Below are positions 1-64,000 of a DNA stretch of 64,000 nucleotides, piece after piece. Origin of the DNA: Providencia rettgeri. GTDB lineage: Bacteria; Pseudomonadota; Gammaproteobacteria; Enterobacterales; Enterobacteriaceae. The DNA is taken from positions 3,472,001 through 3,536,000 of the forward strand of contig NZ_CP017671.1 of the NCBI RefSeq assembly GCF_001874625.1, given 5' to 3'. Made by a program: the position numbers and the translations under genes. Every line of letters starts with the position of its first letter. Positions within the stretch are counted from its first letter, which is position 1. A model generated the notes under the pieces. The model did not search any database. It was not told the origin of the DNA and worked only from the letters and a program-made list of their open reading frames with translations.

Positions 1-2049
1 ACCAGTTTTAGCAGCCGCCAGTGATGCAAGTGTTTTACCTATCCATCCTCCACGCTCACCAGATAACAACTCTCCTATGTAGTTCATTCTCCCTGAGAAT
101 CCAATATTGTCATTGAATTTTTCGGTGAATCTAGCTGTTACACCAGTTGGTTTCCAGTATGTATTCGCATCTTTGACGTTTTTAGACAGTAAGTACATTG
201 ATTCTAATGACTTTCTAGCCTCTGGCGATAGGTATCGATAAAGAGTTTTTTCTGTGCCTTTGTCTTTCATCGCCGCCCAAGTGTTAACCATTCCAGTAAA
301 CATATTATCTGATGATTTTTGGGTTCCTTTACTAAAAATATCATTTAGAGACGTGGCTATTACTTGCTGCCTTTGATTCTCAGGTATGGCATTCATCACC
401 TTGTGAAACTGCGCCCTTTCACCTTTAGCTAAATTTGATATTGCGCTAGTCACCTGATTGGTTATGGATTTATCCAGCCCTTTTCCTGCAACGTTTTCAA
501 ATGCCTTTTGAACTTTAAAGCGTTGAGCACCAATCTGTTTGGCTAACCTAGCTTCATTGCCAACATCAAATTTGTTTGCTATGGCATGCATGTCATCAGA
601 CAGTGAAGCATATAGCATTTTCATTCTTGACTCATTTTCGTTTCCAAAAACAGTGCTAGCTTTATCGTACTCTTTCCCTACTCTTTTTCTTAAATAATCA
701 AGGCGGTCATAAGTTAACCCTCCGCTATTTTTAGCGCCACCTAAAGGAGCTACGGCCTCAAAAACTTCTTTTTCTATTGGTGATAAGTATTCCCAACCGC
801 CACGGTCATCCGCCCACTTATTTAACTGAATTTCCGTCAGGTCAGCATTAACAGGAGTTCTGCTTGGCACTGCCCTGCTAACGCTTTTATATAGTTTCTT
901 CTCTTGGTCTTTTAATCCTTTGATTGTGGAGTTATATCTCCCGACTAAAGCATCGTCCATATCTGACAGGTTTCTTTTGCCTAAGTTATTTAGCAAATTT
1001 TCGGCACTGTCATTAAGAGCAGTTAGTGAGTCTCGTCTAATAACAGAAAACTCACTATCAGGGACTAAAGCCATTTGAGTCTGAAACTCTTGTCCTGCTT
1101 TATTTTTAGTCAAATAAGCATCAAACATTTGCTCTGGCTCAATACCTAGAGTCCTTGCCGCATTCGTTAATTCTTTATCGTGACTAAAAGCCCCAGCAAC
1201 ATCATCATATTGCTTATTAACTGCTGCTATTGTTGCATTATCCACCCCTACAGGTGAATTTCCCGAAGCTACGCGATCCGCTTGCTGTGCTGTTTGTTGA
1301 GCTGCCTGTTGCGCTTCTTTACCAAACTTACTAGCAACAGTATTGTAAGCACCTTTAAGTAATGGAGCCGCAGCCCTAGCAATGCCACTACCAGCAACAC
1401 CCATTCCTAAATCAGTAGCTAGGCTACTTGCGTTATCTTTGTCGCTATTTTGAGCTAAAGCGCCTACTGTATTCTCGGCAACCATATCAGCACCACGAAC
1501 GGCGGCACGTTCAAGCTTGCTTGTTGTTCCTGCTAGTGCTAACGCTGCTTTTTCCTGACTTAGCAACGGAATTAGATATGGACCAATTTCAGCGGCTAAT
1601 TTTGCATATGGATCTTGAGGTTGTAATTCATCAGGCAATTGTAGTCTAGGTGCTGGCTGATATGTACCGTCACCACCAAATGCCTGACCAGCCCATGAGC
1701 CAAATGATGCAAAAGTATCAGCCATCTCTGGCACAATATTAGCAACTTTAGTTCCAGTTAATAACAACCCTTTACCAGCCTCTACAACTGGATTGCCCAT
1801 TTCAGGTTGCTGTTGTGGCTTCTGCGCGTTGTGATAGGCTAAGATTTCATCCGTTGGAATATCTAAATTAGCCATTTGCGCATCAGATAATTGCGGTTGC
1901 TGGTTGGCTTCTAAGAATTGCCTGCGTTTTTCTTCCCATGAATTTGACTGCGCTTGCGGCTCTTGGCTTTGATTTGCTTGCGAACCACCAGAAAACTGTT
2001 TCCTTCGTTCTTCCCATGAAGCGATTCTATCGTTAGTTTCAGTCGTCAT
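1..2049 (-). CDS. Ejection (pilot) protein, gp16-like, cut by window edge
   Basis: Open minus-strand frame from the ATG at 2047-2049 to the left edge, about 683 codons with no stop, so the C-terminus is missing. The N-terminus is Gln-rich, with repeated WEE(K/R)RRQF-type segments, and the middle has Ala-rich, probably amphipathic stretches. Its start overlaps the stop of the upstream gene (TAATG). In P22-like podoviruses the order 14-7-20-16 is fixed, and gene 16 encodes the large virion protein that is ejected with DNA and helps it cross the envelope. The assignment rests mainly on this order and on size (P22 gp16 is about 600 residues). The sequence itself is not strongly recognisable. Confidence 0.75.
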   Translation of the reverse strand, partial: MTTETNDRIASWEERRKQFSGGSQANQSQEPQAQSNSWEEKRRQFLEANQQPQLSDAQMANLDIPTDEILAYHNAQKPQQQPEMGNPVVEAGKGLLLTGTKVANIVPEMADTFASFGSWAGQAFGGDGTYQPAPRLQLPDELQPQDPYAKLAAEIGPYLIPLLSQEKAALALAGTTSKLERAAVRGADMVAENTVGALAQNSDKDNASSLATDLGMGVAGSGIARAAAPLLKGAYNTVASKFGKEAQQAAQQTAQQADRVASGNSPVGVDNATIAAVNKQYDDVAGAFSHDKELTNAARTLGIEPEQMFDAYLTKNKAGQEFQTQMALVPDSEFSVIRRDSLTALNDSAENLLNNLGKRNLSDMDDALVGRYNSTIKGLKDQEKKLYKSVSRAVPSRTPVNADLTEIQLNKWADDRGGWEYLSPIEKEVFEAVAPLGGAKNSGGLTYDRLDYLRKRVGKEYDKASTVFGNENESRMKMLYASLSDDMHAIANKFDVGNEARLAKQIGAQRFKVQKAFENVAGKGLDKSITNQVTSAISNLAKGERAQFHKVMNAIPENQRQQVIATSLNDIFSKGTQKSSDNMFTGMVNTWAAMKDKGTEKTLYRYLSPEARKSLESMYLLSKNVKDANTYWKPTGVTARFTEKFNDNIGFSGRMNYIGELLSGERGGWIGKTLASLAAAKTG

Positions 2050-3431
2050 TATTTACCACCACGTTTTAACTTGTAGTAATCATCAGGTAAATATCCATAG
2101 GTTTTGATGTATTCACCAACTAAGGAAGGGTCTGACAATAACATTTTAACATCAGTTTCCTCATCACTTGATTTTGTTACAGGAATGCCAAGACTCTTTA
2201 TTTGCCGCTTCTGCATACCAATGATTACGTCTTGTGACTTATTCAGTTCCCTTAAATACTCTTCCTCTGATGGTGCATTTTTCATATTGTTAAATGATTG
2301 CAACAATGCCGCCCTTTCGCCCTCTGTAGGGTTTGCTCCCACAGTGCCTTTTAACGCTGGCAAGATAACTTTCATATTGTATTCATCAGTCTTGGCAGAT
2401 AGGGTTTTGGTATCATCAGTTAGATTAGGAAAATGCCCCAACAGACCGCCTTGATTCCTAGAAACAACCGTTGGATGCTCATCTACATGAGCTTGAATTT
2501 CAGCACCAACACTTAATGCGGATGTTAATGTATCAAGACTTCCGACTACTGAATTTAATTTTTCATTCTTGGCAGCCGCTGACTTTTCCCTAGCCTCTCC
2601 GATTTGTTGCTGTAACTTTTCTCTTTCGAGTTCGTTTTTCTCACGCTGTAATTTGCGATCAAGAACCTTTTCTTGTGTTTCAGCAATCCTTATTTCTCTA
2701 TCTAATGCCAATCTCTGAGCCGCGATACTATGACCTGTCATAGCTGACTGATAGCTAAGGTTTTGTCCCCTTACTTGATTAGCCTCGCTAGCCTGATTAC
2801 TTCTAACAGTTTCGGCCAGCTTATCTCGCTCAATTACTCGACCTTCCATCTTGTCACGAACATCATAATATTTATCGATGCCAAGCGACGATAACCCTAG
2901 ATGGTCTGCAAGTTCCATGGCTGCTTTTGGGTCATTCAATGCCATATCTACAGCACCTTGCGGATCAATACCAAGACGGCGAAATTCATCTGCATTCTTA
3001 CGGGCGTAATCTTCTACAGTCCCAGATTTGACCGCTAGACTATATCCTGATGATAGGTTTCCCAATGACTCCCTAACATCATCTGATATGCCTTTCATAC
3101 CGCCTGTAATACGCTCAGCCTGATCTGGATATTCAGCCATCAATTGGCGCATTGCCGTTCTATCACCATTGGCGTATGCCTGACCCCATTTACCTTGGAA
3201 CTCCTTCAGGCGTTCTTGTTGCTTTTGTTCGTTCATAACCTGAGCAACGCCAGATAATCCAGCAAGACCTTGCAAGCCCCAGTTATTAGCACCAGAACGT
3301 TGCAGGTCGTTATTTTCACGAATAAGGCCAAGAGTAGGGTTGATGTCACTAGCGCTAGGTGCGTTACTGTTTACTTGACCGATTCCACCAAGGAACCCGC
3401 CTGAATTAATATTTGGATTCCATGTAGCCAT
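2049..3431 (-). CDS. Ejection protein, gp20-like
   Basis: A 460-residue protein, close to P22 gp20 (471). Residues about 235-300 form a highly charged predicted coiled coil rich in E, K, R and Q. The N-terminal 40 residues are Gly/Asn/Ser-rich, with no signal peptide. Start and stop both overlap neighbours by TAATG junctions, so it is translationally coupled to the gp7-like gene upstream and the gp16-like gene downstream. By position it should be one of three proteins stored in the P22-type virion and injected to build a conduit through the periplasm. The family call is from synteny and length. Confidence 0.75.
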   Translation of the reverse strand: MATWNPNINSGGFLGGIGQVNSNAPSASDINPTLGLIRENNDLQRSGANNWGLQGLAGLSGVAQVMNEQKQQERLKEFQGKWGQAYANGDRTAMRQLMAEYPDQAERITGGMKGISDDVRESLGNLSSGYSLAVKSGTVEDYARKNADEFRRLGIDPQGAVDMALNDPKAAMELADHLGLSSLGIDKYYDVRDKMEGRVIERDKLAETVRSNQASEANQVRGQNLSYQSAMTGHSIAAQRLALDREIRIAETQEKVLDRKLQREKNELEREKLQQQIGEAREKSAAAKNEKLNSVVGSLDTLTSALSVGAEIQAHVDEHPTVVSRNQGGLLGHFPNLTDDTKTLSAKTDEYNMKVILPALKGTVGANPTEGERAALLQSFNNMKNAPSEEEYLRELNKSQDVIIGMQKRQIKSLGIPVTKSSDEETDVKMLLSDPSLVGEYIKTYGYLPDDYYKLKRGGK

Positions 3432-4135
3432 TAGAATAAGCTCCCTAATAAACCTAAACCACCGCCTATTGCAGCGCCAAATCCAGTACCTAAACCCGGT
3501 ACGATACTACCCAACGCGGCTCCAGATGCAGCACCACCGAAAGCGCCACCAATAGCATTCTGAAAGCCAGACGGTCTATTAGCATTTGCAGCGGCTAAAG
3601 CTGCGTTTTGCTGTGCCAATTGACCAGCGTTATTTGCAAATGTTTGCCCAGCGTTTGCTTGACCTTGAAGCGCACCAAGGCCAATGTTTGCTAGGTTGTT
3701 ATAGTTGTTCATTTGACCATTCAGCCAGCTTTCACCAAGTGCAGGAGCAATTGAAGCTAGACTGTTGCTTGTGGCCGTTGAACCTAAGCCGCCCATCGCT
3801 TCGGCCGCTGCTAGGTTTTGGTATCTCGCCTGATTTGAGTAATCATTGAATTGTTGCGAGTTGTAATAACCATTCAATGCTTGAGATTGGCCTTCAGGGG
3901 AAGAAAGATTTTGTAATTGGTTAATGTACTGACTAGCAAGAGGCGTCAATGGAGCAAGCCCATTCATAACCCTCTCAAACTGTTGGTTTTGTCTGTCAGT
4001 TGCATACTTCATTGCTGCGGCCTGTTCACCTGAACCACTGCTACCACCGCCACCTTTCCCACCTCCACCTTCAGGGAATAGAGGTTCTTCACCATGCAGC
4101 TTTCTGCCTAGTGCAAAAATATTTCCGATAGCCAT
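3431..4135 (-). CDS. DNA transfer (ejection) protein, gp7-like
   Basis: A 234-residue protein matching P22 gp7 in length (about 229). A Gly-rich linker follows the first 25 residues. The middle is Asn/Gln/Ala-rich, and the last 45 residues contain Gly-zipper repeats (GGAFGGAASGAALG-type), as expected for a membrane-inserting ejection protein. The ATG is preceded by GGAG at good spacing. It opens the 7-20-16 ejection cassette and follows the gp14-like gene by 11 bases. In P22, gp7 is trimmed at its N-terminus during assembly; nothing here tests that. Confidence 0.8.
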   Translation of the reverse strand: MAIGNIFALGRKLHGEEPLFPEGGGGKGGGGSSGSGEQAAAMKYATDRQNQQFERVMNGLAPLTPLASQYINQLQNLSSPEGQSQALNGYYNSQQFNDYSNQARYQNLAAAEAMGGLGSTATSNSLASIAPALGESWLNGQMNNYNNLANIGLGALQGQANAGQTFANNAGQLAQQNAALAAANANRPSGFQNAIGGAFGGAASGAALGSIVPGLGTGFGAAIGGGLGLLGSLF

Positions 4136-4146
4136 TGTTAACTCCG

Positions 4147-4596
4147 TTATTTACTGATGAACTCGGCTAGTTCTTCGCGAGTTGCTGAATAGAAGGTGAC
4201 GTCATCAACGCCTTTGAAATACTTTTTGATAGTGCCAACTCGTTTAAGGCCAATCATCGTGCAGTAGATTTGACCGTGCCGAAACTTACGAGCAGCGAAT
4301 GAGGTAACACATTGAACATGAGTTGTTGAGAGAATGAATTGCCAAAACGCTAGGCCAATGTCTTTACTGAATCCCCTTACTTCTGGTAGATACATAGCAT
4401 GGCAGTCAAACGTCATCGGCTGTACTTCTTCGTAATACACGATGCCACCAAATTGACCGTGAACATTAACCTCAAAGTATTTCTGGTTAGCATTGTAATC
4501 GAACTCATCACCATTATTACTGCCCGCGATAATATCTTTGTGATTTCCAACCGTTTCAATCAAGTCGATATTTCTCGTTGGTTTGAATGTGATCAT
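4147..4596 (-). CDS. Head assembly protein, gp14-like (DUF2824 type)
   Basis: A 149-residue soluble protein between the tail needle and the gp7-like gene, exactly where P22 gene 14 lies. The fold pattern (mixed alpha/beta, central FEVNVHGQFGGIVYYEE-type strands, then a conserved FYSATREEL tail) resembles the GNAT-like DUF2824 family of P22 gp14. AGGT precedes the ATG at good spacing. P22 gp14 is needed for infectious particles, but its mechanism is unclear. Function is inferred from position and weak sequence resemblance. Confidence 0.65.
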   Translation of the reverse strand: MITFKPTRNIDLIETVGNHKDIIAGSNNGDEFDYNANQKYFEVNVHGQFGGIVYYEEVQPMTFDCHAMYLPEVRGFSKDIGLAFWQFILSTTHVQCVTSFAARKFRHGQIYCTMIGLKRVGTIKKYFKGVDDVTFYSATREELAEFISK

Positions 4597-4603
4597 GATT
4601 ACC

Positions 4604-5326
4604 TCAATCGATTAATCCATGCGACCGCGCCATATCTTCCAGCGCTTTGAGTGATTTACGAGTTTCTGTGAGAGCATCAGAGATTGCCTTAACTTCAGCT
4701 TGTGAGTAAGTAGCGCCTACGCTGTAAGTTTGACTGGCATTGATGCCAGACTTTGAAGCTGTTCCTGTTGAAGCGGTGAAGCCAGTAACGCGAGTTCCTA
4801 TAACTTTCACACCGTTAACAGAGTACGATTCTTTGACAGAGACAGGAGAAGCTAAAGTTTGCGTAGTTGTGCGACCCAATGAGACGTAATCAGCGTCGAT
4901 TTCAGACACCTTCTCTGCAAGGTAGTCAATATCACTCTCTGCTGTAGTTAATCGCTCCTCATGGTCGTCTAGGCGTTCTTCGGCTGCTTCAATTCTTATT
5001 TCATGGTCAACTATTTTTTCTTCTGCTGCGGTAATGCGTGTTTCGTGATTGGCTAGCTGTGCAGTGTGCTGCTCTAGAGTTTCTTCTGCTGACTTTAAGC
5101 GCAGTTCGTGGTCATCAAGAATGATATCCTGCTCATCATTCCGTAACTGAGCTTGATACGCCTCGTTTCCAGCCTCATTCGCACGCCCTGCAACCTTAGC
5201 CATATCCTCCGCGCCACTAAGAACAATACGTGTATACACCGCACCAAAGTTACTCGGTAGTATCTCAGGAACGATATAAGCCGCTTGAACTTCAATAGGG
5301 GTTGATAGATTTTCATTAGCCATCAT
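4604..5326 (-). CDS. Tail needle protein, gp26-like
   Basis: A 240-residue protein (P22 gp26 is 233). Residues about 70-135 carry heptad-like repeats of the form H-x-x-R-I-x-x-A-E-E, predicted to form a long trimeric coiled coil. The preceding 60 residues match the docking segment that plugs the tail channel, and the C-terminal 100 residues form a Ser/Thr-rich tip region. The needle closes the portal channel after DNA packaging and contacts the cell at infection. Two adjacent ATGs exist; the second (5321-5323) is better spaced from GAGGG. The start overlaps the stop of the gp10-like gene. Confidence 0.9.
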   Translation of the reverse strand: MMANENLSTPIEVQAAYIVPEILPSNFGAVYTRIVLSGAEDMAKVAGRANEAGNEAYQAQLRNDEQDIILDDHELRLKSAEETLEQHTAQLANHETRITAAEEKIVDHEIRIEAAEERLDDHEERLTTAESDIDYLAEKVSEIDADYVSLGRTTTQTLASPVSVKESYSVNGVKVIGTRVTGFTASTGTASKSGINASQTYSVGATYSQAEVKAISDALTETRKSLKALEDMARSHGLID

Positions 5327-7116
5327 TCAACCCTCATAGACAAGTCAGAAAGAGTTACTGGCGACTTAGTGATAACGCGAATCTTGAAACCAATATTCTT
5401 TCTCACCCTGCCAACCCTGCGCCAGATAGCGCGCATGTCGTAACGAAATGGTGCGTTTTGGTCTAGCATTTTCTCTGCCCCAAAGTTAATACCGTCTGTA
5501 GTTGCAGATAGAAATAGGCGATCAGCTATTTGAGCAATACCCGTTGATGCTTCGAGTTCTAGGTCAAAAATACGTGCATTATCCGCTTTCACCATTGGCG
5601 TGTATAAAATGTGCTCAGCTTGTTGGTCGTACTGTGAGGATTTATCGAAGGCTAACTTGCCGACTAGGCCAGCCTTTTTATCACCAACGGTTATCTGATT
5701 ATCTTCATACATGAAGTCAATGGCGCGGTATGTCTCATCGTATAAGCCAGTTTTCAAAATGCACCATTGCGGATATTGCTGGCTACCTGTGCCATCAAAG
5801 CAAAGTGTATGGCGTGGTAAGTGGATGATTGCCAACTCGTGACCATCAAACTTAACGGACTCCATAACAGCGCCTGATAACTCATCAGCGGTATATGTGC
5901 GGATAATCTTATCAATGCTTGCTGTCGATATTGCGCTAGCATTACCAGAACCAAGTAAATAGACAGACGGTGCGCCGTTTGCTGGATTGCTGATAAATGC
6001 GTATGAATCGCCAAACTTGCATTTGGCATCACGGCCAGCAATACCCATTTGCACCATGTATGAGGGCTGCATTGCATAAATTGGTTGAGTTGCAGATGTA
6101 GAACCAGTTAATGAGAAGTATTCGATAGTTGAAGCACCAAAGCAGATAACCATGTCACGCCAAGAGCTAACAGAAATGATACCGTCAGGCTGTGATTCAG
6201 CTGTGTAGAATGGCGTATACCTATCAGGCTTTGATTCGTCCTCAATGTCAGTTATACCAAAACGAGCGCCGCCCTTCTGCAGCCAAATATAACGACCACG
6301 ATTACGAGCAACGTCGATAACTTCTCCTAAGTCGTACTGAGGATATTTGTTAACGACCTCTAGCACTTCCTGAGTCATTAAAAATTCAGTCGTATCAGTT
6401 GGTTTAACTGTGTTATCGGGTATCGTTTTATCGTAATTGAACTTGTATTCAATCGTGATTTTATTCCCTGTGCGCTTCAGACCATTAACGATAACATCCG
6501 TTAGATATGGCTTTTCTGTTTCAGGTTTATCTTGTGACTTTTTAGCGCCAAATTGATACTCGGGTATCTCAATAACCTCACCCGCAACACCATCTGATGC
6601 CTTTGGGGTTATCTTCAGCGTTAACGAACCGTCGATATCATCTTTAGTCAGCGATACAAAATCATCATTACCAGCTTTGTGAGTCCACTTTTTAACATCA
6701 CGAGTGTAGCCCTCTTTGACTACTTCCTCTTCAGTCCAGTTAGTTAACTCTTTAACTTCACCATCGTAACGATAAAGTTTTAATTTACCGCCAAACGCCA
6801 CAGCCTGACTCACACCAGAATGTGCCAGTGACACTCTATCTTTACCCTGAATATCACCTATGGCATTTGCACCCTGATATAACTTACCGCCACACACACG
6901 ATACACAGTGCCATTTTTCGTGTTGAATTGTACGCCTCGCGACACCCCGTCAGCATCACGAAGTTTTACCAGCGCAGGGAATGACCGAAGATAACCAGCG
7001 GCATTCAATACTTCTTTCGGTGTTGCCAGCATATTAACTGGCAAACCATCGATATAATCAGCCGTGTGCGGGTCTTTGCGTAAACCTCTAGCAAGAGGGA
7101 TCTGAATCCTTAGCAT
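5323..7116 (-). CDS. Tail accessory protein, gp10-like (head completion)
   Basis: A 597-residue protein starting MLRIQIPLARGL, the typical opening of P22 gp10-family packaged-DNA stabilisation proteins. P22 gp10 is shorter (472). The extra length lies around residues 130-260, which look like an inserted beta-rich domain. AGGAG precedes the ATG by 8 bases. gp10 forms a ring under gp4 and receives the needle gp26, consistent with the flanking genes. Its 5' end overlaps the gp4-like gene by 29 bases. Confidence 0.85.
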   Translation of the reverse strand: MLRIQIPLARGLRKDPHTADYIDGLPVNMLATPKEVLNAAGYLRSFPALVKLRDADGVSRGVQFNTKNGTVYRVCGGKLYQGANAIGDIQGKDRVSLAHSGVSQAVAFGGKLKLYRYDGEVKELTNWTEEEVVKEGYTRDVKKWTHKAGNDDFVSLTKDDIDGSLTLKITPKASDGVAGEVIEIPEYQFGAKKSQDKPETEKPYLTDVIVNGLKRTGNKITIEYKFNYDKTIPDNTVKPTDTTEFLMTQEVLEVVNKYPQYDLGEVIDVARNRGRYIWLQKGGARFGITDIEDESKPDRYTPFYTAESQPDGIISVSSWRDMVICFGASTIEYFSLTGSTSATQPIYAMQPSYMVQMGIAGRDAKCKFGDSYAFISNPANGAPSVYLLGSGNASAISTASIDKIIRTYTADELSGAVMESVKFDGHELAIIHLPRHTLCFDGTGSQQYPQWCILKTGLYDETYRAIDFMYEDNQITVGDKKAGLVGKLAFDKSSQYDQQAEHILYTPMVKADNARIFDLELEASTGIAQIADRLFLSATTDGINFGAEKMLDQNAPFRYDMRAIWRRVGRVRKNIGFKIRVITKSPVTLSDLSMRVE

Positions 7117-7585
7117 GTGGTTTACTCCTATGGAAGAATCGATATCCGTTCATGGTTGCTAGGTGATTACCAGAACCAATAGGGAATCCGTTTGGATGGT
7201 GCGCTCTGGCTTCTTTTGCTCGTTTCATTGCACAGCTACGCATCAGTCTTTCTTTGCCATAACGAGCTGTTGTAATGACTTTATCAAGTGGCGTGATTTG
7301 ATAGTCAGGAGCAATGCGAGTGGCTAGGTTGTAGATAACGGCGTTAATGGCTTGCTTATACAGTCCGTGCTCATCACCTTGGTCGATCGGTGTATCTTCA
7401 TCAGCGAACTTATAGCCAGTGTGAATTCCTGCTCCATCTTCAAACCATTCGTACATCATTGATTCTAAATCAACTACGCCATCTTCTAATGACTGAGGCT
7501 CAATATCGGTTAGCGTGGCATCCGATGCGACACCGAGTTTACGCAGTGCCGCGATGACTAAATCACCCTTCGTTGTTATCTGCAT
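7088..7585 (-). CDS. Tail accessory factor, gp4-like
   Basis: A 165-residue protein, almost the same length as P22 gp4 (166). It opens MQITTKGDLVIAALRKLGV and has the conserved LESMMYEWF and INAVIYNLATRIAP segments of the family. gp4 binds the portal ring after packaging and begins tail assembly; P22 gp4 also has reported peptidoglycan hydrolase activity. The gene lies between the coat gene and gp10, as in P22, and overlaps both neighbouring frames slightly. Confidence 0.9.
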   Translation of the reverse strand: MQITTKGDLVIAALRKLGVASDATLTDIEPQSLEDGVVDLESMMYEWFEDGAGIHTGYKFADEDTPIDQGDEHGLYKQAINAVIYNLATRIAPDYQITPLDKVITTARYGKERLMRSCAMKRAKEARAHHPNGFPIGSGNHLATMNGYRFFHRSKPHAKDSDPSC

Positions 7586-7772
7586 CTTTCACCGCCTTTT
7601 TCTTGGTAGCGGGTTTCTTTTCTGGCTCTGGCAAGATTTGTGTATCTTTTGGGTTTTTATGCCAACCATCATTTAGATAATCTTCAATTTCATCATCGCT
7701 GACAGTGACAATCTGAAGGCTCATACCCCAGATTTTTACATTACCATCAGCCTTATAAAGCATCGTGCTCAT
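7563..7772 (-). CDS. Small hypothetical protein between coat and gp4
   Basis: A 69-residue protein starting MSTMLYKADG. This ATG was chosen because GGAG lies 8 bases upstream; a longer frame exists but runs through a transcription terminator. The C-terminus is Lys/Pro/Glu-rich. Residues about 15-45 resemble the short phage proteins that often sit beside connector genes and end in a charged tail. It overlaps the gp4-like start by 23 bases. No function is recognised. Confidence 0.7.
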   Translation of the reverse strand: MSTMLYKADGNVKIWGMSLQIVTVSDDEIEDYLNDGWHKNPKDTQILPEPEKKPATKKKAVKDADNNEG

Positions 7773-7783
7773 GAATAATCTCC

Positions 7784-7810
7784 AAAAAAAGAAAGGGAGC
7801 CGAAGCTCCC
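7784..7810 (-). terminator. Intrinsic terminator after coat gene
   Basis: On the minus strand: GGGAGC-TTCG-GCTCCC, a 6-bp stem with a UUCG tetraloop, then TTTC and seven T. It lies between the coat gene and the small gene before gp4, so it would reduce tail-gene transcription relative to coat unless Q antitermination overrides it. Confidence 0.85.
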
Positions 7811-7826
7811 AGTGTGACAACGAGGT

Positions 7827-9110
7827 TTATTTTTGGCCAGTAAGACCAACGCCAACAGCTTCAGGGCGCTTAGTGCATGCTGAATACCAAACAGCAATAC
7901 GACATTTTCCTTCAAAGGTATTGATATCACCCTGATAAGCTACAACGCCATTCAGTCCAACCGATGGGATGCTGAATGACTCCGTTTTCATACCGCTGAA
8001 CAATGCGTGATTAAGAGGGATAGCCTGAGACAGTAAGGTGATAGAATCATCAGCCCAGAAGACGTTCGACTTCGTTGTTTTTACGTTAATAACACTAATT
8101 GCCGCGCCTGATGCTAATGATGTGTTAACGTTGGCGTATGCGCGCTCCTCTGGTTTAAGTGCGGCATCATCAAGTGCAATTGGTTTGGGCATAATGGTCA
8201 AGTTGTTACCATCAACACCAACAACCGCAAACGTAGCATCTTGAGTTAGCAGGTCTTTAGCCATTTGAGAGATAAACTTAACTCCAGCAAAGCTGATTTT
8301 ATCGCCGCGCTTAAATGCTGATCCATCACTAACTTTTATAACAGCAGTACGGTTATCAACGTTTTCCTGATTTCCATCAGCATCTAATTTCCACGCTTGT
8401 GGCTTAAACTTCTGAGCGCCATCAACTGTTACCCCAGTAGCCGTAGCCGCTAACATAGTCGGTAGCTTAGGTGATCGAAGCACATCATTAAAACCCGCGA
8501 CTTGTTTCTGAATAGTTCCTGACTTGTATGCTTCTTCTGGGATACGCCCATACATATCTTTTCCAGCTAATGTCATGCCCGCTTTTTTGTAGTCGTCAGC
8601 ATTAAAGAAGTAGCTTAAACCTTGGCTGCGATTTAACTCACGAGAGAATATTAGTGCCTCAGCATCAGACATCATATCCCACGCTTTATTTTCAGCAGAT
8701 ACATGATCAATATCAGTAACAATCAATGATGCTGTTTCGGCAGCTTGCTTCGCAATAGAGGTTTCTACGTTATTTGCCAACTTTAGACCAGAAGCGTTGA
8801 TACGACGGCGCAATGAGGTTTCATCACGAGTATCATCAGCTCGCAAGCCAAAGAAGTCATTATCAGGAACGCCGAGGTTGCACTTAACAGACAGCTCCAA
8901 AATACCGGTTGCTTTGTCAGTTAAATCCCATCCGGCCTGAGTTGGTGCTTCTTGCTCTACTGGCATCCAGACAGTGTTTTGTGAGCGTTGCATGTCCCCT
9001 GCTGGAGGCGTGTAATGACTAACACGCTGAGCCATCGGGCAGTTGTTTTCAATTGTACTTACTACTTCATCAACCATATAGGTGATGATTTGACCTTCAC
9101 TTAAAGACAT
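7827..9110 (-). CDS. Major coat protein, gp5-like
   Basis: A 427-residue protein (P22 gp5 is 430) starting [23 protein letters not shown], the P22 coat N-arm. An inserted beta-rich segment at about 225-330 fits the telokin-like I-domain of P22-type coats. The overall fold of this family is HK97-like. It follows the scaffold gene with a one-base overlap, the usual head gene order. Confidence is high from length, N-terminus and synteny. Confidence 0.95.
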
Positions 9111-10024
9111 TATTTTATTCCTTGTAATTTAGCCTTGATAGCGCGGTACTTTTGCACATCGCCTTTACTTGCTGCGTCGTCCATTTGCTTTTGTAATGCC
9201 GCGACATTTGCCGCTGAAACATCACCGCTAATTGGTTCGTCGGCAGGTGGTGCGGATGATCGTTGTGTGCCGCGAGGCTTGAGAGTTAAACGATCAGCTA
9301 ATCGAGTTAGTTCGATAGTGACCTGAACAGGGTTTTTGCTAAACAACTCTTGCGCTTTCTCAGGGTTAGACCCTAGGTAGTAAATGATGGCGGCTGATTT
9401 CTCTGGGAAGTTTGTTGCGACTGCCTCATAAACACCTTGTGGCAATACTTGCAATGCAGAATCTTCCTTTTCCTGATAGTCAGGTAAGTTGAGTTTTTCA
9501 GCCGCATCATAGTGCGCCTTCATTGCGTTAGCGATTTGTTGGCTTTGCTGCGTAAACTCCTGAGTTTTACGACCCTGATCCGCTACAGCCTTGCTTCGTG
9601 CGTCAAGGGCTTTCATCTGCCACTGTTGCAACTCAGCGTTAAATGCGGCCGTAGCTTTGTGGGTGTCGTAGTTATATTTCTCCAGCGCCTCATCAGATAA
9701 GAAATCATCTAACTTAGGCATGTCTGGCAATTCAGGATTAACTCGCAAATTATCAGGAAGTTGACCATTCTCAATAGCTTGCACTTGCTGCTCAATTTCT
9801 CGCTGACGTTTGCGAGCGATACGTTTAGCTGCTTGTATTGCGTTATTGCTAGGCTTATCTTCCTGCGTTTTCTCATCGTCTTTCAGTACAATGTCGAAGC
9901 CTTCTTCTTGTCCTGCGTTACCGTTGGCATTATCGATAACTAAGCCATCTGCGGATGCCGCCGCCTGATCGCCAGACAGGACTAATTCTTCAGATTGATT
10001 CTGAATTTCGGTGGTTGTGCTCAT
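9110..10024 (-). CDS. Scaffolding protein, gp8-like
   Basis: A 304-residue protein (P22 gp8 is 303), acidic, Gln/Ala/Glu-rich and largely helical, with a basic C-terminus ([19 protein letters not shown]) of the kind that binds coat in P22. It co-assembles with coat into the procapsid and leaves before maturation. It lies between portal and coat, as expected. Confidence 0.9.
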
Positions 10025-10038
10025 GATATTTAACTCTC

Positions 10039-12129
10039 TTACATGGATTGAGGATTATTCTCGACGTTATTGTCGGTAGGAATATTTTGTTGTTGCTGTT
10101 GTGATAGTCTACTAAGTAAATCAATAGCCTCTCTAACAGCTTTCTCGTCTATATCTCTAGCTTGAGCCATTTTATAAACGGTATTAGCTTGTGACTCTTG
10201 CGCTTGTTGTTGCGCTGTAAACGCTTTGATTTGCGTTTCCATCATTCTGTTTTGTGAGTTTTGCATTTCAGCCTGAGCCTTCACTGTTTCAGCTCTTGCC
10301 ATTTCTGCCATTGGGTCTTGGTTACTCTGTGCGGCTTGTTGAGCTTCCATCAACCATTGTTGTTCTTCCTCGGTTTCTGGTTTCTTCAGACCCTTAGTAA
10401 TTAGCTCCTTGTTAGCGTAATCACGAATAGTCTCAATGCCCTTACCTTCTAGCATGTTTGCATAAGTAAGCATCATTACATTCCAGATAGGATGCTCAGG
10501 TGGAACCTTAGTGATCAGCTCGCTTATTTCTGCTCTAGCTGCATCCTTTTGTGATTGAAAAGATGGTCCTACATCGGTGAACGTTTCGTACTTGCCTCGG
10601 ATATCATTGTGAGTAACCATTTCGCCTTTGCTGAAGTCTAATTCCTCATGCATTAATTCGATTTGATTCTCTCCTCCATCCTCGGCGGTAGTTGTTACCG
10701 TGCGTTGAGTGTCGTATATCTCAGCAGCTATTGATGCGTAGATTTCACCATCACGGCGCATTGCGATAGCTAAGTTATCCTGAAACACATACGTTTCTAA
10801 ATCGATGCGACTATTGAGCTGGTTAACAGTATCAAACGCCACTTGCCCATTAGCCGCCTCAGTATCGACACCGACACGAGCAGTTGATTTAGCCGCTTCC
10901 GTTGCAACCTCTAGGAGCAGTGCGTCAGCTCGTGAAACCTCTGCATTCTCCATATAAGCAACAGGTGAAGGAGGCAGGTCAGCATTATTTTCATCAGTGC
11001 GATTGAGTAGATAGTAAGGGTAGTCATCCTCACCACTAAACATGTGCTCATACCCTGCTATCTGCTCAGGGAAAAAGAAAGGTTTCTTCTTAGGTGATTT
11101 TGCAGCGGTGTCGGCAGACTTGGATAAAATAAAGTTACGCAGCCTTTGAGCATCTTTCGATAACCTAACTACACCTTCGTATAACTCGTTATCATCAAAG
11201 AATGACCATTCGCCATACACAGGAACAATCGGTATGTGCTCGCCAGCTATTGGCATTTTATCTTTCAGAATGCCAGTGCTAGTGATGATTGACTTATAGA
11301 CTCTACGCTTTTTAACTCTGCGCTCACCTACTTTCTGATAACCAGCATTTGCCAGCTCATCAATCTTTTCTTTCGCTTCTTTTGCCGAGTAAGTTTGAAG
11401 ATCATTAGTTAGCGGGTCACGATAGACAAACACTAACTCTTTCTTTTCTTCAACCTCATAATACTCAGCGATATGAATTGTTTTCCCACTCGACCAAGTG
11501 AACAATAAATCATTGTTAGGTGATTGGAATGATGGCTGAATTTCAGGGTCAAGCCCGTACTGTTCAGCGAATGCCTCCCATCCATCAATATTCATCGCGT
11601 GAATTATGGTGCAATTCTTAGCATCCGCCTTATCCATTGCCTTAGCGTTACAGTCCCAGATAACGTGAGTACAAGACTCATGCATTGGAACGCGTCGGAT
11701 AATCTGATTATTGCTAGTTGGGTTATCATCCTCATATTCAGTGACGAGTCGCCAAGCACCGTAACCACATTCGATTTGCTCTCTTACTGCCACGTTAACA
11801 GCAATCTTTGAGCTATTGTTTCGCATGTCAGTTCGATACATGCCCATAAGAATATCAGCGGCATCATCTGGCGCGTTATCCTTTGGTCGATACTGAACCT
11901 CAATAGGATTCTTACGCATCTCAGCGACTAGCTTACGAACCATTGGGCGCACTACATCAAACTGCCCTCGATATTGCAATGTGACGTAGCTTTCAAGCCA
12001 GTCGTCCCACTGACTAACGCGACTAAAGAATAAATCGTTTCTCGCCTCCGTTCTGGCATTTTCAGATGCAGAGTAATCGAGGTCGAATTTGCGAAGTATT
12101 TTCTCAAGCCGCTCGTTTCTATCGACCAT
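10039..12129 (-). CDS. Portal protein, gp1-like
   Basis: A 696-residue protein (P22 gp1 is 725). The N-terminal 500 residues match the podovirus portal body ([22 protein letters not shown] near the start). The last 130 residues are Gln/Ala/Met-rich and predicted to form the long helical barrel seen in P22. It forms the dodecameric ring for DNA entry and exit, working with the terminase just upstream and gp4/gp10 downstream. The gap to the large terminase is 2 bases. Confidence 0.93.
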
Positions 12130-12131
12130 TG

Positions 12132-13574
12132 TTATCTCCTAATCGGCCTAATCGGTGCGGGAATTACTCGCTGCTTAACTTTTCCTATCTCGCCAAATCG
12201 TTTTGCGAATCTGCGCATCATGTAGGCGTATCGAGTAGCATCAAGTAAGTCGTCACGAGTTTTAACAATCTTTCCTTTCTCGTCGCGATGATAGAAGTTG
12301 TATTCTTCAAACCAATCACGCAAACCACGGAAAACTTTAAATCGTCCCGTTCTCATTAGGTCATATATTTCAAATAGACCAGCCTCAACAGATCGGGATT
12401 TATCAGGCCACTGAGCAGGATCATTAAGCATCTTAAATCCTGCATCTTCGTAATATTCTTTTTGCTGTAAACCAGAGCCTTTTTCAGTTTGCAATCCATC
12501 TTGTGGCCATGCGGTAGGAATATCTTTAGCCCACTTATTTACAGCGCCCCACGCTTCAGCTGGTGAAGTCTTACTAGCCTTCCATGCCCTAGTAACATAA
12601 TAGGCATCATTGTCTAAATCGATAGCTAGCTGTATGTGCGCTTGAGGGTGATCCCAACCAAAGTCCATGCCATCAATGACAGCCCAATACTCAGGGATAG
12701 GGAATGGGTCGCACGTTACAAACTCTTCGCCAAAGTCATAAATACGACCATGACCGAGCATCGGAACACCCTTAGTTCGCATATCACGCTGATGAGGCGG
12801 GAACGAAGCCAGTAATTCAGTTTTAACTTTTTCGCTCAAGTGTGGCGCATCATCCCATCCAACATTCATACATGTTTGAGCAGATGATGGAGTATCCATA
12901 AAGCCGATAACTAAATCAGTCCTACCGTTCTCTGGTGTAAACGTCAAAATGCCACGACCACCGCGACCTTTATCGCCTGTTGCGGTGCGAGTTAACACCT
13001 GCGGATAGATAGTAGGGTCTTTTGGTTCTTCATCGATATGAAACCAATCAACACTATCACCCATTAAAGCGTGCTGACCTTGAGAGTATGACCAGAATTG
13101 AATCTTTGCTAAGTCACCTGATTTATGTCTGATGTATGCAGAGCGAACAGCGTTAGGCGTACCAGCCATTGGTTCAGTATCAACAATTAACTCACTCGGT
13201 ATTAATCCACCTTGCCAGCCGTTATCTGTTTTCCTACCAATGATAGGCGCTTGTAATAAGTCTCTACATTTTTCGCCAGAATATCCAAGACACCATACAA
13301 GCGGTGCGTGGTCGAACCTATAACCCTCCCATTCATCAGGGTAATCACCCATGGCATGGACAGCATCCATATAGGTCGCAGTGTCTGTTTTTCCAACGCG
13401 GTTGGCGGCAATTAATCCAACCTGTGCATATTCAACACTAAGCGCAATGAATTTTTTCTGCCAAGGGTAGCGAGTTTCGTAATAGGTTTTGTATCGATAG
13501 ACATTTGCGCGGCGGGCTTTTTCTTCTAGTAAAGCGATAAGCTCTAGTTTCTGGTCACGATTTAACTGATCCAT
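12132..13574 (-). CDS. Terminase large subunit (Sf6-type)
   Basis: A 480-residue packaging motor. Walker A-like AANRVGKT is at residues 56-63, Walker B IDEE at 180-183, and the C-terminal RNase H-like nuclease begins at [11 protein letters not shown] near residue 295. Length and layout match Sf6 gp2 (about 470). It cuts concatemers and drives ATP-dependent headful packaging together with the small subunit, whose 3' end it overlaps by 20 bases. Confidence 0.95.
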
Positions 13575-14043
13575 TTATTAGCCTCGCCAACTTTGCATTT
13601 AATTCTTCGTCTGACATTGTTTCAATTGAGCCAGAATGCTCTACCTTGTCAGTGAATAGCTTGAGGTGCTTACCTAGAAGCTCATAACCTTTTAGCACTG
13701 CCGATGAGTCATAACGATAAACAGCGCTTAACTCTCCATCGTCCGTTTCATGCAGAACAGGATCGCCATTTGGATAAGTAACCTTCTCGCCTTGTTCGCA
13801 CCGACGAATATTTTTAATTATTCCCTCAATGACAAACTGAGAACTTAGACCAACAGCCTCATTACGCTCTGCTGCTAACGTCTTTATGTGCGACCTAATA
13901 TGAGGTTTTCTAAGGTTTTCACTTGCTATCTGTGCGGCTGACTTTTCACTATACCCAGCCCTAATTGCTGCCTGAGTACCGTTTAAATCGACAATGTACT
14001 CTTGGCAGAATCTTGTTTGTTGCTCATTTAAATCATCTGCCAT
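13555..14043 (-). CDS. Terminase small subunit (Terminase_2 type)
   Basis: A 162-residue protein starting MADDLNEQQTRFCQEYIVDLNGTQ. This ATG follows GGGGG at good spacing, so the longer MIKGGY form is unlikely. The motif QAAIRAGYS forms the helix-turn-helix typical of Sf6 gp1-like small terminases, which bind the pac site. The head genes are P22-like, while this subunit belongs to the Sf6 family, a normal lambdoid mosaic. Confidence 0.92.
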   Translation of the reverse strand: MADDLNEQQTRFCQEYIVDLNGTQAAIRAGYSEKSAAQIASENLRKPHIRSHIKTLAAERNEAVGLSSQFVIEGIIKNIRRCEQGEKVTYPNGDPVLHETDDGELSAVYRYDSSAVLKGYELLGKHLKLFTDKVEHSGSIETMSDEELNAKLARLINGSVKS

Positions 14044-14102
14044 ATATCCCCCTTTAATCAATTAGAAAACCAATTCATCAAATAGGCTTTGTAATTGGCA
14101 AT

Positions 14103-14125
14103 AAAAAAGGCCACCGAAGTGACCT
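14103..14125 (-). terminator. Intrinsic terminator before terminase
   Basis: On the minus strand: AGGTCAC-TTCG-GTGGCCT followed by a T tract. It sits just after the gene ending at 14127 and before the small terminase, so readthrough, presumably Q-dependent, is needed for head-gene expression. Confidence 0.8.
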
Positions 14126-14126
14126 G

Positions 14127-14324
14127 TTATTTGTAAGGATTTTGTAGCCTAGATATTTCTTCTATCTTGCTAGAATCAAGAGACTGGTTGTTAATCCTAA
14201 CCCCTGTATTTCTTTCGTACTGCTCCCTAATGAAGTTTTGTTGCTCAATGTATTCTTGCTCGCTTCTAGGGAAAACAAAACCCCACTGCTGTGGTGGAAT
14301 TGGCGGTGCAAATCTATTATTCAT
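14127..14324 (-). CDS. Small hypothetical protein
   Basis: A 65-residue protein, MNNRFAPPIPPQQWGFVFP at its start, then Glu/Gln/Arg-rich helices. GGAGGGG lies at suitable spacing before the ATG. It is directly followed by the terminator at 14103-14125. No family recognised; it lies in the variable stretch between lysis and packaging genes. Confidence 0.65.
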   Translation of the reverse strand: MNNRFAPPIPPQQWGFVFPRSEQEYIEQQNFIREQYERNTGVRINNQSLDSSKIEEISRLQNPYK

Positions 14325-14410
14325 AATCCCCTCCTTTGCGTTGATTGTACATCAAATCGCAAGACCTTTAATCAATTATCCACCCACTCGTAAATGAGCT
14401 GTGTAATTAA

Positions 14411-14638
14411 CTAGCTCGGAAATAGGTCTAGTATCTGCTTTACTTCTCGGACGGCTTTCTGTGCACGGGCTAAGAATTGAGATTCAGTTTGACAGGTGTT
14501 GTACATATCCTTGAATAGCTCAAACTTAATTTCACTATCACCAATAAATTCCATTGCTGCCTGAGTAGCTGATGAGTCTTTACCAACTAATCGGTAAATA
14601 TCTAATGCCAGTTTCTGTGTGGGTGTAATTTCTTTCAT
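14411..14638 (-). CDS. Small hypothetical protein
   Basis: A 75-residue, all-helical, soluble protein starting MKEITPTQKLALDIYRLVG. The spacing upstream is unremarkable: an AAGGTAAC-type weak ribosome site lies before the ATG. No family recognised. The 117 bases upstream (14639-14755) hold no clear gene; they contain short inverted repeats only. Confidence 0.6.
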   Translation of the reverse strand: MKEITPTQKLALDIYRLVGKDSSATQAAMEFIGDSEIKFELFKDMYNTCQTESQFLARAQKAVREVKQILDLFPS

Positions 14639-14755
14639 TTAGTTACCTTATCTATGTAAGTTATTCGCAACCATCATCACGTATCACTACGTTACTTTGG
14701 TCACTTACGGCTTACCCGTCAGCAAGAAGGATTACCTCCTGTTACCTTGTCGGGG

Positions 14756-15124
14756 TTATTCTTCAGATAACTTTTGCTTTAACAAATAACCTTCAAGCAT
14801 CCAGATTTTGTTAACGGCATTTTGTCGTGCAATTTTGCGCCCAATTTCTGCATCAAAGTTTTCAGGACTTGCACATGCCGACTCACCTGTAACAGTAAAG
14901 CCATTACTCAGAACCAGAACACAGAAAGTAAGAATGCCCAATGACTCTGGAAGCTCACTATCTTCTGGGTAGCGCTTTGCAGTCGGAGCATGAACACCGA
15001 TAACACCATCTTTAGCTGTAAAATAATGCTCACTAGCAATTACACCTTCAATGTGATCTGGCGTGATACGCGCTGCTGTTTTACCTTTGGCTTGGATTTC
15101 TTTTTCAATATCTTTATCTGTCAT
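14756..15124 (-). CDS. Gp49/Sf6 gene 66 family protein
   Basis: A 122-residue protein with the ENFDAEIGRKIARQNAVNKIWMLEGY segment diagnostic of the phage Gp49/gene 66 family (N4 gp49, Sf6 gp66). It starts at an ATG after a GAGATG-type site. The family is common in podoviruses; its biochemical role is unknown. Its presence beside the lysis genes fits the Sf6 relationship seen in the terminase. Confidence 0.85.
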   Translation of the reverse strand: MTDKDIEKEIQAKGKTAARITPDHIEGVIASEHYFTAKDGVIGVHAPTAKRYPEDSELPESLGILTFCVLVLSNGFTVTGESACASPENFDAEIGRKIARQNAVNKIWMLEGYLLKQKLSEE

Positions 15125-15143
15125 TTCATCTCTCGCTATTAAT

Positions 15144-15168
15144 TAAAAAGCCCCGCTATTGCGAGGCT
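15144..15168 (-). terminator. Intrinsic terminator
   Basis: On the minus strand: AGCCTCGC-AATA-GCGGGGCT followed by TTTT. It lies between the small Cys protein (15199-15354) and the Gp49-family gene. Confidence 0.75.
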
Positions 15169-15198
15169 CGTTGTTGTTCAATTTCCCGTATTGCTTTC

Positions 15199-15354
15199 TT
15201 AAAGCTCTGTTAGATATCTTCCATATTTAAACTTACCACACTTTGCACATCGCCATTCACTACGCTTTCCATTCAGGTATTTGATTTCATCGCCGAATAT
15301 TTGACGCTTCAAAATATATTCGCGCTTGCAAAATATCTTTTTGAATACGCTCAT
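15199..15354 (-). CDS. Small CxxC protein after the spanin genes
   Basis: A 51-residue basic protein, MSVFKKIFCKRE at its start, with WRCAKCGKF near the C-terminus, half of a zinc-ribbon-like motif. GGAG precedes the ATG by 8 bases, and the start overlaps the Rz stop. Similar tiny Cys proteins follow lysis genes in other lambdoid phages; the role is unknown. Confidence 0.65.
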   Translation of the reverse strand: MSVFKKIFCKREYILKRQIFGDEIKYLNGKRSEWRCAKCGKFKYGRYLTEL

Positions 15355-15800
15355 TGTGAACACTCCGTTCTAATGTAATCTTGCAAGCCAAGTATCATTT
15401 GCTTGGACTCTGTGATTCGTTGTCTGAGTATCCAATAATTTCCGATAGCGGAGTCAGTAGGTCTGGCGGTGACTGCATCATCCAAGCTGGAGGTGGAATT
15501 GGTTTCGACTTTCTGGCAACTGGCTCGGATGTACACCCGCTCAGGATTACGCTCAGCAGCAATACGCAACTGGTCAATTTCAGCTTTTGCATTTGTGAGT
15601 TCCGTTGTGTGTTTTGTGTCGAGTTCGTGAAGGGAGTTAATGCGCTTTTCGTAGTCTGCTGTAATGGCTACTTGCTCATTGAATTTATTCTTCAGTAGTG
15701 AATAATCACCTTTCAAGTCACTATAACTACCCATTACCCACCAAAGCCAGAAAGCCAGGATAGCGCAAACACTACCAAAGACTTTAGTTAGCGAACCCAT
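15351..15800 (-). CDS. Rz: Inner-membrane spanin Rz
   Basis: A 149-residue protein: an N-terminal signal-anchor (residues about 8-26, VFGSVCAILAFWLWWVMG), then a long periplasmic coiled coil, the classic i-spanin. It pairs with the outer-membrane lipoprotein Rz1, encoded inside this gene, to fuse the membranes at the end of lysis. It follows the endolysin by one base, as in lambda. Confidence 0.9.
   Translation of the reverse strand: MGSLTKVFGSVCAILAFWLWWVMGSYSDLKGDYSLLKNKFNEQVAITADYEKRINSLHELDTKHTTELTNAKAEIDQLRIAAERNPERVYIRASCQKVETNSTSSLDDAVTARPTDSAIGNYWILRQRITESKQMILGLQDYIRTECSQ
15395..15592 (-). CDS. Rz1: Outer-membrane spanin Rz1, nested in Rz
   Basis: A 65-residue lipoprotein embedded in a different frame wholly inside Rz. 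Signal peptide MQKLKLTSCVLLLSVILSGC ends in the lipobox LSGC (Cys20), with a Pro-rich stretch (PIPPPAWM) typical of Rz1. Lambda Rz1 has the same nested arrangement. Confidence 0.88.
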   Translation of the reverse strand: MQKLKLTSCVLLLSVILSGCTSEPVARKSKPIPPPAWMMQSPPDLLTPLSEIIGYSDNESQSPSK

Positions 15801-15801
15801 A

Positions 15802-16284
15802 TCACGACTCTTTCACTGACAATGCAGCATCACCGATTGGCAGAGGTCGATTATCTACTTCAACGCCATCAGGCCAGCGATAAGCAACAACTCGGTCAGT
15901 CCCAAACGCTTTGATGTTTACTGCGTCTGATTGATTGCCACCCAAGATAAGAAGTGAACCATTTGCAGTTTTACCAACGCAGAAACCAACATGCCCACCG
16001 CCTGAACGCGAGAAGCGAACTATGCAGCCATATTTAGGCTCTGTTAGTTTTTTCCCGAAATTATCGTATGAACTTGAAGCATCTTTGCGAGGAGATTTAA
16101 TATCGGCACGCTCTAACATGGCGTTGACGAAACCTGCACACCAAGGAACTTTTCTTGCAGTACCAACCAAGCCGCGTAGCTTACTATCAATCCACATCTG
16201 ATCGACTGCTTTCGAGCCCTCAGGGGTATGCTCTGACACACCAATTTCTTTTCTGGCTTCAATTAGCCATTTAGGTTCGCTCAT
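15802..16284 (-). CDS. Endolysin, TIGR02594/NlpC-CHAP-like
   Basis: A 160-residue cell-wall hydrolase of the TIGR02594 type: a helical N-terminus (PKWLIEARKEIGVSE), the active-site Cys in VPWCAGFVNAML (about residue 48) and the His in GGGHVGFCVG (about residue 98), a papain-like Cys/His pair. No signal peptide, so it would need the holin for release. It sits between holin and Rz genes. The exact bond cut (amide or peptide) cannot be told from sequence. Confidence 0.85.
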   Translation of the reverse strand: MSEPKWLIEARKEIGVSEHTPEGSKAVDQMWIDSKLRGLVGTARKVPWCAGFVNAMLERADIKSPRKDASSSYDNFGKKLTEPKYGCIVRFSRSGGGHVGFCVGKTANGSLLILGGNQSDAVNIKAFGTDRVVAYRWPDGVEVDNRPLPIGDAALSVKES

Positions 16285-16549
16285 TTTTCACCTTCTTGAA
16301 TACCTGCATGATGTTGCCTTTAGCCGCGAAAACCAAAACGCAGATGAACACATCACCGAGTAAGTTAGATAAGCTCGTATCGAAATCATTAGGCTTTATT
16401 AATTGGTAGCTTTGCCATATACAAAGCCAGATAAGCACCATGCCGATAAATGAATCTCTGTGGCGAGCGTAATTACATAGAAATACACGAATAGCCATGA
16501 GAATTAACACAACGACATTCGTATAGTTGATAATCTCTTGATAACTCAT
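16271..16549 (-). CDS. Holin, phage_holin_3 type
   Basis: A 92-residue membrane protein with three predicted transmembrane segments and the motif FLCNYARHRDSFIG shared by the PF05449 holin family. The ATG at 16547-16549 is used because GGAGGGG lies 5-9 bases before it. It overlaps the upstream holin-like gene (ATGA) and the endolysin. It would open the inner membrane at lysis time. A homologue occurs in prophage 2 at 61460-61828. Confidence 0.85.
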   Translation of the reverse strand: MSYQEIINYTNVVVLILMAIRVFLCNYARHRDSFIGMVLIWLCIWQSYQLIKPNDFDTSLSNLLGDVFICVLVFAAKGNIMQVFKKVKNERT

Positions 16550-16959
16550 TTTTTGCCCCTCCACTTTTCAGTTAAGGTGCTCATCAGTACGGAGAAATTA
16601 TTCTCAATGAGTCTAGGTAACCATCTAATGGCCTTTGTTAGTGTTTCGCTACTTGCGATAATGAGAAGCAATGAAATAAATAATGCTGAAACCAGAATGG
16701 CAGTTAATGTTTTACCTATCTCATAACCTGTCTCAGCTACAATTATTCGCTCTACTGATTCAGAGATAAGAACGCCAGTTAAAAACGATAAGATAAATAA
16801 CAGAACCTTTTTCTTGTTGTTATCTTTAGAGGCTATAACCGCAACAGTTGCGCCAATAATCGCACCTGTAATTACTCCGTAGTCAAAGCTTCCTGTCATT
16901 AATCCGATTGCACCACCGCCTGCCGCGCCGACGATAGCACCAGCTGCGGTACTTGGCAT
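16546..16959 (-). CDS. Putative holin/antiholin partner, Gly-rich membrane protein
   Basis: A 137-residue protein: Gly/Ala-rich hydrophobic N-terminus (GAIVGAAGGGAIG), the strongly conserved ATVAVIASKDNN(K)KK segment, two further hydrophobic stretches and an amphipathic C-terminus. The ATG at 16957-16959 follows AGGTG. It overlaps the holin gene by ATGA. It could be holin, antiholin or lysis regulator. The same pair, in the same order, recurs at 61460-62241. Confidence 0.7.
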   Translation of the reverse strand: MPSTAAGAIVGAAGGGAIGLMTGSFDYGVITGAIIGATVAVIASKDNNKKKVLLFILSFLTGVLISESVERIIVAETGYEIGKTLTAILVSALFISLLLIIASSETLTKAIRWLPRLIENNFSVLMSTLTEKWRGKK

Positions 16960-17054
16960 ATATAACACCTGTGTTTTTAGTTAATAGATAGCCGCGCACA
17001 ATCTCTATGCGTCAATTAAGTGTGTGTGATTAGAATTCTGTGGCGGCGTATACG

Positions 17055-17082
17055 AAAAAGGCCTCCAATAAAAGGAAGCCTT
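17055..17082 (-). terminator. Intrinsic terminator
   Basis: On the minus strand: AAGGCTTCC-TTTTATT-GGAGGCCTT then TTT. It follows the zinc-ribbon gene (stop at 17105) and precedes the lysis genes. The stem has one weak pair. Confidence 0.65.
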
Positions 17083-17104
17083 ACTTATTTGTTTTACCGA
17101 TAAA

Positions 17105-17341
17105 CTAACAGGTAAACTCTACTTCAAGCGATGGGTTCTCATCAGATCGGCAAGATGGGCACCAAGACTGAACAATATTTCGCCCGTCCCCCATATCCCT
17201 CATCCCAAAATCTTCATATCTATAAAAAATATGAACGCCATTCCTGTCTGAGCAATTAGGGCATGATTTGTATACTTCACCACTTATCTCGACAACCTGA
17301 GAATCAGATAAAGATTGACTACACTCTGAACAAACTGCCAT
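17105..17341 (-). CDS. Zinc-ribbon protein
   Basis: A 78-residue protein with three CxxC knuckles (CSEC, CPNC, CPSC) plus a terminal Cys, so it probably binds zinc. The start ATG is preceded by GGAGG. It lies downstream of the MT-A70 methylase in the first part of the late operon. No specific family recognised. Confidence 0.7.
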   Translation of the reverse strand: MAVCSECSQSLSDSQVVEISGEVYKSCPNCSDRNGVHIFYRYEDFGMRDMGDGRNIVQSWCPSCRSDENPSLEVEFTC

Positions 17342-17386
17342 TCATTACCTCCATTCAACAATGAAGATAATTTAATAACATTTAGC

Positions 17387-17962
17387 TTAAGTTAATTCGG
17401 TGATTATTGTCGCGTTTTTCATTTCTATACTATTTATGCATTCATTACCCCAAGCATCCCACCCTTGAATGTTTTCACGAGAAAACAGCTCTATTTTCGG
17501 AACATCGCCTAGCAGAGAAACTAGATTATCTCTAATGATATGTGGCTTTTCACTATGAGCAGTTCTTGGCGCTGTCACATGCTGACAAATAGATGCGTTA
17601 ATTCTTTTTGGTAGCCGACCTCTTACTGCAAATAAACAATCCTCACTATTTGCTCTAGTCAGATGCCCCATGCCAATAGCGCTATTTCCTTTTTTCTTAT
17701 TTGTTTTATGCCAAGTAAAGCCTTTCATTGTCATTAACCTGAATCCCCACGATTTAACTACTTCAAGAGCTTCAGATGGCATGGTAGGCACCCACCACAT
17801 TGCCAATAAACATGATTCTTGGTTAGCTATTTCCCACACAGGGAGCCTGCAAATATCCTCTATCTTCATTACGGGATATTTAAATTCAGCACCTCTATTT
17901 CCTGACTTGCATTTATCTCGGTACATCCACGGAGGGTCGGCGTAGATTAAATTATATTTCAT
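17387..17962 (-). CDS. MT-A70 family adenine methyltransferase
   Basis: A 191-residue enzyme starting MKYNLIYADPPWMYRD; DPPW is the catalytic motif of N6-adenine methyltransferases. Then come the WVPTMPSEALEVVKSWGF and HSEKPHIIRDNLVSLLGDVPKIELFSRE blocks typical of phage MT-A70 enzymes, which methylate adenine in DNA. It lies just after the presumed late promoter, so it would be made late, perhaps to protect phage DNA from restriction. A second, divergent MT-A70 gene lies at 33905-34537. Confidence 0.9.
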   Translation of the reverse strand: MKYNLIYADPPWMYRDKCKSGNRGAEFKYPVMKIEDICRLPVWEIANQESCLLAMWWVPTMPSEALEVVKSWGFRLMTMKGFTWHKTNKKKGNSAIGMGHLTRANSEDCLFAVRGRLPKRINASICQHVTAPRTAHSEKPHIIRDNLVSLLGDVPKIELFSRENIQGWDAWGNECINSIEMKNATIITELT

Positions 17963-17983
17963 AACGACCTCATGGATTAGAAA

Positions 17984-18009
17984 ACAAAAAAGGCCGCACT
18001 AGGCGACCT
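17984..18009 (-). terminator. Intrinsic terminator in late leader
   Basis: On the minus strand: AGGTCGC-CTAGT-GCGGCCT followed by six T. It is the second of two terminators between the presumed late promoter and the first late gene. Confidence 0.75.
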
Positions 18010-18023
18010 CTTGAATGTGAACT

Positions 18024-18070
18024 TGTAAGGATTACTTACAGGTTGAACTATCGATATGGGGATTCCCATA
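18024..18070 (-). other. Two perfect short hairpins in late leader
   Basis: TGTAAG-GATTA-CTTACA (18024-18040) and TATGGG-GATT-CCCATA (18055-18070) are perfect 6-bp hairpins between the two leader terminators. They may help an antitermination complex or simply shape the RNA; no family is recognised. Confidence 0.5.
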
Positions 18071-18091
18071 ACGGAACAATATCAATACGTT

Positions 18092-18121
18092 AGAAACAAC
18101 AAAGCCCCACCGAAGTGAGGC
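18092..18121 (-). terminator. Candidate tR'-like terminator
   Basis: On the minus strand: GCCTCAC-TTCG-GTGGGGC (7 bp counting one G-U) then TTTGTTGTTT. It is about 140 bases downstream of the promoter at 18266-18293, where lambdoid phages place the terminator overridden by Q. Confidence 0.75.
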
Positions 18122-18265
18122 TCCATTTTCTTCGACCTCTCAGCCGATGTGGTTGGAGTTCCAGTCCAAATAGACGAAGTGACCAACTAGGCGGGGTCGA
18201 TAACAAGTGCCGCCTCTTTTACCTTGTTACCCGCTCTTGGTTTTACTGCCGTGAGCTTATCACAA

Positions 18266-18293
18266 ACTATACATGTAAATTTCGCAATTGCAA
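18266..18293 (-). promoter_or_regulatory. Candidate late promoter (pR'-like)
   Basis: Minus-strand -35 TTGCAA (18288-18293), 16-base spacer, -10 TATAGT (18266-18271). It lies just after the Q-position gene, and its transcript would run into the terminators at 18092-18121 and 17984-18009, the standard lambdoid late-control layout. It was identified by eye only. Confidence 0.6.
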
Positions 18294-18323
18294 TAGATAT
18301 TAGAAATATTTTCTATTTTATTG

Positions 18324-18935
18324 TTATTTTACATTAACTACATTCTCCTCTTCGCGTTTAATTGCATAGAAAAGCTCTTCTTCCAGTAAATCCAAAGCCC
18401 ATTCAATGCGCCTTGTGCTTTGCTGTATGCTTATCTTTTTCTTGAAGGTTAATTCACGAGCCATCTTTTGCGTGTATTTGCAGTCGCAATAACGTTTAAT
18501 TGCTACGTGACGGATTGGATTGTTTAGTTTGAATGTCTTGTTAATTACTGATTCAATGAAAGCGGCATCATCTGATTCTTTGGCGAGAGCGATGAGGTCG
18601 CTTATACTTGCTTTTGGATTGAGTATTTCATGTGATTTTTTAAATAACTCATCCCCCCTGTACCCCATCTTATGTAAATCATTAACAACACCAATAATCC
18701 TTTTCCCTTCGTTTTCACTCCAATCAGAACGGATCATGAGTCGACCGATTACACTACACTCACCACCTTCTGCATAATCATCGCCACCATAAACCTTACC
18801 CCAAGTCATCAACATATAACGAACCCATGCTCTTTTGCTTTCTAGTGCATTCTTTCTTCCAGAGCCCCACACGCGCCGCAGTTCGTTTTTACTTGAATAA
18901 TGAGCGAGTAAATAAAACGGTTCATCGTTTCTCAT
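18324..18935 (-). CDS. Late antiterminator, Q position (DUF1133-like)
   Basis: A 203-residue basic protein with KRAWVRYMLMTWGKVYGGDD and GECSVIGRLMIRSDW, the signature of the DUF1133 family that occupies the Q slot in many lambdoid prophages. The C-terminal half is helical with possible DNA-binding segments (YCDCKYTQKMARELT). It is the last gene of the early right operon, just upstream of the candidate late promoter and terminators. A role in late-gene antitermination is inferred from position and family. Confidence 0.7.
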   Translation of the reverse strand: MRNDEPFYLLAHYSSKNELRRVWGSGRKNALESKRAWVRYMLMTWGKVYGGDDYAEGGECSVIGRLMIRSDWSENEGKRIIGVVNDLHKMGYRGDELFKKSHEILNPKASISDLIALAKESDDAAFIESVINKTFKLNNPIRHVAIKRYCDCKYTQKMARELTFKKKISIQQSTRRIEWALDLLEEELFYAIKREEENVVNVK

Positions 18936-19123
18936 TTAGCCCCCTTCGCATGTTTATACTTAGTCATCAGTCGACCATTTATAATCGCGTGGTCAAAACT
19001 AAATACATCACCAGAATATTTCTTGACTGTTGCCATATTGCAATTGAGTCGTCTTGCTACTTCGCTCATATTTCCGTGCGTCTTGACAAGTAACGCTGGA
19101 ATAGTTGTTATTTCAGTCTGCAT
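18932..19123 (-). CDS. ninH: NinH
   Basis: A 63-residue protein close to lambda NinH: TIPALLVKTHGNMSEVARRLNCNMATVKKYSGD carries a Fis-like helix-turn-helix, followed by HAIINGRLM. It overlaps RusA upstream and the Q-position gene downstream by a few bases, as in other nin regions. Probably a DNA-binding regulator; its function is poorly known. Confidence 0.9.
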   Translation of the reverse strand: MQTEITTIPALLVKTHGNMSEVARRLNCNMATVKKYSGDVFSFDHAIINGRLMTKYKHAKGAK

Positions 19124-19478
19124 CGCCTATCTCCCATATTGTGATATCCAAGGAGCCGTCTTTAATTCTCTCTCCGCGCCTTATTCGGAAATCATCTATC
19201 TGCTCGTCGTCATCCCAAAAATTGGCGTGAGTAAGCGAATCGAAAACAGCTTTAGGCAAGTTATCGAGGTCTCTTTTGCGTTTATCTGGGGGATTTGCGG
19301 TGATGACTATTTTGATACGGGAAGTGGTTTTAATATCTAGGTTTTGCTGTTCTATATAATCTATGATTTGTTCTCGGTAGGTTTCGCCTTTTTTTGATAT
19401 ATAGTGACGTCCTTTACAGTGTCGCCAATACGTATTTACTGAAGGTGGCCACGGTAATTTGAGGTGATATTCATTCAT
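19113..19478 (-). CDS. rusA: Holliday junction resolvase RusA
   Basis: A 121-residue endonuclease. The acidic active-site residues of RusA fall at the same positions as in the E. coli enzyme: D70 and D72 (KRDLDN), K76, and D91 (WDDDEQ). It cuts four-way junctions made during phage recombination and packaging-substrate formation. It overlaps the ybcO-like gene by ATGA and ninH by 11 bases. Confidence 0.95.
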   Translation of the reverse strand: MNEYHLKLPWPPSVNTYWRHCKGRHYISKKGETYREQIIDYIEQQNLDIKTTSRIKIVITANPPDKRKRDLDNLPKAVFDSLTHANFWDDDEQIDDFRIRRGERIKDGSLDITIWEIGDAD

Positions 19479-19765
19479 GACTTAATCTTCCCCTCACTCT
19501 GCAATATGGCCTGAGTTCGCATTACACCCTCTAAGTGACATTGCTTTGCGTATTCAGCGTCCGTGGTTCGCGTTCTGCGGTCTATTTCGTCATGACAAGC
19601 GCCACATGCCCACGCTATAAATAAATCGCTAGGCTTGCATCCTGTGCCACATAATCCAGACATTCGATAATGAGCGCCCACTACGGTTTCAGAATTGCCG
19701 TTACACACTCCAGGTATTCTGACTTGGCATTCTCTGCCTTTTGCTTCTTTGCGTAAGTTAGCCAT
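19475..19765 (-). CDS. YbcO-like nuclease (DUF1364)
   Basis: A 96-residue protein nearly superimposable on DLP12 YbcO: MANLRKEAKGRECQVRIPGV at the start, then CGTGCKPSD, ACGACHDEIDRRT and CHLEGVMRTQAI. The Cys/His residues suggest an HNH-like zinc-binding nuclease. It sits between NinB and RusA in the nin region, consistent with DNA recombination or processing. Confidence 0.9.
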   Translation of the reverse strand: MANLRKEAKGRECQVRIPGVCNGNSETVVGAHYRMSGLCGTGCKPSDLFIAWACGACHDEIDRRTRTTDAEYAKQCHLEGVMRTQAILQSEGKIKS

Positions 19766-19868
19766 ATATCACCTCAATAAATATCCACGCTGATGCAAAT
19801 AGACAAGCAAATATGGCCACAAAAAACAGTTTGGCTCCGAGTGTTAAGTTTAGGTGTTTACGTTTCAT
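19758..19868 (-). CDS. Small single-span membrane protein
   Basis: A 36-residue protein, MKRKHLNLTLGAKLFFVAIF at its start, with one transmembrane helix (about residues 13-33). Its ATG overlaps the NinB stop (ATGA) and its stop overlaps the ybcO-like start by 8 bases. This tight coupling on both sides makes it a real gene although it is very short. Function unknown. Confidence 0.7.
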   Translation of the reverse strand: MKRKHLNLTLGAKLFFVAIFACLFASAWIFIEVIYG

Positions 19869-20308
19869 CTCTCTTGCTGCTCCTTGAGTTTCATATATTC
19901 CGAATTATTTGGGATTGTCACGAGACAACCTATGCCCGCCGCCCAGCATTCAACCTGCTCCATGAAGTGGAACATTTCACCTGTATCAAGTTTTGATGTT
20001 TTTCGAAGTGTCCTTACGCGCTCTGTAAGCTGTGTAGTAACGTCAACCATATCGACCACCTCGTAACCTAGGAATGTATGCTTAAGCATCTCCTTGACGG
20101 TTTCTGGTGTGTAATTGGCATTGTTCTTACATAGGTATTTGCTTATCTCTGTGCACCACATATGAAAAGTGGAATTCTGAGACAATGAGCGCTTATTTTT
20201 CCAAGGCTTAATGATGATTCGGTGTGGTTGGTTTGTTGCTAGAACTTCTTTGAGGTGTTGCCATGCGGTATTTTTGGTTGATTCGTGGAAGAGAAAATCT
20301 GCTTCCAA
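19865..20308 (-). CDS. ninB: Recombination protein NinB
   Basis: A 147-residue protein, the length of lambda NinB/Orf (146), with the family motifs RSLSQNSTFHMWCTEIS and HFMEQVECWAAGIGCLVTIP. Orf binds single-stranded DNA and can replace RecFOR functions in Red recombination. Here it would work with the Sak4-like recombinase and SSB encoded in the left operon. Confidence 0.93.
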   Translation of the reverse strand: MEADFLFHESTKNTAWQHLKEVLATNQPHRIIIKPWKNKRSLSQNSTFHMWCTEISKYLCKNNANYTPETVKEMLKHTFLGYEVVDMVDVTTQLTERVRTLRKTSKLDTGEMFHFMEQVECWAAGIGCLVTIPNNSEYMKLKEQQER

Positions 20309-20309
20309 G

Positions 20310-20594
20310 TTAGCCTCCTAGTTTTCCTTTGCTGTAAAGTGGCAACCAAACACACCGATAAACAAACGGGATAAAAGAGGTAAAGAACTCATTAAATTGA
20401 TGCTCTCTAAATCCCGTCGCTTCATCGACCATTGCAATTAGTGGTGAGGTTGGCTTTCTTGGTAAATCAACGCCATAGATACGGCTAAAATTACTAACTA
20501 ACTCGCTTTCATCTAAACAGCGTTCTACCACCTCGATAAACATCGGTTCAGTTGCTAGAGTTTTTAAAATTTCATCTGGTAGCTTATCACTCAC
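20310..20594 (-). CDS. Hypothetical phage protein
   Basis: A 94-residue soluble protein starting MSDKLPDEILKTLATEPMF. It is packed 1 base from ninB and overlaps the Lar-like gene by 8 bases, so it is part of the nin-type operon. Similar acidic proteins occur in enterobacterial prophages, but no function is known. Confidence 0.65.
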   Translation of the reverse strand: MSDKLPDEILKTLATEPMFIEVVERCLDESELVSNFSRIYGVDLPRKPTSPLIAMVDEATGFREHQFNEFFTSFIPFVYRCVWLPLYSKGKLGG

Positions 20595-20811
20595 TGTTAG
20601 CTCTCCTGTTCCATGCTGCTATAGCTGTTTGCCTTACAGCATCCCAATCAATAGCGTCTGATTCTGCCTCGGATTGTGGCTCAGGTACTCTCTCGCCGAT
20701 TACAGTGCAACTACAATCATCATCTTGACATTGAACATACCAACCTAAACGGTTATCTATTAATTTAGCTTCACCGCCGCAAAACGGACATTTCTTGAGT
20801 TTGTTCATCAT
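20587..20811 (-). CDS. Lar-type restriction alleviation protein
   Basis: A 74-residue protein of the Lar family: KKCPFCGGEA at the N-terminus, a second Cys pair (CQDDDC), and the C-terminal AIAAWNRRAN motif. Rac prophage Lar reduces EcoKI restriction and boosts modification. Many phage members of this zinc-ribbon family are untested, so the anti-restriction role is inferred. It overlaps both neighbours by a few bases. Confidence 0.8.
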   Translation of the reverse strand: MMNKLKKCPFCGGEAKLIDNRLGWYVQCQDDDCSCTVIGERVPEPQSEAESDAIDWDAVRQTAIAAWNRRANSE

Positions 20812-21047
20812 TCACCCTCTGGCATTGGTGGGAGCGGGATGCTGTCTACATACATCCAGTGAGTTACAAGAAATTTAGATACCCATGAATCTTCATCCGC
20901 AAATTGGAAAGAACGGTATGACTCTGCGCAATCAACAATATCCAAGTAGTAAGTAAATTTTCTCAACTTGCCGCTAGCAATAATTAGTAACGGCTTCCCT
21001 AACTCGGGCATTTTGTCGGAACACTTAACCCAATTAGTTCCCTGCAT
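20808..21047 (-). CDS. DUF551 family protein
   Basis: A 79-residue protein starting MQGTNWVKCSDKMPELG. This ATG follows AAGGGGAT and was chosen over a longer frame. The NWVK-x-SDKMP opening and the VTHWM-x-x-x-P-LP-x-P-PE end are the DUF551 signature. The family is widespread in enteric prophages with unknown role. Its first 15 bases belong to a 17-bp repeat also present at the start of the next gene. Confidence 0.8.
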   Translation of the reverse strand: MQGTNWVKCSDKMPELGKPLLIIASGKLRKFTYYLDIVDCAESYRSFQFADEDSWVSKFLVTHWMYVDSIPLPPMPEGE

Positions 21048-21285
21048 TCTGATCCCCTTTAATTTCCATGCACTCCTCATCAAATCTCTTCTTGAAAAAT
21101 GCATTGTTAATATTTTTTATTTTTTTAAATGCCTTGCCTCTTGGAGTGAGCTTCTTGTAGCTTTTTCGGTATTCTGAAACAAAATGGTTAACGGTAGATT
21201 TTCCGTTTCTTAGCGTTCGACTGGTAAGTCTTAGAGCTTGAAATCGGTACGCAATGTTCAATTCGATTAAATTAGTTCCCTGCAT
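21034..21285 (-). CDS. Small basic hypothetical protein
   Basis: An 83-residue, strongly basic protein starting MQGTNLIELNIAYRFQALRL, with GGAGG at good spacing. It is rich in R, K and S and helical, possibly nucleic-acid-binding. It ends NAGN, overlapping the next start in the same way as its upstream neighbour. Confidence 0.6.
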   Translation of the reverse strand: MQGTNLIELNIAYRFQALRLTSRTLRNGKSTVNHFVSEYRKSYKKLTPRGKAFKKIKNINNAFFKKRFDEECMEIKGDQNAGN

Positions 21286-21502
21286 TAGATGCCTCCCGTT
21301 GGCTAGATTTAATAGCTTTGAAAAATACAGCAGCATCTAGCTTCATGAGTCGATTTAAAACTCGCTCGCTACGATATGGCTTATGCAGTTTTCGGTTGTA
21401 ATCAACTTTGCCTCTGCCGCTTTTCACATATTTTAATTTTCTATTCATTCTTTCCGATGCGTATATCCACATCAGAGCGGTACTAGTTGTTCCTTTCATC
21501 AC
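21272..21502 (-). CDS. Small basic hypothetical protein
   Basis: A 76-residue basic protein (MMKGTTSTALMWIYASERMN at start) with many K and R residues. It overlaps the ASCH gene by 4 bases and the next gene by 14. No family recognised. Its start sequence is another variant of the MxGT opening seen downstream. Confidence 0.6.
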   Translation of the reverse strand: MMKGTTSTALMWIYASERMNRKLKYVKSGRGKVDYNRKLHKPYRSERVLNRLMKLDAAVFFKAIKSSQREASNAGN

Positions 21503-21891
21503 TCAACACCTCGCTTAATTCCCTCTGGCTCAATCCCTGTTTCAAAGAAACTTAATTTCCCTTTCATTTGGATAAACTCAAGCGGCCTTGCATCAGCTAA
21601 TACGAAACCTTTTTCACCGAAAAACCAAGGTGATTCGCTTTGCTCTACACAATCAATAATCGTGGCCATACCAACAATACCGCCTGTATCAAATGCGTCG
21701 ATTTCTGGAAGTGTTATTCCTAACCTGTTAGCCAGTGTGGATGCTCTAACATATTCAATAGTTTTAACGCCTTGAGATGCATGAATTAATACTTCGCCTC
21801 GGTATTTTGTGCGCCAGCTTCGGTTCTCAATGTCCTTATGACCATTGACTATAAGCCACGCCCAAGGCTGACGAATTGATATTGCTTTCAT
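21499..21891 (-). CDS. ASCH domain protein
   Basis: A 130-residue protein with MKAISIRQPWAWLIVNGHKD, ENRSWRTKYRGEVLIHAS and GIVGMATI, the hallmark blocks of ASCH domains, a PUA-like beta-barrel that binds RNA or modified nucleotides. It is common in phage replication/nin operons. Possible roles include RNA handling or regulation; no catalytic residue can be assigned with confidence. Confidence 0.85.
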   Translation of the reverse strand: MKAISIRQPWAWLIVNGHKDIENRSWRTKYRGEVLIHASQGVKTIEYVRASTLANRLGITLPEIDAFDTGGIVGMATIIDCVEQSESPWFFGEKGFVLADARPLEFIQMKGKLSFFETGIEPEGIKRGVE

Positions 21892-21916
21892 CTAGAAGTC
21901 CTTATGATTTGGTGTG

Positions 21917-23287
21917 TTACACGTCAGCGCCTTGGAATCGGCGTTGTTGAGGTTTGCTACTTTGTAGACAGGCGTTAGCGGCTTCCATTTGGTCCACATC
22001 CATAAAGTGACCATTTTTAAATCTCTGGTATACGGTCCCTGTTTTGCCGAATCGGTTTTTAGTCACGATAATTTCAGCATATGGGGCTGCTGATGAGTTC
22101 TCGTTATAAACCGCATCACGGTAAAGCATAATGATGGAGTCTGCGTCCTGCTCAATGCTTCCTGAATCGCGTAAGTCGCCATTGACGGGCCGTTTGTTTG
22201 GTCGCTTCTCAACATCGCGTGAAAGTTGGCTGAGTGAGATAACTGGCGTTAGCAACTCTTTGGCCATTCCCTTGAGGTTTGATGAGATATAACCAATTGC
22301 AAGGTCGTTACGCTCTGCTTTCGGTTTTTCTATCAGGCCCAAGTAATCGACCAGAATTAATGCCAATGATGGGTATTGCTGTTTGTGACGCTTCGTTATG
22401 GCCCTGATTTGGTCCACATCGAGTTTGCTTGCATCGACAACCCACACATCCAAATCTTGAACCCGACCGATACCATTTGAAACTCTGGCCCATCCTTCAT
22501 CATCCATTTTTGCAGGGTTTCTCAGTGAGGAAACAGATAGGCCCGACGCCCCAGCAATTTGACGCTCCATGATTTGGCGTGAACTCATTTCCATTGAGAA
22601 AATCAGAACACCCTTCTTGTAGCCCGTTTTTTTATCGACTTGTGACGCCACTCCTTCGGTGACTCGTAATGCAAACTCGGTTTTTCCCATTGCAGGACGT
22701 GCGGCAACGATAACGAGGTCCACTGCGTTGATACCGCCAGTGATTTCATCAAGTTCAGGAATCCCCGTTTTCAGCGTGTCTGATTCATCGCCATTGGTTA
22801 GGCGCTGTTCTAACACTTCCGTAAAATCGGCTATCAGGTCCTTAGTGTGTACTGGTTTAATCTCATCGTTAGCGGCCCGTAGTTCGTTAGCCTTTTTGAT
22901 GAGTTGGTCCATTGCTTCGGCGGCTGCGTCAATCGTGCCTGATTCGATAACGTGGCGGTGTTGGTCCATCAAGCTAATCATTTCACGTCGATTGTGGTTA
23001 TCAGTCACCATCGTAGCGTAGCCTTTCAAGTTTGCTGCGCTTGGGCAGTTCTTTGCTGCTTCCATGATGTCAGCGAAATGTTTGTCACCCATTGCCTCTG
23101 CAACCATCATTAAATCAATCATGCCGCGGGTTTTGGCTTGCTTCTGAATGACTTTGTAGGCTTCACGGTAGAAATGAGAGCCGAATGCTTCTGGTTTTAA
23201 AGTGGCCAGTACATCTGATGCGTTGAGTGTTAATCCGTCTTTCAGCAAGCCACCAATCACACTTGCTTCGATTTGGTTGTTGACCAT
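21917..23287 (-). CDS. Replicative DNA helicase, DnaB/P22 gp12-like
   Basis: A 456-residue DnaB-family helicase: N-terminal domain to about residue 110, then a RecA-like core with Walker A ARPAMGKT (196-203), Walker [10 protein letters not shown] (about 320), and the [17 protein letters not shown] block. P22 gp12 is 458 residues. It would be loaded at the phage origin by the upstream replication protein, replacing host DnaB. The stop/start junction with that gene overlaps by one base. Confidence 0.95.
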
Positions 23288-24120
23288 TAGAATCCCCTGT
23301 CAGCAAATTTCCCTTCACGAACCCCTGTCAGGGTTGTGTCTCTCAGTAAATAATCAATGTCTGCAGTCCATCCTGTATTGTTTTCACCAAAATAAAATGG
23401 CTTGGCCATTCTCACAAAGGCTCGAACATAGGCCCGCCACCCATCAACATTTTGCGTTGCGAGGTTTTTGATTATTTTCCTGATCCGAGTTTTACGTTTC
23501 TCGTTGGCCTCAACAGCATGAGGTAATCTATCTCCAACTTCCTCGTTGTAGGCATTGAGATATTCGTCATAGTTAACTGGTTGAGATTTTCGCTTAGAAG
23601 GCTTAGTCAATTCTCCCCCTTTCACCTCTTGAGGGGTAAGGGGTGTATTACTTTCTTTCTTTTCTTTTGAAAGAGTTTCTTTTGTGTTTAGCTGACTTGG
23701 CTTATCCTCGTTAGCTAACTTGGCTAATCTTTCATTAGCTGACTTGGCTAATGTTTCGCTAACTTGGCTAATATCAAATTTCCACTCATTAAACGCCTTG
23801 TTAATTCCTATTTGATTACCAGATGAAATAACAATATTCATAGCTATCATTTCATTTTTGGCCTTGCATACATGAGTGTGATGAATGCCTGTCATTGATG
23901 CTATTTGAGTATTTGTGATGCGGTCCAGTTTTTTACTAAACCCGTATGTTTTTCTAACTATCGCCAGAAATACTTTTAATTGCCTAGCTGTCAAATCAGA
24001 CGACATAGCAGCCTCAAGAAGGTCATTAGCAATTCTGGTGTAGCCATCTTCAAGGTTTGCCACTTTCGGCCTCTCTTGCTGTCGTTGGTTGCTAAAATCA
24101 GCGTATGCAACGTTACTCAT
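23287..24120 (-). CDS. Replication initiation protein, O-like
   Basis: A 277-residue protein whose N-terminus ([40 protein letters not shown]) is the Phage_rep_O winged-helix domain that binds origin iterons. The start at 24118-24120 follows GGAGGG. The C-terminal half is charged and ends with a helical domain likely to contact the helicase. The coding sequence has TTAGC-rich repeats at about 23690-23770 (encoding LANE/LAKS segments). As in lambda O, the origin may lie within the gene. Confidence 0.88.
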
Positions 24121-24280
24121 GCCGTTTCCCTCCAGTGACTTCCTGACGATGCTCAAGCCGTAATTTTGCATCTTCGAATGCAGATTTGAGGGCCTTCATT
24201 CCCTGCTCAGTGACCGAGCGATTAGCCCGATCACGCATGACGTTTTTATGCACAGCGCTGTAATTAAATTTGTTTCTCAT
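24113..24280 (-). CDS. Small hypothetical protein before replication gene
   Basis: A 55-residue basic protein, MRNKFNYSAVHKNVMRDRAN at its start. AGGAG lies 9 bases before the ATG, and its stop overlaps the replication-gene ATG, so the two are coupled. No function recognised; genes of this size and place occur between cII and O in related prophages. Confidence 0.7.
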   Translation of the reverse strand: MRNKFNYSAVHKNVMRDRANRSVTEQGMKALKSAFEDAKLRLEHRQEVTGGKRHE

Positions 24281-24305
24281 GTATAATTACTCCTGCTTAC
24301 GAAAA

Positions 24306-24623
24306 TTAAATTAGCTCCATCTGAGCCTCATCGGTTGCCGCCTTTGAGGTTTTTCTTTTTGGGTATCTGACATGCTCTAGCATCTGAATTAATGCCCTAG
24401 CCTCATCACCCTGAATAATCACATCTTGAATTGGCGCATCGAACCCTATTGCGTCCAGCAGTCTTGCTGCCTTCTCAACAAAGCCGTTCTCTGCTTGCCA
24501 TCTAGTGATTTGGGATTCGTGTACACCGACAGCCTTAGCAACTTGCTTCGGTGTAGTTAAGATGATCCCTTTGCGAATACGAGCCTCAATAGCTCGCACG
24601 TTGCGTGAAATTGCGTAGTCCAT
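24306..24623 (-). CDS. cII: Transcriptional activator CII
   Basis: A 105-residue protein of the lambda CII family: RNVRAIEARIRKGIILTTPKQVAKAVGVHESQITRWQAE includes the helix-turn-helix, followed by a tetramerising C-terminal region. It lies between cro and the replication genes as in lambda. CII would activate repressor and integrase synthesis to favour lysogeny. Confidence 0.92.
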   Translation of the reverse strand: MDYAISRNVRAIEARIRKGIILTTPKQVAKAVGVHESQITRWQAENGFVEKAARLLDAIGFDAPIQDVIIQGDEARALIQMLEHVRYPKRKTSKAATDEAQMELI

Positions 24624-24684
24624 TTGTTAAATTCCTTTTGACGTAGTTAGTCCGTTGCTCACGATCCTGTGAGTGTGTTGATAA

Positions 24685-24764
24685 ATATTGTCGAGCTAGT
24701 GTCTCTTTCGCTCTCATTCGACTTTTAGCCATCCAACTTGGCAGATCCTCGAGGCCGACAATAT
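24685..24764 (-). other. Long inverted repeat between cro and cII
   Basis: ATATTGTCG at 24685-24693 and its exact complement CGACAATAT at 24756-24764 are separated by 62 bases that contain smaller hairpins (minus-strand GCCA-7 nt-TGGC). The 80-nt structure would be formed by the pR transcript just after cro. It may be an antitermination (put- or nut-like) or terminator-control site; no N-like gene was found. Confidence 0.5.
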
Positions 24765-24802
24765 ACTGTGCCGTTCAGTTAACGCTTTGTTTTTAATCTT
24801 TA

Positions 24803-25030
24803 TTACGCCGCCAGTTCAGGCCAGTTCTTTTCCCAGTCATCTGGGTAGAGGTCTTTTCTGGTTACTTTTGAATTACTGTTAACTTCAATTGCCACACATA
24901 AAGCGGCTCCTAGTTTTGAGCCCTTTGTTAAAGCTTTTCTGAGGTAGCCAATTGAAGTTCCGCATTTTTTAGCGAACTTCTCTTGCTCAGAAACAGAAAG
25001 GGAATTTAGGAATATCCGTAATTGTTCCAT
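24803..25030 (-). CDS. Cro-like repressor
   Basis: A 75-residue protein (MEQLRIFLNSLSVSEQEKFA) with a helix-turn-helix KKCGTSIGYLRKALTKGSK of the YdaS/Cro type. It is the first gene of the rightward operon, divergent from CI, with three operators between them. It should repress CI transcription and tune early genes. Confidence 0.85.
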   Translation of the reverse strand: MEQLRIFLNSLSVSEQEKFAKKCGTSIGYLRKALTKGSKLGAALCVAIEVNSNSKVTRKDLYPDDWEKNWPELAA

Positions 25031-25061
25031 TTATTGTCCTTGTTTACCTAAACATGAAATA

Positions 25062-25090
25062 AATATACCTGTAGGTAAATTAAATATCAA
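25062..25090 (-). promoter_or_regulatory. Promoter pR
   Basis: Minus-strand -35 TTGATA (25085-25090), 17-base spacer, -10 TATATT (25062-25067), about 30 bases before the cro start. The operator at 25066-25077 overlaps the -10 element, so repressor binding would block it. Confidence 0.75.
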
Positions 25091-25117
25091 TACCCACAGG
25101 CAATTTACCAGCAGGTA
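25066..25117. promoter_or_regulatory. Operator cluster OR (three sites)
   Basis: Three 12-bp sites related to the palindrome TACCT-NN-AGGTA: TACCTGTAGGTA (25066-25077, perfect), TACCCACAGGCA (25091-25102), TACCAGCAGGTA (25106-25117). Centres are 25 and 15 bp apart. They lie between cro and cI and match the sites at 25949-25985, which supports their identity as CI/Cro operators. Confidence 0.8.
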
Positions 25118-25138
25118 TTTTTGATAGATGATTTACTT

Positions 25139-25831
25139 ATGAACGCAGAAACTGAATTATTTGAAAAAAGACGCCAAAAACTGGCTGAGCTTGTTGCTCG
25201 TTATGAGACGCAAGAGGAATTTGCACGCGCCATTGGTAAAGACAAATCCTATGTATCCAGAATGCTCTACCCGCCTAGTAAATCTGGATATAAGCGAATA
25301 GGCGATAAGATGGTTTTAGCTATTCAGGATGCTTTAGGATTGCCTGCTGGGTGGATGGACGGCATTATTGAATCAGAAATCCCGCAACCATCCAGATCAT
25401 ATAAAGTGGAAGTTCTTGATGTAGAAGCTAGCGCAGGAACTGGCGTGATGGTTCTTGATGAGTTTATAGAAACCATCACCGCTATTGAGTATTCCGATGA
25501 GGAGGCTAAGCGCCTATTCGGAGGTAGACCCGCAAGTACGATAAAGATGATCACTGTAAAAGGCGACTCTATGTCTGAGACTTTCGAGCCTAGAGATCAG
25601 ATATTTGTTGATATGACCGTTAATCATTTCGACGGTGACGGTATTTACGTTTTTGTTTTAGATAACCAACTCTACATTAAGCGCCTTCAAATGCAGTATA
25701 AGAAGCTTGCTATCATCTCAGATAACCCAAGATACGAGACATGGCACCTGAGCGAAGCTGAAATTGACGGGGTTTTTATTCAGGCCAAAGTACTCGTTAG
25801 CCAATCCATCAAGTACAAATTCCACGGATAG
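25139..25831 (+). CDS. cI: Prophage repressor CI (S24 peptidase type)
   Basis: A 230-residue repressor. The N-terminal HTH (QEEFARAIGKDKSYVSRML) binds operators. The C-terminal LexA-like domain has the self-cleavage site A99-G100, catalytic Ser144 (KGDSMSE) and Lys181 (LYIKRL). RecA-stimulated cleavage would trigger induction. The ATG at 25139 is used; no Shine-Dalgarno precedes it, so the pRM transcript may be leaderless, as for lambda cI. An intrinsic terminator follows. Confidence 0.95.
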   Translation: MNAETELFEKRRQKLAELVARYETQEEFARAIGKDKSYVSRMLYPPSKSGYKRIGDKMVLAIQDALGLPAGWMDGIIESEIPQPSRSYKVEVLDVEASAGTGVMVLDEFIETITAIEYSDEEAKRLFGGRPASTIKMITVKGDSMSETFEPRDQIFVDMTVNHFDGDGIYVFVLDNQLYIKRLQMQYKKLAIISDNPRYETWHLSEAEIDGVFIQAKVLVSQSIKYKFHG

Positions 25832-25851
25832 TTTACCTATCTCTCATAATT

Positions 25852-25874
25852 AAGCCCTTTTCAGGGCTTTTTTT
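25852..25874 (+). terminator. Terminator of cI
   Basis: AAGCCC-TTTTCA-GGGCTT followed by a run of T, 20 bases after the cI stop. It isolates the repressor transcript from the left operon. Confidence 0.85.
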
Positions 25875-25948
25875 ACGCCTAAACAAAAATAATTAAAAAT
25901 AAATTACCTGAAAAATCATAAAGGTAAACTAATTCCGTATACAAAGTT

Positions 25949-25985
25949 TACCTTTGGGTATTTACAATTAAATTACCTGCAGGTA
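25949..25985. promoter_or_regulatory. Operator cluster OL (two sites)
   Basis: TACCTTTGGGTA (25949-25960) and TACCTGCAGGTA (25974-25985, perfect) match the OR consensus. A half-site TACCT also occurs at 25905. The second site covers the spacer and -10 edge of pL, so CI would shut the left operon. Confidence 0.8.
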
Positions 25986-25989
25986 TATT
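25961..25989 (+). promoter_or_regulatory. Promoter pL
   Basis: -35 TTTACA (25961-25966), 17-base spacer, -10 TATATT (25984-25989), overlapped by the operator at 25974-25985. It drives the plus-strand left operon. Confidence 0.78.
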
Positions 25990-26168
25990 TAATCACATCG
26001 AAGGGCAACCAGAGATAAAAGATAGTCGAACGGCGCGACTTTAAACCATGCGTCGGGCACTCGGCGGGCTCAGGGCAGTATGCGAAGTTGGAAGAGCGGC
26101 AATGAGATGCACTACAGATTACTTATGAAATAACAGTATTTGCATAAGTCATTTGATAGGAGCAGCGC
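25990..26168 (+). other. GC-rich non-coding leader of left operon
   Basis: No convincing gene. The stretch 26028-26100 is clearly more G+C-rich than its surroundings and can form short hairpins, e.g. AGTCG-7 nt-CGACT. A 26-codon frame from the ATG at 26048 lacks a ribosome site. By position it could carry an antitermination or processing site. Confidence 0.4.
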
Positions 26169-26342
26169 ATGAAAACGAAAGTTACCTGTCCGTTGTGTCT
26201 AAGGACATTTGACCCACGATTACCAGTTATGCACATCAGCAAGTATCACAAAGATGCTACTGACGCGCAGTTAGCAAAGATTAGAAACGTTCGCAGAAAT
26301 GCGACACACGAAAGCAACCTCGGCTACGCAAGCCGATTATGA
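26169..26342 (+). CDS. Small C2H2-like zinc-finger protein
   Basis: A 57-residue protein: MKTKVTCPLCLRTFDPRLPV, then MHISKYHK, giving a C-x2-C...H-x4-H pattern like a classical zinc finger, followed by a basic tail. AGGAG lies 7 bases before the ATG. First gene of the left operon. It is likely to bind nucleic acid or a host protein, but no named family is recognised. Confidence 0.7.
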   Translation: MKTKVTCPLCLRTFDPRLPVMHISKYHKDATDAQLAKIRNVRRNATHESNLGYASRL

Positions 26343-26373
26343 GTGATGGAAGTGTTACGGCAAGGGGATGAAT

Positions 26374-26565
26374 ATGAAATACGAAGAGCAACGTGAGCGA
26401 GTTATAAACATCCAAAACCTGCTATCTCGCGTCAATCACAAGCTTGAAAATCCAAAAATAAGATTGCTGGATAGCTTGGAATTACAAGACGAAAAAATTC
26501 GTTTGCAAGTTGAGTGGGATAGAGAAATTAGAATTATGTGGGCCATGCCTGAGTATAACGGCTGA
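26374..26565 (+). CDS. Small coiled-coil hypothetical protein
   Basis: A 63-residue charged helical protein (MKYEEQRERVINIQNLLSRV). The ATG at 26374 is better spaced from AAGGGG than the one at 26368. No function recognised. Confidence 0.6.
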   Translation: MKYEEQRERVINIQNLLSRVNHKLENPKIRLLDSLELQDEKIRLQVEWDREIRIMWAMPEYNG

Positions 26566-26829
26566 TTTAAATTACAAGCATAACATCTTTAGCATTATTT
26601 AGTTTTAGCCCAAGTTAAGCCGGGACGGCGAATAAAGTGGATAGTTGACAAAGGAAATATAGGGAACCGCGCACGAAGCACGACTATGCGTATCTGGAAG
26701 GCTAGCAACAAAGGCAGATAGCTTCCACCCTATGTAGACATGGCGAGTTCCACCGCGGGCAAATTAAATTGTGCATCAGGCTCATTCTGTTGGCTGTGGT
26801 GAGTTGATTAATAGATAGGAGATAGAGAT
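26566..26829 (+). other. Intergenic stretch without a gene
   Basis: 264 bases with no supported frame. A hairpin can form from TGGAAGGCTA (about 26696) and TAGCTTCCA (about 26719), 9 bp with one bulge. A GGAGATAGAG ribosome site for the next gene lies at its end. Nothing else is seen. Confidence 0.4.
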
Positions 26830-27102
26830 ATGTGTGACTGCTTTACGAAATTAGGCGATGACATGGAAAGTCGCATCAAAGCAAAACTACCAGAAGGCGC
26901 AAGCCTACGGTCTACTGGCTGGAAACAATCAGGCTTGTTTATGTCTGGCGGCGTTATGTCAGTTAATTATTTCATTGAGTACAACGCCAGTTATCAAGAA
27001 GTTAAAAAGGACGGCACACCGAAAGCCCGCCTGACAAAGCAGGATTTTCCCGTTACGTTCTCATTCTGCCCTTTCTGTGGCATGAAGTGTAACAGCAAGT
27101 AG
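26830..27102 (+). CDS. Phage zinc-ribbon hypothetical protein
   Basis: A 90-residue protein with an N-terminal MCDC and a C-terminal CPFCGMKC, together able to form a zinc site. The middle resembles the phage proteins that open MCDC-x-x-K and end CPFCG-x-x. The ATG follows GGAGATAGAG. Function unknown, but the family is common in prophage early operons. Confidence 0.7.
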   Translation: MCDCFTKLGDDMESRIKAKLPEGASLRSTGWKQSGLFMSGGVMSVNYFIEYNASYQEVKKDGTPKARLTKQDFPVTFSFCPFCGMKCNSK

Positions 27103-27131
27103 CATCGTGTTTAGTTAATAACGGAGGGAGT

Positions 27132-27353
27132 ATGACAGATAAAACAGGTGGAGCGGCTTTTCCAGTCGCATACAACAGAGAAACACAATATGCTAAGTTC
27201 GGTATGACATTGCGTGACTATTTCGCTGCTAAGGCTATGCAAGGAATTTTAGCCAATCCTGCACAGCTTGATAACGTTAATTACAAATCAGCTGAATGGG
27301 TATCGCGGGATGCGTATCTTGTTGCAGATGCAATGTTAAAAGCTAGGGGGTGA
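27132..27353 (+). CDS. Conserved phage protein, GGAAFP/GMTLRDYFAAKAMQ type
   Basis: A 73-residue protein with the well-known phage motifs GGAAFP and GMTLRDYFAAKAMQGIL. GGAGG precedes the ATG. The family is found in many tailed-phage early regions and has no assigned function. Confidence 0.75.
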   Translation: MTDKTGGAAFPVAYNRETQYAKFGMTLRDYFAAKAMQGILANPAQLDNVNYKSAEWVSRDAYLVADAMLKARG

Positions 27354-27354
27354 T

Positions 27355-27720
27355 ATGGAATTTAAAGGCACGCCTGCACCTTGGTTTATTGAGGAGTACG
27401 ACATTAATGGAAAGTGTGATGCCAAGTATTTTGATATTCGCTCTATGTCGACAGATGGTTATGAATACATGGATTTACTTGACTCAGTAAGAGTTGGCGA
27501 TGAAAAAGCATTAGCCAACGCCCATCTAATCGCAGCAGCACCAGAGTTATTTGATACTTTGCAGGAGTTAATTCAGACTCACGAATACTCGCTTAGAATT
27601 GGCTACGAAAGAATTATCGAACTTGGGGGTGACTGCGATTCACCAGAAATCATGATTAATAAAGATTCATCACTCAACAAAGCCAAAGCAGCAATCACAA
27701 AAGCCCTCGGTCAGCAGTAA
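27355..27720 (+). CDS. Conserved phage protein, AHLIAAAPEL type
   Basis: A 121-residue acidic protein with PAPWFIEEYD near the start and ANAHLIAAAPELFDTLQELI, a motif shared by many phage and prophage early proteins. The C-terminus KAAITKALGQQ is also typical. It starts one base after the previous stop. Function unknown. Confidence 0.75.
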   Translation: MEFKGTPAPWFIEEYDINGKCDAKYFDIRSMSTDGYEYMDLLDSVRVGDEKALANAHLIAAAPELFDTLQELIQTHEYSLRIGYERIIELGGDCDSPEIMINKDSSLNKAKAAITKALGQQ

Positions 27721-27784
27721 CCCACCACTTAATCATTCATATCGCTATTAATAGTGAGGAATACGCACACAAGGAACATAGGAA

Positions 27785-28726
27785 ATGGCAAATGAATTAG
27801 TCGTAATCGAACAAGCAACGGCGCTGGATTTATTCACGGCACCAGAAAAAGTAAGTCAGATGCTAGCTCACATTAAAACGCTGGCTGAGGAAGAGCGAAA
27901 AGAACTCGACGGTGATTTATCTGTAGCTAAAAACCGCAAGGCATTCGCGTCACTGGCATACAAAGTTACTCAAACAAAAACAGCCATTGATAAGGCTGGC
28001 AAGTTGGTTGTTGATGACCTGAAAGAGTTACCTAAGAAAGTAGATGCTGCACGTAAATTATTCCGTGATGAACTTGACTCATTGAGTGATGGGATTCGCA
28101 AGCCACTAACCGAGTGGGAAGAACAAGAAAAGGCTCGTGAAGAAGCTGAGGTACTTAAAAAGCAAATCGAGATTGACCACGAAGAAGCTTTGCAAATGAA
28201 CGAATTGTTTGATTTACGCAAAGCCGAAGAAGAACGCCAGCGAATCGCTCGTGAAGAAGAAATGAAGCGACAAGCTGCGGAACAGGCACGACTCGAAGCC
28301 GAACGTAAAGCGCAGCAAGAAATCGAAGCAGCAGCACAGCGAGAGCGGGAAGCAAAAGAAGCCGCTGAGCGCGCAGAGCGAGAAAAGCAGGAGGCTATTC
28401 AACGTGCCGAGCAGGCAGCGAAGGAGGCCAAGGAAAAGGCTGAACGTGACGCTAAAGAAGCTCAGGAGAGAGCTGAGCGCGAGAAACAAGCCGCTATCGA
28501 AGCTGAGCGCAAGAAATCTCATGAAGCTGAACAAGCGCGATTAGCTGAAGAAGAGCGCAAGCGTCAGGAAGATGCAAAACGTCAGGAAGATAAAGAGCAT
28601 CGCCGCAAGTATAACCAAGAAACATTACGAGCCTTAGTCAGTAACGGATTTGATGAAAAACTAGCGACTGAATTTATTAAGCTAGTTGCAAGCAACCAAA
28701 TCCCCCACATGACAATGAATTACTAA
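27785..28726 (+). CDS. Coiled-coil phage protein (TolA-like composition)
   Basis: A 313-residue soluble protein: an N-terminal globular part (to about residue 110; SVAKNRKAFASLAYKVTQTKTAIDKAGK), then about 150 residues of A/E/K/R/Q-rich repeats forming a long coiled coil, and a C-terminal domain ending SNGFDEKLATEFIKLVASNQI. No signal peptide, so the TolA likeness is compositional only. Such proteins often precede recombination genes in phages; the role is unknown. Confidence 0.7.
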   Translation: MANELVVIEQATALDLFTAPEKVSQMLAHIKTLAEEERKELDGDLSVAKNRKAFASLAYKVTQTKTAIDKAGKLVVDDLKELPKKVDAARKLFRDELDSLSDGIRKPLTEWEEQEKAREEAEVLKKQIEIDHEEALQMNELFDLRKAEEERQRIAREEEMKRQAAEQARLEAERKAQQEIEAAAQREREAKEAAERAEREKQEAIQRAEQAAKEAKEKAERDAKEAQERAEREKQAAIEAERKKSHEAEQARLAEEERKRQEDAKRQEDKEHRRKYNQETLRALVSNGFDEKLATEFIKLVASNQIPHMTMNY

Positions 28727-28807
28727 CACCCACCGCACCAACACCAGAACCTAAACAACAATCGCTATCAATCGATAGGTGAGAGTTTCGCACATCCAGA
28801 GGTAAGC

Positions 28808-28990
28808 ATGAATATTGATAAATACAAACTTTGTTTAGCTCAACAGCAAGCTGGAATTGCTCGGTATCTCAAGGATGAGAACGGATGGAGCGAAGCAAAC
28901 GAAACATTAAAAACAGCATACGGAGTACAGCATGAACGCAAAGCAGAAACACGCAAAACAGCAGATATTCACCCTACTTCGCGAGTCTGA
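28808..28990 (+). CDS. Small hypothetical protein
   Basis: A 60-residue protein (MNIDKYKLCLAQQQAGIARY) with AGAGGTAAGC before its ATG. Its last 20 codons overlap the next gene in another frame, so the C-terminus may not matter. No family recognised; moderate support only. Confidence 0.5.
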   Translation: MNIDKYKLCLAQQQAGIARYLKDENGWSEANETLKTAYGVQHERKAETRKTADIHPTSRV

Positions 28991-29108
28991 AATGACAAAT
29001 GAGCAAATCGACGACTTGGTTTTCCAATGGAAAATGAAAGCATCGATGGAGCGTACAAATCTCATTCAGCATGAAATTAATAACCGTGGAGCAAAAGCAT
29101 TCACGTAA
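28932..29108 (+). CDS. Small hypothetical protein
   Basis: A 58-residue helical protein (MNAKQKHAKQQIFTLLRESE). GGAG lies 7 bases before the ATG. It overlaps the previous gene by 59 bases and is followed at once by the methyltransferase ribosome site. No function recognised. Confidence 0.6.
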   Translation: MNAKQKHAKQQIFTLLRESEMTNEQIDDLVFQWKMKASMERTNLIQHEINNRGAKAFT

Positions 29109-29118
29109 GGAGATAGTC

Positions 29119-29592
29119 ATGCGTCCTATTCTGGATATGTGCTGCGGTAGTCGCATGTTTTGGTTTGATAGGCAAGACAACAGAGCAATTTACAGCGATA
29201 TAAGGGTAGAAAAACACATTCTATGTGATGGCAGGAAGTTAAACATAACACCAGATATTATCGCTGATTTTAAAAACCTACCCTTCCCTGATAACTCATT
29301 CCATCAAGTTGTATTCGACCCACCTCACTTAATTCGTGTTGGCCATAACGGTTGGATGTTTAAAAAGTACGGTCGATTAAATAAAGAATCTTGGAAAGAG
29401 GATTTAGCCAAGGGGTTTAATGAAGCATTTCGAGTACTGCGGACAAACGGAACATTGGCTTTCAAATGGAACGAAACTCAAATTCCTACAAAGCAAGTGT
29501 TAGCCCTTACTGACTATAAGCCAACGATAGTTCAGCGAGTTGGCAAGAACGACAAAACTCACTGGATATTATTCATTAAGGACGCAGCATGA
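29119..29592 (+). CDS. Phage class I SAM-dependent methyltransferase
   Basis: A 157-residue enzyme starting MRPILDMCCGSRMFWFD; the ATG follows AAGGAG, so the longer frame is unlikely. DMCCGSR is the SAM-binding loop, and VVFDPPHL is the catalytic DPPx-type motif of amino-methylating enzymes. RVLRTNGTLAFKWNE completes the Rossmann core. It lacks a target-recognition domain, as in other small phage methylases. Probably methylates DNA or RNA; the substrate is not known. Confidence 0.85.
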   Translation: MRPILDMCCGSRMFWFDRQDNRAIYSDIRVEKHILCDGRKLNITPDIIADFKNLPFPDNSFHQVVFDPPHLIRVGHNGWMFKKYGRLNKESWKEDLAKGFNEAFRVLRTNGTLAFKWNETQIPTKQVLALTDYKPTIVQRVGKNDKTHWILFIKDAA

Positions 29593-29741
29593 GAATTTCA
29601 GAGTATGAACTCAAGCAACGGCAGGATTCCGAAAAGCGACGCAGGGAGCGCGAGGAAGAGGCTGAATACTATCGCATGGAAAGCCTCGGCATTCAGCCTC
29701 AGTCAACTCCTAGTAGGTGGATGAGAGGTGAATATGGGTAA
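29589..29741 (+). CDS. Small charged hypothetical protein
   Basis: A 50-residue Arg/Glu-rich protein (MRISEYELKQRQDSEKRRRE) whose ATG overlaps the methyltransferase stop (ATGA) and whose end overlaps the next start. Translational coupling makes it likely real. No function recognised. Confidence 0.6.
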   Translation: MRISEYELKQRQDSEKRRREREEEAEYYRMESLGIQPQSTPSRWMRGEYG

Positions 29742-30087
29742 GTATTTAATACCTGCATTTCCTAGTCATAAAGGCAAGGATGCTGCCCTGAAATATGCTT
29801 TATCAATGATTGATGAAGATATCGAAAGGCGAAGAGTGCGTGACCTAACGGGCAATGAAATTCAACCAGTTGAAAGGATTTCAACACTAGAATTAGCTCT
29901 CGCCGCACTAGTTAAAAGTCAAAACTTAGAAATGCTAGTTTTCTACCCTCCTCTACCTGAACACATTCAAGCGCAACGAAGACAGGCTGACTTGGAGCGA
30001 TACGCAAGGCATTTATCCAGAGGCACTTTTGACCCTTATCGTGGCGCCACAGAGATTCCATTAGGCGGCAGGGTTGTAGGTGACTAA
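29734..30087 (+). CDS. Hypothetical protein
   Basis: A 117-residue protein starting MGKYLIPAFPSHKGKDAALK, with GAGGTG before the ATG. It is mostly helical, with Arg-rich stretches in the C-terminal half (QAQRRQADLERYARHLSRG). It lies directly before the recombinase; no family recognised. Confidence 0.6.
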   Translation: MGKYLIPAFPSHKGKDAALKYALSMIDEDIERRRVRDLTGNEIQPVERISTLELALAALVKSQNLEMLVFYPPLPEHIQAQRRQADLERYARHLSRGTFDPYRGATEIPLGGRVVGD

Positions 30088-30102
30088 TTTTCGGAGGTAA
30101 TT

Positions 30103-30975
30103 ATGAAATTTGCAAAAGCATTGCGAAAAAAAGCAAAGCTACGACTTGCATTAACTGGCCCTAGTGGCTCAGGAAAAACATACGGAGCACTAGAAATAGC
30201 CAAAGGACTTGGCGGTAAAACAGCCGTGATAGACACGGAGAAAGGAAGCGCATCACTCTACTCCGATCGATTTAATTTCGACGTACTTGAGCTAGACCCT
30301 CCATTCACCCCCGAGCGATTTATTGAAGCTATCGTAGCTGCGCAGGAAGCTGGTTACGACAATTTAATAATCGACAGTATCACCCATGAATGGAGCGGTT
30401 CAGGCGGCTGTCTTGAATTGCTAGATGGTTTAGCAAAAGCTAAGTATCGCGGTAATACGTGGTCAGCATGGAGCGAAATAACACCTCGTCACAACGCATT
30501 TCTAGATTCAATTCTACGGTCTGACCTGCATATTATCGCAACCATGAGAAGCAAAACGGAAACTGCTCAGGTTGATAAAGGTAATGGCAAGAAAGGCGTG
30601 GATAAACTAGGCATGAAATCAGAGCAACGTGACGGTGTTGAGTATGAATTTACTACCGTGCTCGACCTTAATCACGAAACTCACACAGCAATGGCAAGCA
30701 AGGATAGAACAGGATTGTTCAGCAATGCCGAAGTCACCCAGTTAAATGAATTAACGGGCAAAAAGCTAATGGATTGGCTTAATGATGGGCGCACGAAAGC
30801 CGAGGTGGATTTATCACACTTCACTGATATTGCAATGGAAGCACAAGATATGGATGAGCTTAAGAATGCGTTTCGTGAGGCATACAATGCGCTTAGGGAT
30901 ACATCAGAACAAGCGGAAGCTCAGAAGATATATGAGCTAAGAAAAGAAGAGCTAACTAAACAAGAGGCAGCGTAA
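30103..30975 (+). CDS. Sak4-like RecA-fold single-strand annealing recombinase
   Basis: A 290-residue ATPase with Walker A ALTGPSGSGKTYG (from about residue 16) and Walker B LIIDSITHEW (about residue 88). It has the RecA-like core but not the length of RecA. This layout, and the SSB gene that follows at once, match the Sak4 recombinase of phage HK620, which anneals single strands with help from its own SSB. It would repair and recombine phage DNA in place of Red Beta or Erf. Confidence 0.83.
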   Translation: MKFAKALRKKAKLRLALTGPSGSGKTYGALEIAKGLGGKTAVIDTEKGSASLYSDRFNFDVLELDPPFTPERFIEAIVAAQEAGYDNLIIDSITHEWSGSGGCLELLDGLAKAKYRGNTWSAWSEITPRHNAFLDSILRSDLHIIATMRSKTETAQVDKGNGKKGVDKLGMKSEQRDGVEYEFTTVLDLNHETHTAMASKDRTGLFSNAEVTQLNELTGKKLMDWLNDGRTKAEVDLSHFTDIAMEAQDMDELKNAFREAYNALRDTSEQAEAQKIYELRKEELTKQEAA

Positions 30976-31446
30976 ATGGCTGAGAGAGGCGTCAATAAAT
31001 CCATCATTCTAGGAAATTTAGGCGATGACCCGAACGTGAGGTATTCACCGAACGGAACAGCATTTGCTAATTTCTCGGTCGCCACAAGCGAAACGTGGAA
31101 AGACAAAAACACAGGTGAGAAACGAGAGCGCACTGACTGGCACAACATTGTCATACAAGGAAAGTTAGCCGAGGTGGCAGGTCAATACCTGAAAAAAGGA
31201 AGTCAGGTATACATAGAGGGGAAAATGCGCACTCGTAAGTATCAAGGTAATGACGGGCAAGATAAGTACATTACTGAAGTCATCGTTGGCATTGATGGAA
31301 AAATGCAAATGTTAGGCAGCGGTAATCAGACTGAAAGTCAGAATCCGAAACCATCAACTCAGGGGGTTCAGCGCCCACACCAACAACCGCAAACTCAACA
31401 ACCTGAGCCACCATTAGATTTTGATGATGATCTGATCCCGTTTTAG
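30976..31446 (+). CDS. ssb: Single-stranded DNA-binding protein
   Basis: A 156-residue [46 protein letters not shown] is the OB-fold start, followed by a Pro/Gln-rich linker and the acidic tip DFDDDLIPF, which recruits partner proteins. It abuts the Sak4-like gene with no gap, so the two are surely co-expressed; Sak4 activity in HK620 depends on the cognate SSB. Confidence 0.96.
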
Positions 31447-31458
31447 AAGGAATCAAGC

Positions 31459-32013
31459 ATGGATAATACGCAATTATGTATAGAAAGTTACTCTCGACAT
31501 AAAAACCTTAAGTTAGTTGGCATGGAGCTAGGTATACCGTGGCAATCGGTATATAGCACGCTAAGGAAGGCGGATTATCCAGTGACTGGAGATAAAGCTA
31601 GATATGGGTCAGTTACGGATAGAATAGCAGTTATTGGTGAGCAAAAGTTTAAGAATGCAGTTCCAATAGCTATAGATAATAATGACTTGAAGTATCAAGC
31701 AGATATTGATTTCACCATTGGAAACATAACGGTAGACGTTAAAACTTCACGAATTAGACGTTACCAGCAAGGAAAAGGAATTCGTAATTCAGCCCCAAGG
31801 TGGGGTTATTGCATCAATAAACAAAAAGACACCGCTGACTTTTTTGTCTTGTACGCTCTTAATGATGACAATGAAACTGAGCATGTTTTTCTCATGCCGA
31901 ATGAAATTGTTACCACTGTATCAACAATATCGATTCCAGAAACACTAGCTAGTAAATGGGCTGATTACAAAATAGAAGAAAGTGAATTATTGCCATTCTT
32001 CCAATTTTTGTAA
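31459..32013 (+). CDS. Putative PD-(D/E)XK nuclease-like protein
   Basis: A 184-residue protein. Residues 1-50 look like a helix-turn-helix (LKLVGMELGIPWQSVYSTLRKA). The core has ADIDFTIGNITVDVKTSR, where D...DVK fits the catalytic D-(D/E)-x-K pattern, followed by ADFFVLYAL and EHVFLMP strands typical of restriction-like folds. It lies right after Sak4 and SSB, so a recombination or defence nuclease is plausible. No named family is confidently recognised. Confidence 0.6.
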   Translation: MDNTQLCIESYSRHKNLKLVGMELGIPWQSVYSTLRKADYPVTGDKARYGSVTDRIAVIGEQKFKNAVPIAIDNNDLKYQADIDFTIGNITVDVKTSRIRRYQQGKGIRNSAPRWGYCINKQKDTADFFVLYALNDDNETEHVFLMPNEIVTTVSTISIPETLASKWADYKIEESELLPFFQFL

Positions 32014-32090
32014 TCCACACTACCCTTCAACCCTTCCCTATGTGATTTAACCAAAGGATATATTTGCAAGGATGCAAACAGGAGATAGAT

Positions 32091-32426
32091 ATGAAAAACA
32101 AAACTCAACACTCGTGCAACTATGGAAGCCATAGGACAGGTAAATGCGTCGGAGGTCGCTTATATATCGACAATCATAGTGACTATTACGATTATTCAGA
32201 TGAAAGCAGGCCTTGTCCCAACTGCAATTCAGACGAATGGCTAAAAAAATATCGCAGTGAATACATTAAAGCTGGAATTAATTGTGGCACGAAAAGAAAG
32301 CAATTGAATTTAATAGAGTATACATCATGCATTCCTGACGAAATTAGAGCTAAACACGGGGTGGTAAAGAAAATAGAGAGATGGTTAAGGCGAGGCTATT
32401 ACTACGGATTAAAGAATCGCCATTAA
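32091..32426 (+). CDS. Cys-rich hypothetical protein
   Basis: A 111-residue protein with GGAGAT before the ATG. Cysteines at HSCNY, GKCVG, PCPNC and NCGTK could form a zinc site. The C-terminal half is basic (KIERWLRRGYYYGLKNRH). No family recognised. Confidence 0.6.
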   Translation: MKNKTQHSCNYGSHRTGKCVGGRLYIDNHSDYYDYSDESRPCPNCNSDEWLKKYRSEYIKAGINCGTKRKQLNLIEYTSCIPDEIRAKHGVVKKIERWLRRGYYYGLKNRH

Positions 32427-32440
32427 CTCGCAGGGATGCA

Positions 32441-32533
32441 ATGAATAAAAAAGCCGCCACGGAGCTGACGGCAAGGGGACGTGCAGGAATGAAACTTATA
32501 ATTTATCTGTGTAAGCAATTTAAGAATAGTTAA
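32441..32533 (+). CDS. Possible 30-residue peptide
   Basis: MNKKAATELTARGRAGMKLI followed by IIYLCKQFKNS-type residues; AGGG lies just upstream. A GCCG-12 nt-CGGC hairpin sits within its first codons. Low confidence. Confidence 0.3.
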   Translation: MNKKAATELTARGRAGMKLIIYLCKQFKNS

Positions 32534-32536
32534 GCC

Positions 32537-32677
32537 ATGGAATTTAGCAAGGAAGTAGATAAAAAAATGCCGACACAGGGAGAATCGGCGAGGACTACAA
32601 AAATAATTAGAAAGTTCAAATTAACTATAGGTCATAAATTAAAAACAATGATGAATTATTTTAATCATATCGATTAA
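32537..32677 (+). CDS. Possible 46-residue basic peptide
   Basis: Starts MEFSKEVDKKMPTQGESART. No clear ribosome site. A GCCGA-11 nt-TCGGC hairpin lies inside, echoing the one in the preceding small frame. Low confidence; the region could instead be non-coding RNA. Confidence 0.3.
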   Translation: MEFSKEVDKKMPTQGESARTTKIIRKFKLTIGHKLKTMMNYFNHID

Positions 32678-32701
32678 ATAGATGCAATAATAGGAATGAA
32701 T

Positions 32702-33022
32702 ATGAATGATTTTATGTACCAAGGACAAATTATGAAATTTGTTGTGCCAGAGTCAGACCCTAAGAATGTTTGCAACCTTTGCGGTGGGAATGTCGGAAAA
32801 GATAATTTAATCCAAGGCCAAGCGGCAAATATTTGCTTTGACTGCTCGGATTTAGCAAAGGTAATAGTAGATAAAGAACGCGAAAGATTATCGAAAAAAG
32901 AAATAGAACGCATAGCAGCTGTTATTTCCGCTGACGATAAAGGTTTAATTGATATGGGTATGGCGAATGCTTATGCGTATGCAGAGCGCTTATATAAAGC
33001 TGGATATAGAAAGGTGGAGTGA
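32702..33022 (+). CDS. ClpX-type C4 zinc-binding domain protein
   Basis: A 106-residue protein (a second ATG at 32696 is also possible). Residues about 24-60 read VCNLCGGNVGKDNLI, then ICFDCSDLAKVIVDKE: the two CxxC pairs and following helix match the N-terminal zinc-binding domain of ClpX, but no AAA+ domain follows. That domain dimerises and binds adaptors in ClpX. A small stand-alone copy could modulate ClpXP. This is inferred from motif resemblance only. Confidence 0.65.
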   Translation: MNDFMYQGQIMKFVVPESDPKNVCNLCGGNVGKDNLIQGQAANICFDCSDLAKVIVDKERERLSKKEIERIAAVISADDKGLIDMGMANAYAYAERLYKAGYRKVE

Positions 33023-33351
33023 TGGATAAATCAAGGCAGCAATTTGAAGAGTGGTTTAATGAGAATGGCATTTCAGCAGGGTGGTGTTCTAAACGAGATT
33101 TAGAATTCATTAAAAATAAAACGTATCAGTGCTGGAAAGCATCACGCGAGAGTTTAATTAATAACTTACCAGAAAGCATTAATTGCCCTACTGCGCCAGA
33201 ATTAATATGGCTACAAGTTGACCCCGAACCAGAGGTAATAAATAAACCTGAATTTCCAGTTAATTTACGTAGTGATGATGTGACTTGGTGTGTAGATAGA
33301 ATTCATACAACTGACACGTTATATATTCGTGCTGATTTAATTCAAAAGTAA
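33022..33351 (+). CDS. Phage hypothetical protein, FEEWF/CWKASRE type
   Basis: A 109-residue protein starting MDKSRQQFEEWFNENGISAG. The QFEEWF and YQCWKASRESL blocks are shared by many short phage early proteins of unknown role. The ATG overlaps the preceding stop (TGATG), with GGTGGAG upstream. Confidence 0.7.
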   Translation: MDKSRQQFEEWFNENGISAGWCSKRDLEFIKNKTYQCWKASRESLINNLPESINCPTAPELIWLQVDPEPEVINKPEFPVNLRSDDVTWCVDRIHTTDTLYIRADLIQK

Positions 33352-33357
33352 ATAACC

Positions 33358-33516
33358 ATGTAAATAATCGGATATGTATTACTGCTTGTAATGCAGGGTT
33401 CTGCTGTGCCTGTTACAGAGCAAATATACACACAGCAAGAATGCGAGAGCCGTGCCAGTCAATTAATGCAGGTGCGGGATGTTGAAATTAAATGTGGTGA
33501 GGTGATGAGGGAGTGA
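33358..33516 (+). pseudogene. DUF1482-like small protein with stop at codon 2
   Basis: The frame reads ATG TAA, then 50 codons in the same phase encoding IIGYVLLLVMQGSAVPVTEQ and QECESRASQLM to a TGA. The hydrophobic start, CxxR-type pattern and CGEVMRE end resemble DUF1482 phage proteins, which begin about here. The TAA directly after ATG would abolish normal initiation. A non-ATG start (ATA/ATC) cannot be ruled out. Confidence 0.5.
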
Positions 33517-33731
33517 ATAAATTAAGAGAGAGAATAATGGAAGCTCTTCAATGTAATCAGCTTACCACGGACGAACTATATCACTTATGCAGTCCTGATT
33601 ATTCAAGGAGTCAGGTTAGTTGTGTGATTGGTCACTTGGAGGCGGGTGGGATTATTAAGAAAAATACTTGTAAATATTGGGAGTTAATTAATGAAACAAG
33701 TTCAAGCAATGACGACGCCAGTATTAATTGA
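33513..33731 (+). CDS. Small winged-helix-like protein
   Basis: A 72-residue protein with a GTG start (33513). LRERIMEALQCNQLTTDELYHL and SRSQVSCVIGHLEAGGIIKK suggest a winged helix, hence DNA binding. It overlaps the following gene by 41 bases and the preceding frame by 4. No family named. Confidence 0.6.
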   Translation: MNKLRERIMEALQCNQLTTDELYHLCSPDYSRSQVSCVIGHLEAGGIIKKNTCKYWELINETSSSNDDASIN

Positions 33732-33918
33732 TGGCGTTACGTATCAAATAGCATTGCCAAAACAATATGTATCCCTTCAGGCAAAGCAAGCATTGATGTT
33801 CGCCCAAGAGTTTGGCGGTGGAATCATCCCATGTACGTTTACTCACATAGAGCCAATGGAAGCCGATGGATTGCCTTTTAATATAAGTGATAGCGGAGTG
33901 GAGAATGAAAAAGTATGA
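33691..33918 (+). CDS. Hypothetical protein
   Basis: A 75-residue protein (MKQVQAMTTPVLIDGVTYQI) with GGGAG 6 bases before its ATG. It overlaps the winged-helix gene before it and the methylase after it. No family recognised. Confidence 0.55.
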   Translation: MKQVQAMTTPVLIDGVTYQIALPKQYVSLQAKQALMFAQEFGGGIIPCTFTHIEPMEADGLPFNISDSGVENEKV

Positions 33919-34537
33919 CCTAATATTAGCTGACCCACCTTGGCAATATAATAATAAAGCATCAAATGGCGCAGCAACCAATCATTACAACACCACCGAT
34001 TTATATTCCCTCTCTCGATTGCCAATAGAAACTATAGCTTCTGAAAACTCCGTTCTGTGCATGTGGTACACAGGTAATTTTGCACTTGAAGCAATTAAGC
34101 TATCCGAAGCGTGGGGATTTAAAGTTAAAACTATGCTCGGCTTCGTTTGGGTGAAATTAAATAAATTGGCTATGGAAAGAATAACAAAGCAAATACAAAA
34201 CGGTGAGTTATTCGATGCCTACGATTATATGGATATTTTAAATAACGAAACGAAAATCAATGGCGGTAATTACACTCGTGCAAATGCGGAAATATGCCTA
34301 ATAGCTGTTCGTGGTAATGGCCTACCGCGTCAATCGGCCAGTGTTCGACAAGTAATTTATTCATGCCTTGGTGATCATAGTGAAAAGCCGAAAGAAGTAC
34401 ATCACAGGCTAGAGGAACTATATGGAGACGTGCCACGCATCGAATTATTCGCTCGTGAAAAATTTGGTGATTGGGATGTGTTCGGGGATCAGGTAGAAAG
34501 CAATATTCAATTTAATAATGTATTGAAAATAGCATAG
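33905..34537 (+). CDS. MT-A70 family adenine methyltransferase (second copy)
   Basis: A 210-residue enzyme: MKKYDLILADPPWQYNN holds the DPPW catalytic motif, with LCMWYTGNFALEAIKLSEAWGF and HSEKPKEVHHRLEELYGDVPRIELFARE downstream. GGAG precedes the ATG. Compared with the late copy (17387-17962) it has an extra central segment of about 30 residues and low overall identity, so the two probably recognise different sites. Expected to methylate adenine in phage DNA early in infection. Confidence 0.9.
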   Translation: MKKYDLILADPPWQYNNKASNGAATNHYNTTDLYSLSRLPIETIASENSVLCMWYTGNFALEAIKLSEAWGFKVKTMLGFVWVKLNKLAMERITKQIQNGELFDAYDYMDILNNETKINGGNYTRANAEICLIAVRGNGLPRQSASVRQVIYSCLGDHSEKPKEVHHRLEELYGDVPRIELFAREKFGDWDVFGDQVESNIQFNNVLKIA

Positions 34538-34544
34538 GTGGTCT

Positions 34545-34787
34545 ATGACACCGCAGGAGCATGAAAACGGATTGCGAGCAGTGGCAAGGAAATGCCACAC
34601 GGAACTAAAGAAATATAAAAAAATAACAAACGAAATATCAACCAAAACCCTACTCAAGCACCTTCCCGAATTCACTAAGTATTTACCATCCGATAAGAAA
34701 CTAAAGTACACACCCAATATGTGGCTCAATCACTATGTTATGACGATAGATAAGGAGATTAATGGTGACTGGAATAACCATATCTAG
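34545..34787 (+). CDS. Small basic hypothetical protein
   Basis: An 80-residue Lys-rich protein (MTPQEHENGLRAVARKCHTE), 7 bases after the methylase. Its 3' end overlaps the excisionase-like gene by 26 bases. No family recognised. Confidence 0.6.
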   Translation: MTPQEHENGLRAVARKCHTELKKYKKITNEISTKTLLKHLPEFTKYLPSDKKLKYTPNMWLNHYVMTIDKEINGDWNNHI

Positions 34788-35133
34788 AAAAGAAGCAGCA
34801 GAAATAATTGGTATAACTGAAAACACGCTATCACAGTGGTGCAAGCAAGGAATGATCGCATTCACAAAGAAAAACCCGCTAAAGAAAAACTCCCCTTACT
34901 TATTCACTAGGTCGGCATGTATTGCAGCGGCCAATAAATCAATTCACACTATACCAGTGAACACTGGTGAGACAGGAGAAAGGAAACCATGTCAATATTC
35001 CAAAGAGGAAAAATCTGGTACGGGGACTACACGACGCCAAGCGGCAAGCGTATCAAGGAGTCTCTTGGCACAACGAACAAGAAGCAAGCACAGGAGCTAC
35101 ACGACAAACGAAAGTCTGAATTGTGGCGCATAG
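34762..35133 (+). CDS. Excisionase-like helix-turn-helix protein
   Basis: A 123-residue protein. Residues 5-50 ([32 protein letters not shown]) form a MerR/Xis-type winged helix. It would direct integrase to excision. Its last 48 codons overlap the integrase gene in another frame. Lambda xis and int also overlap, but this overlap (145 bases) is long, and the C-terminal part looks compositionally odd, so only the N-terminal domain may matter. Confidence 0.65.
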
Positions 35134-36146
35134 AAAAGCTCGGTGACTTCCCTGATGTCACATTTGAGGAGGCGATTATTCGTTGGATAGAGGAGAAAGC
35201 CGATAAAAAATCACTGGATGATGATAAAGGTCGGCTTTCCTTTTGGTTAGATCACTTCGAAGGTGTGAAGCTGAAAGATATTACAGAAGCAAAAATTTAT
35301 GCAGCTGTAAGCAAGATGAGAAACAGGAAGGTTAGAGAACGATGGGAAAAGCAAGCTGAAGCAGCTAAGCGTAAGGGAAAGGAAATCCCTGCTTATTCAG
35401 AAGCCCAAGTAACCACAGCCACCAAAGCAAAGCATTTGGCAATTATGAAGTCATTGCTAAGAACTGCTGAGAGAGAATGGAAATGGCTGGAAAAGTCACC
35501 AGTTATTAAAGTGCCAACAGTGAGAGAAAAGCGGGTTCGGTGGTTAGAACATCACGAAGCGCAAAGGCTGATCCGTGAATGCCCTGAACCACTGAAATCC
35601 GTAGTTATATTTGCATTGGCTACTGGACTGCGACGTTCCAACATAATCAATTTAGAGTGGAATCAGATTGATATGCAAAGAAAAGTCGCTTGGATAAATC
35701 CAGAGGAAAGCAAATCAGGTCAGGCTATCGGTGTTGCATTGAATGATACATCTTGTCAGGTTCTTAAGGAACAAATAGGAAACCATCACAAATGGGTATT
35801 TGTTCACACTGAATCCAAAAAGAGACCAGACGGAACATTAACGCCAAGCGTCAGAAAAATGCGAGTTGATTCTAACACAGCATGGAGAGCCGCACTGAAA
35901 AGAGCAGGAATAGAAAACTTCCGCTTTCATGACTTGCGGCATACATGGGCGAGTTGGTTAATTCAGTCTGGCGTCCCACTTTCAGTTTTACAGGAAATGG
36001 GCGGATGGGAATCAGTTGATATGGTGAGAAGATATGCACACTTAGCACCTAATCATTTAACTGAACATGCGAAGCAAATAGACACTATTTTCGGTACTTG
36101 CGTCCCAAATACGTCCCAGTTAGCAAAAGTGGAGAATTTTAAATGA
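34989..36146 (+). CDS. int: Tyrosine integrase (Sf6/HK620-like)
   Basis: A 385-residue site-specific recombinase. [20 protein letters not shown] is the N-terminal arm-binding domain typical of Sf6-type integrases. Catalytic residues: Arg in [18 protein letters not shown] (H-x-x-R), and Tyr in MVRRYAHL. It ends 21 bases before the tRNA-Arg fragment that forms its attachment site. It should insert the phage into the 3' end of a tRNA-Arg(UCU) gene. Confidence 0.95.
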
Positions 36147-36167
36147 TGGTAAGTGATTGAAAATTAA

Positions 36168-36213
36168 TGGTACGCCCTACAGGATTCGAACCTGTGACCT
36201 ACGGCTTAGAAGG
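36168..36213 (-). other. Attachment-site core: 3' fragment of tRNA-Arg(UCU)
   Basis: Read on the minus strand, it gives an anticodon loop CTTCTAA, a T arm CAGGTTCGAATCCTG and a 3' end ending CCA at 36168. It closely resembles the 3' half of argU. The 5' half (D arm, acceptor strand) is absent beyond 36213, so this is an att duplicate and not a working tRNA. It lies between the integrase genes of two prophages. Confidence 0.85.
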
Positions 36214-36226
36214 GCGTTACAGCTTG

Positions 36227-36325
36227 ATTTCATTGAGTTTTATATGATTTCATAATATTTCATCCAATTGATTTTTAAGGCTTTATATAGCTTGCATGAT
36301 TTCACCTAGTTTCATATCATTTCGT
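36227..36325. repeat. Helically phased ATTTCAT repeats (arm-type sites?)
   Basis: Six copies of ATTTCAT or one-mismatch variants start at 36227, 36247, 36257, 36299, 36309 and 36319. The spacings (20, 10, 42, 10, 10) are close to whole helical turns. They lie upstream of the second integrase and next to the att core, so they may be integrase arm sites or repressor sites. Confidence 0.6.
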
Positions 36326-36327
36326 CA

Positions 36328-36351
36328 TTACTTGACCCGTTACTTGACCCG
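36328..36351. repeat. Tandem 12-bp repeat
   Basis: TTACTTGACCCG occurs twice head to tail (36328-36339 and 36340-36351), 26 bases before the second integrase start. It may be a regulatory or recombination site; the purpose is unknown. Confidence 0.7.
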
Positions 36352-36377
36352 TAACCAACCTGCAACGGAATTACTAA

Positions 36378-37601
36378 ATGGCAAGCGTATTACTAACAGA
36401 CAGTAAAATACGAGGATTGAAGCCTAAGAAATCTGCGTACTATACTTGGCAAGCATCAGCGACTAGGGGTACAGGCAGACTTGGTGTAAAAACATATCCA
36501 TCAGGAAGAAAGGTTTTCGTTTACCGTTACTTCAAAGATGGAAAAGAGAAATTTATTTCACTTGGTGACTACCCAAATTTATCATTAGCTGATGCCGCTG
36601 TAAAATCTGTAGCTGCCGCTGCAGAAGCATCATCACCTGAAAAAATTAAATATGAGCATGCAACTGTAAAGCAACTCTTTGACGACTACATTGAAGATCA
36701 GAAGCGACAAGGTAAGCGTTCGTACGATAAAACGCAAAATAGGCTAAATCAGGTTTTAGAAAGCAAGCATATAAATCCATCCATGGCTGCTAAAGATGTT
36801 ACTCCCGATCATATTAAAAGAATACTATCTGAGTTTATTAATCGCGGTGCATTGGCTGGTTCAAACAAGGTTAGGGCTAATTTACATGCAGTGTTTAATT
36901 TCGGCCTATTTGCTGACAATGACCCAGCAAAAATTAACGAACGAGTTATTTACGGTTTAGATAGAAACCCTGTTGCAGTTGTCCCTAGACAAAAAGGTGC
37001 CGACAAAGCATTAGATAGATTCTTGTCATGGGATGAATTAAAACACTTGCTGGAGTTATTTAATAAGCCTAGCAATGAATGTCCTATTAATCCCGACTAT
37101 GCTAGGTTATTTTTATTCTGTGTTTACGCTGCTGGACAAAGGCCGTGGGAAATAATAGCTAACACTCGGGATAATTGGGATAAAAAGAATAATACATTGA
37201 CTGTACCTCCGCATATTTCAAAAACAGAGGACTATCACGTAATACCGTTAACAAAACCTGCTATCGATATTTTAAATATTCAGGAATTGTTATACCCAAC
37301 ATCCAGTTTTCTATTCCCTGCTGATACTCAAGAAGGCCATTTATTAACATCGGAGTACGCAAAACAATTAAATAAGTTTTGCAAGCGTAATGAGTTTGAA
37401 AAATTTACACCAAGGGATATAAGACGGACATTTAAAACATTGGCTGGGGAAATGGGGATAAGCTCAGAAATGAGGGATATGGTACAAAACCATAAAAGAC
37501 CAGGAGTGTCTAAAAAACACTATGATAGATATGATTACTTAAGGGAAAAACGCGAAATTCTCGACGCTTGGCACGAAAAGCTATCTTCTTTGTTTGACTA
37601 A
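36378..37601 (+). CDS. DUF4102-type tyrosine integrase of prophage 2
   Basis: A 407-residue integrase with the N-terminal DUF4102 arm-binding domain (MASVLLTDSKIRGLKPKKSA; GRKVFVYRYFKDGKEKFISLG). Catalytic residues: Arg in AAGQRPWEI, Arg in PRDIRRTFKT and Tyr in KKHYDRYDY. The family is usual in P4-like islands and many prophages. It starts next to the att region and reads inward, then meets the tail-fibre gene tail to tail over a shared terminator. Confidence 0.93.
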   Translation: MASVLLTDSKIRGLKPKKSAYYTWQASATRGTGRLGVKTYPSGRKVFVYRYFKDGKEKFISLGDYPNLSLADAAVKSVAAAAEASSPEKIKYEHATVKQLFDDYIEDQKRQGKRSYDKTQNRLNQVLESKHINPSMAAKDVTPDHIKRILSEFINRGALAGSNKVRANLHAVFNFGLFADNDPAKINERVIYGLDRNPVAVVPRQKGADKALDRFLSWDELKHLLELFNKPSNECPINPDYARLFLFCVYAAGQRPWEIIANTRDNWDKKNNTLTVPPHISKTEDYHVIPLTKPAIDILNIQELLYPTSSFLFPADTQEGHLLTSEYAKQLNKFCKRNEFEKFTPRDIRRTFKTLAGEMGISSEMRDMVQNHKRPGVSKKHYDRYDYLREKREILDAWHEKLSSLFD

Positions 37602-37607
37602 CGTTCT

Positions 37608-37648
37608 AAAAATGCGCCAACCACTCGAGCTGGCGCATTAGTTTTTAT
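37608..37648. terminator. Bidirectional terminator between int and tail fibre
   Basis: TGCGCCA (37613-37619) and TGGCGCA (37631-37637) form a 7-bp stem with T-rich runs on both sides, so it can end both the integrase transcript and the late operon. Confidence 0.85.
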
Positions 37649-38712
37649 TGTTGCTCTACCTGTTCCGCCGCTTCCTGCTCTGCCCTTTCCGCTTCCTCTG
37701 CTGCACGTTTAGCTTCTTCTTGCGCTAATCGCTCTGCTTCTAGCTTAGCGAGTCTCTGTGCTTCAGCTTGCTTCTGATTGTATAGTGAGTTAGGTGGCAT
37801 TTCGACACGCATGTCTATCCAGCGCGATTCAGGTACGTCGCAAGGCTCGTAGTTTTCGAAGTAAACAGGCACGCCTTCTTCATCAAAGTGCTTAATGCGC
37901 CTGTTCTGGAAACGCTCTGGCATATCTGCGTTCTGTTGGTGGAAAACAAAAACTTCAATATCACCATCAGGTCTCACCTCGTAATCAATGAGAACCATGT
38001 TTTTACCGTTATGGTCTTGAGGAATGACAAAGCCGTTATTGATACCCCATGCACCATCTGCATTAAAACCCACAACACCTTTAATGAGGTAATGGCCAAC
38101 ACCAAGGTGCTCCATTTCAACGCCTTCAGATTCGTCGTTAAGCTCAATGTTATCAGCGAAGAGTTTTACCACCGGGGATGCAGCTTTTAAGTTGCCGTTA
38201 GTGTCTTTAGTGGTATTTGTCACATTATAGTTTTCAATCCATGCAGACCACACGTTTTCACTTCTAAATCTAGTCCCTATGCTGCCGTTAGCCTTTGCTT
38301 GAATTTGCAAAACCATGCCCGTTCCTGAGCCCCCGCCATTTCTGGCCGCTGAAATGCAGGGTGATGTTTGATTGAATGTATTCAATGAACCCGCCCCTGA
38401 AGCACCGTAAAATCCACTCGTTTCTAAGCTATTCATATCACCTACGGTTGGCGCAGTTGCTGCGACACTCGCAATAGCACCAATGCCAAAGTCTCGCACA
38501 TGCATTAGTGTTCCTGTTTTATCTTGAAAGTAGTGCTGGTACCATGTCGAATTAGTTCTGTAATTGATAAACGGTTTTGGTACTAATGCCCCTGCTTTGA
38601 GTTGCAACACGCTTGCATCTTTCCCAACAGTAAAATTTGTACCCGTAACAGATAAATCACCTGAAACTTCGCCTCCCGTTTTATCAAGCTTCCCATCGAG
38701 CTGCTTATCCAT
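37645..38712 (-). CDS. Tail fibre, distal part (in frame with upstream part)
   Basis: A 355-residue protein starting MDKQLDGKLDKTGGEVSGDL, a repeat typical of phage side-tail fibres, followed by beta-rich receptor-binding regions and a conserved DVPESRWIDMRVEMPPNS before a C-terminal A/E/K/Q coiled coil. It starts directly after the TAA that ends 38713-39105, in the same frame, and has no ribosome site. It therefore looks like the distal part of one fibre split by an in-frame stop, or a gene made by readthrough or reinitiation. Confidence 0.8.
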   Translation of the reverse strand: MDKQLDGKLDKTGGEVSGDLSVTGTNFTVGKDASVLQLKAGALVPKPFINYRTNSTWYQHYFQDKTGTLMHVRDFGIGAIASVAATAPTVGDMNSLETSGFYGASGAGSLNTFNQTSPCISAARNGGGSGTGMVLQIQAKANGSIGTRFRSENVWSAWIENYNVTNTTKDTNGNLKAASPVVKLFADNIELNDESEGVEMEHLGVGHYLIKGVVGFNADGAWGINNGFVIPQDHNGKNMVLIDYEVRPDGDIEVFVFHQQNADMPERFQNRRIKHFDEEGVPVYFENYEPCDVPESRWIDMRVEMPPNSLYNQKQAEAQRLAKLEAERLAQEEAKRAAEEAERAEQEAAEQVEQQ

Positions 38713-39105
38713 TTATTTTGTGGTGCGTAGCTGCTGAGTGGTTTGGTCGGGCAATGTGACCGTGATAATGCCTTGTTCTGTCATCCAGCGCGTCAGTATG
38801 TCGCTGAACTGCACATTTGAACCATTCATGGACACTATCTTATTCATTGCATCTGAAACAGAGTGAACCATGGTGGTGAGAATGACGTATTTCGCATCTT
38901 TGGCTGCTGTAGGGAATGGGAAGTTAAGCGTTAATTCCGTATCAGATTGAATCGATTGAATGCTGTTGTTGTGAACTGTGGCGCCGATTTGAATTTGTAT
39001 CGCTTGCTCTGCAGAGACACGATTAATGTTATTGAGCCATTTTGTGCCCACTCCAGTTAATTTTGTGCTGTTTGCTGTTGTTGTAACTGTGCCCGTACTG
39101 TACAT
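38713..39105 (-). CDS. Tail fibre, proximal part
   Basis: A 130-residue protein (MYSTGTVTTTANSTKLTGVG) whose sequence, with the motifs GVGTKWLNNIN and AIQIQIGATVHNNSIQSI, matches the virion-attachment start of lambdoid side-tail fibres. It ends LRTTK-stop directly before the next ATG in the same frame. Without the TAA the two parts would give a single fibre of about 486 codons. Confidence 0.8.
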   Translation of the reverse strand: MYSTGTVTTTANSTKLTGVGTKWLNNINRVSAEQAIQIQIGATVHNNSIQSIQSDTELTLNFPFPTAAKDAKYVILTTMVHSVSDAMNKIVSMNGSNVQFSDILTRWMTEQGIITVTLPDQTTQQLRTTK

Positions 39106-39129
39106 GTTATTTCCTCGAAATTTGGACGT

Positions 39130-39153
39130 AAAAAAACCGCAATTAAGCGGTTT
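39130..39153 (-). terminator. Terminator after gene J
   Basis: On the minus strand: AAACCGC-TTAATT-GCGGTTT then T tract, between J and the tail-fibre gene. It would limit fibre expression relative to upstream tail genes. Confidence 0.8.
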
Positions 39154-39170
39154 ATTGATTATTCTGTGGT

Positions 39171-42100
39171 TTAAATTGTTAGTGCTTTGACAGTCGATGT
39201 ACCAACTTTGAAAACCTCCACTCTCTTAAGATTTGAGTAGCTTAAAACAACTCTTGCTGTTGCGTTTGTGTTTGGGTCGTTTTTTGTGGACACTGCACGA
39301 ATATAGATATAACTCTTGCCGCCTCGTGGGGCGATAGGCAATTGAATAGGGCCTGCATTGACAGTTAAATTAAGCCCACCATTTCCTAAATATTTTCCTG
39401 TTTCACTGTATGCAAGCGCAACCCCTCCACTCCCATCATCAACGCCGACTTGAATCCGAATATATGCAGAGTATTGCCAACCCCCCTCTACTCTGTCCAT
39501 TTTCAAGCTACATGCCAAATCAGCATCAAATACTCGGCTAAAAATTTCAGAGTTGATTTCAACTGCTTTTATCCAGCCTGTGTTTAGTGTTCCAACATGC
39601 AGCGTTGCATCATGAACTGTCCCTGTAATTTTCGTTGCTGTTGAATAATACACGTCCCCCAATATTTCTTTTGCATCAACGGTACCACTAAAATAACCAT
39701 CAGCCCCCTCAATACGCCCCCTGAAAACGGCATTATTGAACTCAGCATCACCTTCTTTATCAATTTTCCAGCCACTCTTACCTGCTTTGTAACCATTGGC
39801 TTGAATGACATTGCCAATCTTGGCATTGGTTATTGAGCCATCCTCGATATACGTTGGACCTAAAAACACTTGATTATTTTTTATTGCAAATGGGGTTTCC
39901 ATTTTCCCGCTTACATTATTAAAAATAGCAAACGTGTCTGCACTGAAACCAATTAACGTCTCAACTTTCCCGTTTTTAACGCTAGCTCCCATCATGAACT
40001 TGGCGTCATAGTATTGGCCATTCCAATTAATACCGGTCTTAATTGTGTAAATCGCAGAGCCATTCCCTTCGTGATCGAAAACAGTTTGCCCCCGCAACTC
40101 AATTGCAGCTTTGTTATCACCTATTTCTGATTTAATGAGTTCGTTAACTTCCGCTTGTGACTTCTGGTTATCAGCGACAACTTTTTGTAATGAGTTGATA
40201 CTTGAATTCATAGCGCCATATTGAGCATCAAGTTGTTCCACTTTTTGCGCCAAGGCATGCGTTTCAGTCGCTATAACAGTTTCCACACGTCGAATGGAAG
40301 CCTTCACACTCAACACTTCTATGCCTTGAATATCATGCTGAACTTGCAATTGACCAACTGCCTCAACGGTTGCCCCTTCAATATTGGCTACCGTTTGCTG
40401 CAGACTCGAAATTGAGGCTTCGGTTTCTTCGAAGCGGGATTCTGTTAAAGCTTTCTCCGTTGTCATCGCTTCATCAAGGCTTGTCGTCGTTTCTGATAGC
40501 TCATTGATGCTCGCTTTAGTTTCGTTGTATTGGCTCTGCTGAGTTTGCTTAACCTGCGTGACGGTTTTATCTAAATCAGCAATTGCACTCTTGTGCTCAG
40601 TCACAACGCTGCTAACTTCAGATAGCTCACGACCTTGCTCGGTTAACTGACCTTGTAGCGCCTCATCGCCGAGGTTAATTTCAGCACGTAGCTGTTCTTC
40701 AGACTTTGCAATCGCTTCACCCTGTTGAGCCTGAACCTCCTTAATCGTGGTAATCGCGCCTTCTGCGTCATTGAGACGTGCATCAATTTGTACTTTATCT
40801 TCCGCTCGCGCTTCTGTTTCAGTGGCTAAGGCTGTCTCCGTACGGATAATACGGGCACGCGAGACTAAGCTTTCATTATGCAGCGAAAGAAACTGCGCTT
40901 GGGTTTGTCCTATGGCCTCCACTAAGGCTTTGTTATCATCCGTTGTGACTTGCCCTAGGTGTGTTAGATACCCTCTCATTTCGCCAAACTCAGCAACAAC
41001 AGACGCTTCATGTTTTGCTTGAGCCTTTTCCAAATCAGTGGTAGCGGTAGCGATATCCGTTACACGGCCTTTAATCGTACCGACTTCATCGTTAGTCTCA
41101 CCTAAATCAGCACGAACTTGCCTAATATCCTCTGCGAAAGCTTCATTTGATTTTGCTAGCGCATTTTGAACATTCAGAACATCAGCAGCCGTATGTTCAA
41201 ATTGAGCCGCAACTTCTTGCTGGTACTTTGCCTGAGAGGTAGTGAAGTCAGCTTGAACTTGCTCTAACTGCTTAATTGACGCTTTACCTTTAGCGGATTC
41301 CTCCTTGAGCTCATAGTAATTTTCAGTAGACATCTGGGTTACCGTCATCACGGCTTCATTAACCGCCTCTAATTCGCGATCAATACTGATAACTTTTTGC
41401 CTAAAGTCGTCACTATCAATTTTTAAATCAGTGAGGTTATCTTTATTGAAGTCGATTTGCTCCTGCATTCGCTGGCCAGCTTCATTGCTGAGGAAATTAT
41501 TACCCAATTCGTCAATCATATCCTTTGGCGTTCCGTCAGCCTTTCCTACGGCTTCAACAAACGGTGACTTGCCATAGCTGTTAACCGTACGAACATAAAA
41601 CCAATAATTAGTATCGGCTTTTAAATTCTCCTTAGTCCAGAATTGCCCCTGCCCTTGGCGGTTGGCTTTTGTGGTGACTTCGGTGTCATTCGTGCTGGCC
41701 AGTTTTTTGTCGCTAAACCAAAACTCAAACGTATAACCATGCTGTGCGGTTTCGCCACCGTGCGGAATGCAGGTCAGAGAGAACATACCACCGACCATTT
41801 CAACGCTGACTGGTTTAGGTGGAGCTTGGATATCAAAATCAACAATGGCAGGGGCAGACATTGCGCCAGCCGCATTAATAGAACGAACCTCCGCACGATA
41901 AGAACCACGCACAAGGCCTGATAAATCTACTCTGTCTTGTGGCACCTGAATGGACTGAATAACTTTGCCATTTTCAATGATGTTTACTGTGTTATAGCGA
42001 ACATCAGCAGCAGCTGATTGCCAGCTCAAAAACCCTTGGACGACTTCACCAATATTCGTGGCCACAAAAGCAAGGTTAAGCGGTGGCGCTACCCCACCAG

Positions 42101-43481
42101 TGGGTAAAACCGTGAATGGGGGTCGAACAAAAGGCTTACCTATAATGTCTTCATAAATATAAGCTCCGTCCTCCTCGAGGAGAATATCAACGCCCTCTTG
42201 CGGGTGAAACTTCCATTCAGCAACACGAAATTCAAGGTTTTGAATACCAATTTGAGGCAGGTTTAATAAAATCACCTCTCCTGGTCTGTAGGCGTAACCA
42301 TCCATATTCATCCGTAATTGAACACGACGCCCTGCCCGTTTTTTACGTAGATATAAATTAGAGAGACGTGCCGCTTGGTATGGGCTAGTGACAAAGCGGT
42401 AATCCATATTCTCTTTGATTTCTAACCCATCTTCTTCAATCCATTCATCAACAATAACAGGCTCAAAATCGGTTTTAATGTACTGCTGCTCTGCATCGAC
42501 AAACGTACCGTAAATGGCGTTAGTTGCGTCACGTAGCGCCAGTTCTGGTGTGATATTAACGGTATCGATGATTTGATTGGGTTCAATGCGTAATACTGCT
42601 GGACCATTATAAGCCTGCATCAAAATGCCGTGCTTGCCCGCAACATAAGTCGGCTCAGCAGCAATGCATTTATGCATGTGATCCAGAATTGCTGATGGAG
42701 ACTCAGAAAGTTCATAGGCCCCATTAATCGTATAGCGAGGCTCTGTGTTGCCTTCGGGCGTTGTTACCGGTTCGCTACATAAATCAGCCGCAACTTTGAA
42801 CGCATTAAAATCAATATCTGAATCGGGTACACCCAAATAGCTACGGTAAAAATCAAGAATAATTAATGCCCCGTTATTGCTCCAAGCCGTTTTATTTGTG
42901 CGCGGATCATAGACAGGCTTCCCCCACACTTCGACTTTGATGTTAGGAACGCCGTATGGGAATTTTTCAGCATCGTATTTCAGAGTTAAACGTAGCCATG
43001 CCAAACCATCGCCTATCATATCCGATTTCCACGATGGCGCATTTTTCAACAAGTAAGGGTCACAGTCCGTTCGGCTATTGTGAAACTCATAAGCCGCTTT
43101 ATCACCAAAGGTACCGATTAAATCATCGTTCAACCAAATCTGGCCAATACGGTCAACTTTATGAGCAGCAATGGCTAATGCCATGAATAATCGTTCATTT
43201 TCTGTTTGGTCGCCCTTTTCTTCTTCGGCGAAAAACAGTAACCCAGAACACACAGTTTTCCCCACGATAATCGTTTCTGGTGCAACCGCAGAACGTAACA
43301 TTTGTTTTCGCTCAGATTGGTCGCGGTACTGCATTGCAGGTATTTTATCTTGAAAAATAAACGTACCTGCAGCCTGAACAGCTATCCCTGCAACGATTAA
43401 TGCGGTACCTAATCCCCCCGTAGCAATAACACCCGCAACCATTAAGCCAGCAGAAACGATATTGGTGACTGTCTTACCCAT
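39171..43481 (-). CDS. Host-specificity protein J (tail tip/central fibre)
   Basis: A 1436-residue protein with an N-terminal hydrophobic segment (GLMVAGVIATGGLGTALIVA), then the phage_tail_3/J-like baseplate domains to about residue 450, fibronectin-type III repeats (about 460-650), a long coiled-coil region (about 670-1120, rich in A/E/Q/T), and a C-terminal domain with the DUF1983-like IGFSADTFAIFNNVSGK block. It forms the tail tip and binds the receptor. It follows the DUF6950-like gene by 1 base. Confidence 0.93.
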   Translation of the reverse strand: MGKTVTNIVSAGLMVAGVIATGGLGTALIVAGIAVQAAGTFIFQDKIPAMQYRDQSERKQMLRSAVAPETIIVGKTVCSGLLFFAEEEKGDQTENERLFMALAIAAHKVDRIGQIWLNDDLIGTFGDKAAYEFHNSRTDCDPYLLKNAPSWKSDMIGDGLAWLRLTLKYDAEKFPYGVPNIKVEVWGKPVYDPRTNKTAWSNNGALIILDFYRSYLGVPDSDIDFNAFKVAADLCSEPVTTPEGNTEPRYTINGAYELSESPSAILDHMHKCIAAEPTYVAGKHGILMQAYNGPAVLRIEPNQIIDTVNITPELALRDATNAIYGTFVDAEQQYIKTDFEPVIVDEWIEEDGLEIKENMDYRFVTSPYQAARLSNLYLRKKRAGRRVQLRMNMDGYAYRPGEVILLNLPQIGIQNLEFRVAEWKFHPQEGVDILLEEDGAYIYEDIIGKPFVRPPFTVLPTGGVAPPLNLAFVATNIGEVVQGFLSWQSAAADVRYNTVNIIENGKVIQSIQVPQDRVDLSGLVRGSYRAEVRSINAAGAMSAPAIVDFDIQAPPKPVSVEMVGGMFSLTCIPHGGETAQHGYTFEFWFSDKKLASTNDTEVTTKANRQGQGQFWTKENLKADTNYWFYVRTVNSYGKSPFVEAVGKADGTPKDMIDELGNNFLSNEAGQRMQEQIDFNKDNLTDLKIDSDDFRQKVISIDRELEAVNEAVMTVTQMSTENYYELKEESAKGKASIKQLEQVQADFTTSQAKYQQEVAAQFEHTAADVLNVQNALAKSNEAFAEDIRQVRADLGETNDEVGTIKGRVTDIATATTDLEKAQAKHEASVVAEFGEMRGYLTHLGQVTTDDNKALVEAIGQTQAQFLSLHNESLVSRARIIRTETALATETEARAEDKVQIDARLNDAEGAITTIKEVQAQQGEAIAKSEEQLRAEINLGDEALQGQLTEQGRELSEVSSVVTEHKSAIADLDKTVTQVKQTQQSQYNETKASINELSETTTSLDEAMTTEKALTESRFEETEASISSLQQTVANIEGATVEAVGQLQVQHDIQGIEVLSVKASIRRVETVIATETHALAQKVEQLDAQYGAMNSSINSLQKVVADNQKSQAEVNELIKSEIGDNKAAIELRGQTVFDHEGNGSAIYTIKTGINWNGQYYDAKFMMGASVKNGKVETLIGFSADTFAIFNNVSGKMETPFAIKNNQVFLGPTYIEDGSITNAKIGNVIQANGYKAGKSGWKIDKEGDAEFNNAVFRGRIEGADGYFSGTVDAKEILGDVYYSTATKITGTVHDATLHVGTLNTGWIKAVEINSEIFSRVFDADLACSLKMDRVEGGWQYSAYIRIQVGVDDGSGGVALAYSETGKYLGNGGLNLTVNAGPIQLPIAPRGGKSYIYIRAVSTKNDPNTNATARVVLSYSNLKRVEVFKVGTSTVKALTI

Positions 43482-43880
43482 TTATTCGACCCTCCACGCT
43501 TTAACTGGTTGAAAATTAACAGGGCGTGCGCCGTCATCCGTTACAGCCCATATTTTATTCGCCCACAGAACACCAAGGGTTTTCCCGTCATCTCCGTTGA
43601 ACATAACAATATCGCCGCGCATTGCATCAATTGGGGCTATTTCTTGAAAGAAGCCTGATAGACCAGTTTCCAGATCCCCAAAATCGGACTTTAAAACTCG
43701 CATAGCCCCTGATTTTGTCTTATAGCGACCACGAACTTTTTCAGCAATATCAATACCGCAAACAGCAATTGCGCAATCCGCAGCAAATAAACAACAGTCA
43801 TGTTCACCCCATGAAAAAGGCTTATGCATCGCTTGTTGTAGGGTTTCAGGTAGTTGAGATGTCCAGTTTGAGTGTCGCAT
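43482..43880 (-). CDS. Tail-tip NlpC-like protein (DUF6950)
   Basis: A 132-residue protein with WGEHDCCLFAADCAI, the Cys-containing active-site-like segment of the DUF6950 family, related to the NlpC/P60 peptidases encoded next to J in lambdoid and GTA tails. Probably a structural or peptidoglycan-cleaving tail-tip part. The catalytic His could be that in the HDCC motif, but the triad is not complete by eye. Confidence 0.8.
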   Translation of the reverse strand: MRHSNWTSQLPETLQQAMHKPFSWGEHDCCLFAADCAIAVCGIDIAEKVRGRYKTKSGAMRVLKSDFGDLETGLSGFFQEIAPIDAMRGDIVMFNGDDGKTLGVLWANKIWAVTDDGARPVNFQPVKAWRVE

Positions 43881-43896
43881 TGCTGATCTCCGCGCA

Positions 43897-43920
43897 TAAA
43901 AAAACCCGCCGAAGCAGGTT
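43897..43920 (-). terminator. Terminator of the membrane moron
   Basis: On the minus strand: AACCTGC-TTCG-GCGGGTT followed by T's, just after the gene at 43970-44824. It would isolate that gene, and late transcripts would need antitermination to reach J. Confidence 0.8.
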
Positions 43921-43969
43921 TATGTATTAAATTGATTTAAAAAAGGTTATAGGTGTTATCGCCCAGATC

Positions 43970-44824
43970 TTAATTGCATAAATTATTCCATTCATTGGCA
44001 AAATCTTTTGTTCCATCATCTATTAATGATGTAGTTCCTATTTGCACAAAATTCTTATAGCCTGTGTATGCCCCAAAGCTATTTTTTGCATTTACCTGTC
44101 CGCATACCACCCCTGACTTTCCAAGCTTACTATTTCTTATATCTGCAGAGGATGGATCTTTAAGCGAATTTTTCAATCGTTTTTCACCAAACGATATTTG
44201 ATTCATTTCCTCTATAGCTTCCTTTCTTATTCTATCTTTATAATCTTCAGCCTTAATCCTTGCTTCATATTTTTCACCAAATATAGGTGTAGATGAATTA
44301 ACAAATATCAGACTAAAGACACAAATAACAATAACGCCGATAGATGAAGCTATGGCTCCGACCTTATCGCAAAGAGCCGTAACCATTAATGACAACGGTA
44401 TAAGTAATAATAGAGAGATTGGTGATCTAAAAAGAAAATAAACGGATACAAGAAAAACAATTAGCGCTAACAAAGCGAAATATTTCCCTGCGCCATTTGA
44501 TTCTTTTTTATTATATTTAATTTGCGTTCTGGTATATTTACTTGCATTGTTTATTGCCAAAAAATCACTATGAACATATTTATCACTAACTTTATATATT
44601 CCATCATCACTAATATCACCTACTACCCCATTAATGACCATTGTGGTGATAAGTTCACTGCAGGTGTATTCGTCCAATTCAAATACTTTGCATAGCAATT
44701 CACTATCAAATGTCTTTCTATTCGAACAATACATAACAACGTCATCGTAAATTCGCTCTATGTGACTTGCCATATCACTATCAATATATTTTGTGTTTGA
44801 CTCTGCCACGGCTATCCATCCCAT
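43970..44824 (-). CDS. Membrane moron with winged-helix N-terminus
   Basis: A 284-residue protein inserted between the tail genes. Residues about 20-75 (IYDDVVMYCSNRKTFDSELL, then LITTMVINGVVG) resemble the FtsK-gamma winged helix. Two or three membrane segments follow (about 112-180). The C-terminus has DPSSADIRN and CGQVNAKNSFGAYTGYKNF, a recurring small exported or periplasmic domain. It is AT-rich with 90-base gaps on both sides and its own terminator, so it is a likely cargo gene; its function is not known. Confidence 0.65.
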   Translation of the reverse strand: MGWIAVAESNTKYIDSDMASHIERIYDDVVMYCSNRKTFDSELLCKVFELDEYTCSELITTMVINGVVGDISDDGIYKVSDKYVHSDFLAINNASKYTRTQIKYNKKESNGAGKYFALLALIVFLVSVYFLFRSPISLLLLIPLSLMVTALCDKVGAIASSIGVIVICVFSLIFVNSSTPIFGEKYEARIKAEDYKDRIRKEAIEEMNQISFGEKRLKNSLKDPSSADIRNSKLGKSGVVCGQVNAKNSFGAYTGYKNFVQIGTTSLIDDGTKDFANEWNNLCN

Positions 44825-44915
44825 TAATTAGTTTTAATATGTTAACTTAAGTAATAACCATACCAAACCAATAAGAACAATAGAATAGATGTAAACTAAA
44901 TAACAGAGACACAGA

Positions 44916-45500
44916 TCACTTATAGATAAATGTTGGGGCATCTTTTTTACTTCCCCAGTAAATTGCCCTTTCAGCCATCTGAGCAACATAGCGGAATATG
45001 CGATCGCCTATATGTCGCTTTTGCCATGATTCATCAGTAAACCTATCAGGTAACCCCTGAGACCAACGTTCAAAGCGATTTGATACTGTGACCGCAACTT
45101 CGCACTTATCACCTACGCTCACACCGATATTGCTAATTTGACCTGCAAATAGCACTTCAGCGAGAATAGGCTGTCCATCTTCATTGAGAGCCACCATCAT
45201 TAATCGCACATCCCGCCCTCGGCTCCGCTCATTCATCACATCACCGAGTAATGAGGAATCAAAACCACTGAGCGATAAAATAAGCTGCTGTGGGCCTGTC
45301 GTATTTTCTTCTGAAACCGTTTCTATCGCACCAAACTGACCTACACCTTGATACATCTCACCAGCAATAACTAAATTACCCGTCGCGGTGTGCACGCGTG
45401 TTACACCAGATTTGAGATCAAGTTTAGCTGCAGCGACGACATAACAACCATCATTAATGGCTTGGGTCATTTCATTTGAAAAAGGATGATAGATCATCAA
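44916..45500 (-). CDS. Tail-tip hub protein (lambda L / GTA DUF2163 position)
   Basis: A 194-residue protein between the distal tail protein and J modules. RVHTATGNLVIAGEMYQGVG and ATVSNRFERWSQGLPDRFTDES-type segments resemble tail hub proteins of HK97-like and GTA tails. The start overlaps the upstream stop (TTGATGATC). It probably builds the hub around which J assembles. The family is inferred from position and pattern. Confidence 0.75.
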   Translation of the reverse strand: MMIYHPFSNEMTQAINDGCYVVAAAKLDLKSGVTRVHTATGNLVIAGEMYQGVGQFGAIETVSEENTTGPQQLILSLSGFDSSLLGDVMNERSRGRDVRLMMVALNEDGQPILAEVLFAGQISNIGVSVGDKCEVAVTVSNRFERWSQGLPDRFTDESWQKRHIGDRIFRYVAQMAERAIYWGSKKDAPTFIYK

Positions 45501-46093
45501 TAAAGTGCCTCCTCAAAAGAAAGCGTAGTAGATGTAAATACGCCTGGCGTTCTACGCAATCGCCCTTGATTGTTGTCAGTTAACTTAAAAATGCCATAAG
45601 GATTTTGCACTTCAATTTTATCCCCCATTACAGGGGAATAGCGTAGCATTGGGGAAAATGAGATTGTTGCATTTCCTTGTGCATCACTCATTACATCAGA
45701 AGTTACTTTTTTAAGTTCATGATTAATCGTGATATTATCAGCCGCTTTTAGTACCAATGAATCTGGTTTCCAACCCTTAGTTAACAAGGTTCGTCCCATT
45801 TGATTTGGCTGATTAACGATAGGAACTCCGACACCATTAACGCCCATTCGAGCCCAGTCAAACAATTTAATACGCCCAGACTCACCGTCCAGCTGTGCCA
45901 GAATAACTTCCAGTAGGCGCGCTTTTTCATCTATTAAATTATTGAGGGTTAAATCACAACGCCATCGGCTACCTGGGTAACGCACAGTTTGTGCGCTCCC
46001 AGTAAAAACGGAAACAAATGTCTTAGAGTTGCTAATCAGCTGCCAATCAAGAGATGACGGCTCCAATTCTTTAGGCCATGTTAAAATATCCAT
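45497..46093 (-). CDS. Distal tail protein (Dit/lambda M position)
   Basis: A 198-residue protein directly after the tape measure. It starts MDILTWPKELEPSSLDWQLI, with segments such as WRCDLTLNNLIDEKARLLEV and SPVMGDKIEVQNPYGIFKL typical of the Dit-like ring that caps the tube. The stop overlaps the L-like start. Assignment is from gene order and length. Confidence 0.75.
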   Translation of the reverse strand: MDILTWPKELEPSSLDWQLISNSKTFVSVFTGSAQTVRYPGSRWRCDLTLNNLIDEKARLLEVILAQLDGESGRIKLFDWARMGVNGVGVPIVNQPNQMGRTLLTKGWKPDSLVLKAADNITINHELKKVTSDVMSDAQGNATISFSPMLRYSPVMGDKIEVQNPYGIFKLTDNNQGRLRRTPGVFTSTTLSFEEALY

Positions 46094-46095
46094 GA

Positions 46096-49000
46096 TTATT
46101 TCCCTAGCGTTTTACGTAACTTACCGTTAGTTTGAAAATCTCGCATAATGTCCGCCTTGGCCTTTGCCGCGCCCTCTTCCGCCCCTTGTCGTGCTGCCTC
46201 CCTTAAGGCACCTTCCAGTGCAGCATCTCCATTGCCAGATATATAAAAATCTTGATTAAACACATTACCGCCAGCAGGCTTTTCATTAACTGGCATATCA
46301 ATTTTAGGAAGCTGAGCGCGAACACCTAGTGAGCCATCTTTAGAACGAGTTAACGGCATAATAGCCTCTGGCCCCGCTTCCCCCATTAACCCCAGCGAAG
46401 GCACTCCACCTTTAGCGAATGGGAAAAATGTCGGTGCATCAATAACCTGACCGCTATAAGCACTTAGACCAGGAGTGTTATACATCCCTCCTTTGGCGTT
46501 TGGCACATAACTTTGCCACCCCGTTGACATACCCATCGCTCCAGTACCAGAGGCCGAAGCTGCCGAGCTCGCGCCCGATGCACCGCCACCAGCAAACCCA
46601 CCAAATAACCCAGTTAAAGCATTGGTGATCATCGCCTGCATAGCAATACGAATTAAATCCTGAATAATGGATTGTGCTAGTGATGCGGAAAGCTCTTGGA
46701 GTGTTTCTGAAAATGATTTAGAACCCGTTAAAATACCCGTTAACGCATTGCTGGTGCGCTGTTCAACGGTTTCGAGTAAGTTCATCTGCATTTTTTGCCA
46801 GTTACCCTGAGCACCATACAGCTCTTTTGCAGCTTCTAATTGCGCTTCTTTTGAGCGATTAGTTGCTGCTATCATGAGTTCCTGATACCGCTCCTGACTG
46901 ATTAGGTCATTGCTACGATAAGCCTCATACAATGCCTGCTGCTCATTGAGTTGGTTTTGCAGCTTAACAACAGGGTCAATTTCACCCGCAAGATCATAAC
47001 TGGGTAAAGCCTTTTTATTGGCCTCCTCGGTTAACTTTTGCTTGGTGTAATCATTGTGTAACTGCAAACTAGCGGAATAATACTGCTGTTCGCTTAATAA
47101 CTTGGACTGACGAAGCTCATTTAACTCCCTTGCAGCCTCCTTTTCTTTGCGAACAATAGTGGCATAAGGATCATACTTTTCGGCAAGTTCTAAGCGTTTT
47201 TGCTGGTGATTTTCTGTATTAAGCAAAATCAAACGCTGCATTTCGGTTTGACTGATGTAGCCTTTCTTGTGAAGACTAGCTAACTTGTCATTATTTTCCT
47301 TTTCACTCGCTTGAATTTTCTGAAGGCTTGAAAAATGCTCTGACTCAATCGATTTGCGCAATTGCTGATAATCATTAAGCGCTTTAGTTTTGCCTTTATC
47401 CTTGTCAGTACTACCTGTTAGTTTTGGTGGCGGTAAGTCTTTTGGTTCCGTCTCAGATGGTGAGTTAAATATGTTTCCCTTTAAGACCTGTTCTTTATTG
47501 GAAATTTTCTCCCTTAATTTCTGTAGACCTTTCTCTCCATCTTCAATATCAGATAAAATCTGATCTCTTTCCCTACGATAATCATTGGGATTTTCATAAG
47601 CAAAAGAAAGTACCCCTTTACTCCGCCGTTCTAACTTAGCCAGCTTCTCATCAGAGTAGTTCTCTAGCCGCCTCGCATCAATTGCTTGCTGTTCAATTAA
47701 CTTTTCTAAGTTTTCCCTATCCTCATCAAGAGATAACTGAACTTTTACTTTTGATAACTTTTGTAGCTCAGCTATGGTTTCCACCACAGAATCTTTTAGC
47801 GACAAAGCACTTTCTCTAGCTTCATCCGATTTTTGTGAGAAATAAAACAGTGCTCCACCTGCTAGCATTGCTGCACCAACTGGGCCACCTAATAGCGCTA
47901 AAGTCCCTCTGGCTGCCCTAGCTGCAAAATTCAGTCGTTTTTGAGCTTCGGTCAATTGGTTCGTACTAGCTTCCTCTGCTTTATTTAAGGCAATAATCGT
48001 CGCAGAGTTTTTTGCCATTTGCTGGCGAATGGCATTGCGTTGGGTTTCGGTTTGAGCTGCACGTAGCTGTGCTGCTAACGATTCCTGAGTGGTAATAGCA
48101 AAGGCTTTTTCTGCTCTAATTTTAGACAGGCTTATTTCAAGACCTTTTGCTTGCGCGCTATTAAGAACATAGTTATCTTTAGCTGCACCAAGCATTTTTT
48201 TACCCGCTTCATAGGCACTTAGTGATAAGTTACCCATGTAACGAGATAAACCAATCCCCCCAATCGCGGCACCTGCTATCGCAAAACTGCTAAAGTTTTC
48301 GGTTAGGGTTGCCAACCCTGCTGACATTGAACGAGTAATACCCCAGCTGGCGTTTATCTCACCAAAATAAGATTTCGCCGCATTCGTTGCCTTAGTGAAC
48401 CCATCTGCAACGGTATTGTCCATAGAATCTGCTAGTGCATTATTAGCCTCTTTGGCGTTAATCACTGCATTGGCAAAGAGTTGCATTGAGATACCACCTT
48501 TGGTGGCCATCAACTTAACATCATTTTCAGTGACTTTAACACCGCCACGCATGCGAGAGAGTTCTTTAGCAATATCACCCACAACAGAAGGCATGGCATT
48601 TAATACAGAATGCCAATCGTTGCCTTTTAAAACGCCTGTTACCATTGCACGGTTTAGTGCCGTGAACGCCGATTCAGTTTGCTGTGCACTCGTTGCGTTT
48701 GCAGTGAATGTGGATGATAACGATTCAATATAATCTAATGTGTGAGCCGTAGAGTAGCCCAACTCTTTCATTGCTGAGGCTGAACCTACATACAATTCTT
48801 GGGTAGTTTCTATCGCTTTACCATTGCGATTACTCACCGTTAAAAAGCGCTGCTGAAGCTCTTCATAGCGACTGACATCACCTTCAGCAGAAGTCAAGGC
48901 CATTTTAATTCGAGCTGACATTTGCCCCCAATCATCTACCGCAGTGATCAGGGTTGAGACAGAGAAGAAACCCGCTAATGCACCCGACATCATTTTTGCT

Positions 49001-49200
49001 GTGCTAGTCACTGTCGCAAGTTGTTTGTTGATATCATTAAGAGCTTGCTTCTGCGTTCGGAGGTCACGCTCAAAACGACGGCTATTTGCGCTCATCGTTT
49101 TGTAATACTCATTACCCGTTCGGGAAGCCTTAGCGATCTCAGCTTGATAGCTCGTTGAGTTGGCAGAGATTTTAATAATTAATTCGCGGAGTTTTGACAT
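46096..49200 (-). CDS. Tail tape measure protein
   Basis: A 1034-residue protein, long helical, with the tape-measure N-terminal domain at about 70-260 (VSNRNGKAIETTQELYVGSA; LNRAMVTGVLKGNDWHSVLN), a hydrophobic segment near 430-455, and the C-terminal AGPEAIMPLTRSKDGSLGV block typical of lambda H-like proteins. It sets tail length and is ejected with DNA. It follows the G/GT chaperones. Confidence 0.93.
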   Translation of the reverse strand: MSKLRELIIKISANSTSYQAEIAKASRTGNEYYKTMSANSRRFERDLRTQKQALNDINKQLATVTSTAKMMSGALAGFFSVSTLITAVDDWGQMSARIKMALTSAEGDVSRYEELQQRFLTVSNRNGKAIETTQELYVGSASAMKELGYSTAHTLDYIESLSSTFTANATSAQQTESAFTALNRAMVTGVLKGNDWHSVLNAMPSVVGDIAKELSRMRGGVKVTENDVKLMATKGGISMQLFANAVINAKEANNALADSMDNTVADGFTKATNAAKSYFGEINASWGITRSMSAGLATLTENFSSFAIAGAAIGGIGLSRYMGNLSLSAYEAGKKMLGAAKDNYVLNSAQAKGLEISLSKIRAEKAFAITTQESLAAQLRAAQTETQRNAIRQQMAKNSATIIALNKAEEASTNQLTEAQKRLNFAARAARGTLALLGGPVGAAMLAGGALFYFSQKSDEARESALSLKDSVVETIAELQKLSKVKVQLSLDEDRENLEKLIEQQAIDARRLENYSDEKLAKLERRSKGVLSFAYENPNDYRRERDQILSDIEDGEKGLQKLREKISNKEQVLKGNIFNSPSETEPKDLPPPKLTGSTDKDKGKTKALNDYQQLRKSIESEHFSSLQKIQASEKENNDKLASLHKKGYISQTEMQRLILLNTENHQQKRLELAEKYDPYATIVRKEKEAARELNELRQSKLLSEQQYYSASLQLHNDYTKQKLTEEANKKALPSYDLAGEIDPVVKLQNQLNEQQALYEAYRSNDLISQERYQELMIAATNRSKEAQLEAAKELYGAQGNWQKMQMNLLETVEQRTSNALTGILTGSKSFSETLQELSASLAQSIIQDLIRIAMQAMITNALTGLFGGFAGGGASGASSAASASGTGAMGMSTGWQSYVPNAKGGMYNTPGLSAYSGQVIDAPTFFPFAKGGVPSLGLMGEAGPEAIMPLTRSKDGSLGVRAQLPKIDMPVNEKPAGGNVFNQDFYISGNGDAALEGALREAARQGAEEGAAKAKADIMRDFQTNGKLRKTLGK

Positions 49201-49232
49201 AATACATAGCTACCGTTGGGTAATGATCACAA

Positions 49233-49508
49233 TCACGATAAGGAAGCAAAAAAATCTTCTAGCCCCGATCCCGCTTGCTCTTCTGCCTGCACACTCTCAC
49301 TATCCCATTGAATTAATGTGTCATTAAGGGTTGTTTTCACGCCTTGTGCATTAAATATTGCAGCAGTGACTTGTGCGGCATGTACATCTAAACGCGCATC
49401 ACCAATGGGATTTATCGAATCAAATGCCCACCAGAGTTGTAATTCACTGGCGGGCATGGTGCCAATTTCAGAGAGGGTTTTTCCTAGCCGCAATGCTAGG
49501 GTGAGCAA
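49233..49508 (-). CDS. Tail assembly chaperone T part (frameshift product GT)
   Basis: A 91-codon frame (TTG at 49506-49508) that continues the upstream chaperone frame after a -1 shift at 49532-49538. Content (ELQLWWAFDSINPIGDARLD) fits the DUF4035/T-like proteins. It has no good ribosome site of its own, so it is likely made only as a G-T fusion of about 220 residues that bridges tape measure and tail tube during assembly. Confidence 0.8.
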   Translation of the reverse strand: MLTLALRLGKTLSEIGTMPASELQLWWAFDSINPIGDARLDVHAAQVTAAIFNAQGVKTTLNDTLIQWDSESVQAEEQAGSGLEDFFASLS

Positions 49509-49513
49509 GAATT

Positions 49514-49906
49514 TTAGTGCAGGTTCTCGGACTTTTTTTCAGCTTCATTTGTACTGGTAATAAGCTCAAATGCTTGATGCACTAATCGTGCATGCACAGG
49601 ACCATAAATTTTCAGTACTTCGGGTTTATCTTCTGGCGTAAAAACGGGACTTAAATCCTCTTCAAGTAACACGTTGATCAAGAACTCCACATCTGTTTCA
49701 AGATTTCGCTGAACAGTTTCTTCTGTACTGACACCTTCCGAATCCCCTAAATCACGATGTTCTTTAAGCCATTTCAGCCAAATAGAAACCGAGGGTTCAC
49801 GCAACACAACATCAACGCCCCATTCAGCTACAGTCACCTTTTTTGTGCGAAATGACTGGGCTGGGTTTAATGCGATATCACGCAGTTTATTGACTTTTTT
49901 AGCCAT
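49514..49906 (-). CDS. Tail assembly chaperone G
   Basis: A 130-residue protein (MAKKVNKLRDIALNPAQSFR), the lambda gpG analogue: alpha-helical, with ITSTNEAEKK near the end. Most ribosomes stop at TAA (49514-49516). A fraction shift back one base at the slippery run 18 bases earlier to make GT. It overlaps the tail tube gene by one base. Confidence 0.85.
   Translation of the reverse strand: MAKKVNKLRDIALNPAQSFRTKKVTVAEWGVDVVLREPSVSIWLKWLKEHRDLGDSEGVSTEETVQRNLETDVEFLINVLLEEDLSPVFTPEDKPEVLKIYGPVHARLVHQAFELITSTNEAEKKSENLH
49532..49538 (-). promoter_or_regulatory. -1 ribosomal frameshift site A AAA AAG
   Basis: On the minus strand the codons read GAA AAA AAG, giving the X XXY YYZ heptamer A AAA AAG, the same as in E. 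coli dnaX. A -1 slip leads from G into the T frame, which is open from there to 49233. Standard for siphophage G/GT genes. Confidence 0.85.
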
Positions 49907-50391
49907 TATTTACCACCCCCTGTTGTTTGTGATTGCGTTTCTGGGGCTGACTCCCCTTTCACAACTGGTATTGTTTTACCTTTAAGGCGTAGTGTGAATG
50001 ATGCAGTGACTACACCATTAGTCGAAACGGACCAACTGTTTTGGCGCACTTCGGCTAAAAAGGCATAACCATTATTGGAAGGGAAAACCACTTTAAATGC
50101 ATGAACCGTATCGTCGTCATAAGCTTGGCGTAACACCTCTTGCCCTTCATCAGGTGCCCAGTTACCACTAATAGTGACTTCAGCAGGAGCTGCTAACCCG
50201 TTTATCATTTCTTGCTCAGTGGAGCATAATGTCGTGACATCAATGTCTTGTTTTTGACCACCCGTGTAGCTAATTTCCTTCGTTGTGCAATCAATCGACA
50301 GCGAATCTGTTTCGACTGCAGCAATATCTGTTGCCGCCAATTTAGAAACGCTGATTTTGGTACCTTGCGTTTTTTCATGTTTACTCGTCAT
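49906..50391 (-). CDS. Major tail tube protein (V-like)
   Basis: A 161-residue beta-rich protein just before the chaperone genes, with LAATDIAAVETDSLSIDCTT and WSVSTNGVVTASFTLRLKGK segments of lambda V/HK97 gp tube proteins. Forms the tail tube. A terminator lies just upstream (50411-50432). Confidence 0.9.
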   Translation of the reverse strand: MTSKHEKTQGTKISVSKLAATDIAAVETDSLSIDCTTKEISYTGGQKQDIDVTTLCSTEQEMINGLAAPAEVTISGNWAPDEGQEVLRQAYDDDTVHAFKVVFPSNNGYAFLAEVRQNSWSVSTNGVVTASFTLRLKGKTIPVVKGESAPETQSQTTGGGK

Positions 50392-50410
50392 ATCAGTTTC
50401 CTATAGACAT

Positions 50411-50432
50411 AAAAAAACCACCCGTAGGTGGC
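50411..50432 (-). terminator. Terminator before tail tube gene
   Basis: On the minus strand: CCACC-TACG-GGTGG then seven T. Lies between the tail terminator and tail tube genes and may need antitermination. Confidence 0.8.
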
Positions 50433-50451
50433 TGATGGTGTGAGTTGAAAT

Positions 50452-50787
50452 TTAATTCCAGACTTGGAATTCTAACGTTTTACGATACAAAGCCGTGTCA
50501 GATTCATAATCCGATTTTCGGGAGACATTTGTAGGTGCTAATACCTTTATGGCCATAAATGCTTTATCCCGTATTTCGCTAGCTTTATCAGGGCTTTTCG
50601 CATAAATATCAATTTGAATATTAGTCATTGTTTCAGCCTGTCCAGCGAACACATCCTCGTCAACTTCATAGAATGAAAATATTAACCATGGCGGACTGAT
50701 AGCGGGCACATCTTGCGGAACAACGAGCGGAAACACCTTATCAGGCAATACAGGGTCTAAGAGTTTGAGCAAGTCGGCATCAATCAT
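50452..50787 (-). CDS. Tail terminator/completion protein (U-like)
   Basis: A 111-residue protein (MIDADLLKLLDPVLPDKVFP) with PAISPPWLIFSFYE and MTNIQIDIYAKSPDKASEIRD, the DUF3168/lambda U-type pattern. It caps the tail and joins it to the head. Overlaps the gp10-like gene by 4 bases. Confidence 0.85.
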   Translation of the reverse strand: MIDADLLKLLDPVLPDKVFPLVVPQDVPAISPPWLIFSFYEVDEDVFAGQAETMTNIQIDIYAKSPDKASEIRDKAFMAIKVLAPTNVSRKSDYESDTALYRKTLEFQVWN

Positions 50788-51233
50788 TTATTGAGCACTC
50801 CATCAATCGCCTGATTCAGTTTTTCGATTGCTGCACTAGCGGCTTCATCGGCTTTACTATCGAATGCAGGACGGATAAAAGGTACCGGTGGCATCTTTGA
50901 AGTGCCTTCTTCCAAAAATCGCCAGTAATAAGCATTTCTTGGGTCTTTGGCTTTCATTGAATTATCGCTATTAGTCCCCTCTTTATTACTACCCCGAACA
51001 TAAACACCCGCCGAAACTTCGCCATTTTTGCGACTGCGCTGGCTGCTGGCCATAATATTTCGGGCTAGCTTTCCAGTACGCCTTGGCGCCTTTGCTCTCA
51101 CTTCATCACGCAAAACAGCAGCACCCGCATAAGTCGCTTGTCGCAATACCCTCGTACTCTCAGCTTTGCTGAGTTCCTCAAGCTCTTTACTCACATCAAG
51201 GAACCCGCTGAAATCAATATTAAAATCATCCAT
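50784..51233 (-). CDS. HK97 gp10-like neck protein
   Basis: A 149-residue protein starting MDDFNIDFSGFLDVSKELEE; a longer frame exists but this ATG has GGAG upstream. AKAPRRTGKLARNI is the family signature of HK97 gp10 head-tail proteins. Acts at the head-tail joint. Confidence 0.88.
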   Translation of the reverse strand: MDDFNIDFSGFLDVSKELEELSKAESTRVLRQATYAGAAVLRDEVRAKAPRRTGKLARNIMASSQRSRKNGEVSAGVYVRGSNKEGTNSDNSMKAKDPRNAYYWRFLEEGTSKMPPVPFIRPAFDSKADEAASAAIEKLNQAIDGVLNK

Positions 51234-51552
51234 CAGCCTTAACTCCCTGTTTACACAGCAATTCAAGCCGAGTCTTTTTCACATCAGGAATAACGGACTG
51301 AATATCATAGTTGAGCCCATTAAATACCATCCGGCAGGTTGAGTTAATATCAGATCGATAACGCATCCAAACGCGAACGGTGATTTCTGACATTTCGGCA
51401 CCTGACGCAAGAAGCTCACGACCTGAGATGGGTTTAACTTCTGCGCGTGTTGTAGCTATATCAACCCACTGATTTTCACGAGCACCCGAGGGTAATTTAA
51501 CTAGTTCCTTACGCTGGAAAGTCACCTTGTGACGTAAACGCCCAGCTTGCAT
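51226..51552 (-). CDS. Head closure (stopper) protein
   Basis: A 108-residue protein with MQAGRLRHKVTFQRKELVKL and the RAEVKPISGRELL block of the HK97 gp9/SPP1 gp16 head-closure family. Plugs the connector after packaging. Confidence 0.9.
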   Translation of the reverse strand: MQAGRLRHKVTFQRKELVKLPSGARENQWVDIATTRAEVKPISGRELLASGAEMSEITVRVWMRYRSDINSTCRMVFNGLNYDIQSVIPDVKKTRLELLCKQGVKADG

Positions 51553-51561
51553 AAAGCCTCC

Positions 51562-51887
51562 TTACAGCCCATAAATACGATAAGGTTGAAGCAATGCTGT
51601 AACAGCAAAGGGTTGGGTCGAAAAGGACTGCCCACTAATGACATTCTCACGGCTTTCATACCATTGACCAATCAATAACAGCATGGCATTTTTGACATCA
51701 TCACTTAACAACAACGACTCAGGATCGTCCTGATAACCGTCTGATGATTCGCTCTCATACAATTTCCGACGTGTGTAGTTTTCGACATACTTCAAGGCAG
51801 AGCCTGTATAAATCGTTAGCAACTTATCATCATCAGTAAAATCAGCATCGATATTGCAATGTTGTTTAACTAGTTCAAGAGAAAGCA

Positions 51888-51888
<1 letters not shown>
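51562..51888 (-). CDS. Head-tail connector (gp6-like)
   Basis: A 108-residue helical protein (MLSLELVKQHCNIDADFTDD; LLLIGQWYESREN) of the HK97 gp6/DUF3199 adaptor family, which binds below the portal. One-base overlap with the EP-repeat protein. Confidence 0.9.
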
Positions 51889-52136
<248 letters not shown>

Positions 52137-52146
52137 AGATCACCCC

Positions 52147-52176
52147 AAAAAGAAAAAGCGGCCTATTGACCGCTTT
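52147..52176 (-). terminator. Terminator after capsid gene
   Basis: On the minus strand: AAAGCGG-8 nt-CCGCTTT then TTCTTTTT. It reduces downstream gene expression relative to the capsid gene. Confidence 0.83.
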
Positions 52177-52182
52177 CATGGA

Positions 52183-53397
52183 TTATTCACCTGTTTTTGG
52201 TGCCGTAAAATCACCATAAATAAAGGCTTCAGGTCGTTTTACCGCTAATGCCAATCGTTCCTCGCAACGAATGGAAATCATGTTTTTCTCGAAGTCATCA
52301 GTATTCTCAGTAGAAATGACAACGTTAGTTTCCTCACGGTCAAATAACTGAGCCCCTGCATTGAATGCCCCAGTTAAAAACTTACCTTTGAAAGCGGCAG
52401 TTTCAGTGGCAACAACAGGTAATCCCCACAGAGTAGGTCCCGTTAGTGCCGCTGGATTCGCTAAAATATAACGGCCTAAGGTATCTTTCATTAACTCAAT
52501 TTTCGCCCAATCAACAAAGTGCAACACATGACCAGAGGCTGGGAATCGCGCTAACTGAGCCTGCAACATGGCAAGTCGCAGATCATCAATGCCATTTTGT
52601 TTTTCTACCTCAAACTCCGCTTTAAATTTAGATGCCTGCGGAATGATGCCGTGTAAGTGCGCTCCAGACCCATCACCAAATAAGATTTCCTGCTCTTCCA
52701 CAAACTTCAACCCGTAGCGCATTTCTGCGTCAACCAGTGACTGCAACTGTGAAAAGTCATCTAAGATTTGCTTAGATGCTTTAAACAAATGTGCAATGGT
52801 AGTTACTGCGGTAATTTTTGGCTCGAATTTAATATCACTGTAGGGTTTAGCTGTATTTTCAGGCACAACAGCAGCATTGTTAGTAAATCCAGTTTGCTGA
52901 ACCCAGAAAATTGCAGGTGATTGTGTTTTGCCCGGAGCGATAAGCTCACGGATAAACAAACGTTGCTTTGGTGCAATATCGACTCCTGGTAATCGCTGAG
53001 GAGGAACAACCCCTTCGGCAACGTCAGTAGAAATTAAGGCAGCATTAACAGGCACAGAAATTCGTTTATTTCCCTGAATACTAGAGTTGATATCTTTTAG
53101 TACTTCAGCTGAAACAAATTGCTGACCAACACTTTGAACCACTTTCAGAGCATTATTAAGCGGCATCTGAGCAACATGTTGTTCCAGTTCATCTAATGCG
53201 GCCTTTAAAGTTGTTTCCGCTGACTTTAAAGCATGCAATTCGGACGCCATTTTATCAACGGTGTTTTTAGTTGATGCACTTAAATCACCAGATGCTTTTG
53301 CTTCTTTTAGAGCCTCCTCCGCTTTAGCAGTAAATTTTTCGTTGGCTTCTTTGATTGTTGCTGACAAGGTTTTCAATAATTCATTTGTATCAGACAT
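52183..53397 (-). CDS. Major capsid protein (HK97 fold)
   Basis: A 404-residue protein: N-terminal scaffold-like delta domain (residues about 1-110, coiled coil), then the HK97-fold shell from about residue 130 (DVAEGVVPPQRLPGVDIAPK; AVVPENTAKPYSDIKFEPK). The protease encoded upstream would remove the delta domain during maturation. Size and order match HK97 gp5. Confidence 0.95.
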   Translation of the reverse strand: MSDTNELLKTLSATIKEANEKFTAKAEEALKEAKASGDLSASTKNTVDKMASELHALKSAETTLKAALDELEQHVAQMPLNNALKVVQSVGQQFVSAEVLKDINSSIQGNKRISVPVNAALISTDVAEGVVPPQRLPGVDIAPKQRLFIRELIAPGKTQSPAIFWVQQTGFTNNAAVVPENTAKPYSDIKFEPKITAVTTIAHLFKASKQILDDFSQLQSLVDAEMRYGLKFVEEQEILFGDGSGAHLHGIIPQASKFKAEFEVEKQNGIDDLRLAMLQAQLARFPASGHVLHFVDWAKIELMKDTLGRYILANPAALTGPTLWGLPVVATETAAFKGKFLTGAFNAGAQLFDREETNVVISTENTDDFEKNMISIRCEERLALAVKRPEAFIYGDFTAPKTGE

Positions 53398-53411
53398 AAT
53401 GTCTCCAATAA

Positions 53412-54262
53412 TTAATTAGTTTTTGCAAAGGCTCTTACGGCCTCTTGCAAATCAGATAAGGTTTTTGGGTTTATTTCGTTGGTAGCGCTTGGCATACCAT
53501 TAGGATCGGAAGTAGCGCCCGGCATACTTCCCGTTAAAGCACTAATCAGTTTTCGTCGCTCAGAACGCGGCATTTCCGCTTTAGCCAAGGCTGCATCGAG
53601 CTTACGTATAGCGGCTTGAGGGCTTTCATCACCATCATTAATTTCATCAGCAGCAAGCAACCTGTCAGCAAAACCTTTTGCTATTGCATCACTTGATGCG
53701 ATATAGGTTTCATCATCCATCATTTTGCTAACAACACTTTCAGGCTGTCCACTTCTGGCAACATAGATATCGGCCATTGATTTATCAAAAGGCTCTAAGT
53801 CTGCCGCTAATTTTGCAAAGTCGTGCCGGTTACCAACCCCTATTGACCAGCAGTTATGGATCATCAAAAAGGCACCACGGCCCATTTGTATTTCATCGCC
53901 CGCCATAGCAATAATGGAAGCCGCTGAAGCCGCAATACCTAAGATGTTTACGGTAACTTTTCCTGAGTGAGCACGGAGTAAGTTATAAATCGCAAGCCCT
54001 TCAAACATATCCCCCCCGGACTATTGATATTGACGACAACATCATTGTTCCCAATGGCTCGGAGCGCACCAGAAATACGCTTAGCTGTGACGCCTTCGCC
54101 CCAATAATCTTCACCAATCACGTCTAATACCGAAATGGTGTTGTCAAAACTGGCTGCACGAATACCACTATTCCACTTATCCAGCGCTTTAGGTTTAAGT
54201 TCATAGCTAATCGATGCGCAGGGGCGATCCTCCAGCGCAACTGGCAAATGACTTTTTTTCAT
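53412..54262 (-). pseudogene. ClpP-like prohead protease, frame-shifted in a G tract
   Basis: Two frames share the product: 53948-54262 (MKKSHLPVALED...VVVNINSPGG) and 53412-54008 (MFEGLAIYNLL...). Together they read SPGG-D-MFEGLAIYN and carry the S14 peptidase core, with the nucleophile region IAASAASIIAMAG and MIHN. The minus-strand run CC-GGGGGGG-ATATG has 7 G where 8 are needed for one frame. This could be a mutation, a read error, or a site for -1 slippage on G GGG GGG. HK97-type capsids need this protease for maturation. Confidence 0.8.
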
Positions 54263-54267
54263 TCGAT

Positions 54268-55605
54268 TTACTCCTCGGAATGAGGTTTGTTATATTCAGG
54301 GGAAGGTTTATTATCTTGAGCTGATGGATTGCCTTCAGGAAATAACCAGTTGCTTAACTGTGCCTTGAGTTTTTCTGCTTCATTACCCGCGCTATCTTTC
54401 CCGAGCTGGTCAATCGGCGTAAGGTTAAGTTGAACGGTATAAATATCACCACCGTCAATAGGCGGTAAATTTTCTAACCGTCGTACATCATTTCGACTCA
54501 TCCAGCCATTTTGCAATGCCGTGGTATAGTAAGCTGAGCGACCTGCACTATCTGCGCGTAATAGCCCCTCAACAGAAAACTCCGCGTAATAATCGTCATC
54601 ACTGTCAAGCAAGCAACGATTGATCTCTTGCTCAATATTGACCAATAAGGGACGCAAAGTATTGGTCAGGAATTGCATATTCATCCCCTCCACACTCGAT
54701 GCCCAGCTACTCTGTTTATCCGCATGGCCTACCATAAAGGGCGGCACACGAAACCAGCGACAAATTTCCTCAATACTGAACCCTCGACTTTGTAACAACT
54801 GAGCCGTTTCGGGATTCATCGTGACATTTTGAAATGATAAGTCCGCTTCTAGGATCATGACCTTACCAGCATTCTTAGAGCCGGAAAATGCCGTCAAATG
54901 CTTCCGCAACCGCTCGCGTTGGTCAGATTTCAACGCAGTTTTGGAGGTTAGCAAGCCACTTGTCTGTAATCCGTTTTCAAAGACTTTACCTGCGGCTTCA
55001 TCAGTAGATAACGCCGTTCCGAACACATCTTTACCAATTTGAATAGGTATCATGCCGCAAACACCATCCATACCAAACCCTCTGATATGCATCATGTTTT
55101 TTGAGTCAATGACCCGCTTTACGCCTTTCGATGCTGTGTAGGTATACTCTAATTTTCCATTTTCCAACCGCTTTACAGTCATGTTTTGAGGTAATAGCGG
55201 GTTCAATGACACCAACTTTGGACCAATATAGAGCTTTTCTACAAAAGCATTACCCCGCAAACATAAACTGGCCACAACCATCAACATAAACCGCGAGGGG
55301 GTCATTTCTGAATTTGGCTTGCGGCAAAGCACCCGATATGCTGGATGATCTTTAGCTAGCACACGAGAACCATCCTCCTTGGTTTGGTATATTTTTAGCG
55401 GTAATGTTGAAATTGACTCACTCAGTAATCGGACGCAAGACCAGACTGCAGAAAGCTGCAATGCATTATCCGCAGTGACGATTTTCCCACTACTACTTTT
55501 GCCTGACCATTCAGCCCAAAAGGTACCATCGGTGAGGCTCATTGGAACACCCATCCAATTCAGTATTGCCGATTTGATTCGCCCCGGCTTTTTCATTTTG
55601 CTCAT
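54268..55605 (-). CDS. Portal protein (HK97 family)
   Basis: A 445-residue portal: ADNALQLSAVWSCVRLLSES, YHLRG-like MMHIRGFGMDGVCGMIPI and QSRGFSIEEICRWFRVPP are the family blocks. It overlaps no neighbour and lies between terminase and protease as in HK97. The last 40 residues are polar and Pro-rich. Confidence 0.95.
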   Translation of the reverse strand: MSKMKKPGRIKSAILNWMGVPMSLTDGTFWAEWSGKSSSGKIVTADNALQLSAVWSCVRLLSESISTLPLKIYQTKEDGSRVLAKDHPAYRVLCRKPNSEMTPSRFMLMVVASLCLRGNAFVEKLYIGPKLVSLNPLLPQNMTVKRLENGKLEYTYTASKGVKRVIDSKNMMHIRGFGMDGVCGMIPIQIGKDVFGTALSTDEAAGKVFENGLQTSGLLTSKTALKSDQRERLRKHLTAFSGSKNAGKVMILEADLSFQNVTMNPETAQLLQSRGFSIEEICRWFRVPPFMVGHADKQSSWASSVEGMNMQFLTNTLRPLLVNIEQEINRCLLDSDDDYYAEFSVEGLLRADSAGRSAYYTTALQNGWMSRNDVRRLENLPPIDGGDIYTVQLNLTPIDQLGKDSAGNEAEKLKAQLSNWLFPEGNPSAQDNKPSPEYNKPHSEE

Positions 55606-57348
55606 TTAGATCCCCACTATAATTGGATCATCAAAGAAACCTTCAATATCCCCGTCGTCTTCGTATTCCTCTTCTGATGCACCGATTGCCATTGCGGAAG
55701 CTACAACGCCATCGATACGCCCCGTACTCTTCCTTTTTGCAAATATACGGTTTTCTTTTTGGTCTGCTTCCGTCACAGCCGAGGCTGCGTTCCAGCGTAA
55801 ACAGGGATTTGCATGAATAATAATGGTCTGGTCATCAATTAACCCTTCAAATAATTCAATTGAGTGAGGCATCCACAAGCCAGAATCTTTCGCCTTATAA
55901 TAACCTTGCCCGTGAGGAACTAAGGGTACTGTGACTGCCGCCTCATCTAATTTAGGCTCTAAGTATTTGATCCTGTATTGGTCAAATGCAATCGCGAGCA
56001 AATTTACATGCGCTGTGATTTCAGCAATTCGCTCAGCAACAAACTCATATTTAACGGCATTACCGGGTGGTGTGTGGATAAAGCCTTTTCTAGCCCAAGC
56101 ATCATAGGGAACGCGGTCAGTTTTAGCCCTATCTAACAGGGTGTCTTTCGGTGTCCAGAACTCAACATAAAGATGTTTAATTCTTGGAAAATAAAGCGCT
56201 AACGCGGTTAAATCTCGCGTTCCTGATAAATCTAGGCCGCCATAACATTCCTCGCCTTGTAAATCCTCTAATGTGAACGCCTTCTCACAATTCATCCATG
56301 TATCACCATTTATCCATGGATTATCGGCATCCACCCACTGGCAGAAATTAAGCCGACGGACAATGCTTTCTTTAGCTGGCATGCCTTGGGCTTGCGTAAC
56401 TTGCTCCCGTAAATAACGGTCAGTAAAGGTATAACCTAAAGAGGGGTTGGCTTTTCCCCAGCACGATTCATCTTTAAAGGGGTCGTCACCCTCATCAAGT
56501 GAACAGATATAAGAAAAGAAACTGTCATCTTCAATCGAACCTTCAGCGACCTTTCGACCGTATTCATGGTAGTCATAACATACGCTGGTTTTATCATGGC
56601 CACTGTTAGTGATCATAAATATCAATGCTTGCCGTCGACCTTTAGTTCCAGCACGCATCATTTCAACAACGTTATTATTTTTATGCTCATGAATTTCATC
56701 AATTAATGCGCAATGAGGGCGTGGGCCTGACTGCCCATCGTCAGCACTAATCGGTCGGAAAAATGACCCTGTTTTTAAAAAGGCTAAGTTCCACTCTTTA
56801 CCTGTACCACCTGATTTTGTGATCCGCTGGCTCAATGCGGGTGATTGGTCAACCATTGCAACCGCATCACGGAATAAAATCATAGCCTGGTCTTTCTTCG
56901 TTGCTGCGGCATAAACTTCAGCGCGCGGCTCACTGTCAGCCGTTAAGCAATAAAGACCTACTCCACCTGCTAGAGGTGATTTGCCCGAGCCCTTCCCTGA
57001 CTCAACATACACCATGCGAAAGCGACGAGTGCCATCTTCCATTTGCCAACCAAAAATCGAACCAACCACGAAACATTGCCATGGCAGCAAAATAAAAGGC
57101 TTCCCCTCGTGCTCACCACCATTAAGTTTTAGTACCTTTGCAAAGAAACCAATTGCACGCTGAACTGCATCAATATCCCACACTAAACCTCGTTGTTTAG
57201 CTTCTTTCAGGTCTTTAAGGTGTCTAGCACAAGCATTTCGAATGTCGGGGCCAGCAAGAATTTTACCGTCATGAACGTCTTGGGCATATTGCGTTGCAGG
57301 GTCAACCGAAGTACGCGTTGAGCGGGTCTTCCTCTTCTTCTCCACCAT
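55606..57348 (-). CDS. Terminase large subunit (HK97-type, Terminase_1)
   Basis: A 580-residue motor with Walker A-like ESGKGSGKSPLAGGV (about residue 115), Walker B-like CALIDEIHEHKNN, and the nuclease domain with YGGLDLSGTRDLTAL. It overlaps the small subunit by 47 bases. It pairs with a P27-type small subunit and HNH nuclease, the usual cos-packaging set. Confidence 0.95.
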   Translation of the reverse strand: MVEKKRKTRSTRTSVDPATQYAQDVHDGKILAGPDIRNACARHLKDLKEAKQRGLVWDIDAVQRAIGFFAKVLKLNGGEHEGKPFILLPWQCFVVGSIFGWQMEDGTRRFRMVYVESGKGSGKSPLAGGVGLYCLTADSEPRAEVYAAATKKDQAMILFRDAVAMVDQSPALSQRITKSGGTGKEWNLAFLKTGSFFRPISADDGQSGPRPHCALIDEIHEHKNNNVVEMMRAGTKGRRQALIFMITNSGHDKTSVCYDYHEYGRKVAEGSIEDDSFFSYICSLDEGDDPFKDESCWGKANPSLGYTFTDRYLREQVTQAQGMPAKESIVRRLNFCQWVDADNPWINGDTWMNCEKAFTLEDLQGEECYGGLDLSGTRDLTALALYFPRIKHLYVEFWTPKDTLLDRAKTDRVPYDAWARKGFIHTPPGNAVKYEFVAERIAEITAHVNLLAIAFDQYRIKYLEPKLDEAAVTVPLVPHGQGYYKAKDSGLWMPHSIELFEGLIDDQTIIIHANPCLRWNAASAVTEADQKENRIFAKRKSTGRIDGVVASAMAIGASEEEYEDDGDIEGFFDDPIIVGI

Positions 57349-57769
57349 CGATTTTCACCTTTGAGCGAGCTGCCGGAGTCAAACCGAACTCGACTAAATA
57401 ACTTTTAAAACGGCGATCCGCATCAGCCAACATTGCTACTGCTGGGTGCGCTTTAATCAGAAAATCACCCAATTGGGTTTTTGTTGTATAAGTGCGACCT
57501 TCAATTGCTATCGTGTCGCGTAGCTGAAGAATATCAGCGTAGATATCACAAAGCCTTTCCAAAGCCAAAGCATCGGCAATAGTTAAAACGCCCATACCAT
57601 CAAGTAGCAAGGTTAATTTTGCCCATGCGATTTTTCCCCAATCCGTTAAGTGTTCGGGTGGGCTTGGAATTTCACGCCGAGGTTTGGGTTCTTTGTCGTT
57701 AAGTTTTCGTTTCCCCGGATTACCCGTTACCAATTTCAAGTTGGTCGGTTTCGGGCGTCTTCCTGCCAT
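57302..57769 (-). CDS. Terminase small subunit (P27 family)
   Basis: A 155-residue protein starting MAGRRPKPTNLKLVTGNPGK, the signature of P27-family small terminases. LERLCDIYADILQL and LTPAARSKVKI also fit. It recognises the packaging site. A GGGAGG-type ribosome site precedes the ATG. Confidence 0.95.
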   Translation of the reverse strand: MAGRRPKPTNLKLVTGNPGKRKLNDKEPKPRREIPSPPEHLTDWGKIAWAKLTLLLDGMGVLTIADALALERLCDIYADILQLRDTIAIEGRTYTTKTQLGDFLIKAHPAVAMLADADRRFKSYLVEFGLTPAARSKVKIDGGEEEEDPLNAYFG

Positions 57770-57856
57770 CGGAACCTCCCAGAAAAAAACTTTTCATTTC
57801 GCGGTTGTGCACACGAATGACTACGGTCGGTAATTTAAGGCAAAGGTTTTGAACTT

Positions 57857-57880
57857 TTACCCCGCCCCTACCGTTATGAT
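57857..57880. other. GC-rich element upstream of terminase (possible cos)
   Basis: CCCCGCCCCTACCG at 57860-57873 is a short G+C-rich block in an AT-rich 120-base gap between the small hypothetical gene and the small terminase. cos sites of HK97-like phages lie here. Only position and composition support it. Confidence 0.3.
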
Positions 57881-57892
57881 TTCAGATTGAAA

Positions 57893-58105
57893 CTATTTCA
57901 AGTGAATATCAGGCGCATCAGTAACCATGTCATTAGTGCAGGTAAGCTTGACCGTAACCTCTACCGAATTAGTTGCTCCATTGGTGGGTGGTAGGATGAC
58001 CGAGGTTTGGTTACTCAATAGCTGTCCATCCACACTCAATGCATGGCCGACGAAGTGACCATTTTTAAATAGCTTAGATAATTTCACTAACTTTTGATTA
58101 GTCAT
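57893..58105 (-). CDS. Small hypothetical protein
   Basis: A 70-residue protein starting MTNQKLVKLSKLFKNGHFVG; GGAAT precedes this ATG, and a longer frame runs into the HNH gene. Beta-rich, soluble. It begins 2 bases after the HNH stop. No function recognised. Confidence 0.65.
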   Translation of the reverse strand: MTNQKLVKLSKLFKNGHFVGHALSVDGQLLSNQTSVILPPTNGATNSVEVTVKLTCTNDMVTDAPDIHLK

Positions 58106-58106
58106 G

Positions 58107-58460
58107 TTATTTATTCCAATGTGAATTAGGGTCAAGCGGAATACCATCTTCACTGCAGCCGACAACAACACCACTCTTCTCCATGCGCTGCTTAGTAGAG
58201 TTATGATGTGACGCACATAGGCTTTGGTAGTTATTGGTATCCCAGAATAACTTTTGGGCTTTGGCTATCTGTTCGGCACTGCCTGAGTCAAGCGCGTCCT
58301 TCAGTCGGTGTGGAGTGATATGGTCGACCACAGTTGCTGCAGTAATGCGACCTTGCTCTTGGCACATCACGCATAAGGGATGCTTAGCAAGATGGTTAAG
58401 CCTAACCCTTGCCCACCGACCACCGTAGACATTGGTCTTCTTTACCGTAGGGCGCGACAC
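58107..58460 (-). CDS. HNH endonuclease
   Basis: A 117-residue HNH protein: C-x2-C at LCVMCQ, VVDHITPHR (the first H of the motif), and NNYQSLCASHHNSTKQ (N and H). It lies just before the terminase, as in HK97 gp74 and other cos phages, where it is needed for terminase cutting. Confidence 0.93.
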   Translation of the reverse strand: MSRPTVKKTNVYGGRWARVRLNHLAKHPLCVMCQEQGRITAATVVDHITPHRLKDALDSGSAEQIAKAQKLFWDTNNYQSLCASHHNSTKQRMEKSGVVVGCSEDGIPLDPNSHWNK

Positions 58461-59068
58461 AATGGACCGCCTCTCGCTACATCTTCAGCAATAACACTTT
58501 TGATAGTCTGGATCATCAACTTCTCTTGTTGCTCCATTGTCTGTTTTATGCTGATAATATTCATTGCATTAAGACTACCTTTCAGCCTTGCCTCTTCAAC
58601 CTCTTTACCAAGTTCAGTAACCTGACGCTGTAGACCAGATAGGTGTTGCGCTGTCGATTGCTCACTGACAGCAGATGCACATTGAATACCATTTATTTGA
58701 GCTTGCAATTGACTAAACTCAGATTCAACCTGCAGCTTAAACTTTTCGAATTCTGACTGCTCAGTGGAGATAGCTTCACTTGTTCGTAGTATGGCTGCTG
58801 GTGAAGTCAGTGCCTTTTCAGTGTGTTCTTCTGGCGGCAGTACTATTTTCTCTAGTTTGGCTTGTTCAATGCATTCTTCATTAATAAGCACCTGACCATT
58901 TGTAATAAAGAACTTATCAGCACTAAAACCTACGCTTGTTGGCTGCTTTAATCCTGTGCTAACCATCAGCCTTTCAATGCGCTTTAGTTGCGCTTCCAGC
59001 TTATCTAAGTCAGTGCTATCGACTGATATCTTTATAGATAGGGTGGCTATTTCTTTTTTATCTGACAT
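58442..59068 (-). CDS. Coiled-coil protein with J-like C-terminal elements
   Basis: A 208-residue protein starting MSDKKEIATLSIKISVDSTD; the ATG follows GGAGACAG. SADKFFITNGQVLINEECIE echoes the DUF1983-type segment in J (SADTFAIFNN, NNQVFLG). The rest is coiled coil. It could be a tail-associated or assembly protein, but it is placed before the HNH gene; role not known. Confidence 0.6.
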   Translation of the reverse strand: MSDKKEIATLSIKISVDSTDLDKLEAQLKRIERLMVSTGLKQPTSVGFSADKFFITNGQVLINEECIEQAKLEKIVLPPEEHTEKALTSPAAILRTSEAISTEQSEFEKFKLQVESEFSQLQAQINGIQCASAVSEQSTAQHLSGLQRQVTELGKEVEEARLKGSLNAMNIISIKQTMEQQEKLMIQTIKSVIAEDVARGGPLCRALR

Positions 59069-59219
59069 AACTGTCTCCATAAATGAAAAAGCCACCAGTG
59101 ATTAGCTGATGGCCGTACTCCGATTTGGATTAAGTAATAAGTAGTGATAATATCTCGCCGCTGGTCAAGGATGACTGGCCTTACTACAATAATTATAAAG
59201 CTACATTTCCATTAGATAT

Positions 59220-59243
59220 GCCCTTCTATAGAGGGCTTTTTTT
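59220..59243 (+). terminator. Plus-strand intrinsic terminator 1
   Basis: GCCCT-7 nt-AGGGC followed by seven T, on the plus strand, in a region where all annotated genes are on the minus strand. It would end a short plus-strand RNA; a weak promoter TTGGAT-17-TAATAT lies about 70 bases upstream. Confidence 0.75.
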
Positions 59244-59291
59244 ATGTCATTTGATAATCACCAATATAATTGCGCATTTGAAATAACCTGC

Positions 59292-59356
59292 TAGGCTTAA
59301 CGCTGATATTCATCGTAAAGCAATACTTTAGCCTACCGCTGTGTAGGCTTTTTTTT
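59292..59356 (+). promoter_or_regulatory. Attenuator-like element with terminator 2
   Basis: TAGGCT (59292-59297), AGCCTA (59330-59335) and TAGGCT (59344-59349) then eight T. The middle element can pair with either copy of TAGGCT. Pairing with the second gives a terminator, and pairing with the first would prevent it. This is a classical attenuation layout, but no downstream plus-strand gene is seen. TATAAT lies at about 59265, without a good -35. Confidence 0.55.
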
Positions 59357-59505
59357 ATTTGCATACGCGTTTTTCAATATTCTTTTCCGTATTTCGTAAC
59401 AATTTATACCTAGATTATTTAACTTATATTGGTATCATGCTCACGCCCTTACGACATTTGGGTATTCATAATCAAAAATTAGTTCAATAAACTAAATAAA
59501 TCCTT

Positions 59506-59533
59506 TCCCCTTTTCGCAAAAGGGGATTTTTTT
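59506..59533 (+). terminator. Plus-strand intrinsic terminator 3
   Basis: TCCCCTTTT-CGC-AAAAGGGGA then seven T. A perfect 9-bp stem, on the plus strand, just before the 3' end of the Acb2-like gene. It may also stop converging transcription, though no T run follows on the minus strand. Confidence 0.8.
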
Positions 59534-59540
59534 ATTACAA

Positions 59541-59729
59541 CTAACCTAATTTAGCTCGCACAAGGCAATCTTTAGCCTCAAGTAACTTGCGAAGTCCCGC
59601 TGACTTCTCGGCACCATCTGGTAACTGTTCATCCATCTGCTTAGCTAAATCACCAATAGGCTTACTAACCTCTTGCAAGTGAGCTGGTAGATGTTGGTAT
59701 TCAAAATATTTCATGATTGGATTAGGCAT
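59541..59729 (-). CDS. Acb2-like anti-CBASS cyclic nucleotide sponge
   Basis: A 62-residue helical protein: FEYQHLPAHLQEVSKPIGDL, then AKQMDEQLPDGAEKSAGLRK and LLEAKDCLVRA. The pattern (Y/F)EYxHLPxHLQxVSKP...LP-x-G-AE-x-x-x-x-LRKLLEAKD matches the Acb2/Tad1 hairpin family. Acb2 forms a hexamer that sequesters cyclic oligonucleotides, so CBASS effectors stay off. AGGAG lies 6 bases before the ATG. Small size and late-operon position fit known members. Recognition is by sequence pattern only. Confidence 0.8.
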   Translation of the reverse strand: MPNPIMKYFEYQHLPAHLQEVSKPIGDLAKQMDEQLPDGAEKSAGLRKLLEAKDCLVRAKLG

Positions 59730-59748
59730 TTAGTACTCCTGTAGATAT

Positions 59749-59774
59749 TAAAAAGCCCCTGATTTCTCAGAGGC
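59749..59774 (-). terminator. Terminator upstream of the Acb2-like gene
   Basis: On the minus strand: GCCTCTGA-GAAA-TCAGGGGC followed by TTTTT. It ends transcripts from the moron genes upstream and separates the Acb2-like gene from them. Confidence 0.83.
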
Positions 59775-59800
59775 TCAATATTGATTTATTGAATTAGGTT

Positions 59801-60175
59801 TTAAGATGAGTGCTTTTCTTTAAAATAATAACCGATGATAAAACCAAGTGAGGTGCCGAGAGCGCTGATTATGAGTGATAAAACCTTATCCAGCTCAAGT
59901 AAAGATACCTTACTCGCGGCCTCAACAAGCCCGCGATCACTTAATGACTCAATCCATAAAATGGCGCAATAATTATATAAGAGGACAAATAAACCGCCGC
60001 CTGCAATGGAAAAAAAGAAACCACGAACAAAAAACGTTGTTAACCTTCCTCTTGCTTCATTATCAGCTCTAGAAATCTCTTTCTGCTGACCCTCATTTAT
60101 TTTTGCAAATGTTGGCTCATTACTATGAATCGAATTATTTAATCCATCTAGCGCCTTACGTACAGAGTTTGTCAT
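59801..60175 (-). CDS. Two-span membrane protein (moron)
   Basis: A 124-residue protein with two predicted membrane helices, FVRGFFFSIAGGGLFVLLYN (about 48-68) and IISALGTSLGFIIGYYF (about 100-118), and a soluble charged N-terminus. It lies between spanins and the Acb2-like gene. It could act in superinfection exclusion or anti-defence; no family recognised. Confidence 0.65.
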   Translation of the reverse strand: MTNSVRKALDGLNNSIHSNEPTFAKINEGQQKEISRADNEARGRLTTFFVRGFFFSIAGGGLFVLLYNYCAILWIESLSDRGLVEAASKVSLLELDKVLSLIISALGTSLGFIIGYYFKEKHSS

Positions 60176-60185
60176 GCAATGTACC

Positions 60186-60584
60186 TCAACTATTCCCTAT
60201 TTTCTTTAACGCTTGCCCGTAATCTTTTAGTAAGGAGGTTGCGTATTCATTGGAATGAATGGTTGCTTCCATAACTCTTTCAGCAAACTTGTTTATTTCA
60301 TCGATGAGTCGTAGATCTTCTTCGGTACCATTCTGCCGCAGTCTCATCTCCAATTCAGACATAAGCCTTAACGCTGACGTAGATACATCATATAAATCCT
60401 TATATAAAGCATCTCCTTTTGACCTATACCTAGCTAAATCTTCGAGTATTTCCTTTTTACTGGACATATTTATTTTCCATAGCATCCATAATGCGAACAA
60501 TGGGAAAAATATAGCACGAAAAAGGTTAACGATGACCATCTTAAGACTCAAATGATAGTTAGATCCTGTTTTTGATGTGTACAT
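60186..60584 (-). CDS. Membrane-anchored coiled-coil protein (moron)
   Basis: A 132-residue protein with one N-terminal membrane segment (VIVNLFRAIFFPLFALWML, about 17-36) and a cytoplasmic coiled-coil rich in D, E, R and L (ILEDLARYRSKGDALYKDLY). It begins 9 bases upstream of the two-span gene's operon partner and probably works with it. Function unknown. Confidence 0.65.
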   Translation of the reverse strand: MYTSKTGSNYHLSLKMVIVNLFRAIFFPLFALWMLWKINMSSKKEILEDLARYRSKGDALYKDLYDVSTSALRLMSELEMRLRQNGTEEDLRLIDEINKFAERVMEATIHSNEYATSLLKDYGQALKKIGNS

Positions 60585-60593
60585 AGCACCTCA

Positions 60594-60848
60594 CTAGTTA
60601 TTTCTAGCCGCTTCAATCTCTCTAATGGCTTTTTTATCTAAATTGCACTGCTCAATCACCGTTAGTAGCGACTCATTTATCAATAGAGAGTCACCCCAAG
60701 GAAATGTCTCAGGGATGTACTCAGGCAAACAATCATTGAGTAAATGAGCTGGAATGGGCACTGATGGCGTTTGAACGTATTCTATTCGCGTGGTTGTGCA
60801 GCTCGATAGTAGCATCACGAGGAGCATCAATAGCGGCACACTTATCAT
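60594..60848 (-). CDS. Rz1: Outer-membrane spanin Rz1
   Basis: An 84-residue lipoprotein. The ATG at 60846-60848 gives a signal peptide MISVPLLMLLVMLLSSC with lipobox LSSC. An upstream ATG at 60938 would add 30 residues, unusual for a lipoprotein. Its 5' part overlaps Rz in another frame. The periplasmic part is Pro-rich then helical. Start choice is uncertain because no clear ribosome site exists. Confidence 0.75.
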   Translation of the reverse strand: MISVPLLMLLVMLLSSCTTTRIEYVQTPSVPIPAHLLNDCLPEYIPETFPWGDSLLINESLLTVIEQCNLDKKAIREIEAARNN

Positions 60849-61122
60849 CCACAATAACGGTTTTGATAATGGTTTTAACCGTTTCAGAAGCCACTGCTGC
60901 CGCGTCGCGTTCCCTAAGGTTATTTCGTGAGATTTCATTGAATGTTACCGAAAGTTCTAAAACGGTGGACAATATGAATTGATTGGCGGCTAGCTCATTT
61001 GCTTTTTTATCAAACTTATCACTTAATTTGTCATAGTCATTCACAACCCAAACAAGCCAAAATAATAAAATGGCACAAGTGGCCATTAATGCTTTGGTTA
61101 GTATGCTTAATTGCTGCCCCAT
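60733..61122 (-). CDS. Rz: Inner-membrane spanin Rz
   Basis: A 129-residue protein: signal-anchor MGQQLSILTKALMATCAILL then a periplasmic helix (VVNDYDKLSDKFDKKANELA), the i-spanin pattern. It follows the endolysin and overlaps it by 16 bases, and overlaps Rz1 by 116 bases. Confidence 0.87.
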   Translation of the reverse strand: MGQQLSILTKALMATCAILLFWLVWVVNDYDKLSDKFDKKANELAANQFILSTVLELSVTFNEISRNNLRERDAAAVASETVKTIIKTVIVDDKCAAIDAPRDATIELHNHANRIRSNAISAHSSSFTQ

Positions 61123-61463
61123 CGTGCTTTATATCCTCTCACATCGATATGTGTGAATGTCTTATAGCGACCAATGCCGTAGCTATCAGGAAAGATAGAT
61201 TCAAGATAATCAGCCACTATTTTAGGCGCTACATCCTTGACTTTGATATCTGCCGCAGTGCCTAACAAGTGTTGTGATCTAGGCGCGCCACCTACACTTT
61301 TATTATGGTTGGTGCAGCGACGGCCACTGACAATAATTACTGGCTTACTAAAATGGGCACGAACACTTTCAAGTATTTCAACCAACTTAGGTTCAACTTG
61401 ATTTGCTCCGCACCCGTCTTTACATGCAAATTCATTACTATCGAAATGTTTACTTAATTTCAT
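61107..61463 (-). CDS. Endolysin, peptidase M15 type
   Basis: A 118-residue D-Ala-D-Ala carboxypeptidase-like enzyme: PRSQHLLGTAADI (metal-binding H and D) and THIDVRGY (second H). EFACKDGCGANQVEPKLVEI opens the fold. It cuts peptidoglycan cross-links at lysis. This is a different class from the endolysin of prophage 1. Confidence 0.92.
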   Translation of the reverse strand: MKLSKHFDSNEFACKDGCGANQVEPKLVEILESVRAHFSKPVIIVSGRRCTNHNKSVGGAPRSQHLLGTAADIKVKDVAPKIVADYLESIFPDSYGIGRYKTFTHIDVRGYKARWGSN

Positions 61464-61828
61464 TTCTTCACCATAAAAGTAAAAGGCCGCTTAATTAGCA
61501 GCCAGATTGATTTGATTCGGGCTATTAATTTACTAATGACAACAACCGACATGATGTTTCCACCCGCAGAGAAGATAACGGTAAATAAAACACCACTAAA
61601 CAATACATCTGATGATGCTGCTATACGCTCGCCCACCGCCGTTTGATAAATTTGATAAACCCAACAAACAAATAAGACTGTGCCGATAATCGAATCTCGG
61701 CGCTTAGCATAACGACACAAAAACACGGTGATTGCTGAGGCGGATTTAAACAAAATATCAGCAACCCCTAATGGATGAGTATCTATCCAGCAGGCTATGT
61801 CAGTAAAAATCGTTAAGAAGGCATCCAT
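61460..61828 (-). CDS. Holin, phage_holin_3 type
   Basis: A 122-residue membrane protein with three predicted membrane segments and the motif VFLCRYAKRRDSIIGTVL, shared with the holin at 16271-16549, and AGGNIMS near the C-terminus. It overlaps the endolysin start by 4 bases. Confidence 0.85.
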   Translation of the reverse strand: MDAFLTIFTDIACWIDTHPLGVADILFKSASAITVFLCRYAKRRDSIIGTVLFVCWVYQIYQTAVGERIAASSDVLFSGVLFTVIFSAGGNIMSVVVISKLIARIKSIWLLIKRPFTFMVKK

Positions 61829-62241
61829 CAGTTACCCCCTTTATTTCGCCAATCTTTAATAGCTTGTACGATACTGCTAAAGTTTCGGTCTATTGATGCG
61901 GCAATACGACTAAACAACTTTCTAAGGTTGTCTTTGTTTGCAGCAAGCACCAAAACGGGGATTAACAAAGCCGAAATAATAATGGCTGTTATCTTAGGGC
62001 TAATTTCCCACTGCCATACCTGAGCAATAAAATCTGAGGCTTCTTTAGCAATGAGGATCCCCGCACCTAACGCCAAAATAAAATGAAGTATCTTTCGTCG
62101 GTTATTATCTTTAGATGCAATGACGGAAATTGAAGCGCCAATAACTGCCCCTAGCACAACACCATAGTCGGCACCAATAAGGAAACCGCCCATCGCGCCA
62201 CCGCCAGCAGCACCGAGGGTTATCCCTATTGATGTGCTCAT
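61828..62241 (-). CDS. Putative holin/antiholin partner
   Basis: A 137-residue protein, the homologue of 16546-16959: Gly-rich N-terminus (ITLGAAGGGAMGGFLIG), ASISVIASKDNNRRK block, hydrophobic middle and the same length. It overlaps the next holin by one base. Conservation of this pair in two otherwise different prophages argues that the two proteins work together. Confidence 0.7.
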   Translation of the reverse strand: MSTSIGITLGAAGGGAMGGFLIGADYGVVLGAVIGASISVIASKDNNRRKILHFILALGAGILIAKEASDFIAQVWQWEISPKITAIIISALLIPVLVLAANKDNLRKLFSRIAASIDRNFSSIVQAIKDWRNKGGN

Positions 62242-62336
62242 AAATGATTTATTCTCTTGATTTAATAGAAATCCACCAGCTACAGAAGCTAATGTGGGTT
62301 AATGAATTCAGTTGATATTTAGGTTAAGTTAGAGGT

Positions 62337-62381
62337 TCAGCCCTATGTGACTTACCGAAGGGATGGCTGATTAACTTCGGT
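62337..62381 (+). promoter_or_regulatory. Interleaved inverted repeats in leader of plus-strand gene
   Basis: TCAGCC (62337-62342) pairs with GGCTGA (62365-62370), and ACCGAAG (62354-62360) pairs with CTTCGGT (62375-62381). The two stems interleave, so the RNA could form an H-type pseudoknot or switch between two hairpins. It ends 2 bases before the ribosome site GAGG (62384-62387) of the next gene, so it could control translation. Confidence 0.6.
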
Positions 62382-62393
62382 GTGAGGAAATTT

Positions 62394-62612
62394 ATGCAAT
62401 ATAGTAATAATTTAGATACTAGCGCGAGATTGTATGCTATTGAATCTGCCCTTGCTTATACAATCACGGCTATATCCCACAAGACCCCGTCAGTTAAAAA
62501 CAATATAGTTAATGCGTTGAGATTTGATTCAGATAATAATAATTCAGCTACTAAAGAAGCTCTTTTAGCCCTTGCCGCACTCATTGAGTCATTTGAAGTT
62601 ACACAGAGTTAG
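62394..62612 (+). CDS. Lone plus-strand small protein
   Basis: A 72-residue helical protein (MQYSNNLDTSARLYAIESAL) with GAGG 6 bases before its ATG (an upstream GTG is less likely). It is the only supported plus-strand gene after the second integrase, set within a minus-strand late operon, so it is a likely lysogenic or separately regulated gene. No family recognised. Confidence 0.6.
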   Translation: MQYSNNLDTSARLYAIESALAYTITAISHKTPSVKNNIVNALRFDSDNNNSATKEALLALAALIESFEVTQS

Positions 62613-62985
62613 CTTCAATAGTACCTCTGACGTTCATGGCACAGCTCGCTTTCGCTTGCATGTCAGTGAGCTGTTTTTCTAATGCTATTACGCGCTCTTC
62701 TAGGCTTGGACCACTAGTGACAATAACGCCTGAAAATTCAGCTTTATTTTGATGTAAATCGCCTTGTACGGCATCTTCCGCAATATCTGCAATGACTGCT
62801 TTTGCCTTCTTAATTGCTTCAGCACGGTAATAATCAATATCTTCACCGTCTTTCTTTTCAACCCGTACTGTTAGTGTAAAAATCGGCAGTAAATTAAAAT
62901 TACTTGGCGCAACACAAACCTGAACATTGATAGCTGAATCAGTGTGGGTGAAGTCATTTGCACTATATTCATACTTTTTACTCAT
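62599..62985 (-). CDS. Hypothetical phage protein
   Basis: A 128-residue protein starting MSKKYEYSANDFTHTDSAIN; GAGGTGG precedes this ATG. The C-terminal part is a short coiled coil (LEERVIALEKQLTDMQAKAS). Overlaps the plus-strand gene's 3' end. No family recognised. Confidence 0.65.
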   Translation of the reverse strand: MSKKYEYSANDFTHTDSAINVQVCVAPSNFNLLPIFTLTVRVEKKDGEDIDYYRAEAIKKAKAVIADIAEDAVQGDLHQNKAEFSGVIVTSGPSLEERVIALEKQLTDMQAKASCAMNVRGTIEANSV

Positions 62986-63002
62986 AACCACCTCTCTCAC
63001 TT

Positions 63003-63221
63003 TTAATTAATAAACTTAGCTGTAACACCTGTATTTTCACCCTCACTATGAGTGATAGTGACAACCAAATCATCAGATGTGCCGTTAACACGATATTTCC
63101 GAGCAAACTGAGTGCTTGTTTTTCCATAAAAGGCATCTTTGACCAGGCGCTCTCCGTTTTGGTGTACTTCAAAAGAGACGGAGCCATTGAGCTTCGTCAC
63201 CGTAACTTGGATTGTTTTCAT
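63003..63221 (-). CDS. Small beta-rich hypothetical protein
   Basis: A 72-residue protein starting MKTIQVTVTKLNGSVSFEVH; GAGGG is 6-7 bases before this ATG, and a longer frame crosses a terminator. Mostly beta strands. No family recognised. Confidence 0.65.
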   Translation of the reverse strand: MKTIQVTVTKLNGSVSFEVHQNGERLVKDAFYGKTSTQFARKYRVNGTSDDLVVTITHSEGENTGVTAKFIN

Positions 63222-63238
63222 TTGGCGCCCTCTTAAAT

Positions 63239-63267
63239 AGAAAAAGGCCACGCAATGCGCAGCCCTT
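63239..63267 (-). terminator. Intrinsic terminator
   Basis: On the minus strand a 10-bp stem with wobble pairs (AAGGGCTGCGC / GCGTGGCCTT, loop ATT) then TTTCTATTT. Ends transcripts from the right before the gene at 63003-63221. Confidence 0.65.
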
Positions 63268-63380
63268 GGAATAATTTTTGGAATATTTTGTTGTTCGAAA
63301 TGGTGTTGTGGAGGCATACGCTGAGAGTGTATGCATTCAGGCTCCCCATGGCGTGTGTGCTTCTATCCTGATAAGTACAG

Positions 63381-63488
63381 TTAACCCATGCGAGTTAGCC
63401 AATCAGCCTTGGCATTCTCCACAATGAAAACCCTACTCGCTTTAATGCCGCTATGTGCAAGATAGAAGCTGACAAATAGAGTTTTCAT
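63381..63488 (-). CDS. Possible 35-residue protein
   Basis: MKTLFVSFYLAHSGIKASRV then a short polar tail. A weak AGG ribosome site is only 3 bases away. It lies between two terminators (63239-63267 and 63501-63527), so it may be an own small transcript. Low confidence. Confidence 0.35.
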   Translation of the reverse strand: MKTLFVSFYLAHSGIKASRVFIVENAKADWLTRMG

Positions 63489-63500
63489 TGCCTAGAAAGC

Positions 63501-63527
63501 AAAAAACCCGCCATTGCTGACGGGTTT
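63501..63527 (-). terminator. Intrinsic terminator
   Basis: On the minus strand: AAACCCG-10 nt-CGGGTTT then T's. It ends transcripts of the small membrane peptide gene upstream. Confidence 0.8.
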
Positions 63528-63619
63528 GATTAGGGTTGATTATCTTACAACTGATGTAGTTCGCAAATTAAATATAGTTCACAGTTTAAATTGCGCAAGC
63601 TCAACTCTTCAGCTACTAA

Positions 63620-63706
63620 TTACTTTACCCAATGTGGAATAGCGACAAATAGAAGAACTAATACCAGTGCAGCTACCGCTACCTGTAATACATGAAAGAT
63701 CCCCAT
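63620..63706 (-). CDS. Small hydrophobic membrane peptide
   Basis: A 28-residue peptide, MGIFHVLQVAVAALVLVLLF plus VAIPHWVK, a single membrane helix. AAAGGG lies 8 bases before the ATG, and a terminator follows. It resembles small membrane peptides such as type I toxins or respiratory-chain subunits; none is recognised by sequence. Confidence 0.55.
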   Translation of the reverse strand: MGIFHVLQVAVAALVLVLLFVAIPHWVK

Positions 63707-63796
63707 AAATACAATCCCTTTATAATCAGCAATTAATCAATCACTTGTTATATAAAAGTAGCTATATTTTGTGGATTGTAAAGAAACTATGCGCTA

Positions 63797-63828
63797 AAAA
63801 GCAAAAACCCCGCACAAATGGCGAGGTT
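63797..63828 (-). terminator. Intrinsic terminator
   Basis: On the minus strand: AACCTCGC-7 nt-GCGGGGTT then TTT. It follows the partial gene at the right edge (stop at 63889). Confidence 0.78.
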
Positions 63829-63888
63829 TCATTCTATAAGTTAGGTGACAACGTATTCACTCTTATCACAATATATTGAGTTTTGTAA

Positions 63889-64000
63889 TTACGCAAGCCC
63901 ATATATACACTCTTTTCTAACTTCTCTGTCCATTTCCAGTGTTATTTCGGCAATTGCTAGGCACCCTTCCACAAAACCCTCTGCATACTGTAGCCTCTTT
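63889..64000 (-). CDS. C-terminal part of a gene cut by the right window edge
   Basis: An open minus-strand frame from the edge to the stop at 63889-63891, about 36 codons, ending AEITLEMDREVRKECIYGLA. Helical and charged. By position, before the lysis genes, it could be the end of a Q-like antiterminator or another early gene, but this is a guess. Confidence 0.5.
   Translation of the reverse strand, partial: KRLQYAEGFVEGCLAIAEITLEMDREVRKECIYGLA

Follow-up and report, generated by a model that had tools for sequence, protein, structure and literature searches.

Within the window, a stretch of 64,000 nucleotides of Providencia rettgeri DNA, a 62-aa gene is located on the minus strand at positions 59541..59729 (stop codon included); it was delimited from the open reading frame and from profile matches, and its product (hereafter P0001) is a member of phrog_1761 that we propose to be a divergent relative of the nucleotide sponges. 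An earlier note on this DNA had described a 62-residue product in this interval without stating its strand; the frame is indeed there and lies on the minus strand, where it starts with ATG and encodes 62 aa with the pattern FEYQHLPAHLQEVSKP...LRKLLEAKD, and the plus strand read from 59541 contains stop codons. A Shine-Dalgarno motif, AGGAG, was read from the sequence on the same strand at 59736..59740, 6 nt 5' of the ATG. The gene is not a chance ORF, since P0001 matches phrog_1761 at 6e-36 and phrog_5120 at 7e-26; these two are its own families, and no function is annotated for them. Directly upstream of the gene, at 59753..59776 on the minus strand, a consensus scan only, together with a fold, revealed a terminator-like hairpin of 10 pairs followed by TTTAATATCT, which may split the 62-aa gene from the lysis genes or may be leaky.

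The gene order on the minus strand is holin, phrog_36995, M15 endolysin, Rz, Rz1, two further products, the 62-aa gene and then the packaging side, on which a 217-aa gene, an HNH nuclease and the terminase small subunit follow 3' of the 62-aa gene. According to Pfam and PHROGs, the lysis cassette (Rz1-like, Rz-like, M15 endolysin, the phrog_36995 protein and the holin) spans 60594..62241, and the packaging genes (terminase small subunit of the Terminase_4 type, HNH endonuclease and the 217-aa gene) span 57302..59095, all of them on the minus strand. The two products in between, also on the minus strand, are a 132-aa protein (60186..60584; ORF list, Pfam and PHROGs) that has no useful family and carries a hydrophobic stretch near its N terminus, and a 124-aa protein (59801..60175; ORF list and PHROG match) of phrog_20796 with hydrophobic stretches, these stretches having been judged by eye. 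The earlier description of two membrane-protein-like genes beside the 62-aa gene, at the junction between lysis and packaging, was thus borne out, and both genes are without a useful Pfam name. The search of 58000-62600 against Rfam at gathering thresholds gave no match.

Some further features of this region deserve mention. Downstream of the 62-aa gene, the interval 59096-59540 is non-coding and contains three plus-strand terminator-like hairpins (at 59220, 59330 and 59506); its sequence recurs in L006 at 99.6% identity and in L007 at 96% over 318 bases. In L007 the gene next to it is only 48-51% identical to its counterpart in the window, and a second, diverged copy of the interval (75-79%) lies upstream of the P0001 homolog. 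Small RNAs or a cos-type site are possible there. In the head gene region, a minus-strand ORF of 82 aa at 51888-52136 contains, close to its C terminus, an extended tract of Pro-Glu repeats. One viral contig (L005) showed 100% (rounded) amino-acid identity to the window in 11 of the 11 genes compared.

The family to which P0001 belongs is widespread. Using tblastn, it was detected in 367 of 50,697 phage records (E limit 0.1), in 24 of 72,556 plasmid records and at 44 genome-contig loci; in viral contigs one query gave 531 confirmed stretches, the best 80 of which were taken, and two divergent queries from the family gave at least 587 and at least 579. The phages that carry it number in the hundreds and have Vibrio, Erwinia, Acinetobacter, actinobacterial and alphaproteobacterial hosts. 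Within the genus, 4 of the 24 genomes, the window's own included, harbor a member. A copy truncated at its N terminus, consisting of a 48-aa open frame with homology from residue 24, is present in one of these, genome G014 (L088), and in Providencia rustigianii (L560), the two being 100% identical over 3,117 bases, and it is likely a decaying gene. Among the matches listed, the members are mostly annotated as "hypothetical protein"; the label "occludin homology domain protein" appears on 4 of 40 such records (MZ675741, OQ101258, OQ101249 and OQ101257) and probably stems from a sub-threshold Pfam match. In the literature search phrog_1761 was named in none of the papers found, and those containing the words "occludin homology domain" were unrelated; 9PTQ was not named, the term "Acb2 homolog" was present, and Sequestin was not named among the matches listed.

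Several positions of the family are strictly conserved. Seven residues (F9, H13, L14, R47, E51, K53 and V57) are invariant in an alignment of 112 members, and in a larger set of 187 members the conservation is 184-186 of 186-187 sequences for F9, H13, R47, E51 and K53, and 181 of 186 for V57. The AlphaFold2 model of P0001 (pLDDT 96.2) has helices at residues 4-9, 16-35 and 40-61 and no strands, so that two long antiparallel helices come after a short N-terminal one, in agreement with the published description of the Acb2 protomer (PMC12043709). Structure prediction, one of the checks proposed for the idea of an Acb2-like protein, thus returned the helical hairpin in the protomer. The comparison of this model with solved structures retrieved generic helical bundles, Acb2 and Tad1 being absent among the matches listed (50 of 94 chains), which we did not take as a disproof.

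The direct comparison with the known sponge profiles gave a different picture from the one anticipated in the earlier note, which had assigned the product to the Acb2/Tad1 hairpin family. PF24729 (Acb2_Tad1_hairpin; cut-off 27 bits) gave no match to P0001 at E<=1, nor to the copy of phage ZZ1 at E<=10; the profile itself performs well on known Acb2 proteins (71.4 bits for T4 Vs.4, 68.4 for Ac42 and 59.1 for Xandras gp101). When 112 relatives of P0001 were compared with it, 8 matched, all below the cut-off and with a best E of 0.014, and the unrelated Occludin_ELL profile matched 14 of the 112 with a better E (0.006), also below its cut-off. The proposed HMM check against the hairpin profile therefore failed for P0001, an outcome that the note itself had named as refuting, and the FEYxHLP...LRKLLEAKD pattern on which the assignment had been based, although present in the product, is the signature of phrog_1761 and not that of Acb2/Tad1 as Pfam defines them. 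In the PDB sequence search P0001 matched no sponge and no solved Acb2. Occludin_ELL, Gp22, Ile-tRNA ligase and similar candidates, which P0001 retrieved by sequence from Pfam, NCBIfam and the PDB, were sub-threshold or chance matches and were discarded.

A relationship with the superfamily emerges when alignments rather than single sequences are compared. Three sets of distinct Acb2 proteins were assembled from the best 80 loci per scan, namely 67 Xandras gp101-like, 72 Pseudomonas p26-like and 66 Ac42-like proteins. With hhalign, the alignment of 187 members of the P0001 family gave 95.1% (E 3.3e-8) against the 67 Xandras gp101-like members, without gaps and over P0001 residues 18-52; other alignments gave 93.6% (66 P0001-type proteins) and 93.2% against the same branch. 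None of 150 column shuffles reached the real value (best 25.4%, E 7.6e-4), and reversal gave 0.3%. The Pseudomonas-type and Ac42-type sets taken alone returned no signal (0.7% and 0.1%), and all Acb2 sets pooled with T4 Vs.4 gave 89.5% with the alignment of 66 P0001-type proteins and only 38-39% with the larger one, a value that none of 150 shuffles reached (best 2.4%). With two sets silent and the pool weak, the homology is therefore drawn through one Acb2 branch.

The membership of this bridging branch in Acb2 is secure, because Xandras gp101 scores 59.1 bits with PF24729 and the branch profile retrieves 9ptq ("Acb2 homolog 43", 7e-12) and Tad1 (1e-4) from the PDB; gp101, annotated as hypothetical in GenBank, is described as an Acb2-type CBASS antagonist in PMC11953737. 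The ranking of PHROGs pointed in the same direction: the third family retrieved by P0001, after its own two, was phrog_1454 (1.2e-4), which is the family of Xandras gp101 (8e-30) and whose profile also matches T4 Acb2/Vs.4 (7e-4), in the same register as P0001 if read gapless. Over a stretch of 43 residues aligned without gaps, P0001 has 14 in common with Xandras gp101. The searches were specific in both directions. Indeed, the HMM of the Xandras branch, run on 25,762 open frames from 312 loci, gave 64 hits at E<=1e-3, all of them in the P0001 family, and 295 hits at E<=10, of which 282, including the first 93, belonged to the family (311 family frames were present); conversely, when the 5,411 frames of 240 Acb2 loci were searched with the HMM of the P0001 family, it retrieved ten frames at E<=1e-3, all ten being Acb2 of the Xandras branch, and 84 at E<=10, of which 77, including the first 76, were Acb2. 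On these grounds we consider it very likely that the P0001 family is distantly homologous to the Acb2/Tad1 superfamily. What stands of the original Acb2-like assignment is thus a remote kinship with the hairpin superfamily, together with an association with Acb2 and Tad2-like genes (see below); the direct match to the family through PF24729 does not.

The genomic company of the homologs is also informative. In Acinetobacter T4-like phages, one and the same slot, one gene away from gp60plus39 (58-64% identity among Ac42, ZZ1 and 133), is occupied by a true Acb2 in Ac42 (68.4 bits), and ZZ1 and 133 carry a P0001-type gene there; on its far side the slot is flanked by rnlB (52%) in Ac42 and ZZ1, and in 133 rnlB is located elsewhere. 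In another prophage (viral contig L061) the order is spanin, Acb2 (58.3 bits), Tad2-like (59.5 bits), P0001-type gene, antirepressor and terminase. This block of three genes (L061:3152-4189), lying between spanin and terminase, reads from its gene content as a compact anti-defence cluster placed at a junction of the same kind as that of the window, and at no other of the 312 loci was an Acb2 frame of the Pseudomonas or Ac42 type present. A Tad2-like gene was detected at 7 of these 312 loci, among which there are redundant contigs, stretches of unequal length and the window's own gene twice over; all seven genes exceed the Pfam cut-off, and in the stretch covered at each of the other 305 loci no Tad2-like gene was detected. 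In five of the seven the Tad2-like gene adjoins the P0001-type gene on the same strand with a gap of 11-216 bp, an adjacency whose combined p against uniform placement is 6e-5, or 4e-4 without L061, the locus that prompted the search. For comparison, a Tad2-like frame lies within 500 bp in 10 of 240 Acb2 loci (same HMM, no Pfam check, partly redundant loci). The neighbors otherwise vary widely: out of 129 loci, 17 have Rz1 in common with the window and 14 the terminase small subunit, as expected for movable cargo.

The idea, put forward in the earlier note, that the prophage blunts CBASS of its host did not find support in the host genome, in which SMODS, SAVED, PF24729 and Tad2-like genes were looked for and none was found. 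An adjacent SAVED and SMODS pair was observed in only 1 of the 24 genus genomes searched (G002:C1:2085359-2086373; L564 and L565), and it represents a probable CBASS locus.

The residues that contact the ligand in Acb2 can be compared only in a register that we infer from P0001 to T4 and to the Ac42-like set via phrog_1454 and the bridging Xandras branch. In this register T4 Thr68 corresponds to a position that is Thr in 65 of 67 members of the Xandras branch and in 60 of 65 Ac42-like proteins, and 185 of 187 members of the P0001 family have Arg there; according to PMC12657230, T68M lowers the affinity of T4 Acb2. Where T4 has Phe82, 182 of 186 members have Leu, Val or Ile; as described in PMC12657218, F82 of T4 Acb2 stacks on the base of the bound nucleotide and Y8A disrupts binding. 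Given these changes, neither the binding of cGAMP or cA3 nor the inhibition of CBASS is to be assumed for P0001, and we consider its canonical anti-CBASS activity on these two ligands doubtful. Arg58 of P0001 (174 of 186 in the family) aligns with T4 R79 and with an Arg found in 65 of 65 Ac42-like proteins. The Arg that opens helix 2 in the Xandras branch (67 of 67) and in the Ac42-like set (63 of 65) is Pro or Ala in 176 of 186 members of the P0001 family; however, its loss proves little by itself and does not define the family, because T4 Acb2 has Asp61 at that position. As a whole, the helix-2 signature of the Xandras branch (R-E ... T-K-L-E-E-A-M-F-W-A-N) is replaced in the P0001 family by a different and almost equally strict one (E ... 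L-R-K-L-L-E-A-K-D-x-x-V-R), with EEAMFWAN corresponding to LLEAKDxxVRA. Positions that are strict yet different suggest, at the level of sequence, a site that was retained but re-specified.

Taken together, these data led us to the view that P0001 belongs to a divergent sister branch, so far unannotated, of the helical-hairpin sponge superfamily of Acb2 and Tad1 and likely binds an immune nucleotide, a reading to which we would give a probability of roughly 0.6; as to function, a role as nucleotide sponge or in direct anti-signalling is, in our judgment, somewhat favored. We do not file the protein as Acb2, because it neither matches the PF24729 profile nor carries the mapped ligand residues. 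By analogy with Acb2, the protomer, with its predicted short N-terminal helix and two long antiparallel helices, would assemble into a small oligomer; this would bind, without cutting it, a nucleotide immune signal made during infection, so that the effector would not be switched on. The replacement of the helix-2 signature by a different strict one implies that the ligand would probably be outside the standard Acb2 set, or held differently.

A more specific form of this reading, which we advance tentatively and to which we would give somewhat less than even odds, is that phrog_1761 represents a new and very widespread class of sponges derived from the Acb2/Tad1 hairpin, whose pocket would have been rebuilt for a signal not covered by Acb2 and Tad2. 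The putative pocket would comprise R47, E51, K53, D54 and R58, together with H13 and S22, an assignment of the same tentative standing. A pocket for a new signal would explain the presence of a P0001-type gene beside Acb2 and Tad2 in one prophage block.

Other explanations have to be weighed. According to the first, P0001 is simply an Acb2 that disarms CBASS by binding dinucleotides of the cGAMP type and trinucleotides of the cA3 type, the changed residues being tolerated. The profile homology to the Xandras branch and the company of Acb2 and Tad2-like genes are compatible with it, part of the site on the C-terminal side may persist given the alignment of Arg58 with T4 R79 and the Ac42-like Arg, and the Acb2 proteins do tolerate variation, as the Asp61 of T4 in place of the helix-2 Arg of other branches illustrates. 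However, the Arg at the T4 Thr68 position and the aliphatic residue in place of the base-stacking Phe82 affect nearly the whole family, no CBASS marker (SMODS, SAVED) was found in the host genome, and in L061 a P0001-type gene sits beside a true Acb2, so that redundancy with Acb2 is unlikely; overall we regard this explanation as unlikely. In a second scenario the ancestral hairpin would have become a protein-binding or virion-associated factor, such as a head or late-gene accessory, and no nucleotide sponge. In Rhodococcus phage Perlina, Acinetobacter phage R3177 and Roseovarius RPP1 the homolog is indeed surrounded by head or structural genes, and the strictly conserved charged residues of helix 2 would also suit a protein interface; nevertheless, elsewhere homologs are found away from structural regions, near lysis genes or adjoining Tad2-like genes, and the positions of the gene are not fixed as those of a structural gene would be, which makes this scenario quite improbable. 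Finally, convergence, with P0001 as a generic short helical hairpin of no common descent with Acb2, is very improbable in view of the gapless, shuffle-tested profile match, the clean HMM ranking obtained among thousands of frames whichever family served as query and the Acb2 slot shared in T4-like phages.

If the sponge reading is true, a large and hidden set of phages would be able to silence nucleotide-based immunity, and the changed pocket would point to a signal or a specificity outside the current catalogue.

Among the known systems, the closest to P0001 is Acb2 (T4 Vs.4, 7uq2; the Pseudomonas phage protein, 8h2j/8ixz; 9ptq), which is likewise a small protein made up of a short helix and a pair of antiparallel helices; the two share a detectable profile homology, limited to one Acb2 branch, and a genomic slot in Acinetobacter T4-like phages. 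P0001 differs from Acb2 in falling below PF24729, in the changed positions of T4 Thr68 and Phe82, in the replacement of EEAMFWAN and in its length of 62 aa, lacking the long loop that some Acb2 proteins have. With Tad1 (7uav, 8kbe) the relationship concerns the hairpin domain that Tad1 has in common with the bridging Acb2 branch; Tad1 bears an N-terminal antiparallel beta sheet before the hairpin (PMC12043709), whereas the whole of P0001 spans 62 aa and its model has no strands. Tad2, which is also a nucleotide sponge (PMC12043709), enters the comparison as a neighbor: its PF11195 profile does not match P0001, and Tad2-like genes accompany the P0001-type gene in the 7 of 312 loci described above, being adjacent to it in 5.
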